Assembly (NCBI GenBank): GCA_020724485.1
Contig: DYGW01000004.1
Span: 1 to 38,391, forward strand
Source: Thermoflexus sp.
Lineage (GTDB): Bacteria; Chloroflexota; Anaerolineae; Aggregatilineales; Aggregatilineaceae
DNA length: 38,391 bases
Direction: 5' to 3'
This document shows, piece after piece, positions 1 through 38,391 of this stretch. The notes under the pieces were generated by a model. The model did no database searches. It worked only from the letters and a program-made list of their open reading frames with translations, and was not told the DNA's origin. Within the stretch, counting starts at the first letter, position 1; every line of letters starts with the position of its first letter. The position numbers and the translations under genes are program-made.

Positions 1-101
1 AAGGGCGTCGGCACCAGCAAGGTCTTGCCGCCGGAGGCCGTCGCCGTCGCCGGTTTGAGGGTGAAGAGAGCGCTGGCCTCGTATTCAGCTACGAGCCACA
101 T
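1..101 (-). CDS. cas5: Cas5-like protein, N-terminal fragment (cut by window edge)
   Basis: Only the first 33 codons are inside the window. The frame opens with ATG at 101, preceded by a strong Shine-Dalgarno GGAGG at 5-nt spacing, 11 nt after the cas7 stop codon. The visible peptide begins MWLVAEYEASALFTLKP. Cas5 is the RAMP-fold Cascade subunit that caps the 5' handle of the crRNA. The call rests mainly on position: cas5 normally follows cas7 in type I operons, and in the Myxococcus dev operon devS follows devR. The fragment is too short to show the diagnostic Gly-rich loop, so the family is inferred, while the existence of a gene here is well supported by the start and ribosome-binding site. 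Confidence 0.6.
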   Translation of the reverse strand, partial: MWLVAEYEASALFTLKPATATASGGKTLLVPTP

Positions 102-112
102 GGCGGCCTCCG

Positions 113-1096
113 CTACGCATAGCGCAGTTCATAGGGCACGGTGTTGCTCAGCAGTTCTCCGATCAGATCGGTGAATTCTCCCAGCGAATCGAAGATGGCC
201 ACGCTCACCGTGCCCGCAGCGATGCGCTCCAGCGCATCGCGCACCCGCGTGATCTGCTCGCGGTAGTTGTCCTTCAGCGGGCTGACGGTGGGGGCGGGCA
301 CCGGCCCGCTGCTGAGTGTCAGCACGCCGGAGAAGTCCACCAGGTGCGGGGCCTGGGCGGAACGCATCGCGCCGTTGGGCTGCAGGAAGGTGTAGAGCAC
401 GCTTTGCAGCAGAGCCTGGGCGCGCAGGACGCGCTGTTCCTCGCTGATGGCGTACCGCTGTGTGATGTCGTTGAAGCCGATGCGGGCCAGTTCCAGGTGG
501 CACACGGCGGCGTAGATGCCCGACGACGCCGGGCGGTGGAAGATGGCCTGACCCAGGTTCGCGCCGGTTCCGACTGCCTCGCGGTCGGCGGCGCGCTGTT
601 CCCCGCTGCGCTCGGTGGCGTACTTGACGTGGAAGTAGCTATCGGTCTCGACGCGCTCCGGCACGCCCACCACCCAACCGAACTCGATCACGCTCTTGCG
701 CGGGACGCTGCGCCCGCCCTCAGTGATGAGGATGCCTTCGATGTCGTCCATCGCGCAGGTCTGGAGCATGGCGTCGAGCGTTTGCGCGTCGCTGAGGCCC
801 TTGGTGTCGGCAATGAATTTGCCGTCAGCGTTGATGCGGTTGGCGTTGAACTCGCGGCATCCGGCGCACAGCGGCAGTTTTGAGTCTCCGCGGGCGGTGT
901 GGAACAAATGCTCAGCTTGAATGTGCTTGAACATGTCGCCGCTGATGGCGTTGACGTTCTGCAGTTCGCCGTGCTGGTCAACGATGTTGACCATGCGCGT
1001 CTGAATCTGATTGCCCTCGCCGCCCTCATTGTTGAGGCTGTGCATGTCCAGTGTGGCGCGGGCGCTGATCGAGAGACTGTATAGCTGAGTGGTCAT
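113..1096 (-). CDS. cas7: CRISPR-associated protein Cas7, DevR/Csa2 family
   Basis: This 327-aa protein is the crRNA-backbone subunit of a type I Cascade complex. The N-terminus has the DevR-family pattern: a first RAMP strand (residues 6-18), the stretch SLNNEGGEGNQ (20-30), an R-x-V-x-I-V strand, then the hallmark NAISGDMFKHIQAEHL (49-64). A CAGC pair at 77-80 followed by N-rich residues may bind metal or sit in the crRNA-binding thumb. The start overlaps the stop of the upstream Cas8-like gene by 4 nt (ATGA), so translation is probably coupled. The stop is followed after 11 nt by the cas5 start. The family assignment is firm. The subtype is not settled, because DevR-type Cas7 proteins occur in I-A, I-B and MYXAN-like systems. 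Confidence 0.9.
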   Translation of the reverse strand: MTTQLYSLSISARATLDMHSLNNEGGEGNQIQTRMVNIVDQHGELQNVNAISGDMFKHIQAEHLFHTARGDSKLPLCAGCREFNANRINADGKFIADTKGLSDAQTLDAMLQTCAMDDIEGILITEGGRSVPRKSVIEFGWVVGVPERVETDSYFHVKYATERSGEQRAADREAVGTGANLGQAIFHRPASSGIYAAVCHLELARIGFNDITQRYAISEEQRVLRAQALLQSVLYTFLQPNGAMRSAQAPHLVDFSGVLTLSSGPVPAPTVSPLKDNYREQITRVRDALERIAAGTVSVAIFDSLGEFTDLIGELLSNTVPYELRYA

Positions 1097-2856
1097 TGGG
1101 TAATTTCCTCCTCTTCGGTAGTTTCGGGCGTTTTTGCTTCAGATTCGCCTGGTTCTGCTTCGTACGGTTCGCGCGCATAGCCGTAAGCGATCAAGAGATT
1201 GGCGACGGTCTCGGAGCCGAACTCGTCAATGAGCGCCACAATTTCATCAATGTCAGAGGTCTTGACGCTGCGACGGTACGGCCCGCTGCGGTTTTCCATC
1301 ACCTGGGCGTTCTCCGCGTTGTACTTGTGCAGGAAGTCGCTCAGGGCAGCGATGAAGCTCTCCGGGTAGCGCGCCTTGCGGGCCAGCTCCTGTCCCAGGC
1401 CATAGCGCACGTCATACTTGCGGTCGCCCTGCTTCTTGCGGTACTGCGCCGTGACCGTGCTCTGCCGGATGGCATAGGCGATGTTTTGGAAGCCCTGGCT
1501 CTCCAGGATGCGGGTGAGGCGTTTCTCTGTGCTCATGACCAGCCTTTCTATGAACTCCGTGGTAAGCTGACGGGCGTACTTGTTCTGTTCCCGCCGTCCG
1601 ATGAGGTAGGCGGGAAACGCATTGGTGAAGCGGAAGAAAGCGTCCAGGTCGTCGCCGGAGACGAAGTCGCGCAGGTATTGCAGCAGCGTGAAGGCATCGC
1701 TGTGCCCTTCGTCGAACTGGCGCACAAAGCTTTCGAGTTCGGCCAGCAGGCCGATGTACAGGTCTACTTCCTCGCGCGAGCGCACCTCGACCCAACCCGG
1801 CAATGCGACGAAGGACAGGTTCATGGTGGCCACCGAACTGCCCAAGTCCTTGTAAAAGGCAGCGTGGAAGCCAGCCACGACGCGCTTTTTGATCTGTTGC
1901 AGACCGAGCAGGCGGGCCAGACCGCCTGGCTCGGCGCTGAAATGCTCCAGCAGGGCCCTGGCATAGCGCAGCGCGGCCAGGATGTCGAAGCGCGTTGCGG
2001 ACTCGGAGGCCTGCATGGTGTCCACAAAGCCGCTCATGATCGCCTGACTTTCGGAGAAGGTCAGCTCGCGCGGCGCGACGACGAGGGTTTTGCGATCCTT
2101 TGTGCCGCGCATCAGGCGGGTCAGCGCGGCTTCGTAGAAGCCGACCGCTTTCAGCCACTCTGTCAGCCATAGCGCATCGAGATTGCCAATGCTCAGTGCG
2201 TCCGCTTTCGCTCGGTTCTGGCCCTTGCCCTGGTCGGGGTTGTAGAGTTGCTGGCAGGTAGCCTGCCCTTTGATTCCCCAGCCGTACCGTTTGTCCAACT
2301 CCTTCCACCGGTTTTCGGCAGTCTCATAGTCGTTGGGCGTAGCGCTGTACAGGTCGAGCAGCAGCAGCAAAACCTGCGGCTGTGCCTGCCGGATCGCCCA
2401 CCAGTCGAGTGCCATGCTGTTGTAGCCGATGAGCGGCCCGCCTTGGGCGTTGATCGCTTTGTAGGTTTCCCAATGCCGGTTTGGTTTTTCGGGCGAAGCG
2501 CTGCTATTTCCCCCCGCTCGGCGAGCCGCAAAGAACAGGTTGACCCGCTCGCGCTCTTGCTCGTAATCAACCATCAGGTCGGACGGGAGATCGGCGGGCA
2601 GTTTCTCCCGGTTCTTGATGGTGACGATCGCCTTGAGAGGAAACAGGCTACGATGGCTCTCGACCGTGCTGCGCTCCAGGGCCGGTGTGCACGTCAGTTG
2701 GTAGTAAGGCCCCCTGTCTTGAATCAGGACATTTCTCCCTCCTTTCGTTTGCTCGCCGAGCAGTTCATGCACGATACGCGCCAGGCCAAAGACAACCAGG
2801 ATGTCGGCAAAGGTCTGGCTGGTTTTGTCTACGTAGAAATACTTGTACTCCTCCAT
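1093..2856 (-). CDS. cas8: Cas8-like large subunit of type I Cascade
   Basis: This protein of about 587 aa sits between cas3 and cas7, where type I operons encode the large subunit that recognises the PAM and recruits Cas3. I see no motif that fixes a Cas8 subfamily; Cas8 proteins diverge strongly. The start YKYFYVDKTSQTFADILVVFGLARIVHELLG resembles the N-terminal helix of Cas8a1/Csx13-type proteins, and the C-terminus is a Glu/Thr-rich acidic tail. A GTG lies 3 nt upstream of the ATG at 2856, but it directly abuts the Shine-Dalgarno AAGGAGG, so the ATG is preferred. The stop overlaps the cas7 start by 4 nt, and about 31 nt separate it from cas3. The Cas8 role is inferred from operon position and size. 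Confidence 0.65.
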   Translation of the reverse strand: MEEYKYFYVDKTSQTFADILVVFGLARIVHELLGEQTKGGRNVLIQDRGPYYQLTCTPALERSTVESHRSLFPLKAIVTIKNREKLPADLPSDLMVDYEQERERVNLFFAARRAGGNSSASPEKPNRHWETYKAINAQGGPLIGYNSMALDWWAIRQAQPQVLLLLLDLYSATPNDYETAENRWKELDKRYGWGIKGQATCQQLYNPDQGKGQNRAKADALSIGNLDALWLTEWLKAVGFYEAALTRLMRGTKDRKTLVVAPRELTFSESQAIMSGFVDTMQASESATRFDILAALRYARALLEHFSAEPGGLARLLGLQQIKKRVVAGFHAAFYKDLGSSVATMNLSFVALPGWVEVRSREEVDLYIGLLAELESFVRQFDEGHSDAFTLLQYLRDFVSGDDLDAFFRFTNAFPAYLIGRREQNKYARQLTTEFIERLVMSTEKRLTRILESQGFQNIAYAIRQSTVTAQYRKKQGDRKYDVRYGLGQELARKARYPESFIAALSDFLHKYNAENAQVMENRSGPYRRSVKTSDIDEIVALIDEFGSETVANLLIAYGYAREPYEAEPGESEAKTPETTEEEEITQ

Positions 2857-2887
2857 CACACCTCCTTATGGGTTCTCAGCCCGTGTG

Positions 2888-5317
2888 TCATAGGCTTCTG
2901 GTTCCGCGCTCTGTTCCGCGCTGATCGGCGCGACGCAATACACGGACGATGAGCAGATAGGCCAGGAAGCTCGCCAGGTCGTCATCGTCATCTTCAGGTT
3001 GCGCGATGGCCTCGCTTGCCCCGAAACTGGACGGGATTTCCTCACTCAACCCGGCCAGGTTCTCGATCCAGCCACCCATGTCATCCCCCTGGCGCAAGAC
3101 CGCCCGGACGTGTGTCGGAGCATTTCTGACCAACCGGAAAGGCTGGTTATCATCCGACTTTGGCGCATGGTGGCGGGCAATGGCGCTGAAAGCGGCCTTC
3201 GCCAGCGGTGGCTGCTCCGCGAAGACGCCAAAGAGAATGGGCGCGGTGGCAATCGCCCCCTCCACCGCGTGCCAGGAACGCTTGCCTGTTTTCCGTTCGG
3301 CTTCGCGGTGAGCGTCGTTCTGCACTTCCGTATGAGCGTAAGCCTGCCCCGCTTGTACGGGCATCCCGATCGCGTCCTGGTAACGCTTCACCCAGCCCTG
3401 CCACCTGACGCTCAGTTTGCCCACGTCGTGGAGCAGCACGGCCAATTCCGCCGCCTGCCGGACGCTGCCCCGTGACCAGCCGTAGCGTTCTTCCAGGCAA
3501 CGCGCCGCATAGTCCAGTTCCGGCCACAGTTCTTCGAATGCCTCGTACACCCGGCGAATGTGGTCTTCGTAGGTTTCCAGGTGATAAGTGTAATCGGGGC
3601 GCTCGCTGTGCTGGTCTCTGCTGGGTAACTCAGCCCGCCAGTCACCACCGCGATCCGGCAGGAAGCCGAGGGCGGGGTCGTAGGTCGCCAGGGATGGGTG
3701 CACCACGATCAGCGGCGCGCCCCAGGCTGTCTTCGGCGTATACACTTCTTCCCATGTGTAGGCAGAGCGGTTGGCCTGGCTGGCCTCTTCATCGGGTACA
3801 GAGCACAGATACTTGACCGCCCAGGGGAGTTCAGGCGCATCGGCCTGATCCAGCCACGCCTTGACATACTTCTGCAGCGTGCCCGGATGCAGCCCGAAAG
3901 AGGGCGCATCGAACGGAGAAGCGAGCAATTCGTTCGGGTTGGGGTGCACGGTCACTTGCTGCTGGAAGATTTCGCGGATCAGGTGCCTGGCGTCGGCGGT
4001 GTCGTCGTGACGCATCACGGCGAACATGCGCCGCCGGTGCTCGTAGGCCCCGCGCCGTAGCGACTCGATGATCTGCGCGTCGAGCGGGCCGTGCACGGCG
4101 GAGATGATGTCCTGTTCGGCCTGGAAGTCCAGCGCTTCGCCAGCGCGCTCGCGGAACTGCTCCAGCGTCGGGCCGAACAGCTTCTTTTCTTCCTTGCCTG
4201 CATACGGTTCGGGGTGTTCGCACAGATCGAGCACTTCCCCGGAAGTGGCATCGAGCGCATAGGGGTAAATGGTCACGTCCCCTTCTTCGCCCTGGTAACG
4301 CGCACAGCGCCCCGCCCGCTGCAAGATGGCGTTGGCGGGGGCCAGTTCCGTGTGCAGGGCCGCACTGGTGATGTCAACACCTACCTCGATGGCCTGCGTG
4401 GAGACGACGATCAGGCTGCCGTCCTTCACGCCTCTGGCGAAATGGGTGCGGAGACGTTCTTCGATCTGGTCACGATGTTCTCGTAAGAAGCGGCTGTGGA
4501 GCAGCCAGACTTCGGTATCGGGGGCTTTGGCGCTTTGCAATGCTTCGTAGAGAGCACGGGCACGATCCACCGTGTTGCAAATCACCAGCGAACGCCCCTG
4601 GTGTCTGTCGAGCACAGTCTGAGCTGTCAGCGGCTCGTCGGCGACGTGATAGCGCCGGGTTTTCTGCTGTGACTCCAGACCCTGAAGCTGCTCTCGTTCC
4701 TCGTCCGTGCCGGGCACAACCTCAGCGTCCAGAACCCTGGCCAGCCCGTCGAGCATATCCTTGCTGAACGTGGCAGTCATCAGCACGAATGGCGTGATGC
4801 CGCGTAGCATTTGCAGCATGTGCAGCGTTGTGGGCAGGGTCGAATCCGGATCGAAAAGGTGGAATTCATCAAAGACCAGGTAAGAGGCCATCACCGCTGC
4901 CGCATTGAGGTTGGCCTGGCGCAGCGGCAGGCTATAGGGGGCGAGCAGAAAGCTGCTGAGCGTCTGGTCAATGGTGGCGAAGATCAGGTTGGCGCTGAGG
5001 TCACGGCTGACTTGCTGCTCGCCAGTCTGAATCGCGGTGGTGATGTTGAGAGCATACCTGAGGTTATATTTCTGTACAGTCTGCCTGTACTCCTCATAGA
5101 ATTGCCTGGCCAGCACGCGCATTGGCACCGAGTACACACACTTGTGAGGGAAGTCTCGGTAGTACTCTGTCTCGTAGTCCATTGCGGTCAGAAAAGGATA
5201 TAACGCTGCCCGCGTCTTTCCAGAGCCGGTTGGGGCTTGCAGGATGACATTGCGGCGCTCCTTCAACAGCAGATCGAAAACCCGCTCTTGGTGCGGCCAA
5301 AGTCCATTATCACTCAT
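2888..5317 (-). CDS. cas3: Cas3 helicase-nuclease with C-terminal HD domain
   Basis: This 809-aa type I interference nuclease-helicase degrades target DNA after Cascade binding. The N-terminal half is an SF2 helicase: Walker A APTGSGKT (28-35), DEFH box (150-153), motif III TATFS (181-185), motif V STQAIEVGVDI (306-316) and motif VI QRAGRCAR (333-340). The C-terminal half is an HD phosphohydrolase-type nuclease: an early His in YEDHIRRV (H586), the HD pair in LLHDVGK (H630, D631), His-His at 716-717 and a terminal RADQRGTE. In most Cas3 proteins the HD domain is N-terminal, so this order is a distinguishing trait. The start lies 3 nt after the WYL regulator stop, suggesting co-transcription. 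All expected catalytic residues are present, so the enzyme looks functional. Confidence 0.93.
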   Translation of the reverse strand: MSDNGLWPHQERVFDLLLKERRNVILQAPTGSGKTRAALYPFLTAMDYETEYYRDFPHKCVYSVPMRVLARQFYEEYRQTVQKYNLRYALNITTAIQTGEQQVSRDLSANLIFATIDQTLSSFLLAPYSLPLRQANLNAAAVMASYLVFDEFHLFDPDSTLPTTLHMLQMLRGITPFVLMTATFSKDMLDGLARVLDAEVVPGTDEEREQLQGLESQQKTRRYHVADEPLTAQTVLDRHQGRSLVICNTVDRARALYEALQSAKAPDTEVWLLHSRFLREHRDQIEERLRTHFARGVKDGSLIVVSTQAIEVGVDITSAALHTELAPANAILQRAGRCARYQGEEGDVTIYPYALDATSGEVLDLCEHPEPYAGKEEKKLFGPTLEQFRERAGEALDFQAEQDIISAVHGPLDAQIIESLRRGAYEHRRRMFAVMRHDDTADARHLIREIFQQQVTVHPNPNELLASPFDAPSFGLHPGTLQKYVKAWLDQADAPELPWAVKYLCSVPDEEASQANRSAYTWEEVYTPKTAWGAPLIVVHPSLATYDPALGFLPDRGGDWRAELPSRDQHSERPDYTYHLETYEDHIRRVYEAFEELWPELDYAARCLEERYGWSRGSVRQAAELAVLLHDVGKLSVRWQGWVKRYQDAIGMPVQAGQAYAHTEVQNDAHREAERKTGKRSWHAVEGAIATAPILFGVFAEQPPLAKAAFSAIARHHAPKSDDNQPFRLVRNAPTHVRAVLRQGDDMGGWIENLAGLSEEIPSSFGASEAIAQPEDDDDDLASFLAYLLIVRVLRRADQRGTERGTRSL

Positions 5318-5320
5318 GCC

Positions 5321-6358
5321 TCATTCTCCAAAAATGTCCTTGAAACGGCTGTGGTCGTGCTGCCGATCAGTTGACGTATGCCAGCCATAGAGATGAGCCA
5401 GCCGTCGGGCCTCACCGACCATCTCGTCGCGCAAGTCGGCGGGTTCGAGCACCTCGCAGTTGGCTCCCCAGGTGCGAATCCAGGGTTTGAGATCGGTGGT
5501 GTCAGCGACTTGTAGCGACAGCAACAGATAGCCCGGCTTGTCCTCATCCCAGCTTAGCTCCTGCGAGGAATGCCACTGCGTTTCCTGCACGCGGCGGGCT
5601 ACGTCCGGGTGAAAACGCAGGGCAACGCGCGTCAGTTGTTCGCCGTAGAAGATTGACCAGGCGCTGCGCAATAATTCCAGACCAGGGAAATCACGGGGAA
5701 CCTGGTATTCTTCTTGCAGCAGCAAACGCGCGTGGGTGATGCGTTCCAGCTTGAACGTGCGTAGGGCGTTCACGATACTGCTATGGCCGATCACATAGGT
5801 GGCAAAGCCAATGGCCGAGGGTTCGATCAAGTAGGGGGATACTACGGTGGTGAAGGGTTTTCCTTGATAGGGCGTGTAAACAATCTCGACTTTGCGCCGG
5901 TTGATGTAACCCTGCATCACCGTGCGAAATACGTTTTCATAACCCGGCACAGTGGGGCGCTGGGCCAGTTCGCGCGCCGCGGCCAGGATGTCTTCTTGCA
6001 GCCCGACATCACTGGTCAGTATCTCGGCCAGCCGCATCAGCAAATGCTCGGCAGCTTCGTTGCGCTTGTCGTGCTGTTTGACAAACAGGCGCACGGCCAG
6101 GTACAGCGTCATTGCTTCTTCGGGCCGTAGTTCCAGCCGCCGCAAGACCATGCCCTGGTGCGGCAAGGAAAACCACAACGCTCCCTCGCGATAAACGTAT
6201 CCTTGGGCTTCCAGTTCGCGCAGATAGTTGTTGACGGTGCGCCGCTCGAAGTTCAGCGTTTGTGCAATCTCGACCTCGCGCAGGCCGTCGGGGTTACGTT
6301 GCAGTAGCAAGGCAATGCGTTCGAGCCGCTCACGGCGTGTAGCTTCAGGTGTGCGCAT
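5321..6358 (-). CDS. WYL-domain transcriptional regulator of the cas operon
   Basis: This 345-aa protein is a DNA-binding regulator. An N-terminal winged helix-turn-helix (about residues 8-60) carries the recognition segment FERRTVNNYLRELEAQGYVYRE. A WYL sensor domain (about 140-230) includes the motif IVYTPYQGK and the stretch IEPSAIGFATYVIGHS, and a WCX-like C-terminal extension follows. WYL domains bind nucleic-acid or nucleotide ligands and often control CRISPR and other defence operons. A GTG 9 nt upstream overlaps the Shine-Dalgarno sequence, so ATG at 6358, with GGGGAGGT 7 nt before it, is the better start. It is the first gene of the minus-strand cas operon and lies 3 nt from cas3. 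It therefore probably regulates its own transcription and that of the cas genes; this is inference. Confidence 0.87.
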   Translation of the reverse strand: MRTPEATRRERLERIALLLQRNPDGLREVEIAQTLNFERRTVNNYLRELEAQGYVYREGALWFSLPHQGMVLRRLELRPEEAMTLYLAVRLFVKQHDKRNEAAEHLLMRLAEILTSDVGLQEDILAAARELAQRPTVPGYENVFRTVMQGYINRRKVEIVYTPYQGKPFTTVVSPYLIEPSAIGFATYVIGHSSIVNALRTFKLERITHARLLLQEEYQVPRDFPGLELLRSAWSIFYGEQLTRVALRFHPDVARRVQETQWHSSQELSWDEDKPGYLLLSLQVADTTDLKPWIRTWGANCEVLEPADLRDEMVGEARRLAHLYGWHTSTDRQHDHSRFKDIFGE

Positions 6359-6481
6359 GCCGTTCACCTCCCCAGACTGATATGAACATCTTACTATAAA
6401 CGCCTAAGACAAAGTAGCACACGCGAGCATCTCCTCTATTTCCAGTTTATCTGGGCGTTGGAATCTTTTGTTCCAAACAGT

Positions 6482-6512
6482 ATCGCCAGCTTCAAATTGG
6501 TGAGCTGGCGAT
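6482..6512. repeat. Perfect inverted repeat upstream of the cas operon
   Basis: Two perfect 10-bp arms (ATCGCCAGCT at 6482-6491 and its complement at 6503-6512) flank an 11-nt AT-rich spacer. It lies about 120 bp upstream of the WYL gene start and has no T-run on either strand, so an intrinsic terminator is unlikely. An operator or a remnant of a dispersed palindrome is possible. The rest of 6359-6700 holds three further palindromes and no convincing gene. Confidence 0.55.
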
Positions 6513-6590
6513 CAACCACGGCGAAAAGTGGGATGGCAGTCTACTCGTGGCTACGAAATGGGGGGAAGGTCGAGGAAAGGGGAGCAGCTT

Positions 6591-6616
6591 GTCCCTCCCC
6601 GCCAGCGGGGAGGGAC
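6591..6616. repeat. GC-rich palindrome (GTCCCTCCCCG stem)
   Basis: Perfect 11-bp arms (6591-6601 and 6606-6616) with a CCAG loop. Its C-run/G-run composition, followed by AGGGTGGGGTC, resembles the larger composite palindrome at 28154-28254, so both may belong to one dispersed intergenic family. Confidence 0.6.
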
Positions 6617-6630
6617 CACAGGGTGGGGTC

Positions 6631-6674
6631 AGTGCGCTACATGCGCCGCGCACTGCACGCTACGCCTAGCGTGC
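6631..6674 (-). terminator. Tandem hairpins downstream of the copB-like gene
   Basis: Two adjacent perfect palindromes lie just past the stop of the minus-strand P-type ATPase gene. One has AGTGCGC arms at 6631-6637 and 6648-6654; the other has GCACGCTA arms at 6655-6662 and 6667-6674 with a 4-nt loop. There is no clear U-tract, so termination is likely but not certain. Confidence 0.45.
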
Positions 6675-6700
6675 GGAGTTCATAACGCGCTCTAGCGCAG

Positions 6701-8788
6701 TTACGCCGCCAACCGCAGGCGACGCAGCAACTGTGCATTGAGGGCCACGATGACTGTGCTCGACGACATGAACAGCGCCCCTATCGCCGGTGATAGCACA
6801 ATGCCTATGGGAGCCAGCACCCCGGCGGCTAACGGCAGCGCGAAGACGTTGTAGCCGGTGGCCCAGATCAGGTTCTGGATCATCTTGCGATAGGTGGCTC
6901 GACTCAGGGTGAAAATGCTGACCACATCCAGCGGGTTGCTGCGCACCAGGATGATCCCCGCCGACTCGATGGCGACATCGGTGCCGCTGCCGATGGCAAT
7001 GCCCACGTCCGCCCGCGTCAGCGCAGGTGCGTCGTTGACGCCATCGCCCACCATCGCCACCCGCTTCCCTGCCCCCTGTAGCCCGGCGACCTCATGATCC
7101 TTGTGCTCTGGCAGCACTTCGGCGAAGTAGGTGTCAATGCCCAGCTCTTCCGCCACCGCGCGAGCCACCGCTTCACTGTCGCCCGTCAGCATGGCGACTT
7201 CGATCCCCAGGGCGTGCAGCCGCGACACCGCCTCTTTGCTCTCCGGGCGTATGACATCAGCCAGCGCAAAGGCGGCCACCGGCTGAGCCGTGTCTACCAG
7301 ATAGACCACTGACTGGCCTTTACGTCCCGCTTCCTCAGTGAACCGCTGCAGCGATTCCGGCAATTCACTGCCGAGCATCTCCAACAGGCGCGGGCCGCCC
7401 ACATAGACCGTCCGTCCGTCGAGGCTGGCGCGGATGCCTCGCCCTTTGATCGCCTCGAAGTCGCTGACCGGGGGCGGGGTGAGGTCGCGTTCCGCCGCTG
7501 CGCGGCGGATTCCGCGCGCGATCAGGTGCTCAGAGTCACCCTCTACGGCCAGGGCAACCGCCAGCGCCCGGCTCTCGTCCCAGCCGTCAACCGTCGCCAC
7601 CTTCACCACGCCGAATTGACCTTCAGTGAGCGTGCCTGTCTTGTCGAAGATGACCGTGTCAATCTGGCGCGCCTCTTCCAGCGCCAGCCGGTCGCGCACC
7701 AGGATGCCGTTGCGCGCTCCCTGTGCCGTGCTGATCGCCACGACCAGCGGGATCGCCAGGCCCAGCGCATGAGGACAGGCGATCACCAGCACCGTGACCA
7801 CCCGTTCCAACACGTCAATCTCCAAACCGACAGCTACCAGCCACGCTGCGGCAGTAACGGCGGCAACCGCCAACGCGATGTAGAACAACCATCCCGCCGC
7901 TTTGTCGGCCAGAATCTGCGTATTGGATTTGCTCTGCTGCGCCTGCTCAACCAGCCGCATGATGCCCGCCAGCGCGGTCTCGGCCCCCGTGGCTGTCACG
8001 CGCACGCGCAGGCTGCCATCGCCGTTGATCGCGCCGCCGATGACTTTGTCTCCCGTGTTTTTCTCGACCGGCCTTGACTCGCCGGTGATCATCGCCTCGT
8101 TGACGTCGGAGTGCCCTTCCTCGACCACGCCGTCTGCGGGGATGCTCGCGCCGGGCCGTACCAGCACCAGATCGCCATTTCGGAGCTGGCCGACCGGGAC
8201 CTCCTCAGTGCTTCCGTCAGGGGTGACGCGCTCTGCTGTGTCGGGCATCAACTTGGCCAGCTCATTGAGCGCCCCCGACGCCTGGCGCACACTGCGCATC
8301 TCGAGCCAGTGCCCCAACAGCATGATGTCAATCAGCGTGGCCATTTCCCAGAAGAAACCGCTGTCTGGCGCGGCAAACAGGGCGAAGACGCTGTAGACGA
8401 AGGCGACCGTGATCGCCAGCGAGATCAGCATCATCATGCCGGGGCGGCGCGTCTTCGCTTCCGGCACAGCCATCTGCAGAAAGGGCAGGCCGCCGTAGAA
8501 GAAAATGGCGATGGCGAACACGGGGCCGATCCAGCGGTCCCCGACGAATTCGGGCATCGTGAACCCGAACCACTCCTGGATCACTGGGCTGAAAAGCAGC
8601 ACCGGAACCGTCAGCACCAACGACACCCAGAAGCGGTTACGGAACATGACCTCATGCCCCGTGTGATCCACGCGCGCGCCGCGTCCGGCGTGGTGATGCT
8701 CATGCGCTGCGTGTCCGGCGTGGTGATGCTCGTGCGCTACGCTGTGGGCGTGTTCCCGGTGTTCCTGATGTACGGCAGGTTCAGTCAT
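6701..8788 (-). CDS. copB: CopB-type heavy-metal P1B ATPase (copper/silver efflux)
   Basis: This 695-aa P-type ATPase exports copper or silver across the cytoplasmic membrane. The first 46 residues are His-rich, with two 10-residue repeats containing HEHHHAG, a metal-binding extension. Transmembrane helices start near residue 52. The actuator loop has TGES (235-238). The membrane metal site is CPH (338-340), the signature of the CopB/P1B-3 class rather than the CPC of CopA. The phosphorylation motif is DKTGT (382-386, Asp382), and the hinge GDGVND is present. The usual SEHP motif reads SEHL (419-422), although the His is kept. Shine-Dalgarno GGAGGG supports ATG at 8788. It is the last gene of a minus-strand metal cluster, separated from the next by about 220 bp containing a hairpin. 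Copper specificity comes from family knowledge. Confidence 0.93.
8682..8739 (-). repeat. 30-bp tandem repeat encoding the CopB His-rich N-terminus
   Basis: Two near-identical copies with a 30-bp period lie inside the 5' end of the ATPase gene. Each encodes a 10-residue unit containing HEHHHAG. Exact period and in-frame length point to internal duplication of a metal-binding segment. Confidence 0.75.
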
Positions 8789-8949
8789 GGTCGCTCGCCC
8801 TCCATTTGACTCTGGTTGGCCGGAACCAATTCGTCCGCAAACCGCAACTCTTAATATCTCGTTTTATGGGGCATATAGTGAGGATTATAAGGAGCATGAG
8901 TGATCGGCACAAGCCGAATGGCTCGATCTGGCATAGGCCATACAGCGCA

Positions 8950-8982
8950 ACGAAGCCGGTCGGCATGTGCGACCGGCTTCGT
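8950..8982 (-). terminator. Strong hairpin after the PepSY-like gene
   Basis: A perfect 13-bp stem (ACGAAGCCGGTCG at 8950-8962, complement at 8970-8982) with a 7-nt loop. It lies 25 nt past the stop codon at 9008, between two minus-strand genes. The tail is only weakly U-rich. It may be a terminator, or a processing hairpin that lowers copB read-through. Confidence 0.6.
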
Positions 8983-9007
8983 CGTGGATGGACGGGCGCA
9001 GCCGGGG

Positions 9008-9817
9008 CTACGCTTCGGCGCTGACCATGGCCACGAAGTCGCCGTGCCAGTGGTGCAGCCAGACATCACCGGTCGTGCCGTTGACGCTCAGCATACCCAC
9101 CACCTGCCCATCTTCCAGGATGTGCAGCGTGTAGTACCCGTAAAACGCTTCGGCCTCTTTGTCGGCTGTCAGCCCCGCATAGGTAGCGTCCAGATAAGCC
9201 TGGGCCGCCGCGCGAGCGTCCTCGGCAGACACGGCCATGCTGACGCCGTCACTGCCTGCGGGCCTGTTCCAGCGCGTGGCGGACTGCCCCCAACCGGCGT
9301 GCATCCCATACCGGAGGTTCCACATCATGTTCGGGCCTGGCTCTGGCACGACCGCGCCGTCCGCCGGGGCGATGAGGAATTCAAAGGCGCCGCGCCCGCT
9401 ATCGGCTTCCATCACGTCAGCGTAGAAGTGATTGTCGAACTGCATGACTTCGCCTAAGACCAGATTGGGGTCATCCCAGGCGGCGACATAGGCTTGGGCC
9501 ACCGCGACCGCTTCATCCAGAGTCAGCCTGTCGCCGGCAGGAGCCAGATCAGCGGGGGGCGTCCAGGCTTCCCAGCCGCCCATCATGCCCATCATGCCTG
9601 GCCCGCGCCAGTTCCACCCATCGCCGGCAAATGGGCAGCCTTCTGGACCGTACCAGCCGCCCATCATCGAACCGTGCATCATGCCGGGGCCGTACTGTCC
9701 GCATGGCAGATTGCCGCCAGGCCCCTGGGCGTATGCTTTCCAGGCGCTGAAACCGACGACCGCCAGGATCAACACCAGGGCCACTGTTGAGCCGTTCAAC
9801 CACGACCGTTTCACCAT
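9008..9817 (-). CDS. Exported Met/Gly-rich protein with two PepSY-like domains
   Basis: This 269-aa protein has an N-terminal signal or anchor helix (about residues 10-30, ending KAYAQG). A Met/Gly/His/Trp-rich segment (31-82) with repeated GMM and MMGGW motifs is typical of extracytoplasmic copper-binding sequences. Two similar alpha-beta modules follow, about 97-165 and 195-262. Each starts with a DEAVAVAQAYV- or AEDARAAAQAYLD-like helix and ends in strands of the GTTGDVWLHHWHG type, matching the PepSY-like fold. The start overlaps the stop of the SHOCT gene by one base, so the two are coupled. It shares the operon direction with copB. A role in binding or sequestering copper outside the cell is inferred from composition and neighbours; the exact function is unknown. 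Confidence 0.75.
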   Translation of the reverse strand: MVKRSWLNGSTVALVLILAVVGFSAWKAYAQGPGGNLPCGQYGPGMMHGSMMGGWYGPEGCPFAGDGWNWRGPGMMGMMGGWEAWTPPADLAPAGDRLTLDEAVAVAQAYVAAWDDPNLVLGEVMQFDNHFYADVMEADSGRGAFEFLIAPADGAVVPEPGPNMMWNLRYGMHAGWGQSATRWNRPAGSDGVSMAVSAEDARAAAQAYLDATYAGLTADKEAEAFYGYYTLHILEDGQVVGMLSVNGTTGDVWLHHWHGDFVAMVSAEA

Positions 9818-10098
9818 CAGAATTCACTCCTCTTGGCCTTGTGGGGCCGATCATCACCAGACTCATCGAGTTCGAGGTCTTTGACGAGCGCGAGATATTC
9901 ATCGCGCGAAATCTCCCCCCGTGCATAGCGGCGCGCGGCGATTTCGCGGGCAGATGGTGTCTGCGAACTCCCCTCCGCCCGGCGCGAGCCAGCCACCAAC
10001 CAGCGCAGCGTCCAGATGCTCAGCGCAATCACGCCGCCCCAGAACAACAGCATCCACCAGCCGCCGCCCCAAGCCATGTCGAATCCATACCCGTGCAT
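9817..10098 (-). CDS. Small membrane protein with C-terminal SHOCT domain
   Basis: This 93-aa protein has a Trp/Gly-rich start, one transmembrane helix (about residues 14-37) and a C-terminal SHOCT motif: AREIAARRYARGEISRDEYLALVKDL (about 50-75). SHOCT is a short oligomerisation-type motif often found at the ends of small membrane proteins. Similar proteins are common beside copper-efflux genes in Gram-positive-type bacteria and Chloroflexota. Its stop codon overlaps the next gene's ATG by one base. Shine-Dalgarno AAAGGAG lies about 11 nt before the ATG, a little far. Its biochemical role is not known. Confidence 0.85.
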   Translation of the reverse strand: MHGYGFDMAWGGGWWMLLFWGGVIALSIWTLRWLVAGSRRAEGSSQTPSAREIAARRYARGEISRDEYLALVKDLELDESGDDRPHKAKRSEF

Positions 10099-10151
10099 AC
10101 CAGCCTGTCTCCTTTCAGTGGGCGATTATGTGCAGGTGCGGCCCCACTTCG

Positions 10152-10526
10152 TCAGTCCTGTTCGCAGTCAGCGGGGAGGATGAGACCAGCAGCCGCCAAC
10201 ACCTGAGCGATCTCCGAGGCCAGATGGGACGTTGCCTCTCTATGCGGGTTATCGGCCAGCAGAATCCGGCACCACACGTCGTGCCCATGAACGATAAGCG
10301 TCTCTGGAGCCGCCGCCTGTCCATAGATCAGCAGCACGCTGTACTGGTAGTCACACAGAGCCGTGCCATGATGGGGACAGGCGTAGTCTGGGAACAGAGC
10401 GCGCGCCGAGCGCAGATCAAACGACTGCGCGACATGAAAACCGGCGGCGCTCAATTCCCGGCAGATTTCCGCTATAATCTCCTCACAGGACACAGCAGCG
10501 CCAAGCTCTTGCGGCACAGCGTCCAC
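10152..10526 (-). CDS. Uncharacterised small Cys/His-rich protein in copper cluster
   Basis: This protein of about 124 aa has no signal peptide or membrane helix. It holds a cluster of possible metal ligands: C14, C22, the motif CPHHG (50-54), C58, then H80, H82 and C86 in VHGHDVWC. Alternating strands and helices suggest a small alpha/beta fold. It is the first gene of the minus-strand group leading to the SHOCT, PepSY-like and copB genes. It is divergent from the two-component system, and the two share an intergenic region of about 150 bp. I cannot name the family with confidence. A cytoplasmic metal sensor, buffer or chaperone would fit the residues and the context, but that is inference. 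The exact start is uncertain. Confidence 0.6.
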   Translation of the reverse strand: MDAVPQELGAAVSCEEIIAEICRELSAAGFHVAQSFDLRSARALFPDYACPHHGTALCDYQYSVLLIYGQAAAPETLIVHGHDVWCRILLADNPHREATSHLASEIAQVLAAAGLILPADCEQD

Positions 10527-10587
10527 TCCGTTATCTCACGTCCTGTGCCCAGTATAAAGTGCCGCCAGGAACGCCAGCAGCGCCGTA

Positions 10588-10608
10588 TGCCCTATGCGCC
10601 TATAGGCA
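10588..10608. promoter_or_regulatory. Dyad in the divergent control region
   Basis: An imperfect dyad of the form TGCCctAT-N5-ATagGGCA lies between the divergent Cys/His-rich gene and the response regulator. It could be an operator, perhaps for the response regulator itself. A TATAAA-like box lies upstream at 10553-10558. Confidence 0.35.
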
Positions 10609-10679
10609 TTTTGGCGTGGTGAGGGGTGCTGGAAACGCGCCAAGATAAGAGGAGAAGCCATAGCTCACGGTGCGAGACG

Positions 10680-11357
10680 ATGAAAACAGACCAACCTATT
10701 CACATCGTATTGGCCGACGATCATCAAGTCGTCCGGCACGGCATCAGGCAATTCCTGTCCGCCGCCGGGATTGACGTGGTCGCCGAAGCGGAGGATGGCG
10801 AGCAGGCGCTGCGACTCATCGAGCAGCATCGCCCCGATGTCGCCGTGCTCGACATCCAGATGCCGGGCTACAGCGGCATCGAGGTAGCGCGCCGGGTGCG
10901 GGCCAGGGGAGTGCCGGTCGGCTTGCTCATTCTGACCGCGTTTGACGACGATCCGTTCATCATGGCGGCGCTCGAAGCCGGGGTGAATGGCTTTGTGCTC
11001 AAGACCGCCGACATGGAAGAGATTATCGCGGCGGTTCGGGCCGTCTATGAAGGAAAATCTGTGCTCGACCCGGAAATCCTGCCTAAGCTGATGCACGCTG
11101 TAGCCGCGTCCCATGAGCCGAAGATGCCCTACGAACCGCTGACCGAGCGCGAGTTGGAAGTGCTGCGAGCGACAGCGCGCGGCCTCACCAACAAGGCCAT
11201 CGGCTTGCTGCTGAACATCAGCGACCGCACAGTTCAGGGCCATCTGCGCCGGATCTTTGAGAAGCTAAACGCCGCCAACCGGACCGAAGCGGTGGTCACC
11301 GCGTCACAGCTCGGGCTGCTAGAACTGCCTGCGTCTCATGAAGATCCGACCGCCTAG
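10680..11357 (+). CDS. NarL/LuxR-family response regulator
   Basis: This 225-aa two-component response regulator has a receiver domain (about residues 7-122) with the acidic pair DD (13-14), phosphoacceptor D58 in VLDIQMPG and the conserved Lys in FVLKTAD. A LuxR-type helix-turn-helix follows (about 155-215): LTERELEVLRATARG, then SDRTVQGHLRRIFEKL. A longer reading frame begins at 10626 with GTG, but the domain starts right after the ATG at 10680, so that start is chosen; the ribosome-binding site is weak for either. The stop lies 20 nt inside the following histidine kinase gene, so the pair is translationally coupled. Its targets are probably the surrounding metal and redox genes, by proximity only. 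Confidence 0.9.
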   Translation: MKTDQPIHIVLADDHQVVRHGIRQFLSAAGIDVVAEAEDGEQALRLIEQHRPDVAVLDIQMPGYSGIEVARRVRARGVPVGLLILTAFDDDPFIMAALEAGVNGFVLKTADMEEIIAAVRAVYEGKSVLDPEILPKLMHAVAASHEPKMPYEPLTERELEVLRATARGLTNKAIGLLLNISDRTVQGHLRRIFEKLNAANRTEAVVTASQLGLLELPASHEDPTA

Positions 11358-13008
11358 CCTGCCGTTGCAACTGCTCGTCTTCGTCGTGCTGCCGTTGTTG
11401 GTGCTGCTGATGGTCGTCGCCTTCGGCGGCGTTGCCTTGCATCAGGCGGCCATGCGCGACATGTTGGCCAACCACAACGACCAGGTCGTGGCCGGCGCAG
11501 CGTCCGGCCTCTCTGAGCAGCTTGTCCAGTGGCGCGAGATTCTGTCCGAGTTAGGCTTGTCTGGCGCTGATCCGGAGTCCGTACAATCACTCGTGGAAAG
11601 GTCAAGCTGGCTGGGCACGCTATTTGACGGCGGGGTGGCGATCTTCTCGGCGGATGGGCGCTTGCTGGCTGCATCGTCGCCCGGCGCTGACTGGCCAGCG
11701 TTGGGCCAGCAGATCAGCAGCCAGGCCCCATCTGCCTTTGTGCCCCTGGTTGAGCCTGGTCAGAATGCCACGCGCATCGCGATTCAGGCTACCGCAGGCG
11801 GACTGCGTGTCGTAGGGGTCGTGTCGCTCGACGCGCTGCCGCTCAGCAGTATCTTGACGAGCCTGCATGAGTCCGCCAGCACCGCCGTCTATCTGCTGGG
11901 CGCTGACGGCGTAGTGCTGTATCACAGCGATCCGGGCCGCGTCGGGGAGCATTTTGCAGCAGCCGTGCCTGGCCCCGCGACGGTTGAGCGCACCGGCAGG
12001 GAAGGAAGCGACGTAGTAGCCACAGTTGCGCAGATTCCAGTGGCCCAATGGACACTCGTTCAGGAAGAGCGCTGGAAGGAAACGCTCAGCCCGGTCATGC
12101 GCTATTCGCAGGCCGCGCCGCTGGCCCTGGTGCCAGGGCTGCTCATCGCTATGGGGGCCATGTGGTTCGGGATACGGCGGATCGTGGTCCCGCTGCGGCG
12201 GCTGGAAGCGCAGGCGACCGAGCTAGCCTGGGGCGATTTCGCCGCCATCGAGCAGCAGGCCGGCGGCATCAATGAGATCAAGCACTTGCAGGCCACGCTT
12301 CAGCATATGGCCAAGCGCGTCCAGGCGGCCCAGGTGAGTATGCACGATTACATCGGAGCGATCACTCACGCCCAGGAAGAGGAGCGCCAGCGCCTGGCGC
12401 GCGAGCTGCACGACCAGACCACCCAGGCGCTGATTGCCCTGGATCATCGCCAGCAGATGCTCAAGCCCTACCTGACGGATGACCCGGCAGCGGCTGAGCT
12501 GCTCGCGGGAATTCGGGCGATGATCGTGGAGACAATCGAGGATTTGCGCCGTATGGTGCGGGCGCTGAGGCCGGTCTACTTGGAGACGCTTGGCCTGGTT
12601 CCGGCACTGCAAATGCTCGCCCGCGACCTGGAACTCGACGAGAGCATGGCGATCCACTTCGAGAAAACGGGGTCACCGCGGCGGCTGGCACCAGAGCACG
12701 AGATCGCGCTCTATCGCATCGCGCAGGAGGCGCTGAACAACGCCCGGCGGCACAGCGGCGCATCGCAGGTCTGGTTGAGCGTCCAGTTTGGCGAGAAGCA
12801 GATCACCGTATCCGTCCGGGATAATGGCAAGGGCTTTTCTCCGCCACGTCACGCCGCAGAACTGGGCGAAGGCGGCGCGAAGCACTTTGGCATCATGGGC
12901 ATGCACGAGCGCGCGGCGCTCATCGGGGCGCATCTCCAGGTTCAATCGGAGCCAGGAGCGGGCACCACAGTGACCGTCCGGACTCCGATTGTGACAGCGC
13001 CGGAGTGA
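11338..13008 (+). CDS. NarL-type sensor histidine kinase with extracellular sensor and HAMP
   Basis: This 556-aa membrane kinase has a first transmembrane helix at about 10-34. An extracytoplasmic sensor region follows at about 35-255, Cache-like by the pattern VYLLGADGVVLYHSDPGRVG. A second membrane helix (about 258-280) leads into a HAMP domain with a RRLEAQATELAWGDF segment. The HisKA_3 dimerisation helix contains ERQRLARELHDQ with the phospho-accepting H358. The HATPase domain has the N-box EALNNARRHS (N467/N468), the DNGKGF G-box and the late GIMGMHERA motif. The gene overlaps the response regulator by 20 nt. It presumably senses an extracytoplasmic signal; the copper-related neighbours on both sides suggest metal or redox stress, but no metal-binding motif is obvious in the sensor. 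Confidence 0.9.
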   Translation: MKIRPPSLPLQLLVFVVLPLLVLLMVVAFGGVALHQAAMRDMLANHNDQVVAGAASGLSEQLVQWREILSELGLSGADPESVQSLVERSSWLGTLFDGGVAIFSADGRLLAASSPGADWPALGQQISSQAPSAFVPLVEPGQNATRIAIQATAGGLRVVGVVSLDALPLSSILTSLHESASTAVYLLGADGVVLYHSDPGRVGEHFAAAVPGPATVERTGREGSDVVATVAQIPVAQWTLVQEERWKETLSPVMRYSQAAPLALVPGLLIAMGAMWFGIRRIVVPLRRLEAQATELAWGDFAAIEQQAGGINEIKHLQATLQHMAKRVQAAQVSMHDYIGAITHAQEEERQRLARELHDQTTQALIALDHRQQMLKPYLTDDPAAAELLAGIRAMIVETIEDLRRMVRALRPVYLETLGLVPALQMLARDLELDESMAIHFEKTGSPRRLAPEHEIALYRIAQEALNNARRHSGASQVWLSVQFGEKQITVSVRDNGKGFSPPRHAAELGEGGAKHFGIMGMHERAALIGAHLQVQSEPGAGTTVTVRTPIVTAPE

Positions 13009-13055
13009 GCTAACCGATCAGCAGCGCAACCGGCGGATCGCCCAGGGGGTAAGGG

Positions 13056-13292
13056 TTACGGGCAGGTATGCTCGTGGTCGCCGTGATCCAGGAAATTGGC
13101 CAGCCCCTGGTGCATACCGGGGTTGTGTTCCTGCCCCAGGTGCCCTGCCTGGGCGTGTTCGGCGACGTGCTGGCCGAAAAACTGACCGCAGGTGCGGCCA
13201 GGGGCTGGGCCATTCCCCTGCGCGAACGCGGGGAGCGCCGCGCCCAGCATGACCAGTCCGAGCAGCAGTGAGAGAATCAACAGGCGTTTCAT
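13056..13292 (-). CDS. Small exported His-rich protein
   Basis: This 78-aa protein has a clear signal peptide (MKRLLILSLLLGLVMLGAAL, cleavage near AFA-QG). The mature part of about 54 residues contains nine His and two Cys, with C35 and C77 placed so they could form a disulfide or metal site. A longer frame exists upstream, but Shine-Dalgarno AGAGGAG before the ATG at 13292 fixes the start. It lies between the histidine kinase (convergent) and the DUF305 gene (same strand, 63 nt upstream). I know no named family. Composition and context suggest extracytoplasmic copper or zinc binding. Confidence 0.7.
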   Translation of the reverse strand: MKRLLILSLLLGLVMLGAALPAFAQGNGPAPGRTCGQFFGQHVAEHAQAGHLGQEHNPGMHQGLANFLDHGDHEHTCP

Positions 13293-13355
13293 GGTGTCTC
13301 CTCTGTGTATCAATGCGTTCAACGATGTGAGGCAGAACGTTCTGTGGGCAAAGCC

Positions 13356-13988
13356 CTAGCTCGACGGCGCAAGCTCAACCAGCAGCGCTTCCATAGTGGC
13401 GATCTCCGCCGTCTGATCGTCAATGATCTGTTGGGCGAGGGCGCGTAAGTCCTCGTGCTCGGCGTAGCGCAGCACCCGCTGGGCCATATGCAGCGCATCG
13501 TCGTGATGGTCGATCATGGCTTCCAGCCAGGCGATGTCATAGGCGATGCCTTCTACACGGTCAAAGCCGGCCATCATGCCCATCATGAGGGGCATATCGG
13601 TCGCTGGATTGGTCGTGTGATCGCCGTGTCCCATATCCATCCCGGTGTTTGTGCCCAGCCCCATCAATTCCATCAGTTGGGACATGGACATCGGCGCATA
13701 GTCAATGCCGTACCAGGCCGACAGCCAGCCGCGCATCAGCTCAATTTCCGGCGTCTGGGCGTCAATCACATTCTGGCACAGCGTGCGGACAGCGTCGGTC
13801 GCGGCCTTCGGTAGGCAGTGTTCGGCCATGTCCAAAGCCATCTGGTGGTGGTCTACCATCCCTTCCATGAAGCGCACCTCGGCGCGCCCGGCGCGCCCGG
13901 TTACCGGCGCATCCGCACTGGCGGACTGCACCGCCAGGAGCAAGATCGCGCCTACCAACCCTAGCAGGTAACTCAACCGCTTCAACAT
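13356..13988 (-). CDS. DUF305 exported metal-associated protein
   Basis: This 210-aa protein has a signal peptide (MLKRLSYLLGLVGAILLLAV, cleavage near ASA-DA). Two DUF305 four-helix units follow: the first has FMEGMVDHHQMALDMAEHCL and the second has WLEAMIDHHDDALHMAQRVL, each with the family His-His pair. The linker is Met/His-rich (MDMGHGDH, MPLMMGMM). DUF305 proteins such as cyanobacterial CopM bind copper outside the cytoplasm. The track start at 14069 is too long: Shine-Dalgarno AGGAGAG precedes the ATG at 13988, and the signal peptide begins there. A sigma70-like promoter lies at 14033-14061. The gene diverges from the PCYCGC/CuA operon. Confidence 0.88.
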   Translation of the reverse strand: MLKRLSYLLGLVGAILLLAVQSASADAPVTGRAGRAEVRFMEGMVDHHQMALDMAEHCLPKAATDAVRTLCQNVIDAQTPEIELMRGWLSAWYGIDYAPMSMSQLMELMGLGTNTGMDMGHGDHTTNPATDMPLMMGMMAGFDRVEGIAYDIAWLEAMIDHHDDALHMAQRVLRYAEHEDLRALAQQIIDDQTAEIATMEALLVELAPSS

Positions 13989-14032
13989 ATGGGTTACTCT
14001 CCTGGTACCTTCTTCGCCAGTACAATGCTGCA

Positions 14033-14061
14033 ATAATACGCCCATTGAGACCCGCTGTATA
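14033..14061 (-). promoter_or_regulatory. Sigma70-like promoter of the DUF305 gene
   Basis: On the minus strand a TATACA -35 element (14056-14061) and a TATTAT -10 element (14033-14038) are separated by 17 nt, 45 bp upstream of the DUF305 start. The operator-like site at 14063-14076 abuts the -35 element. Confidence 0.55.
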
Positions 14062-14062
14062 T

Positions 14063-14076
14063 ACGCCATTTAGCGT
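14063..14076. promoter_or_regulatory. Operator-like site 1, ACGC-N6-GCGT
   Basis: ACGCCATTTAGCGT is a dyad with 4-bp ends. It shares the core ACGCCATTT-R-GCG with site 2, 98 bp away, and lies at the -35 edge of the DUF305 promoter. It is a candidate binding site for a shared regulator of the divergent units. Confidence 0.45.
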
Positions 14077-14161
14077 GTTGTGTGCTCCGACCTGGGCCAG
14101 CATTGCCGGGCCAAAGGCACGTGAATGCCCAAATCAGTGACAGATCGCGCAGTGGCCTACA

Positions 14162-14173
14162 CGCCATTTGGCG
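14162..14173. promoter_or_regulatory. Operator-like site 2, CGCCA-TT-TGGCG
   Basis: A perfect 12-bp dyad about 25 bp upstream of a TATAGT -10-like hexamer (14198-14203) that would serve the plus-strand redox operon. The region where a -35 would sit (about 14175-14180) is a poor match, which would fit an activator-dependent promoter. Confidence 0.45.
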
Positions 14174-14239
14174 CATTTCTTTGGGCAGCCGCTGTTCTAT
14201 AGTAGAAGGCAGCCTGTAACGGACTTCACGGAGACCCCT

Positions 14240-14680
14240 ATGCGACTTCTGCGGCAACCCGCCCTTGTGCTTCTGCTGCTGGCTGGTGCGCTGGTGTTGG
14301 CTGCGTGCGGCGGCAGTGCGCAGAACGCGACCAGCGTGGCTGCGCTGCCCGACTGGGCGCGCAGCGCCCCTCCCCGCGTGCGCGAAGCGTACCAATACGC
14401 CGTGGCCAATCCAGAGGAATTGAAGAAGTATCCCTGCTACTGCGGGTGCGGGGCGATGGGCCACACCAGCAATTTGAGCTGCTACATCCAGGACATCGCG
14501 CCGGATGGCGCGATCACCTTTGACACGCACGCGATGGGCTGCGGCATCTGCGTGGACATCACCCAGGACGTGATGCGTCTGAAGGCGGAGGGCAAGACCT
14601 CGCTGGCCGTGCGTACCTACGTTGACGCCCAGTACAGTCCCTTCGGCCCGCCAACCGATACGCCGCTGCCCGCGGAATAG
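14240..14680 (+). CDS. PCYCGC-motif lipoprotein
   Basis: This 146-aa lipoprotein has the signal sequence MRLLRQPALVLLLLAGALVL and a lipobox LAAC at C23, anchoring it outside the membrane. The mature domain contains PCYCGC (65-70), which names its family, then C81 and a CGIC pair (C101, C104) near HAMGCGICVD. Six cysteines and nearby His residues could bind a metal or form redox disulfides. A longer frame starts at 14168, but the signal peptide begins at the ATG at 14240. It opens the five-gene redox operon; the next ATG is 4 nt past its stop codon. The biochemical function of this family is unknown. The context suggests copper delivery to, or thiol redox chemistry for, the CuA proteins that follow. 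Confidence 0.85.
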   Translation: MRLLRQPALVLLLLAGALVLAACGGSAQNATSVAALPDWARSAPPRVREAYQYAVANPEELKKYPCYCGCGAMGHTSNLSCYIQDIAPDGAITFDTHAMGCGICVDITQDVMRLKAEGKTSLAVRTYVDAQYSPFGPPTDTPLPAE

Positions 14681-14684
14681 GCCC

Positions 14685-15191
14685 ATGACGCGCCCTCCAT
14701 CGCCCCTGTCCATGCGGCCACGCCCGATCTGGGTACTGTTCGGTCTGGTGACGTTCGCTGTGCTGGTCGCGCCGCTGCCGGGCGCTGCCGGGGCCGCAAC
14801 GCGCGAGATCGCGCTGGACGCGACGCAGTTTGAGTTCGCGCCGGGGCGGGTGCACGTCAACCGGGGCGACCGGGTGGTGATCACCCTCACCGCCTCGGAC
14901 GTGGTGCACGGGTTCTACCTGGATGGCTATGGCCTGGAGCGGCGCGTGGAACCGGGCATTACTGAGCAGATCGCGTTCACGGCGGACAAGCCCGGCAAGT
15001 TTCGCTTTCGCTGCGCGGTGAGTTGCGGCCCGCTGCATCCTTTCATGATCGGGGAACTGATCGTCGAGCGCAACACGCCGTACTGGCGCGCCGTTGGCGT
15101 CGTGCTGGTCGCCGCGGCGGGTATGCTGGTTCATCTGTGGCAATCGGGGAAAACCAGGTCATCTCAGGAGGTGATCAATGGCACAGGCTAA
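14685..15191 (+). CDS. Membrane-anchored CuA cupredoxin (COX2-like)
   Basis: This 168-aa protein has an N-terminal signal or anchor helix (about 15-37) and a cupredoxin domain (about 40-128). It carries a complete CuA ligand set: H75 in DVVHGFYL, then C110-x3-C114-x3-H118-x2-M121 in RCAVSCGPLHPFM, the pattern found in cytochrome oxidase subunit II. A second transmembrane helix follows at 133-150. CuA centres take electrons from cytochrome c or cupredoxins and pass them to oxidases or NosZ. No catalytic subunit is encoded nearby, so this is a stand-alone electron carrier or a copper-site assembly partner. The start at 14685 is 4 nt after the previous stop. The gene's last 14 nt overlap the next gene's start region. 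Confidence 0.85.
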   Translation: MTRPPSPLSMRPRPIWVLFGLVTFAVLVAPLPGAAGAATREIALDATQFEFAPGRVHVNRGDRVVITLTASDVVHGFYLDGYGLERRVEPGITEQIAFTADKPGKFRFRCAVSCGPLHPFMIGELIVERNTPYWRAVGVVLVAAAGMLVHLWQSGKTRSSQEVINGTG

Positions 15192-15699
15192 GAAGCGCAG
15201 GCGCAACAGGCAGCGAGCACCCAACAGCGCCAGGAGATGGCTCGTGGCCGGCGCAGCCGGGGCCATGATGGTGATCCTGGCGGCATTGGCGTTGGCGTCA
15301 CGTCAGGACGAATCGCTCGGTCAGAAGACCTTCGACCCGGACTTTGCGCCGCAGGTGACCGGCGCACCGCGTCTTGAAGTGCTCCCGCAGGATGTGGTTG
15401 ATTACGGCGATGTCAGGCTGGGCACGACGATCACCACCGTCTACACCGTGCGCAACGTTGGCGACGCGCCGCTGGTCATCTACGGCGAGCCGCGCGTCGA
15501 ACTCATCGAGGGCTGTTGACCGCCCCGCGCTGTCGTCAGTTCGACGACCATTGATCCTGGCCACGAGGCCACCGTTTCGCTGTCCTTCAACATGCACGCT
15601 GGCATGGACGGCCCGCATGAGTTCCGCGTCCATCTGCGCACCAATGATCCGGCAGAACCGAACAGGCAGTTGACCATCCTATCGAACTGGGTGCCCTGA
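15178..15699 (+). CDS. DUF1573-like membrane protein, candidate selenoprotein (UGA at codon 114)
   Basis: Read with the in-frame TGA at 15517-15519 as selenocysteine, this gene gives a 173-aa protein. It has a basic N-terminus, a membrane anchor (about 21-41) and an extracytoplasmic Ig-like DUF1573 domain (about 65-173). Both halves match the family in one frame: before the TGA are DYGDVRLGTT and TVRNVGDAPLVI; after it are IDPGHEATVSLSF and VHLRTNDP. The TGA follows C113 (EGC-U-PPR), in the loop where DUF1573 proteins carry a conserved Cys cluster. A SECIS-like hairpin follows. Shine-Dalgarno AGGAGGT precedes the ATG. The polyferredoxin start is 2 nt past the TGA stop at 15697-15699. Alternatives are a nonsense mutation, a sequencing error, or a 113-aa truncated product. 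Confidence 0.8.
15517..15548 (+). promoter_or_regulatory. UGA codon and bacterial-SECIS-like hairpin
   Basis: After the in-frame UGA (15517-15519), a perfect 6-bp stem GTCGTC/GACGAC (15532-15537 and 15543-15548) encloses the 5-nt loop AGTTC. The loop begins 18 nt after the UGA and has G in its second position. Both features fit the general bacterial SECIS consensus: apical loop roughly 16-37 nt from the UGA, with a G in the first two loop bases. Such elements recruit SelB with Sec-tRNA. Confidence 0.65.
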
Positions 15700-15701
15700 C
15701 G

Positions 15702-17084
15702 ATGCTGAATGAAGGACGCTTCGACCTGTTGGCGCGCGCGCCGCTGCTCAAGCGTATGTTGCAGGCGCGCGCCTTCCAGCCGGCCCTGATGCTGGCGACG
15801 CTGGCTGTCTTCACGCTGGCTATCCTGACGGGGCTGGCGGGCACGCCAGCAGGAAGCCGCAACTTCGGCATCATCTTCGTGTGGATCGTGTGGTGGGCGC
15901 TGTTGATCGTGGTGTTGGTGCCATTCTTCGGGCGCTTCTGGTGCACCGTCTGCCCGGTCCCTGCGCCGGGCGAATGGCTCCAGCGCCGCGCCATCGTGCA
16001 GCGCGGCCCGGCTCGGCCCTGGACGCGCGGCCTGCGCTGGTCGCGCCGTCTGAAGAACATGTGGCTACAGAATCTCGGCTTCTTGGGCGTCGCCGTGTTC
16101 AGCACGATTATCCTCACCCGTCCGAACGTCAGCGCCCTAGTGCTGCTCGGCTTCCTGCTGGCTGGCGTCGTGCTGAGCGCGCTCTACAAGAACCGCGTGT
16201 TCTGCCGCTATGTCTGTCCGGTGGGCGGCTTCATCGGGCTGTACTCGCTGCTGTCGCCCGTTGAGCTGCGTGTCGCCGACCCGGACGTGTGCGCCGATCA
16301 CAAGACGAAGGACTGCATCACCGGTAACGAGGCCGGCTATGGCTGCCCCTGGATGGTCTTCCCCGGCAACCTGACGCGCAACGTCTACTGCGGCCTGTGC
16401 TTTGAGTGCCTGAAAACCTGCCCCAAGAACAACATCGTGCTCAATCTGCGCCCCTTCGGCAGCGATCTGATGGTCGCCAAAGAGCGCCGCCTGGACGAAG
16501 CCTACAAAGCCTTCATCATGCTCGGCTGCGCCCTGCTGTACTCGGTGGTGCTGCTCGGTCCCTGGGGCTGGCTGAAGGGCTGGGCCAATATGGAGTCATT
16601 GCCGCACTGGGGCCTCTATGCGCTCGGCTTCGTGGCCTTCAACCTGGCGCTGCTGCCGGGGTTTTTCTGGCTGGCCGTGTGGGGCGCGCGGCGGATGACC
16701 CCCGCTCGCCAGCCCATGCGCCGCCTGTTTGTGGACTATGCCTACACGCTGATCCCGCTGGGGCTGGCGGCATGGATCGCGTTCAGCGTCGGGTTTGTGC
16801 TGGTCAATGGCAGCTATGCGCTGTCCGTGCTCTCCGACCCCTTTGGCTGGGGCTGGAACCTCTTCGGCACAGCAGATGCGGCCTGGACGCCGCTAGGAGC
16901 CACCCTGATCCCCTTTCTTCAAGTGGGGATATTGACTGCCGGACTGCTGCTCGCGCTGAACACCGCCTACAAGATCGCGCGCCAGCACCACGCGCACCAC
17001 CGTCCCGCCTTTCTGGCGGCGCTTCCGGTGAGCGGATTCGCGCTGATCACAACGCTGGGATTCCTGAGACTGTACCTGGGGTGA
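15702..17084 (+). CDS. NosR/NapH-like polyferredoxin membrane protein
   Basis: This 460-aa integral membrane iron-sulfur protein has helices at about 26-48, 55-76, 123-139 and 143-162, plus at least four more after residue 265. Cysteine motifs of the NapH/NosR/CcoG group are present: C81-x2-C84-P, C168-x3-C172-P, and a ferredoxin motif C230-x2-C233-x2-C236-x3-C240-P, with extra Cys at 197, 205 and 215. Proteins of this class move electrons between quinol or flavin donors and extracytoplasmic acceptors. There is no FMN-binding domain as in full NosR. It starts 2 nt past the DUF1573 stop and ends 2 nt before the CuA-cytochrome c gene, so it is a central component of the operon. Its donor and acceptor are not known. 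Confidence 0.87.
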   Translation: MLNEGRFDLLARAPLLKRMLQARAFQPALMLATLAVFTLAILTGLAGTPAGSRNFGIIFVWIVWWALLIVVLVPFFGRFWCTVCPVPAPGEWLQRRAIVQRGPARPWTRGLRWSRRLKNMWLQNLGFLGVAVFSTIILTRPNVSALVLLGFLLAGVVLSALYKNRVFCRYVCPVGGFIGLYSLLSPVELRVADPDVCADHKTKDCITGNEAGYGCPWMVFPGNLTRNVYCGLCFECLKTCPKNNIVLNLRPFGSDLMVAKERRLDEAYKAFIMLGCALLYSVVLLGPWGWLKGWANMESLPHWGLYALGFVAFNLALLPGFFWLAVWGARRMTPARQPMRRLFVDYAYTLIPLGLAAWIAFSVGFVLVNGSYALSVLSDPFGWGWNLFGTADAAWTPLGATLIPFLQVGILTAGLLLALNTAYKIARQHHAHHRPAFLAALPVSGFALITTLGFLRLYLG

Positions 17085-17086
17085 CG

Positions 17087-18106
17087 ATGGAACGTCGCGA
17101 AGTGGCGGCTTGGGTCGCCGTCGGGCTGATCGTGATCGGTTTGCCAAGCGCGGTGTTGGGCTACCAGCACTGGCTGCGGCTGGCAGCCGCCGAGCAGCGC
17201 GTGATTGACATCCAGGCCTACGCGCCAGAGAGGGGCGGGTTCGCGCCGGATGCGATCCGCGTGGCGGTCAACGAGCCGGTGACGCTGCGCTTCGCGGCGA
17301 TGGATGTGACGCACGGCGTCGCGCTGGGGCCGGGGCTGGGCGTTGACCTGGGCCACATCGATCCGGGCAAGGTCAAGGAGATTTCGCTGACCTTCGACCG
17401 GCCCGGCACGTACACCTACTACTGCAACACGTGGTGCGGCCCGGATCACTGGCGGATGCGCGGCACGATCCAGGTCATCGATCCAGCCAATCCAGACTTG
17501 CTGCCAGCCGCCCAGCCGGACCCGGTCATCGCGGCGCTGATCGCGGAGGGCGTGGATATTGACGCCCAACATGACGCCGGGCGCAAACATGGTGACGCTC
17601 CCGCCCTGATCATCGAGCGCCCACCTTCGGCGCAGCGCGGCGCAACTCTCTTCGGCAGCGTGACGATCCCCCCCGAAGTGAGCGATCCCGCCTGGCGGCG
17701 CTCGCACCCCCCGGCCCACGTCCTTGAGTTGCTCCGCCAGACCAACCGCCAAGCCCCGCAGGCTGATCTGATAGACGTGGTCGCCTATTTGTGGACGACG
17801 GACACAGCGCCAGAAACGCTGGCAGCCGCCGAGTCGCTGTACAACAAGAACTGCGCCGCCTGTCACGGGCAGACTGGCGGCGGGGATGGGCCGGCAGCCG
17901 GCACGACAGCCGAAAAGCCGGTCGCTTTCGCGGATGCCGCGTATCTATTCGAGCGGCGAAGCGATGTGCTGTACGCCAAAATCCGGCGCGGCGGGATGGG
18001 GACTGACATGCCGAACTTTGGCACCCTGTTCACGCCGGAAGAAACCTGGGCGCTGGTCGAGTATCTCTGGACGCTGCCGGTAAGCGCCTTGCCGGAACCG
18101 CGTTAG
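17087..18106 (+). CDS. CuA cupredoxin fused to cytochrome c
   Basis: This 339-aa exported or anchored protein has an N-terminal helix at about 7-25. A cupredoxin domain (about 38-132) has a full CuA set: H76 in DVTHGVAL and C113-x3-C117-x3-H121-x2-M124 in CNTWCGPDHWRM. A middle segment (about 160-237) looks like a cytochrome c fold with RGATLFG and VVAYLW but has no CxxCH. The C-terminal class I cytochrome c has CAACH (256-260) and axial Met candidates M304 or M308. This resembles caa3-oxidase subunit II but lacks its two-helix membrane anchor. The longer frame starting at 16406 is rejected, because ATG at 17087 lies 2 nt after the previous stop and opens the signal helix. It ends the redox operon. 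Confidence 0.87.
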   Translation: MERREVAAWVAVGLIVIGLPSAVLGYQHWLRLAAAEQRVIDIQAYAPERGGFAPDAIRVAVNEPVTLRFAAMDVTHGVALGPGLGVDLGHIDPGKVKEISLTFDRPGTYTYYCNTWCGPDHWRMRGTIQVIDPANPDLLPAAQPDPVIAALIAEGVDIDAQHDAGRKHGDAPALIIERPPSAQRGATLFGSVTIPPEVSDPAWRRSHPPAHVLELLRQTNRQAPQADLIDVVAYLWTTDTAPETLAAAESLYNKNCAACHGQTGGGDGPAAGTTAEKPVAFADAAYLFERRSDVLYAKIRRGGMGTDMPNFGTLFTPEETWALVEYLWTLPVSALPEPR

Positions 18107-18367
18107 CGTGCTTTGCTATGTTGATGGCTCATCGTTTCCTTCAACGGATGGCATTCTGCCTGTAGTTCACCTGGCCCTAGGGAGCGCAGCCCTACTGCCC
18201 TGACAGGTGTTGGACAAGCCCCTTCGCGAGGACCCCATATCGGGATAGACCTGCCTGGAGCTTACTTTCCTCCCGGCGCGTTCCGTGTTTTAATGGGCCT
18301 GTGGGCAACACAACCGGGGAGCAAGGGACGCGCAGCGATCACCATACGCGCACCAGGAGAGTTGGAC

Positions 18368-19339
18368 ATGAAGATCATCACGGCAGAAGAAGTGCGCGCA
18401 GCCGTGACCATGCGCGAGGCCATTGACGCGATGCGCGAGGGCTTCATCGCGCTATCTGCAGGCCGGGCGCATGTGCCGCTGCGCAGCGCGCTGGATACGC
18501 CGGGCGGCGTCCTGCTGACTATGCCGGCCCAGATTGACGGATCGCCGGTCAGCGCGGTGAAGGTGGTGGCGGTGTGCCCCGCCAACCCGTCGCGCGGCCT
18601 GCCGACCATCTACGCCGCCGTGCTGGTGACGGACGCTCAGACGGGCGCGCCGCTGGCGCTCCTGGACGGGCGCATCCTGACGGCGCAGCGCACAGGCGCG
18701 GCCTCCGGCCTGGCAACCGAGCTGCTGGCCCTGCCGCAGGCGTCAGTTCTGGCCGTGATCGGCGCGGGCACGCAGGCGCGCACGCAAGTGGCCGCCGTGT
18801 GCGCCGTGCGACCAATCACCGAAATTCGCATTTACAGTCTGGGGGGCGCGGAGCAGATGGCCGAGGAGCTGCGCGGGATGTACGACGCCCGGATCGTCGT
18901 CGCCCCGTCCGCCCCTGCCGCCCTGCAAGGGGCGCAGGTTGTGGTCGCTGCCACCAACAGCAAGACGCCGGTGGTGCATCTGGCCGACCTCGCGCCCGGC
19001 GTGCACGTCAACGGCATCGGCTCGTTCACCCCGCAGATGCAGGAGATCGCCGCCGACGTGGTGATGGCCGCCCGTGTGGTGGTTGATCACCGGGCGAGCG
19101 CCTGGGCGGAGGCCGGAGACCTGATCATCCCGCGCGACCAGGGGCTGATCAGCGAGGCCAGTGTCTACGCCGAGATCGGGGAGATCGCCGCCGGGCTGAA
19201 GCGGGGGCGTCACGATCCGGACGAGATCACCTTCTTCAAGTCGGTCGGCAATGCCGTCCAGGACGCGGCCCTGGTAGCGCGCGTGCTCGCCGCAGCCCAG
19301 GAGCGCGGCCTGGGGATTGAGGTGGCGCTCAGCCTATGA
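18368..19339 (+). CDS. Ornithine cyclodeaminase/mu-crystallin family enzyme
   Basis: This 323-aa NAD(P)-dependent enzyme belongs to the ornithine cyclodeaminase, alanine dehydrogenase and ketimine reductase family. Visible features are an N-terminal dimerisation/substrate domain with K65 in SAVKVVAVCP, the family stretch GRILTAQRTGAASGLA (101-116), and a Rossmann dinucleotide motif AVIGAGTQA (129-137). The C-terminal part has FKSVGNAVQDAA with the catalytic-type Asp. Shine-Dalgarno AGGAGAG fixes ATG at 18368. The gene converges with the FAD oxidase and overlaps its 3' end by 11 nt. The substrate cannot be read from the sequence. The neighbouring amino-acid transporter and oxidase suggest an amino- or imino-acid catabolic role, for example reduction of a cyclic imine. 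Confidence 0.87.
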   Translation: MKIITAEEVRAAVTMREAIDAMREGFIALSAGRAHVPLRSALDTPGGVLLTMPAQIDGSPVSAVKVVAVCPANPSRGLPTIYAAVLVTDAQTGAPLALLDGRILTAQRTGAASGLATELLALPQASVLAVIGAGTQARTQVAAVCAVRPITEIRIYSLGGAEQMAEELRGMYDARIVVAPSAPAALQGAQVVVAATNSKTPVVHLADLAPGVHVNGIGSFTPQMQEIAADVVMAARVVVDHRASAWAEAGDLIIPRDQGLISEASVYAEIGEIAAGLKRGRHDPDEITFFKSVGNAVQDAALVARVLAAAQERGLGIEVALSL

Positions 19340-20510
19340 TGCTGTAGGAATAGCGGCCTCTGACCAGATCGCCCTCCGCGAAGCGCTCAAAGCGGAACAG
19401 GTGCGGGTCAATCGGGCAGAGCTTCTCGCCGGTCACCAGATCGGCGATCATCTCACCGACGACCGGGGCCATCTTGAAGCCGCTGCCGCTCCACCCATAG
19501 GCGCAGATGAACCCTTCCAGCCCTGGCATACGCCCGAGGATCGGGTGCCAGTCGGGCGTCACGTCGTACAGGCCCGCCCAGCCTTTGCGAATCTCCGCCT
19601 CGCTCATGGCTGGCACCCGGTGCTCGGTGAACTCCGCCATCTCGATATTGAACTCCATGTCCACCGTTTCCGCGTAGTGATCGGGATCGACCTTGTTGGC
19701 GGCTTCCGAGGCTTCGAGCGAGCCGGACAGGGTGAGGCGTCCGGTCTCCGGGCGCAGGTAGAAGCCCTGCACGAAATCGCCGATGAAGGGGTGTTGGGAA
19801 GCCAGGCCCTCTGGCCGCTGGAAGACGGCGACCTGGTGCCGGCTGACTTCGACTGGCGTCTCGTAGCCCACGCCAAGCGCCAGACGCGCGCCCCAGGGGC
19901 CGGCGGCGTTGATCACCACCGGCGCGCTGTAATCCCCCTGGCTGGTCTTCACCCCGGTGATACGTCCGCCTGCGGAGCGGATCGCGGTCACTTCGACGCC
20001 CTGCAAGATGGTCGCGCCGAGGTCTTTGGCGCGGCTGGCGTAGGCGTTCGTAGCCATCACGCCATCCGCGCAGCCGGAGTCCGGCTCGTATGCCCCGCCA
20101 CCGATGTCCTCGACGTTCAGGTAGGGCGCAAGCGCCTGCACGGCCTGGGCGTCCAGGAATTCGGTATTGATCCCCACCTGCCGTTGCAGCGCGATGTTGG
20201 CTTTGAGTCCTTCCAGGTCGTGCGGGCCGACGATGAACAGCGCGCCGGTTTGCACCCAGCCCACGTCGCCTCCAACCGCCTGCTCAAAATCCCGCCAGAC
20301 CTGCAGCGAGCGCAGCGCCATGCGCGCCGTGATCTCGTTGGAGTAGTGCTGGCGCACCAGCCCGACCGTGCGCCCGGTGCCGCCCGCCGCCAGGTAACTT
20401 TTCTCCAGCAGGGTGACGCGGTACCCTCGCAGCGCCAACTGGTAGGCGGCGCTTGTCCCCGTGATGCCGCCGCCAATGACGATCACATCCGCCGTTTGTT
20501 GAGCCATCAT
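19329..20510 (-). CDS. FAD-dependent oxidoreductase, DAO/sarcosine oxidase-like
   Basis: This protein of about 393 aa is a flavoenzyme of the D-amino-acid oxidase (DAO) superfamily. The FAD Rossmann motif VIVIGGGITGTSAAYQL lies at the N-terminus and is followed by EKSYLAAGGTGRTVGLVRQHYS, as in sarcosine and glycine oxidase relatives. A C-terminal GFICAYGWSGSGFKMAPVVGEMIADL matches the second flavin-binding segment. Such enzymes oxidise secondary or D-amino acids. A TTG precedes two ATGs; the ATG at 20510 has AGGA at good spacing. It is 44 nt downstream of the EamA gene on the same strand and probably the last gene of the liv operon. It lacks the covalent-FAD Cys typical of monomeric sarcosine oxidase at the expected place, so a dehydrogenase is also possible. 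Confidence 0.87.
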   Translation of the reverse strand: MMAQQTADVIVIGGGITGTSAAYQLALRGYRVTLLEKSYLAAGGTGRTVGLVRQHYSNEITARMALRSLQVWRDFEQAVGGDVGWVQTGALFIVGPHDLEGLKANIALQRQVGINTEFLDAQAVQALAPYLNVEDIGGGAYEPDSGCADGVMATNAYASRAKDLGATILQGVEVTAIRSAGGRITGVKTSQGDYSAPVVINAAGPWGARLALGVGYETPVEVSRHQVAVFQRPEGLASQHPFIGDFVQGFYLRPETGRLTLSGSLEASEAANKVDPDHYAETVDMEFNIEMAEFTEHRVPAMSEAEIRKGWAGLYDVTPDWHPILGRMPGLEGFICAYGWSGSGFKMAPVVGEMIADLVTGEKLCPIDPHLFRFERFAEGDLVRGRYSYSIIG

Positions 20511-20554
20511 CAACGCATCCTGTTCAGTATGGAGAGAGAACCAAACACTTCATG

Positions 20555-21427
20555 TTAGTGCGATGAGTCTTCTTTGCTGAGCACCCGTGCGATACCCGCA
20601 CCCAACACCAGCAGGCAGCCCACGATCTGCAGTGGCACAATGCTTTCGTGGTAGGCGAACACCCCGATCAAAGCGGCGGCTACCGGCTCCCCGTAGGCGA
20701 TGGAGCCATACTCGACCGTCTTCAGATGGCCGAGCGCCGCGATCACCAGGGTCAGCGCCAAGAAACCGTGCAGGACGCCCACCGCCACGATCCAGGGCAC
20801 GTCGGAGAGCTTGAGGCTGACGCCGCTGACGGCCACGACTGGCAGCATCACCAGCGACGCGACCAGGAACTGAGTGGACGTGCGCGCCAGACTTGATCCA
20901 CCGGCCTGCACCTTCCGGTTGTTCAGCACCAGGAACAGGCCGTAGAAAAGCCCGGACAGAAAACCGAAGACCAGGCTCTCGATCTCGTCCGCCCCGGTGG
21001 GCAGTCGGAACTCGGTGATGAACAGCGTCCCTAGCAGGGCGCAGCCGAGCAGCAGCCCGCTCGTCCGGTCAAATCCCTCCCCCAGCCAGAGGGCCGCGAG
21101 CGCGCTGGCGATCAACGGCCCCAGATAGAGCAGGAACGCCGCATTCGCCAGCGTCCCGCTCACGACAGCCCTGAAGTAGCACACCACGAACACCGCCAGC
21201 GCCAGGCCAGAGGCGAGCAGCATCCAGGTGACACGGACCGGTTTCTCGCTGGTCTGGCGGCCTGCCAGCCCGCGCAGGGCCGCCAGACACACAAAGCCAA
21301 TGCTGAAGCGCCCCAGGGCGATCACCAACTCGTTGCCGGGGGACACCTGCCGGACGAACACGCCCAGCGTCGCCATCAGGCTCGTCCCCGTGACGGCAGC
21401 GAGGTACCATACCCATTGGCGGGTCAC
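20555..21427 (-). CDS. EamA-family (DMT) transporter
   Basis: This 290-aa protein has about ten hydrophobic helices arranged as two EamA repeats. The first repeat includes LGVFVRQVSPGNELVIALGRF and the second includes GSIAYGEPVAAALIGVFAYHE, the usual proline-bearing signature near the end. Members of this drug/metabolite transporter superfamily export or import amino acids and other small metabolites. The start is GTG at 21427, directly after the livF stop, so translation is coupled. Its place between a branched-chain-type uptake system and an amino-acid oxidase suggests transport of a related amino acid or product. The direction and substrate are not visible in the sequence. Confidence 0.87.
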   Translation of the reverse strand: MTRQWVWYLAAVTGTSLMATLGVFVRQVSPGNELVIALGRFSIGFVCLAALRGLAGRQTSEKPVRVTWMLLASGLALAVFVVCYFRAVVSGTLANAAFLLYLGPLIASALAALWLGEGFDRTSGLLLGCALLGTLFITEFRLPTGADEIESLVFGFLSGLFYGLFLVLNNRKVQAGGSSLARTSTQFLVASLVMLPVVAVSGVSLKLSDVPWIVAVGVLHGFLALTLVIAALGHLKTVEYGSIAYGEPVAAALIGVFAYHESIVPLQIVGCLLVLGAGIARVLSKEDSSH

Positions 21428-22150
21428 TCATGCCTCGCCCAGATACGCCTGGCGGACGCGCGGCGCGTGCAGCAACTCAGACGCCGGGCCTTCGAGGGCG
21501 AGGGTGCCTGTCTCCAGCACGTAGCCATAGTCGGCCAGCCGGAGCGCGGCGCGCGCGTTCTGCTCGACCAGCAGCACGGTCACACCCTGCTCGTTGATCG
21601 CCTGGATCGTCTCAAAGATCGCTTTGACCAGCAGCGGGGCCAGCCCCAATGACGGCTCATCGAGCATCAGCAGCTTCGGGCTGGCCATCAGCGCGCGCCC
21701 GATGGATAGCATCTGCTGCTCGCCGCCGGAAAGAGTGCCGCCCAACTGTCTCTTGCGCCCGGCCAGGCGGGGGAAAAGATCGTACACGCGGCTGCGGTTG
21801 GCCTCGATGGAAGCGCGATTGTTGCCTAGCGAGTAGGCCCCCATGTTGAGATTTTCCTGCACGGTCAGCGTCGGGAAAATCTGCCGCCCCTCCGGCGCTT
21901 GGGTGAGTCCCAGGTAGACGATCTGGTGCGCGGGGAGCAGGTGAATCGGTGTCCCGTCGAAAATGATCTCGCCCGTCCGGGGCCGCAGCAGGCCGGAGAT
22001 CGTGCGCAGGGTGGTGGTCTTGCCCGCGCCGTTCGCCCCGATCAAGGTGACGATCTGGCCAGCCTCAACCTGCAGCGAAATATCCTTCAGGGTGCGGATA
22101 TTGCCGTAATAGGTACTGACGTTGCGCAGTTCAAGGAGGGCCACGATCAC
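21428..22150 (-). CDS. livF: Branched-chain amino acid ABC transporter ATP-binding protein LivF
   Basis: This 240-aa ABC ATPase has Walker A GANGAGKTT, the LivF-type LTQAPEGRQIFPTLTVQENL segment, the signature LSGGEQQMLSIGRAL and Walker B LLMLDEPSLGLAP. LivF pairs with LivG to drive uptake through LivH and LivM. The GTG start overlaps the livG stop by 4 nt (GTGA). It ends with TGA immediately before the EamA start. Length and motif order are normal for LivF. Confidence 0.95.
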   Translation of the reverse strand: MIVALLELRNVSTYYGNIRTLKDISLQVEAGQIVTLIGANGAGKTTTLRTISGLLRPRTGEIIFDGTPIHLLPAHQIVYLGLTQAPEGRQIFPTLTVQENLNMGAYSLGNNRASIEANRSRVYDLFPRLAGRKRQLGGTLSGGEQQMLSIGRALMASPKLLMLDEPSLGLAPLLVKAIFETIQAINEQGVTVLLVEQNARAALRLADYGYVLETGTLALEGPASELLHAPRVRQAYLGEA

Positions 22151-23031
22151 TCTACCTCGTCTTGTTCTTCGCCCAGGTAGGCGGCGATCACGTTCGGGTC
22201 TTGCTGGATGTCGGCAGGCGGACCTTCGGCAATCTTGCGCCCATCATCCAGCACTACGATGCGGTCGGAGATTCTCATCACGACCTTCATATCGTGCTCG
22301 ATCAGCAGGATGGTGATACCGCTCTGGCGAATCTGGTGGATAGTCTCCATCAAGGCCAACCCCTCGGCCTCGTTCAGACCGGCGGCTGGCTCGTCCAACA
22401 CCAGCAGTTTAGGCTCGGTGGCCAGCGCGCGCGCAATTTCCAGGCGGCGTTGGTCGCCGTAGGCCAGGTTGCGCGCCAGCTCATCCGCCCTGTCGGCCAG
22501 GCCGATGAACGCCAGGTGGCGCATGGCCCGGTCAACGATGTACTTCTCTTCCTCCAGCACGGATGGCAGCTTCAGCAGGGCGCCGGCTGCGCCGGCTCGC
22601 CCCCGGTGGTGCAGCCCGGCCATGACGTTCTCCAGCACGGTCAGCCGGGGGAAAAGCCGGATCGTTTGAAAGGTGCGGGCAATGCCGCGCTCAACGACAT
22701 CGTGCGGGCGCAGGATGGGCGACATCCCCATCCATTGCAGCGCCTTGTGCGGCAGCCAGGGCACCCAGCCTCCCAGACGGGTGAGCGAAGAGCGCGCGAA
22801 GCGCTCGTGCCGGCGGGCGTGCGTCTCAACGATCACCTGGCCGTCGAAGATGACGGTGCCTTCCGTCGCCGGGTAGATGCCCGTGATCACATTGAAGACG
22901 GTCGTCTTGCCCGCCCCGTTGGGGCCGATGAGGCTCAGAATCTCGCCCGACGCCAGGCTGAAGCTCAGATAATCAATCGCGCGCAGGCCGCCGAAATTCT
23001 TGCTGAGAGAGTTCACTTCGAGCAGGTTCAT
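22147..23031 (-). CDS. livG: Branched-chain amino acid ABC transporter ATP-binding protein LivG
   Basis: This protein of about 294 aa is the second ABC ATPase. It has Walker A GPNGAGKTT, the LivG segment GIARTFQTIRLFPRLTVLENVMAG, a degenerate signature NLAYGDQRRLEIARAL and Walker B LLVLDEPAAGLN. It also has the LivG C-terminal extension IAEGPPADIQQDPNVIAAYLG. A frame opening at 23064 is longer, but ATG at 23031 with GAGGAA 6 nt before it begins the conserved domain. About 45 residues around 75-120 form an insertion (ARRHERFARSSLTRLGGW) longer than in typical LivG, common in some Chloroflexota and Gram-positive forms. It overlaps livF by 4 nt. Confidence 0.95.
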   Translation of the reverse strand: MNLLEVNSLSKNFGGLRAIDYLSFSLASGEILSLIGPNGAGKTTVFNVITGIYPATEGTVIFDGQVIVETHARRHERFARSSLTRLGGWVPWLPHKALQWMGMSPILRPHDVVERGIARTFQTIRLFPRLTVLENVMAGLHHRGRAGAAGALLKLPSVLEEEKYIVDRAMRHLAFIGLADRADELARNLAYGDQRRLEIARALATEPKLLVLDEPAAGLNEAEGLALMETIHQIRQSGITILLIEHDMKVVMRISDRIVVLDDGRKIAEGPPADIQQDPNVIAAYLGEEQDEVE

Positions 23032-23041
23032 CGCCAATTCC

Positions 23042-24775
23042 TCATGTGGCCTGCGGTGAGGCATTAGCCTCGGCCACTGCCGAAACGACGATCCCGCGCC
23101 GTCGTTCGGGGATGATGCCCGCCGGGCGCAGCACCATCATCACCACCATCGCCACCCCCATCAGGCCGTCGCGCCAGTCCATGATGCGAAACGCGGATAT
23201 CTCGCGTTCCACGGCTGGCCCCAATCCCTTGCCGATCACCAGCATGACCACCGCATAAAGCGCCATCGCTCCGGCCACCCAGGGCAGCGCGTTGTCCAAC
23301 CGCCGCCGCACCAACGGGATGGCGATGATCGCGACCAGGACCATGAGCATGCCGATCACGCTCAGCGCTGGCTCGCCCAACAGCAGCGGCGGCAGGACGA
23401 ACGCGCCGGCAATTGCGCCGCTCTCGACCGTCGCCCCAGAGAGACGGTGCCGCGCGCCGTAGAGGTATCCCCCCAAGAGCACGGCCAGGATCACCACCGG
23501 ATTGATGCCCTTGTACAGGAAGGTCGGCCCCACGTCGCGCAGCAGCTCCGGCAGCACGACCATGCCCAGCGTGCCGACCAGGATGCCCGGAATCGATCCG
23601 CTCCCGCCCAGAACCACAATGCAGAACATGATGACAGACTGCAAGAAGTTGAAGCTCTCCGGCGCGACGACGGTGAAACGGCTGGCGTAGAGCACACCGG
23701 CCACGCCAGCCGCTGCCGAGCCGATGGCAAAGGCGGCCAGCTTGACCTGCGTCGTGTCAATGCCCATCGCTTCGGCGGCGAGTTGATCCTCCCGCACGTA
23801 GAGCCAGGCGCGCCCCAGCCGCGAGTACTGCAAGCGGCGCATACCGATCACAGTGACCAGGATGAAGGCCAGCACCAGGTAGTAGTACGGGCGCGCGTCA
23901 CGCTTGAACACGACCGGCGTCAACTCGACGCCCAAGACCTTGACCGGGTCCTCTACCCGAAAATACTTGTCCAGGTTCCCTTCAATCTCCGTCACGAGGG
24001 AATCGGCGCCAGCGGCCATGATCAGCCCGCACACGATGACCACCGCCACCAGCGCGAGCATCTGCCCGCGCGCGCTGACCTTGTGATCGCGCAGGACAGC
24101 CCCCAAGACGACGACCCCCACCGCCATCACAATAGAGATGAGGAACAACGGCTTGTGATCCAGAGCCAGCGGCGGCAGGTAGTACCCCGCTGCGATCACC
24201 ACTGCCCCACCCCAACGCAGGAGGTACCCACTCTTGCGAGCCAGGAAGACGTGGAGCGCCAGGACAAGCGCCAGCACCAGGGCTGGCACCGGTTCAAGCC
24301 AGGGGAGCGGCAGTTCGGGGCGACCAGCGCCAAACAGCCCGTTTGCGCCGCCGGTGATGCCAAAGGCGTTGTTGGTCACTCCAATGCGGAAGATTTCGCC
24401 AAAGGCGATGGTGACGATGCACAGATAGTCACCTCGCAGGTGGAGAATCGGCTTGCTGATCAGGATCGCCGCCCCGCCCGCCACCAGCGCCGCTATGGGA
24501 ATGGTGGCCAGGATGGTGATGTTGCGCTCGATGCTGAGGATGGCGGCGGTGTAAGCGCCCAGGCCGAAGAACGCCGCGTGACCCAGTTGGAACAGGCCCG
24601 CGTAGCCGACGATCAGGTTGAGACTCAGGCCGAGCATGACGTAGATGCCGGCCAGCACCGCCAGCGAGGTGCGCGACCGATCCATGAACGGCATGGCCGG
24701 CAGCGCGAGGACCAGCAGCACGAGCAAAAGCTGCCACATCCAGGGGCGGACAAGGCGCGTCAATGATTGGTTCAT
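23042..24775 (-). CDS. livM: LivM-type permease, unusually long (577 aa)
   Basis: This is the membrane permease of the liv transporter. Typical LivM proteins have about 300-430 residues; this one has 577. The conserved LivM parts are present: LGLSLNLIVGYAGLFQLGHAAFFGLGAY (48-75), RGDYLCIVTIAFGEIFRI (114-131), GGANGLFG (142-149), SRLGRAWLYVREDQLAAEAMGID (318-340) and the end LRPAGIIPERRR. Extra hydrophobic sequence is inserted between about 150 and 297 (roughly four helices and a soluble segment), and again near the C-terminus after GINPVVILAVLLGGYLYG. It starts 5 nt downstream of the livH stop and ends 10 nt before livG. Function in amino-acid uptake is clear; the role of the extra helices is not. 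Confidence 0.92.
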   Translation of the reverse strand: MNQSLTRLVRPWMWQLLLVLLVLALPAMPFMDRSRTSLAVLAGIYVMLGLSLNLIVGYAGLFQLGHAAFFGLGAYTAAILSIERNITILATIPIAALVAGGAAILISKPILHLRGDYLCIVTIAFGEIFRIGVTNNAFGITGGANGLFGAGRPELPLPWLEPVPALVLALVLALHVFLARKSGYLLRWGGAVVIAAGYYLPPLALDHKPLFLISIVMAVGVVVLGAVLRDHKVSARGQMLALVAVVIVCGLIMAAGADSLVTEIEGNLDKYFRVEDPVKVLGVELTPVVFKRDARPYYYLVLAFILVTVIGMRRLQYSRLGRAWLYVREDQLAAEAMGIDTTQVKLAAFAIGSAAAGVAGVLYASRFTVVAPESFNFLQSVIMFCIVVLGGSGSIPGILVGTLGMVVLPELLRDVGPTFLYKGINPVVILAVLLGGYLYGARHRLSGATVESGAIAGAFVLPPLLLGEPALSVIGMLMVLVAIIAIPLVRRRLDNALPWVAGAMALYAVVMLVIGKGLGPAVEREISAFRIMDWRDGLMGVAMVVMMVLRPAGIIPERRRGIVVSAVAEANASPQAT

Positions 24776-24779
24776 CTCG

Positions 24780-25712
24780 CTACACCTTTTCCGCGACAGT
24801 CTCGCCCAGAATGCCGGTCGGACGTGCGATCAGGATGGCGATGAGCAGCACGTAGGCGATGGCGTCTTTCCAGGCCGACGCATTGGCCAGCCCGATATCC
24901 GGGCCGTAGGCCACCACCATCGTCTCGCTGATGCCCAGGATGAACCCGCCCAACACCGCGCCGGGAATGTTGCCGATGCCTCCGAGAATGGCGGCGATGA
25001 AGGCTTTAAGCCCGAACACCCAGCCCAGGGTGAAGTTGAACGATCCGTAGTAGATGCCGATGAGCAGGCCCGCCAGCCCGCCCAGCGCCGGGCCGATGAA
25101 GAACACAATCGAGATGATGCGGTTCACATTGATGCCCATCAGGCGCGAGACGTTGTGATCCAGCGACACGGCGCGCATGGCGGTTCCAACGCGCGTCCGC
25201 TGCACAAACAGGTACAGCCCGATCATGATCGCGGCGCAGATGACAAGCATGAGGATCTGCAGCCCCGACACAGCCACTTCGTCGGTTAGGCGGAGGGTGG
25301 GGAGTCCTTTGAGCAGCCCTTGCGGGTAGGTGCGCCAGCGCGCGTGGGAGACATTGCGCGCCACCGATTGCAGGGCAAACGCCGCGCCCAACGCTGAGAT
25401 GATCGGGGACAGGCGGCCAGCAGAACGCAGCGGGCGGTAGGCCACCCGCTCGATGGTCATGCCCATCATGCCAATGAACGCCATCACGAGCACGGCGGTG
25501 ACCAGGATGGCGACCAGGTCCATATCGGTGAGACCGGCCAGCACCGTCGTCAGCAGCCCCCACCCGGCCAGCGTCCCCCACATGAACATATCGCCATGCG
25601 CGAAGTTGATCAGCTTGAGCACACCGTAGACCATCGTGTAGCCCAGCGCAACCACCGCATAGAAGCCGCCAATGGTCAGACCGTTAATGAGTTGCTGCAA
25701 AAATGTTTCCAT
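24780..25712 (-). CDS. livH: Branched-chain amino acid ABC transporter permease LivH
   Basis: This 310-aa permease has about eight hydrophobic helices and the LivH signature: an N-terminal INGLTIGGFYAVVALGYTMVYGVLKLINFAHGDMFMWG, then ISALGAAFALQSVARN, and the late GGIGNIPGAVLGGFILGISET. It forms the translocation path with LivM. It is 4 nt upstream of livM. About 86 nt containing a palindrome separate it from the upstream substrate-binding protein gene, which would allow higher expression of the binding protein. Confidence 0.95.
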   Translation of the reverse strand: METFLQQLINGLTIGGFYAVVALGYTMVYGVLKLINFAHGDMFMWGTLAGWGLLTTVLAGLTDMDLVAILVTAVLVMAFIGMMGMTIERVAYRPLRSAGRLSPIISALGAAFALQSVARNVSHARWRTYPQGLLKGLPTLRLTDEVAVSGLQILMLVICAAIMIGLYLFVQRTRVGTAMRAVSLDHNVSRLMGINVNRIISIVFFIGPALGGLAGLLIGIYYGSFNFTLGWVFGLKAFIAAILGGIGNIPGAVLGGFILGISETMVVAYGPDIGLANASAWKDAIAYVLLIAILIARPTGILGETVAEKV

Positions 25713-25747
25713 AAGCGCGCGTCTCTCTGTAAGTGCGAGTCACGGCA

Positions 25748-25776
25748 GTAGGGGGCGGCATTCAACCGCCCCCTAC
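25748..25776. repeat. GTAGGGG-family palindrome between livK and livH
   Basis: Perfect 11-bp arms GTAGGGGGCGG (25748-25758) and complement (25766-25776) around a 7-nt loop. It belongs to the same dispersed family as 29637-29666 and 37432-37461. In the livK-livH gap its hairpin could stabilise the livK mRNA or weaken read-through. Confidence 0.75.
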
Positions 25777-25798
25777 ACGCCTGTCACTGCGGGACTGC

Positions 25799-26968
25799 TT
25801 ATTCCTCGGCTTGTGGCTGAGGTTGCTCGGGGTAGTAGGTGATCACGCCCTCTTCGCTGATCTGGTAGAGCGCGTGGATGGTGCCCAGGCGGTCACCCTT
25901 CTCATCGAAGCCGATGATCGGGCCGCTGAGGCCGGGGTAGTCCTTGAACTCTTCGTGCAGGTAGGCGGCCAGAACCTCAGTATCGGTGCTTTCCGTTTCC
26001 TGAATCGCGTGAGCGATCACGTTGAAGGCTTCGGCAGCCAGCAGCCACCACACGCTGGCCGGGGGTTCGCCGTAGGCCTCGGTGAACGCCTCCACGAATT
26101 CGACCGCTTCGGGATATTCCAGGTCTTGTGGCAGCGGCTCAGTGGTGATGAAGGTGCCCGCCGCCGCGTCAACACCGGCGATCTCGACCATTTCGGGGTT
26201 GTTGCTGGCGTTGCCCATCATCCACTGAATATCCAGGCCGAGCTCGGCTGTCTGGCGCAACAGCAGGCCACCCTGGGCATGGTAACCAGTGAAGTAAACC
26301 GCATCCAGGCTGGCTCCGCCGATGTTGGTCAGAATGGGGGTGAAGTCCTGGTCATCGGGGTTGATCGCGTCGAAGAAGGCCACTTCCAGCCCGGCTTCCT
26401 CCGCATAGACCTGGGTCCAGTCGGCCAACCCCTTGGCGTAGGTCGAGTTGTCGTGCAGGATGCCGATCTTCTGCGCGCCCAGGACATCCTTCATCGCCAT
26501 GACGGCAAACAACGCCTGGCGATCATCCAGGAAGCAAACGCGGAAGAACTGCGCGAATCCCTTTTCGGTCAGACGGGTGGCCGTCGAGGACGGCGTGATA
26601 TGCAGAATGCCGTTTTCGTTGTAGATCTCAGAAGCGGGTTCGGTGGCGGTGGAGTTGTAGGCGCCGATCACGGCCACCACGCCAGCGTCAATCAGCCGAT
26701 CGGCCACCAACGCCGATTGCGTCGGGTCGCCAGCATCATCCTCAATCACCAGCTCCACCGGACGCCCAAGCAGCCCGCCCTCTTCGTTGACCTGATCCAC
26801 CAGCAGTTGGACGGCCTTCACAAAGCCCTGTCCCTCATACGCATAGTCGCCGGTCATGGGGCCTTGCAGGCCGATGCGAATGGGTTCGCCTTCCTGGGCG
26901 TTGGCGATCAAGCCGAACGGCCCAAGGACCATAGCGAGCAAGACGATCACTACTGAAATGCGTTTCAT
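25799..26968 (-). CDS. livK: Branched-chain amino acid ABC transporter substrate-binding protein (LivK-like)
   Basis: This 389-aa exported binding protein has a signal peptide (MKRISVVIVLLAMVLGPFGL, cleavage near ANA-QE) and a periplasmic-binding type I fold. Family segments include IRIGLQGPMTGDYAYEGQG near the N-terminus, GGLLGRPVELVIEDDAGDPT, and VVAVIGAYNSTATEPASEIY followed by ITPSSTATRL. The ATG at 26968 is preferred over the frame start at 26998, because Shine-Dalgarno GGGGAGG lies before it and the signal peptide begins there. It leads the liv operon. A sigma70-like promoter lies about 200 bp upstream. The ligand (branched-chain or another amino acid or amide) cannot be decided from sequence alone. 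Confidence 0.93.
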   Translation of the reverse strand: MKRISVVIVLLAMVLGPFGLIANAQEGEPIRIGLQGPMTGDYAYEGQGFVKAVQLLVDQVNEEGGLLGRPVELVIEDDAGDPTQSALVADRLIDAGVVAVIGAYNSTATEPASEIYNENGILHITPSSTATRLTEKGFAQFFRVCFLDDRQALFAVMAMKDVLGAQKIGILHDNSTYAKGLADWTQVYAEEAGLEVAFFDAINPDDQDFTPILTNIGGASLDAVYFTGYHAQGGLLLRQTAELGLDIQWMMGNASNNPEMVEIAGVDAAAGTFITTEPLPQDLEYPEAVEFVEAFTEAYGEPPASVWWLLAAEAFNVIAHAIQETESTDTEVLAAYLHEEFKDYPGLSGPIIGFDEKGDRLGTIHALYQISEEGVITYYPEQPQPQAEE

Positions 26969-27172
26969 CTTAGGTGCCTCCCCAAAATAGTCATGCACAG
27001 TAGTGGAATGTGACTGGATTGATCGCTGACGGCTTATTTCCCTCCTTAGTCCTTGAGGACAATATCTAGCTTCAGACTATTCATGAGTTGCGCGGACGAG
27101 TAATCGCAGAAGAACCCGGCTGGAAAACGATCACCCTGCGTGCGAACGATAATCTCGCGTGGAGGTAACCTT

Positions 27173-27202
27173 AATCTACATTATGACCCCAGTTCGTGTC
27201 AA
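27173..27202 (-). promoter_or_regulatory. Sigma70-like promoter upstream of livK
   Basis: On the minus strand a perfect TTGACA (27197-27202) and a TAGATT -10 (27173-27178) are separated by 18 nt. It is the only good promoter seen in the 26969-27290 intergenic stretch, which otherwise holds no gene I can support. The 200-nt leader is long enough for post-transcriptional control, but I recognise no riboswitch. Confidence 0.5.
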
Positions 27203-27290
27203 TCGGAATTGATTAACGGGTCCATTTCAGACTCAGGGCTTCGCGATCTAGGGGCAAGGGGCAGTTTTCGATGTGCCCGGCGCGAGAGGA

Positions 27291-27509
27291 CTATTCTGCT
27301 GGCTGTTCAGTCGTCCCGACGGGGCGAACCGTCGCGTGCAGGAAAGCGAAATCCTCGCGCGGGGGCAACACCTCGTGAATCTCGACAATCTCGAACGTCC
27401 CCCTGCCAATGCGCACGCGCCCGCCCACGCAGGGCCGCTCGATCTCGTTGGCGATGGCGCCGGGGTGCTCGCCGCCAATGACCACGTAGCTGACCTTGTA
27501 GGTTGTCAC
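27291..27509 (-). CDS. Small uncharacterised protein coupled to a cNMP-binding protein
   Basis: This 72-aa protein begins VTTYKVSYVVIGGEHPGAIA and then has ERPCVGGRVRIGRGTFEIVEIHEVLPP. It looks like a compact, mostly beta-strand fold with no signal peptide or membrane helix. The GTG start overlaps the stop of the upstream cyclic-nucleotide-binding gene by 4 nt (GTGA), strong evidence for a real, co-translated gene. Codon use and GC content match the neighbours. I do not recognise the family. A partner or effector of the cNMP-binding protein is plausible from coupling alone. Confidence 0.65.
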   Translation of the reverse strand: MTTYKVSYVVIGGEHPGAIANEIERPCVGGRVRIGRGTFEIVEIHEVLPPREDFAFLHATVRPVGTTEQPAE

Positions 27510-27991
27510 AGGTCGCCCTCCTCCGGTGCGGCTGCCTGCTGGCCGCTGGCGTCCAGGTTCAGGTTGCGGTGACGCAGCTTGAACGACAGGTCGCAGGCGA
27601 TGTTGCGCATGATCACGTAGCCGATGGCTGTGTCCGTCTCGCACAGGGCAGTGAAGGCTTCGCCCTGGATGACGCGCAGGATGGTGTCGTCCTGGCAGCA
27701 GCGCACCGTTGCCGAGCGCGTGCCCCGATCCACCAGGGCCATCTCGCCGAAGATCTGCCCGCGCCCCAGGAAAACCTCGGTGCGTTCCGGCGCGTCCGGC
27801 GTGGAACGGATACAAATCTCGACCTGGCCCTCGCTGACGAAGTAGAGCGCATCGCCCGCCGCGTCCTGCTCGAAGATCACGTCACCGTCGTGATACACCA
27901 CTTCCTGGCTGATGTCGAGCAGCCGCTGGAGCTGGGCGTCAGTCAGCCCGTGAAACAGCTCAACCGCTTTCATCAAGGGGAGCAGCGCCAT
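27506..27991 (-). CDS. Cyclic nucleotide-binding domain protein
   Basis: This 161-aa protein is essentially one cyclic-nucleotide-binding domain (CNBD) of the CRP/cNMP-channel type. It has an N-terminal helix (LFHGLTDAQLQRLLDIS), the beta-roll opening VVYHDGDVIFEQDAAGDALYFVSEG, and a phosphate-binding cassette FGEMALVDRGTRSATV whose Glu and Arg should contact cAMP or cGMP. There is no helix-turn-helix, so it is not a CRP-type transcription factor and probably acts by binding a partner. The ATG at 27991 has AAGGAG 9 nt upstream. It is translationally coupled to the 72-aa gene downstream. Confidence 0.9.
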   Translation of the reverse strand: MALLPLMKAVELFHGLTDAQLQRLLDISQEVVYHDGDVIFEQDAAGDALYFVSEGQVEICIRSTPDAPERTEVFLGRGQIFGEMALVDRGTRSATVRCCQDDTILRVIQGEAFTALCETDTAIGYVIMRNIACDLSFKLRHRNLNLDASGQQAAAPEEGDL

Positions 27992-28153
27992 CGGGGAGGA
28001 CTCCTTCTGCCGGCGTCAGGAAACGCGGCGCTGCCCGCCAGAAGGGGCGCAGCGGCGCTTCGCAGCGCTAGCATACCCCAACACCCCTGGCGGAGCAACA
28101 GGTGCGGGGGGATGAGTCAGGGCAATTGCATCAAATTCTGCCGTAGCCAGCCG

Positions 28154-28254
28154 GTTGACCTCACCCCCGCTCGGCGCTGACGCGCCTTGCCTCCCCCTCT
28201 CCGTCAACGGAGAGGGGGACAGGCCGAGCGAAGCGAGGCCAGGGGGTGAGGTAA
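28154..28254. repeat. Composite ~100-bp palindrome in an intergenic region
   Basis: The outer arms TTGACCTCACCCCC (left) and AGGGGGTGAGGTAA (right) enclose inner arms around CTCGG/CCGAG and a central perfect 12-bp hairpin (28192-28203 and 28208-28219, TCAA loop). The left half of its complement reappears at 37315-37370. The rest of 27992-28722 contains no gene I can support, apart from the fabG promoter. Confidence 0.7.
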
Positions 28255-28625
28255 AGCAGAGCGCACGCTAGATGCGATTGCCCTGGGGGACGGGTGCGTG
28301 CGAAACCTGTCGGGCAGTATACGAGCGTCGCTCTACCACGCCCGCAGGGGCATATCGCCATATGCCCCACTCCCCGCCCGGCATCAGGCGAGACGCTGAC
28401 AACTTCGGCACACACCCAGGGGGATTTGGGGGGATGGCAAGGCATCAGCGCAGAGCAAGTGAGAACATCCTCAGGCTTTACCCCGCGTCCTCGGCGTCTC
28501 CTCGGAGAATTGGCGCTCTGCCGCTATCTTCATCCCTTTGGTGTGCCGTGCCAGCGGCATGAGCACGCCCGAGGTTCAAAGCATCCCGGCTCCAGCGTGA
28601 GATGCACCTCTGGCGCCGGGCAAAC

Positions 28626-28653
28626 TTGACACGTCTAGGCGAGAGGCTATCAT
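28626..28653 (+). promoter_or_regulatory. Sigma70-like promoter of the fabG-like gene
   Basis: TTGACA (28626-28631) and TATCAT (28648-28653) are separated by 16 nt, 70 bp upstream of the SDR start. The match to consensus is very good. Confidence 0.65.
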
Positions 28654-28722
28654 AGTCCTTGCCAGGCACACAGACCATTCTCCCGCCCAATTTCCCGGCG
28701 GGCTTTCCCAGGAGATAAGACG

Positions 28723-29469
28723 ATGTCAGACTTAGCAGAGCGCATTGCCATTATCACCGGCAGCGGCCAGGGCATCGGGCGCGCCATCGCGTTGGAACTG
28801 GCCCGGCGTGGCGCGCGGATCGTCACCAACGACGTGACCGGCTGCTGCGCCGACGATACACTGGCCCTGGTGCGCGAGTTGGGCAGCGATGGCCTGGCCG
28901 TCACCGCCGACGTGAGTGATAGCGCGCAGGTCGAGAGCCTGGTCAAGACGGTGATAGACACTTTCGGCCAGGTGGACATTCTGGTCAACAACGCCGGCAC
29001 CACGCGCGACAACCTAATCATGCGTATGCCCGAAGAGGAATGGGACCTCATCCAGCGGGTCAACCTCAAGAGCGCCTGGCTGTGCTCCAAAGCGGTGATC
29101 CGGCCCATGATGCGCCGCAAGTACGGGCGCATCATCAACATCTCCAGCGCCAGCGGGCTGATGGGCCAGGCCGGGCAGACCAATTACAGCGCCAGCAAAG
29201 CGGGCATGATCGGCCTGACGAAGGCGCTGGCCCGCGAAGTCGCCTCGCGCGGGATCACCGTCAACGCGGTCGCGCCCGGCTTCATCAAGACCGCGCTCAC
29301 CGACAAAATGCCGCAAGACATCCTCGACCAGCTTCTGCCGCTGATCCCGGCGGGGCGCATCGGCACCGTTGAGGACGTGGCCCACGCCGTTGTCTTCCTG
29401 GCCGGCGAGCGGGCCAGTTATATCACCGGGCAGGTGCTGTCGGTGGACGGCGGGCTGGTGATGAGCTAG
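28723..29469 (+). CDS. fabG: FabG-like 3-oxoacyl-ACP reductase (SDR family)
   Basis: This 248-aa classical short-chain dehydrogenase/reductase has the NADP motif TGSGQGIG (12-19), NNAG (89-92), the Ser of INISSASG (about 142), the catalytic YSASK (Tyr155, Lys159), and the FabG-type end ITGQVLSVDGGLVMS. FabG reduces 3-ketoacyl-ACP in fatty acid synthesis, but many SDRs share these motifs, so related reductions are possible. It stands alone behind its own promoter, with Shine-Dalgarno AGGAGA before the ATG, and no other fatty-acid genes lie nearby. A perfect palindrome follows the stop by about 80 bp. Confidence 0.85.
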   Translation: MSDLAERIAIITGSGQGIGRAIALELARRGARIVTNDVTGCCADDTLALVRELGSDGLAVTADVSDSAQVESLVKTVIDTFGQVDILVNNAGTTRDNLIMRMPEEEWDLIQRVNLKSAWLCSKAVIRPMMRRKYGRIINISSASGLMGQAGQTNYSASKAGMIGLTKALAREVASRGITVNAVAPGFIKTALTDKMPQDILDQLLPLIPAGRIGTVEDVAHAVVFLAGERASYITGQVLSVDGGLVMS

Positions 29470-29476
29470 GGCGGCG

Positions 29477-29616
29477 GAGCAGCGCCCCTGCCAGGCCAAC
29501 CTCCGGGGAGTTCGCTAACCACGCTACGCTCGGCTGGACGCAGCAATAGACTTCCGAAGTTTTCGAAAACTTCGGAAGTCTGAATTCGGGTCGGGCACAG
29601 AGCAGCGCCCCTGCCA
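29477..29616. repeat. 17-bp direct repeats flanking a palindrome
   Basis: GAGCAGCGCCCCTGCCA occurs at 29477-29493 and again at 29600-29616, bracketing the palindrome at 29548-29581. The layout resembles a small mobile-element remnant or a duplicated insertion target, but the repeats are longer than most target duplications. Confidence 0.6.
29548..29581. repeat. Perfect 34-bp loopless palindrome
   Basis: AGACTTCCGAAGTTTTC is followed directly by its exact reverse complement (17 + 17 bp, no spacer). Internal T and A runs could let it end transcription from fabG in either direction. It may also be a dispersed repeat unit. Confidence 0.85.
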
Positions 29617-29636
29617 TTATGAAGCGTCTCCGTCTT

Positions 29637-29666
29637 GTAGGGGTGGGTTTCTGAACCCGCCCCTAC
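29637..29666. repeat. GTAGGGG-family palindrome
   Basis: Arms GTAGGGGTGGGTTT (29637-29650) and AACCCGCCCCTAC (29654-29666) with a 3-nt loop and one G-T wobble. Same family as 25748-25776 and 37432-37461. Confidence 0.8.
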
Positions 29667-29731
29667 GCACCCCCATTCGCCACTGTTCCAGGATGCCCCC
29701 GCGTATTGACTGCTGCCAGGCACGCGGAACA

Positions 29732-29740
29732 TGCTATAAT
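29732..29740 (+). promoter_or_regulatory. Extended -10 promoter of the asp23-nusB run
   Basis: A perfect TATAAT (29735-29740) with an upstream TGC (extended -10); no good -35 at normal spacing. The leader carries a small hairpin with CCGGCA/TGCCGG arms (29754-29770) before the asp23 start at 29811. Confidence 0.6.
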
Positions 29741-29810
29741 AGCGGCACGGCTTCCGGCACAAGCTGCCGGGCCTCTTGCGCATAGAGGATGAGGCGGCGG
29801 GATAATCCTA

Positions 29811-30179
29811 ATGGTGACACCTCGACACCCCAACGATACCGTGACCATCGCGCCGGGCGTGCTGCTGACCATCGCCCGCCTGGCGACGCTCGACGTGCCG
29901 GGCGTGGTGCGCATGGGCAGCACGCCGGGCGGCGTTGACCGGCTGCTGCGCCGCGTGCCCTCGGCCAACGGCGTGCAGATCGCCATTGACGATGACACCG
30001 TCACCGCGCACCTCTACGTCGTGGCCGAGGCGTCGGCCAACCTGCGCGAGATGAGCGTGCAGATTCAGCGTTCGGTCGAGCGATCCATCCGCGATTTGCT
30101 CGGCATGAAAGTCGCGTCGGTCAACGTGCACATCGAAGACGTGGCTTTCGCCTCAGCGACGGAGCCAGAAGGGGAGTAG
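29811..30179 (+). CDS. Asp23/Gls24 family envelope stress protein
   Basis: This 122-aa Asp23/Gls24 family protein has the pattern TVTIAPGVLLTIARLATLDVPGVVRMG (10-36), then a Val-rich middle (VTAHLYVVAEASANLREMSVQIQRSVERSI) and an amphipathic C-terminal part (VASVNVHIEDVAFA). Asp23 proteins are linked to cell-envelope stress in Firmicutes. The gene often precedes nusB in Chloroflexota and Firmicutes, as here, 9 nt upstream. Its molecular role is not firmly known. It appears to lead an operon driven by the extended -10 promoter. Confidence 0.88.
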   Translation: MVTPRHPNDTVTIAPGVLLTIARLATLDVPGVVRMGSTPGGVDRLLRRVPSANGVQIAIDDDTVTAHLYVVAEASANLREMSVQIQRSVERSIRDLLGMKVASVNVHIEDVAFASATEPEGE

Positions 30180-30188
30180 CGAGCGCCG

Positions 30189-30635
30189 ATGGTCATGAGC
30201 GACTACCGCCGCGAAGCGCGCGCGCTGGCGCTGCAAGTTCTTTACGAAGTGGACTGCACCGATCACCCTGTGGCAACGGTGCTGCGCGAGCGGCTGGAGC
30301 AAAACTCGCCGCGTCCCGAAGCGATCCCCCTGGCTACCCGGCTGGTTAATGGCGTGCTGGAGGTTCGCCCGCGCCTGGACGTGCTCATTCACCGCTACGC
30401 ACCCGAATGGCCGCTCGACCAGGTCGCCATCGTGGATCGCAACATCCTGCGCATCGCCATCTACGAGATGGCGGTGGATGAGACCATTCCGCTGAAGGTC
30501 GCCATCAACGAGGCCATTGAGCTGGCCAAGACCTTCGGCTCGGAGAGCACGCCGCGCTTCATCAACGGCGTCTTGGGCACTCTCGCGGCACGCCCTGACG
30601 ATGTACAGGCCACGCTCAAGCCTCAGCCATCCTGA
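30189..30635 (+). CDS. nusB: Transcription antitermination factor NusB
   Basis: This 148-aa all-helical RNA-binding protein functions with NusE (S10) in rRNA antitermination. Family segments include [15 protein letters not shown], an R[11 protein letters not shown] core, [27 protein letters not shown] and a basic N-terminus. Length is normal. The ATG at 30189 and a second ATG two codons later are both possible. It sits between asp23 and tatC. Confidence 0.93.
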
Positions 30636-30662
30636 TCGCCGCAACCCAGAACCGACGCCCTC

Positions 30663-31454
30663 ATGTCTAAGCAGCCTGTGCCGCAGCAGCCGGATCGCCA
30701 GCCGAAACCTTATAGTGCATGGACCGCCATCACCAGCGACGAAGACGGGACGCCGCTGACCCTGCTCGACCATCTCAACGAGCTGCGGGGCCGCCTGGTG
30801 CGCGCGCTGGCCGCCTTAGCCATCGGTGTGCTGCTGGCGGTCGTCTTCACCGAGCGGCTGCTCAAATACCTGATCAAGCCCTACGGCACCGAGCTACAGG
30901 TGCTCGGCCCGACCGAGAGTGTGGTGATCTACTTCCGCGTGGCGCTGCTCGCCGGGGCGATCTTCGCCATGCCTTGTATCACGCTCCAGCTTTTTCTGTT
31001 CATCGCGCCCGGCCTGACGCGCAAAGAGAAGCGGTGGGTCTACCTGGCGCTGCCGGCAACGACGGGCTTGTTCCTGGTCGGGGTGGCTTTCGCCTGGTTC
31101 ATCATGGTGCCCGCCGCGCTTGGCTTTTTGCAGGATTTCCAGAGCGAGGTCTTCCGCGCCGAGTGGACGGCGGATCGCTACATCGCCTTTCTGACCTCGG
31201 TGCTGTTCTGGATCGGGGTGGCCTTCGAGCTACCGGTCGTGGTCTTCGTGCTGGCCCGGCTGGGCATCCTCGGCCCCGGCCCCTTGATCCGCAACTGGCG
31301 GCTGGCGGTGGTGCTGATGACCATCGTCGCCGCGCTGATCACGCCGACGGTGGATCCGTTCAACATGCTGCTGGTGATCGCGCCGTTGATCGTGCTCTAC
31401 CTGATCAGCATTGGCCTGGCCGTCATCGCTTATCCCCGTGCGCTGCGTAAATAG
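30663..31454 (+). CDS. tatC: Sec-independent translocase TatC
   Basis: This 263-aa protein has six hydrophobic helices and the TatC core: LLDHLNELRGRLVRAL (34-49), the FIAPGLTRKEKRW loop, PALGFLQ-type middle segments, and DPFNMLLVIAPLIVLYLISIGLA at the end. TatC recognises twin-arginine signal peptides of folded, often cofactor-containing proteins. No tatA or tatB gene is seen in the window. An N-terminal extension of about 30 polar residues precedes the conserved start. The gene lies 27 nt after nusB. Confidence 0.93.
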   Translation: MSKQPVPQQPDRQPKPYSAWTAITSDEDGTPLTLLDHLNELRGRLVRALAALAIGVLLAVVFTERLLKYLIKPYGTELQVLGPTESVVIYFRVALLAGAIFAMPCITLQLFLFIAPGLTRKEKRWVYLALPATTGLFLVGVAFAWFIMVPAALGFLQDFQSEVFRAEWTADRYIAFLTSVLFWIGVAFELPVVVFVLARLGILGPGPLIRNWRLAVVLMTIVAALITPTVDPFNMLLVIAPLIVLYLISIGLAVIAYPRALRK

Positions 31455-31511
31455 ACGTTCCACAGAGTGATCGTCCGCTGGCACGGTTGTACGCTGTCTT
31501 AGGAGTATGGC

Positions 31512-32837
31512 ATGTCTAAAACCCGTGTCCTGATCATGGGCGCCGCCGGGCGCGACTTTCACAACTTCAACACCGTCTTCCGCGACAACCCGGCCTATCA
31601 GGTTGTCGCCTTCACCGCGACGCAGATTCCCGACATCGAAGGGCGTCTCTATCCGCCGGAGCTATCCGGGCCGCTCTACCCGGAGGGCATCCCCATCTAT
31701 CCCGAAAACGACCTGGCCGCGCTGATCCGCGAGCAGGCCATTGACGAGGTCGTGTTCGCCTATTCGGACGTGTCGCACGAGTACGTGATGCACAAGGCGA
31801 GCCTGGTGCTGGCCGCTGGCGCCGACTACCGCTTGATCGGCCCCAAGCAGACCATGCTCAAAAGCAGCAAGCCGGTCGTGGGCGTGGGCGCGGTGCGCAC
31901 CGGCTGCGGCAAGAGCCAGACAACGCGCGCCGTCAGCCGGGCGCTGCGCAAGCTGGGCTACCGCGTCGCGGTGGTGCGCCATCCCATGCCCTACGGCGAC
32001 CTGGCCCGCCAGGCCGTGCAGCGCTTCGCCACCTACGACGACCTGGTTCGTCACGAGGCGACCATCGAGGAGCGCGAGGAGTACGAGCCGCACATTGACA
32101 GCGGCGTGGTCGTCTTCGCCGGCGTGGACTACGAGCGCATCCTGCGCGCCGCCGAGCAGGAGGCCGACATCGTGCTGTGGGACGGCGGCAACAACGATCT
32201 GCCCTTCTACGCGCCCGACCTGTACTTCGTGCTGGTAGACCCGCACCGGCCCGGCCACGAGCAGAGCTACCACCCCGGCGAAGCCAACCTGCGCATGGCC
32301 GACGTGGTGATCATCAACAAGATTGACACGGCGGATCAGGCGGGCGTGCAGCAGGTGCGCGAGAGCATCCGCGCGCTCAACCCCACCGCTGCGGTGATTG
32401 ACGCCGCGTCGCCCATCTTCGTGGACGATCCCGCGGCCATTCGTGGCCAGCGCGTGCTGGTGGTGGAGGACGGCCCCACCCTGACACACGGCGAGATGGC
32501 CTACGGCGCGGGCGTGGTCGCCGCGCAGCGTTTCGGCGCGGCGGAACTGGTAGACCCGCGCCCCTACGCCGTGCGCAGCATCGCCGAGACGTTCGCCAAG
32601 TATCCCAACACGGGCACCCTGTTGCCTGCCATGGGCTACGGCGAGGCGCAGCGTGCCGACCTGGAGGAGACGATCCGCGCCACGCCGTGCGATCTGGTGA
32701 TCGTCGCCACGCCGATTGACCTGGCGCGCGTGATCACCATTGACAAGCCGACGCAGCGCGTCCGCTACGAACTGCAAGAGTTGGGACAACCGACCGTCTA
32801 TGAGGTATTGCGGGCCAAGTTTGGTCCCAAGGCATAA
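31512..32837 (+). CDS. COG2403 GTPase-like protein, cyclic 2,3-diphosphoglycerate synthase family
   Basis: This 441-aa protein begins with a Rossmann-like region (VLIMGAAGRDFHNFNTVFRD). A P-loop GAVRTGCGKS (126-135) follows, then DPHRPGHEQSYHPGEANLRMADVVIINKIDTAD with a G4-like NKID motif. This pattern matches COG2403, whose archaeal member CpgS makes cyclic 2,3-diphosphoglycerate. The bacterial role is not established, and the name may reflect the family rather than the reaction. Shine-Dalgarno AGGAG precedes the ATG. It follows tatC by 57 nt in the same direction. Confidence 0.82.
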   Translation: MSKTRVLIMGAAGRDFHNFNTVFRDNPAYQVVAFTATQIPDIEGRLYPPELSGPLYPEGIPIYPENDLAALIREQAIDEVVFAYSDVSHEYVMHKASLVLAAGADYRLIGPKQTMLKSSKPVVGVGAVRTGCGKSQTTRAVSRALRKLGYRVAVVRHPMPYGDLARQAVQRFATYDDLVRHEATIEEREEYEPHIDSGVVVFAGVDYERILRAAEQEADIVLWDGGNNDLPFYAPDLYFVLVDPHRPGHEQSYHPGEANLRMADVVIINKIDTADQAGVQQVRESIRALNPTAAVIDAASPIFVDDPAAIRGQRVLVVEDGPTLTHGEMAYGAGVVAAQRFGAAELVDPRPYAVRSIAETFAKYPNTGTLLPAMGYGEAQRADLEETIRATPCDLVIVATPIDLARVITIDKPTQRVRYELQELGQPTVYEVLRAKFGPKA

Positions 32838-32911
32838 CCGTTGGCAGGGCGAGAAGCGCGCCGGTAAGGGCGCGCTTCCGTTTCCGCCAGTGGGCGGAGA
32901 CCTGAGCGACC

Positions 32912-33838
32912 ATGAGCGCACCCCCCCGACCTCCCACGAAGCGGCACCGCTGGCGGCGGACGCTGACTCTGGCCGCGGTCGCCGTCGCGCTAACCTTCGT
33001 CGCTGTGCCATCAGCGCTCGGCTTTCTGACGACCTATCGCCTGCTCTATGCCCCTTGCGGCGAAGACCCGCGCACGCCGGCAGACTTCGGCCACCCCTGG
33101 GAAGACGTGACCATCGCCGGGCGGGAGGGGCGCTTCCGCGCCTATTTCATCCCCGGCGCGAACGGCGCGGTGGTGATCATCCCGCCAGCGGCGGCGAGCG
33201 GGCGCGGTAATCGTCTGCACGAAGCGGATGTGCTGGCCCGCCACGGCTATGCCGTGCTGACCTTCGAGTCGCGGCGCTGCGCTGGCATAGGGCCGCTCAG
33301 CCTGGGCTACCGGGAGATCGGCGAGGTCGGCGACGCGCTGGCCTACCTGGAGGCGCGCGGCGACGTGAACTCGGCGCGCATCGGCGTGCTCGGCTTCTCG
33401 TCGGCGGGAGCGACGGCGGTGATGGCCGCCGCGCGCTACCCGGCGCTGCGCGCGGTCGTAGCCGAGGGGGGCTATGGTGATTTCGCCGAAGGTACCCTGG
33501 CGCTGGGGACAGGCGGCCCGCTGGAAGTGCTCTACAAGGAAGCGATTGCCCTCAGCTACCGCTTGCTTAGCGGCGTAGAACTTGCTAAGCTGAGTCCGCA
33601 GAGCGTGATCGGCAGCATCGCCCCGCGCCCGATTCTGCTCATTTATGGGAGCCGCGAGCACAGCCTGGGCGGGGCGCGGACGCAGCTTGCTGCTGCGGGC
33701 GCGAACGCTGCGCTGTGGGTCGTGGAGGGGGCCGGGCACGGCGATTACCTGGCCGTTGCGCCGCACGAGTACGAGGCGCGCGTGATCGCCTTTTTCGACG
33801 CGGCGCTGCTGGGCCTGGTGACAACCACTGAACGTTAG
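32912..33838 (+). CDS. Membrane-anchored alpha/beta hydrolase
   Basis: This 308-aa protein has an N-terminal basic stretch and one membrane helix (about 17-38). The alpha/beta hydrolase domain has the nucleophile elbow GFSSAG (Ser in GVLGFSSAGATAV), the late Asp/Glu region RPILLIYGSREHSLGG and the His in VVEGAGHGDYL. Such proteins are serine hydrolases acting on esters or peptides outside the membrane. It lies in the same direction as the COG2403 gene and shares its last base with the asparaginase-family start. The substrate is unknown. Confidence 0.82.
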   Translation: MSAPPRPPTKRHRWRRTLTLAAVAVALTFVAVPSALGFLTTYRLLYAPCGEDPRTPADFGHPWEDVTIAGREGRFRAYFIPGANGAVVIIPPAAASGRGNRLHEADVLARHGYAVLTFESRRCAGIGPLSLGYREIGEVGDALAYLEARGDVNSARIGVLGFSSAGATAVMAAARYPALRAVVAEGGYGDFAEGTLALGTGGPLEVLYKEAIALSYRLLSGVELAKLSPQSVIGSIAPRPILLIYGSREHSLGGARTQLAAAGANAALWVVEGAGHGDYLAVAPHEYEARVIAFFDAALLGLVTTTER

Positions 33839-34761
33839 TGAAAGGTATTCTTGAGGTGATCCCACGCATCATCGTTCACGGCGGAGCCTGGAAGATCGCC
33901 GAGGAGGAGCACGCCGGGCATATGGCGGGAGTGCGCGCTGCTGCTGAGGCCGGCCGGGCGATTCTGGCGGCGGGCGGCTCGGCGCTCGATGCGGTGGAGC
34001 GGGCGGTGATCGTCATGGAAGACGATCCCGCCTTCGACGCAGGCGTGGGCAGCGTCTTCAACCGCGCCGGCGATATCGAAATGGACGCCATCATCATGGA
34101 CGGGCGCACCCTCAAACTGGGCGCGGTCGCCGCCGTGCGCGGCATCACCAACCCCGTCCGGCTGGCCCGGATGCTCTTCGACGACACCGATCACAGCCTG
34201 CTCGTCGGCGAAGGGGCGCGGCGCTTCGCTGAGGAAAAGGGGATGCGGCTCTGTGCCCAGGCTGAGCTGACCGTCCCGCGCGAGATCGAGCGTTTCCTGC
34301 GCCTGCAAAAAATGCCGGACTACCGCCTGTCCTACGAATTCACGCCAGACCCGCAGGGCACGGTCGGCGCGGTAGCCATTGACGCCGAGGGACACGTCGC
34401 GGCGGCCACTTCGACCGGCGGCGTGGCCTACAAGATGCCGGGGCGCGTGGGCGACTCGCCGCTGGTCGGGTCGGGGGCCTACGCCGACGACCTGAGCGGC
34501 GCGGCGTCGGCCACCGGGCACGGCGAGAGCATCATGCGTGTTGTGCTGTGCAAGATGGCCACCGACGCTGTCGCGCGCGGTCTGCGCGCTCAGCAAGCCG
34601 CCGACCTCGCCATCCGCACGATGTTCGAGCGCACCGGCGGCTACGGCGGGCTGATCCTGGTGGATCGCCAGGGACAGGTCGCCTTCGCCTACAACACGCC
34701 GCATATGACCGTCGCCTGGACGGGCGAGGATGGGAGCATCCACGCCCGCATCAAGGCGTGA
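33838..34761 (+). CDS. Isoaspartyl peptidase / type III L-asparaginase (Ntn hydrolase)
   Basis: This protein of about 307 aa is made as a precursor that cleaves itself. The alpha chain begins IIVHGGAW, and the beta chain starts at the nucleophile T175 in QGTVGAVAID. The downstream glycine-rich AAATSTGGVAYKMPGRVGDSPLVGSGAY is diagnostic of the family, which removes isoaspartyl residues or hydrolyses L-asparagine. The GTG at 33838 overlaps the previous stop by 1 nt; a GTG at 33856, with AAAGG at better spacing, is the alternative start. It is coupled to the hydrolase gene. Confidence 0.92.
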   Translation: MKGILEVIPRIIVHGGAWKIAEEEHAGHMAGVRAAAEAGRAILAAGGSALDAVERAVIVMEDDPAFDAGVGSVFNRAGDIEMDAIIMDGRTLKLGAVAAVRGITNPVRLARMLFDDTDHSLLVGEGARRFAEEKGMRLCAQAELTVPREIERFLRLQKMPDYRLSYEFTPDPQGTVGAVAIDAEGHVAAATSTGGVAYKMPGRVGDSPLVGSGAYADDLSGAASATGHGESIMRVVLCKMATDAVARGLRAQQAADLAIRTMFERTGGYGGLILVDRQGQVAFAYNTPHMTVAWTGEDGSIHARIKA

Positions 34762-34787
34762 GACGCACCAGGGGAAGGGTGAAGCGC

Positions 34788-35663
34788 ATGAACCGGCGGC
34801 GGGCAGTGGGGGCAGTGATCGGGCTGGTGGCAGGGTTGGTCTCCGGCTGCGGGCTGCTGCAGGATACCCCCCCGACCGTCACGCCGATCTACATCACGGC
34901 CACACCGGAGCCGGTGATCGTGCCCATCGTCGCCACCGAAACGCCCGCGGCGACGCCGGTCGTGGCCGGGACCAGCGCGGCACTGCTGCCCACGCGCGGC
35001 CCGGAGCGCACGGCGACCTTCACCCCGCCGCCGCGCATCACCCAGACGCCCACCTTCACGCCCACTGCCACTGATACGCCGGTCACGCCGGGGCCGGTTG
35101 TCTACGCGCCGGTCGGGGGTGTGGCGGGCGCGGGCGGCGTCATCGGCAGCGGCAGCGGGGGCAGCGCGGGGACGGGCTGCGCCAACGTTCCTGGCGGGAG
35201 CATTGGCGCGATCTACCAAAGCGACCCGTCCATCGCGGCGGCCATTGGCTGTCCGCTGGCTGGCGCGCCGAGCGCGGTGGGCAGCGCCTACCAGCCGTTC
35301 CAGAACGGCCTGATGATCTGGGTCTCGGCACTGGGGGCGGTGACCCAACCAGCCATCTACGCCCTCTATGGCAACGGCACCTATCAGCGCTTCAACGACA
35401 CGTTCCTCGACGGCATTGACCCCAGCAGCGGCGGGGCCGTCCCGCCGCCGGGTTTGGTGGAGCCGGTGCGTGGTTTCGGCAAGGTCTGGCGCGAGAATCC
35501 GACGGCGCGCGACACGCTCGGCTGGGCGCTGACCGGCGAGAGCGGCGGCACGGCGGAGATTCTGCTCTTCGAGCGCGGGGAGATGCTGCGCGTCCCGCAA
35601 TCCGGGCAGACGTACATCCTGATCACCGGCGCGCCGGGCACGTGGAGCGCGCGGGCTGGGTAG
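34788..35663 (+). CDS. Lipoprotein with Thr/Pro-rich linker and LGFP-like domain
   Basis: This 291-aa lipoprotein has the lipobox LVSGC (C21). A long Thr/Pro/Ala linker (about 28-105, many TATP, TPT and TETP repeats) probably spans the envelope, a form common in Chloroflexota. The C-terminal part (about 135-291) has repeated segments such as SIAAAIGCPLAGAP and ARDTLGWALTGES, which resemble LGFP-type wall-associated repeats. The ATG at 34788 is chosen over the upstream GTG because of spacing to GGGGAAGG. The upstream frame from 34548 is a shadow of the peptidase gene. Function is unknown; a surface anchor or binding protein is likely. Confidence 0.75.
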   Translation: MNRRRAVGAVIGLVAGLVSGCGLLQDTPPTVTPIYITATPEPVIVPIVATETPAATPVVAGTSAALLPTRGPERTATFTPPPRITQTPTFTPTATDTPVTPGPVVYAPVGGVAGAGGVIGSGSGGSAGTGCANVPGGSIGAIYQSDPSIAAAIGCPLAGAPSAVGSAYQPFQNGLMIWVSALGAVTQPAIYALYGNGTYQRFNDTFLDGIDPSSGGAVPPPGLVEPVRGFGKVWRENPTARDTLGWALTGESGGTAEILLFERGEMLRVPQSGQTYILITGAPGTWSARAG

Positions 35664-35675
35664 AGCTATCAGCTT

Positions 35676-35748
35676 TTCAGCCATCAGCTATCAGCGAGGG
35701 GCGATCCTATGGGGTTCTTGCAGATGGCTGACCGCTGATGGCTGTCAG
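35676..35748. repeat. Interrupted inverted repeat (CAGCCATCAGC family)
   Basis: The exact 11-bp arm at 35678-35688 and its complement at 35734-35744 lie inside longer, about 80% matching 21-bp arms made of CAGCTATCAGC-like units. It fills the gap between the lipoprotein gene and the protease gene. It may act as a terminator or be a dispersed repeat. Confidence 0.65.
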
Positions 35749-35764
35749 CTCAGGAGCGAATGCG

Positions 35765-36322
35765 ATGAAACTCGACGACGGCACGCTGACCCTGGCCCCG
35801 CGGCACGGGCGCGAGGTCGCCAGCGTTCACCTGTACCAGGGAAGCTCCAACGACTGCGGGCCGCATGTGGTGGCGATGGCCGTCAACTTCTGGCACGGGC
35901 GCGCCGTCCTCGACGCAGCAGAGGTCGCCCGCGCCATGAACCGCCCGCGCCTGGGCCTGGGGGTGCCGCCGTTGGTGGTACGGCGCGTGCCGGGCTGGGC
36001 TACTTTCCCCTGGGGCATCGCCGATGTGCTGCGTGCCAACAGCGTCCCCGCGCGCTGGCGTGCTCGTGCCAGCGAAGACGATCTGCGCCGCGCCCTGACG
36101 GAAGATCGCCTGCTCATGCCCATCTACGGCGAGCCGCTGCGGCGGCGCGGCCTGCGCTGGACGGGCTGGTCGCATGTGGCGATTCTGTGCGGCTGGGAGC
36201 CAGCGGAGGAGCGCTACTGGTTCGTGGACTCGTCGCGGGCCAGCGCGCCGACCAGCCGTCCGCGCGCCGAGTTCCTGCGGCTGTGGGGCAACATGGGCCG
36301 CCTGCTGGTGGAGACGCTCTAG
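35765..36322 (+). CDS. C39-like papain-fold cysteine protease
   Basis: This 185-aa protein looks like a free-standing peptidase_C39-like domain. The catalytic residues are visible: Q25 and C31 in YQGSSNDCGPHVVA, H137 in GWSHVAIL and D155 in YWFVDSS. There is no signal peptide or membrane helix in this form. Shine-Dalgarno AGGAG precedes the ATG at 35765; the frame from 35738 is longer without better support. Such domains mature bacteriocins or cleave other peptides, but no bacteriocin gene is seen. It converges with the membrane protein gene and overlaps it by 4 nt. Confidence 0.82.
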   Translation: MKLDDGTLTLAPRHGREVASVHLYQGSSNDCGPHVVAMAVNFWHGRAVLDAAEVARAMNRPRLGLGVPPLVVRRVPGWATFPWGIADVLRANSVPARWRARASEDDLRRALTEDRLLMPIYGEPLRRRGLRWTGWSHVAILCGWEPAEERYWFVDSSRASAPTSRPRAEFLRLWGNMGRLLVETL

Positions 36323-38391
36323 CCCTCCAGGGGAATCGTCGCGCCCTGCGCCAGGTACGCGCCCGCCTCGTCCAGCACCTCGACGTTGCGGAACGTCTCG
36401 CCCTCGATCGCGTACATCCCCGCGTAGAGTGTCGCCGTCTCCGGCGGGAGGGCCAGGTCGAACCACAGGGCCAGCGTATCGCCCGCCCGCCAGTAGCGCC
36501 CCGGCCAGGCGGGACGATCCGCCTGCGCCAGCCGCATCCCCGCCGCGTCGAGCGCGTGCACGAACGCCTGTACGTCCGCCTCGTCTGGCCCATCCAGCCG
36601 CCAGACCAGGGCGACTTCGCCGTCGGTGAGAGCGTAACCGGTCAGCGTTGCGCCGTTGGCGAAGTGAACCGGCTCGATCTCCGTCACCGCCGCCAGCGGC
36701 AGTGCCTGTGAAGCCGAACGCAGCGCGTAGGGCCGTTCGCCGGAGCGCAGAGGAAATACGTCCGTCCCTGGCACGTCGAGGCAGGCGGCGTCCGGGCACG
36801 TCCGCAGCCCTGGGACGGGCGCGATCAGTTCCAGCGCGTCTCCGGCGGGGATGACCGCCGTCCGCGTCCCGTCCACGAAGCGCAGCGACGGCAGCGAGTC
36901 GAGCAGCGCGCCCCACACCGCCGGAATCTCGTCGAAGGGCGCGAGTTCCTCGTCGCTGATCACAAGCACATCCGCCGGATCGCGGGCCAGGATCGCCGCG
37001 CGCACAGCGAGCAGATAGTGCAGCGGCGTGCCGAAGCCGCCGGGCGTGGCCCGCCCGTCCACGAAATCCAGCAGGGCGGCGAAAGCGTAGACCTGCAACG
37101 CGACCATCGCCAGCAGCAACGCGGCCAATCCCAACCCCAGCGCTCGCCGCAAGCGGAGCGGGCGGATCGCCGCGATCAGCGCGTCAGCGCCGGCTCCGGC
37201 CAGCAGGTAAGCGACGGGCATGAGCGGGATGAAGTAATGCGCCACCACCTCCGTCCACTCCCAGGTGAAGAGCAGCACGGGGACGATCAGCCAGGCAGCG
37301 AGCACGATCCGCACTTTGACCTCACCCCTTGGCCTCGCTGCACTTGGCTCTTCTCTCTCTCCCTGATGCACTTTAAGAAATAACTCAGGATACCTTGCTG
37401 CTCGGTGGCGCAGGCGGCTGATGGCGTTCTTGTAGGGGCGGGGTTGCAAACCCGCCCCTACAGCGCCCCTACGTGCCGCGCGTGGTATCCGCGCTAATTC
37501 GTTACTCTGCAACAATACTCCCCTACGCCAGATCGCCCGCCCCAGCCACCACGCCGCGGTGAACATCGCCGCCAGCGGGATCAGCGCGAACAGGGGATCG
37601 GCGTCCGGCACGCTGGCGCGGTAGGCGCGGAACTGTTCCGGTCCGGCCAGCGAGTGGATGTCCGTCCCGGTGACGATCAGCCAAGCGTACTCCAGCGCCC
37701 TGCTGCTGATCACCTGCGCGTGATCGGGGTCGGTCTGCACTCGCTCGTGCCAGGCATCCGGCGCGAGCCAGCCGTCGCGGTACGCCCCGGCAGCGGCGGG
37801 CAGCGCGGTCAGCGCGGCGAGCAACAGCCCGGCAGCCAGCTCGCGGCGGCGTATCCGGCGTGACCACAGCGCCAACGCCAACCCGCTGAGCGGTATCAGG
37901 CTGGCGGCGGCGTAGTGAATCTGGACGGTGATCGCCAGCAGCGGCCAGTGCCCGATCCGCGCCCAGCGCTTGCCTTCAGCATAGCCGAGCAGGGCGGTGA
38001 AGACGGTGAGCACCACGAAGGGCGGCAACAGGTCTTGTGCCCACAGCTTGCGGGCGTAGATCGCCCCCCAGGGACTGGCCGCGTAGAGCAGCGCAGCGAT
38101 CAGCGCGGCCCGCACGCCCGCATAGCGCCGCGCCAGCGCCCAGGTGAGCGCCACCGCCAACACGTTCAGCGCGCCGACGTAGAGCGTGGCGGGCAGGGGA
38201 CTGTCGCTGAAGGCGAAGGGGACAGCGAACAGGTAGACGCTGACCGGCGGGTTGGGGATGTTCACCGACGAACTGAGACCGAGCAGGGGCAGATCGCGCC
38301 CGCGCGCCAGATCGAGGGTGCGCGCCATCATGTTGGCTTCGTCGCGCTTGAACTCCGTGATGCCCGGCGCGCCCATCCGCAGCGCCGCCGC
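36319..38391 (-). CDS. GT39/PMT-like membrane glycosyltransferase, 5' end cut by window
   Basis: The protein has 690 visible residues; the frame runs open to the right edge (AAALR before the first Met), so the true start lies beyond. It has many hydrophobic helices. The early luminal motif FKRDEANMMARTLDLARG resembles the catalytic Asp/Glu loop of GT39/ArnT-like enzymes, which move a sugar from a lipid carrier. The C-terminal 240 residues are extracytoplasmic. About 70 residues between the helices AMFTAAWWLGRAIW and RIVLAAWLIVPVLLF are basic, non-membrane sequence (including VGAGLQPRPYKNAI) encoded by two dispersed repeats. The stop overlaps the protease gene by 4 nt. Donor and acceptor are unknown. 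Confidence 0.75.
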   Translation of the reverse strand, partial: AAALRMGAPGITEFKRDEANMMARTLDLARGRDLPLLGLSSSVNIPNPPVSVYLFAVPFAFSDSPLPATLYVGALNVLAVALTWALARRYAGVRAALIAALLYAASPWGAIYARKLWAQDLLPPFVVLTVFTALLGYAEGKRWARIGHWPLLAITVQIHYAAASLIPLSGLALALWSRRIRRRELAAGLLLAALTALPAAAGAYRDGWLAPDAWHERVQTDPDHAQVISSRALEYAWLIVTGTDIHSLAGPEQFRAYRASVPDADPLFALIPLAAMFTAAWWLGRAIWRRGVLLQSNELARIPRAARRGAVGAGLQPRPYKNAISRLRHRAARYPELFLKVHQGEREEPSAARPRGEVKVRIVLAAWLIVPVLLFTWEWTEVVAHYFIPLMPVAYLLAGAGADALIAAIRPLRLRRALGLGLAALLLAMVALQVYAFAALLDFVDGRATPGGFGTPLHYLLAVRAAILARDPADVLVISDEELAPFDEIPAVWGALLDSLPSLRFVDGTRTAVIPAGDALELIAPVPGLRTCPDAACLDVPGTDVFPLRSGERPYALRSASQALPLAAVTEIEPVHFANGATLTGYALTDGEVALVWRLDGPDEADVQAFVHALDAAGMRLAQADRPAWPGRYWRAGDTLALWFDLALPPETATLYAGMYAIEGETFRNVEVLDEAGAYLAQGATIPLEG
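37315..37370 (-). repeat. Half-copy of the 28154-28254 repeat inside the GT39-like gene
   Basis: TTGACCTCACCCC, GGCCTCGCT and TCTCTCTCTCC on the plus strand align with the complement of the repeat's right half. The segment is read through in frame and encodes the basic stretch VHQGEREEPSAARPRGEVK. Confidence 0.7.
37432..37461 (-). repeat. GTAGGGG-family palindrome inside the GT39-like gene
   Basis: GTAGGGGCGGGGTT, with one extra G, pairs with AACCCGCCCCTAC (37449-37461). It is the third copy of the family in the window and the only one inside a coding region, where it encodes GLQPRPYKN. Confidence 0.85.

Follow-up and report, generated by a model that had tools for sequence, protein, structure and literature searches.

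A predicted Cys-Sec selenoprotein of the DUF1573 family in a CuA-domain gene cassette of Chloroflexota

The window analysed here is a 38,391-nucleotide stretch of Thermoflexus sp. (contig DYGW01000004.1, positions 1 to 38,391). On its forward strand, positions 15178..15699 hold an open reading frame for 173 amino acids that starts at the ATG at 15178, preceded within a few bases by AGGAGG. It contains a single in-frame TGA, codon 114 (15517..15519, +), immediately 3' of the Cys113 codon. The true stop of the gene (15697..15699, +) is TGA as well, so the cell must distinguish two UGAs in one message. The predicted read-through product, with Sec at 114, has an N-terminal hydrophobic membrane anchor and a DUF1573/ASH-HYDIN Ig-like domain, and reads ...IEGCUPPRAVVSSTTIDPGHEATVSL...RTNDP... 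It scores above the gathering cut-off both for Pfam DUF1573 (PF07610; 32.3 bits, cut-off 26.1) and for the Pfam HYDIN/VesB Ig domain (31.0 bits, cut-off 25.5), and these matches extend across the UGA. A first-pass annotation of this DNA had described DUF1573-like sequence before and after the TGA, the peptides IDPGHEATVSL and RTNDP in the read-through part, a vicinal Cys-Sec pair at the UGA and a next start 2 nt past the final stop. Each of these observations holds: the matches span the UGA, homologues have an in-frame UGA with conserved flanks, both peptides occur in the translation past the TGA, the UGA is the codon right after Cys113, and the next reading frame begins at the ATG at 15702, leaving a gap of 2 nt after the stop.

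The gene sits among others that recur with it. Its start lies within the end of a gene for a membrane-anchored cupredoxin with a full CuA motif (CAVSCGPLHPFM; 14622..15191, +); in 42 loci a homologue of this cupredoxin lies close to the selenoprotein gene. Upstream of that is a lipoprotein of the PCYCGC/CYCXC family (OS_HP4 family; 14168..14680, +), here in its Cys form (PF13798, 107.6 bits; NF041379, 63.9 bits), with a homologue in 34 loci. Two nucleotides downstream of the selenoprotein gene, a membrane Fe-S protein resembling NapH/MauN (Fer4_5; 15702..17084, +) has a homologue in 32 loci, and it is followed by a protein with a CuA domain and cytochrome c (17081..18106, +), with a homologue in 46. 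PCYCGC lipoprotein, CuA cupredoxin, DUF1573 selenoprotein, NapH-like Fe-S protein and CuA-cytochrome c thus form a recurring cassette. Genes for histidine kinases and response regulators resembling those at 10626-13008 of the window occur near the gene in 33-38 loci, and heavy-metal/Cu P-type ATPases lie within 5 kb of it in 22. In the window, a gene for a DUF305 protein that matches the CopM metallochaperone model (13356-14069, -; 102.8 bits against a cut-off of 90) also lies upstream, with homologues in the vicinity of the selenoprotein gene in 5 loci. TlpA-like and CcdA-like genes are found near some loci (Leptolinea type), and a scan for three diagnostic neighbours came up empty in 16 of the 49 well-flanked loci. 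PCYCGC/OS_HP4, encoded here beside a Sec-DUF1573 gene, is another family for which both Sec and Cys forms are known; no Sec form of it was found in the flanks scanned. Elsewhere in the window, positions 113-5317 (-) carry the CRISPR-Cas genes DevR/Csa2 (Cas7) and Cas3 with an HD domain, between which lies a 588-aa protein that matches no Pfam model; next to them, at 5321-6367, is a WYL-domain regulator. The window gave no Rfam match at gathering thresholds.

Of 100 relatives searched at the protein level, 25 have homologues, and many of these contain a single in-frame TGA. Scanning 84,980 genomes with two patterns, one of which does not touch the codon-114 site, yielded 80 homologous loci (genome contigs), nearly all from Anaerolineae/Chloroflexota. 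Of these loci, 57 have TGA at the aligned codon, 17 have TGC and 6 have TGT; TAA, TAG, TGG or any other sense codon occurs in none of the 80. It is on these aligned codons that we read the UGA as Sec114, and all TGA members carry the GCU motif, as part of G-C-U-P-P in the window. The first-pass annotation had named Cys homologues at codon 114 as support for its reading and homologues ending at the site as evidence against it; the former are present and the latter are not. With the site masked from the tree, parsimony counts 12 interchanges between Sec and Cys, at least 6 of them forced by well-supported branches, and two genomes (G063 and G044) carry one copy of each form. So many independent exchanges, including genomes with both copies, make this subfamily a good natural experiment on the retention and loss of Sec.

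Downstream of the UGA, after a 12-nt spacer (15520-15531), lies a hairpin of 6 bp (15532..15548, +), with stem arms GTCGTC (15532-15537) and GACGAC (15543-15548) and a 5-nt loop, AGTTC (15538-15542), that has G at its second position. A hairpin with a 5-nt, G-containing loop had been proposed 18 nt downstream; it is the loop that starts 18 nt after the UGA, and the hairpin proved real on comparison. All six pairs form at fixed spacing in 58 of 58 TGA genes, the window gene included, so that 324 of 324 cells of the alignment are paired, with 45 two-sided compensatory changes. The covariation score is 0.418 against 0.218 in shuffled alignments (reached in 0 of 500), and sliding the alignment to other registers gave a worse result than the true one. 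The stem occurs as GTCGTC/GACGAC, GTCATC/GATGAC, ACCATC/GATGGT, GCCATC/GATGGC and ATCGTC/GACGAT, with pairing kept through GC/AU and UA/CG double changes. The six residues encoded here follow the stem, being VVSSTT with GTCGTC and TIGSMV or VIGSMT with ACCATC or GTCATC. Among 55 genes, five of five third codon positions in the hairpin are invariant and no flanking third position is, which argues that the RNA constrains the protein as well.

If the hairpin serves Sec insertion, it would be expected to decay where Cys has replaced Sec, and in 21 of 23 Cys homologues it has. The two that retain all six pairs (L049 and L050) are close kin of the window lineage and look like recent Sec-to-Cys changes. 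Frame, codon and hairpin are all conserved in the 57 further TGA genes, and the arrangement is therefore not due to chance.

The genome also encodes the machinery for Sec. We found tRNA-Sec (68.6 bits, cut-off 47), selB (346 bits, cut-off 242) and selA (533 bits, cut-off 268) on one contig (C130) and selD (375 bits, cut-off 125) on another (C279), so that all four genes the first-pass annotation suggested looking for (selA, selB, selC and selD) are present. A tRNA gene search of the window itself found none, tRNA-Sec sitting on its different contig. Counting fragments as well as whole genes, selA was detected in 11 of the 12 genomes that have a Sec copy and in 7 of the 11 whose copies are all of the Cys type, a weak trend in the expected direction; in G044, an incomplete metagenome-assembled genome with a Sec copy, it was not detected. 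The selD gene (L015:385-1320) carries an in-frame TGA of its own, in the motif CAGUASK, and is a second selenoprotein gene of the same genome.

The AlphaFold2 model shows a fold of 125 residues with a pLDDT of 95.8. Its best fold match in the PDB is 2qsv (Z 13.3, rmsd 2.5 over 105 residues), with further matches to 6bqm (Z 11.6) and 2e6j (Z 10.6). Termination at 113 would split this modelled Ig domain mid-fold, which counts in favour of read-through. The protein shares its predicted fold with these ASH/HYDIN/VesB-type Ig domains, but the likeness ends at the fold; the Cys-Sec pair and the Met/Met/His set belong to the present subfamily. Cys113, Sec/Cys114, Met139, Met143, Gly145 and His147 are invariant among 54 sequences, and His140 is nearly so. 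The domain probably faces outward.

Taken on this comparative evidence, the reading frame at 15178-15699 is almost certainly a real selenoprotein gene. We are also highly confident, though a shade less so, in the whole of the explanation that fits best: one selenoprotein gene of a Cys-Sec DUF1573 subfamily, in which the hairpin directs Sec to position 114. By this mechanism, tRNA-Sec and SelB would decode the UGA at codon 114 as Sec, guided, as comparative genomics shows, by the hairpin at 15532-15548. The product would be a membrane-anchored, extracytoplasmic Ig domain of the DUF1573/ASH-HYDIN type with vicinal Cys113 and Sec114, the latter swapped for Cys at the same site in other lineages.

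What such a protein might do is suggested by its residues and its neighbours. Because the Cys/Sec/Met/Met/His set is invariant and the cassette with CuA genes recurs, we infer a probable role in the handling or maturation of copper or thiols, with Cys113/Sec114, Met139, Met143 and His147 as a putative soft-metal or thiol-redox site serving the adjacent CuA proteins. The most economical reading would be an extracytoplasmic factor that handles soft metal (copper) or thiols for them. For copper handling in particular we would give slightly less than an even chance; what points towards a copper chaperone or CuA assembly factor (Sco, PCuAC type) is the gene's neighbourhood and the invariant Cys/Sec/Met/His residues. 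It is tempting to go further and propose a Sec-dependent copper metallochaperone, whose Cys-Sec pair and Met/Met/His set on an ASH/Ig domain would load or repair neighbouring CuA centres, with Cys replacing Sec where lineages drop it; we regard this specific form as tentative and rather unlikely. We found no description of this conserved CuA-domain cassette, in which a selenol may handle copper.

The protein could instead be an extracytoplasmic thiol/selenol redox protein, acting in oxidant defence or disulfide exchange, and this is a sizeable possibility. A vicinal Cys-Sec pair could form a selenenylsulfide, a redox role is assumed for most uncharacterised selenoproteins (PMC13188914), and there are the TlpA-like and CcdA-like genes near the Leptolinea-type loci. 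However, the model resembles ASH/HYDIN Ig domains and not a thioredoxin fold, the gene has CuA proteins and Cu P-type ATPases for neighbours more often than thioredoxin-like genes, and its product has two invariant Met and an invariant His in addition to the pair. Roles other than copper handling or redox share the remaining probability.

As to novelty, the proposal of a new selenoprotein stands for the mechanism, borne out by codon, hairpin and machinery, and fails for the family. The first-pass annotation had not counted DUF1573 among the standard selenoprotein families, but it is listed as OS_HP2 (PMC2398784, PMC9312934, PMC13188914); "OS_HP2/DUF1573" has been on such lists since 2007-2008 (Zhang and Gladyshev 2007, 2008). 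The family is therefore not new; the Cys-Sec (GCU-PP) form probably is. The motif of OS_HP2 is given as UxC (PMC2398784) and that of DUF1573 selenoproteins as UGC (PMC9312934, PMC13188914), whereas the TGA members here carry GCU. Typical DUF1573 proteins have CGC(T), a motif we took from CGC-type Chloroflexota sequences and which marks a motif difference rather than a Pfam criterion; the present proteins have EGC-U/C-PP instead. In a profile alignment with the CGC type, the first Cys of CGC, which is where the UGC form has its Sec, falls on Glu111 and the second on Cys113, while Sec114 lies in an insertion, three positions after the first; this comparison rests on the published OS_HP2 motif and the CGC-type Chloroflexota relatives. 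An inventory of May 2026 splits subfamilies by the position of Sec, lists only UGC for DUF1573 and has no entry for the GCU-PP form, which by that rule is therefore an unlisted subfamily (PMC13188914). Judged through the published motif, the GCU-PP proteins thus probably form a new subfamily, set apart by its Sec position, within a family already listed.

We consider it unlikely, though by no means negligible, that the protein simply belongs to the known OS_HP2/DUF1573 (UGC) family and has nothing new about it. The two share the domain family (NF041425, PF07610) and the alternation of Sec and Cys in the same Cys-bearing loop, and the window protein has NF041425 (OS_HP2_seleno) as its best NCBIfam match, a model that each of the 25 relatives scanned also hits (best E 2.7e-10). 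Yet every member tested scores far under the curated cut-off of 100 bits, the window protein at 36.1, nothing reaches that cut-off among 400 Chloroflexota genomes, Sec follows Cys in E-G-C-U-P-P, three positions later in the profile alignment than in UGC, the inventory holds only UGC under its rule of Sec position, and the present proteins have the extra invariant M..M..H set. Listed selenoproteins with a vicinal CU, namely SaoL, SaoC, HgcA, MbdU, CopZ-family form 2 and KCU-star (PMC13188914), likewise have Sec directly after Cys, and several are tied to metals or mercury, but by their listed domain models they belong to other families, none of them DUF1573 (PMC13188914).

It is very improbable that the UGA is read not as Sec but as Cys or Trp, through suppression or a variant code. 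Cys does occupy the site in homologues, as such a reading would have it. Against it, TGA also terminates the same gene, Trp is found at the site in no homologue, a covarying hairpin is present in every TGA gene and mostly gone from the Cys genes, and the genome has the full Sec machinery; a variant code for UGA was rejected on the same points. Least credible of all is a pseudogene or sequencing error, a nonsense change of a TGC/TGT codon. Such a codon lies one base from TGA, and one relative does have a degenerate copy, but the comparative data refute this reading. TGA stands at the site in 58 genes, always with the frame intact on either side; these genes come from many independent assemblies, one of them the complete genome of Leptolinea sp. 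HRD-7 (L108), which rules out sequencing error, and TAA or TAG never stands at the site.

Ordinary annotation would truncate the gene at the UGA, so at least 57 related genes, in Chloroflexota that are mostly uncultured, are likely annotated at half length. The degenerate copy itself (L041, genome G053) is frame-broken, with several stops beside the GCU motif, and is a pseudogene or an assembly error. Three of the four same-genus genomes searched (G001, G003, G004) are without the selenoprotein gene, yet all three carry selA; the distribution within the genus is patchy, possibly through horizontal movement. Plasmids and viral contigs searched held no relative of the gene. GCU-type genes also occur in metagenome-assembled genomes labelled Acidimicrobiia, Actinomycetes and Clostridiales (L057, L096, L115); the last is nearly identical to Levilinea/Leptolinea sequences and therefore reflects mis-binning or recent transfer. 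A divergent member from the phylum (L131, 81-380, -) reads NESCUPQP, with a Cys-Sec pair that lacks the preceding Gly.
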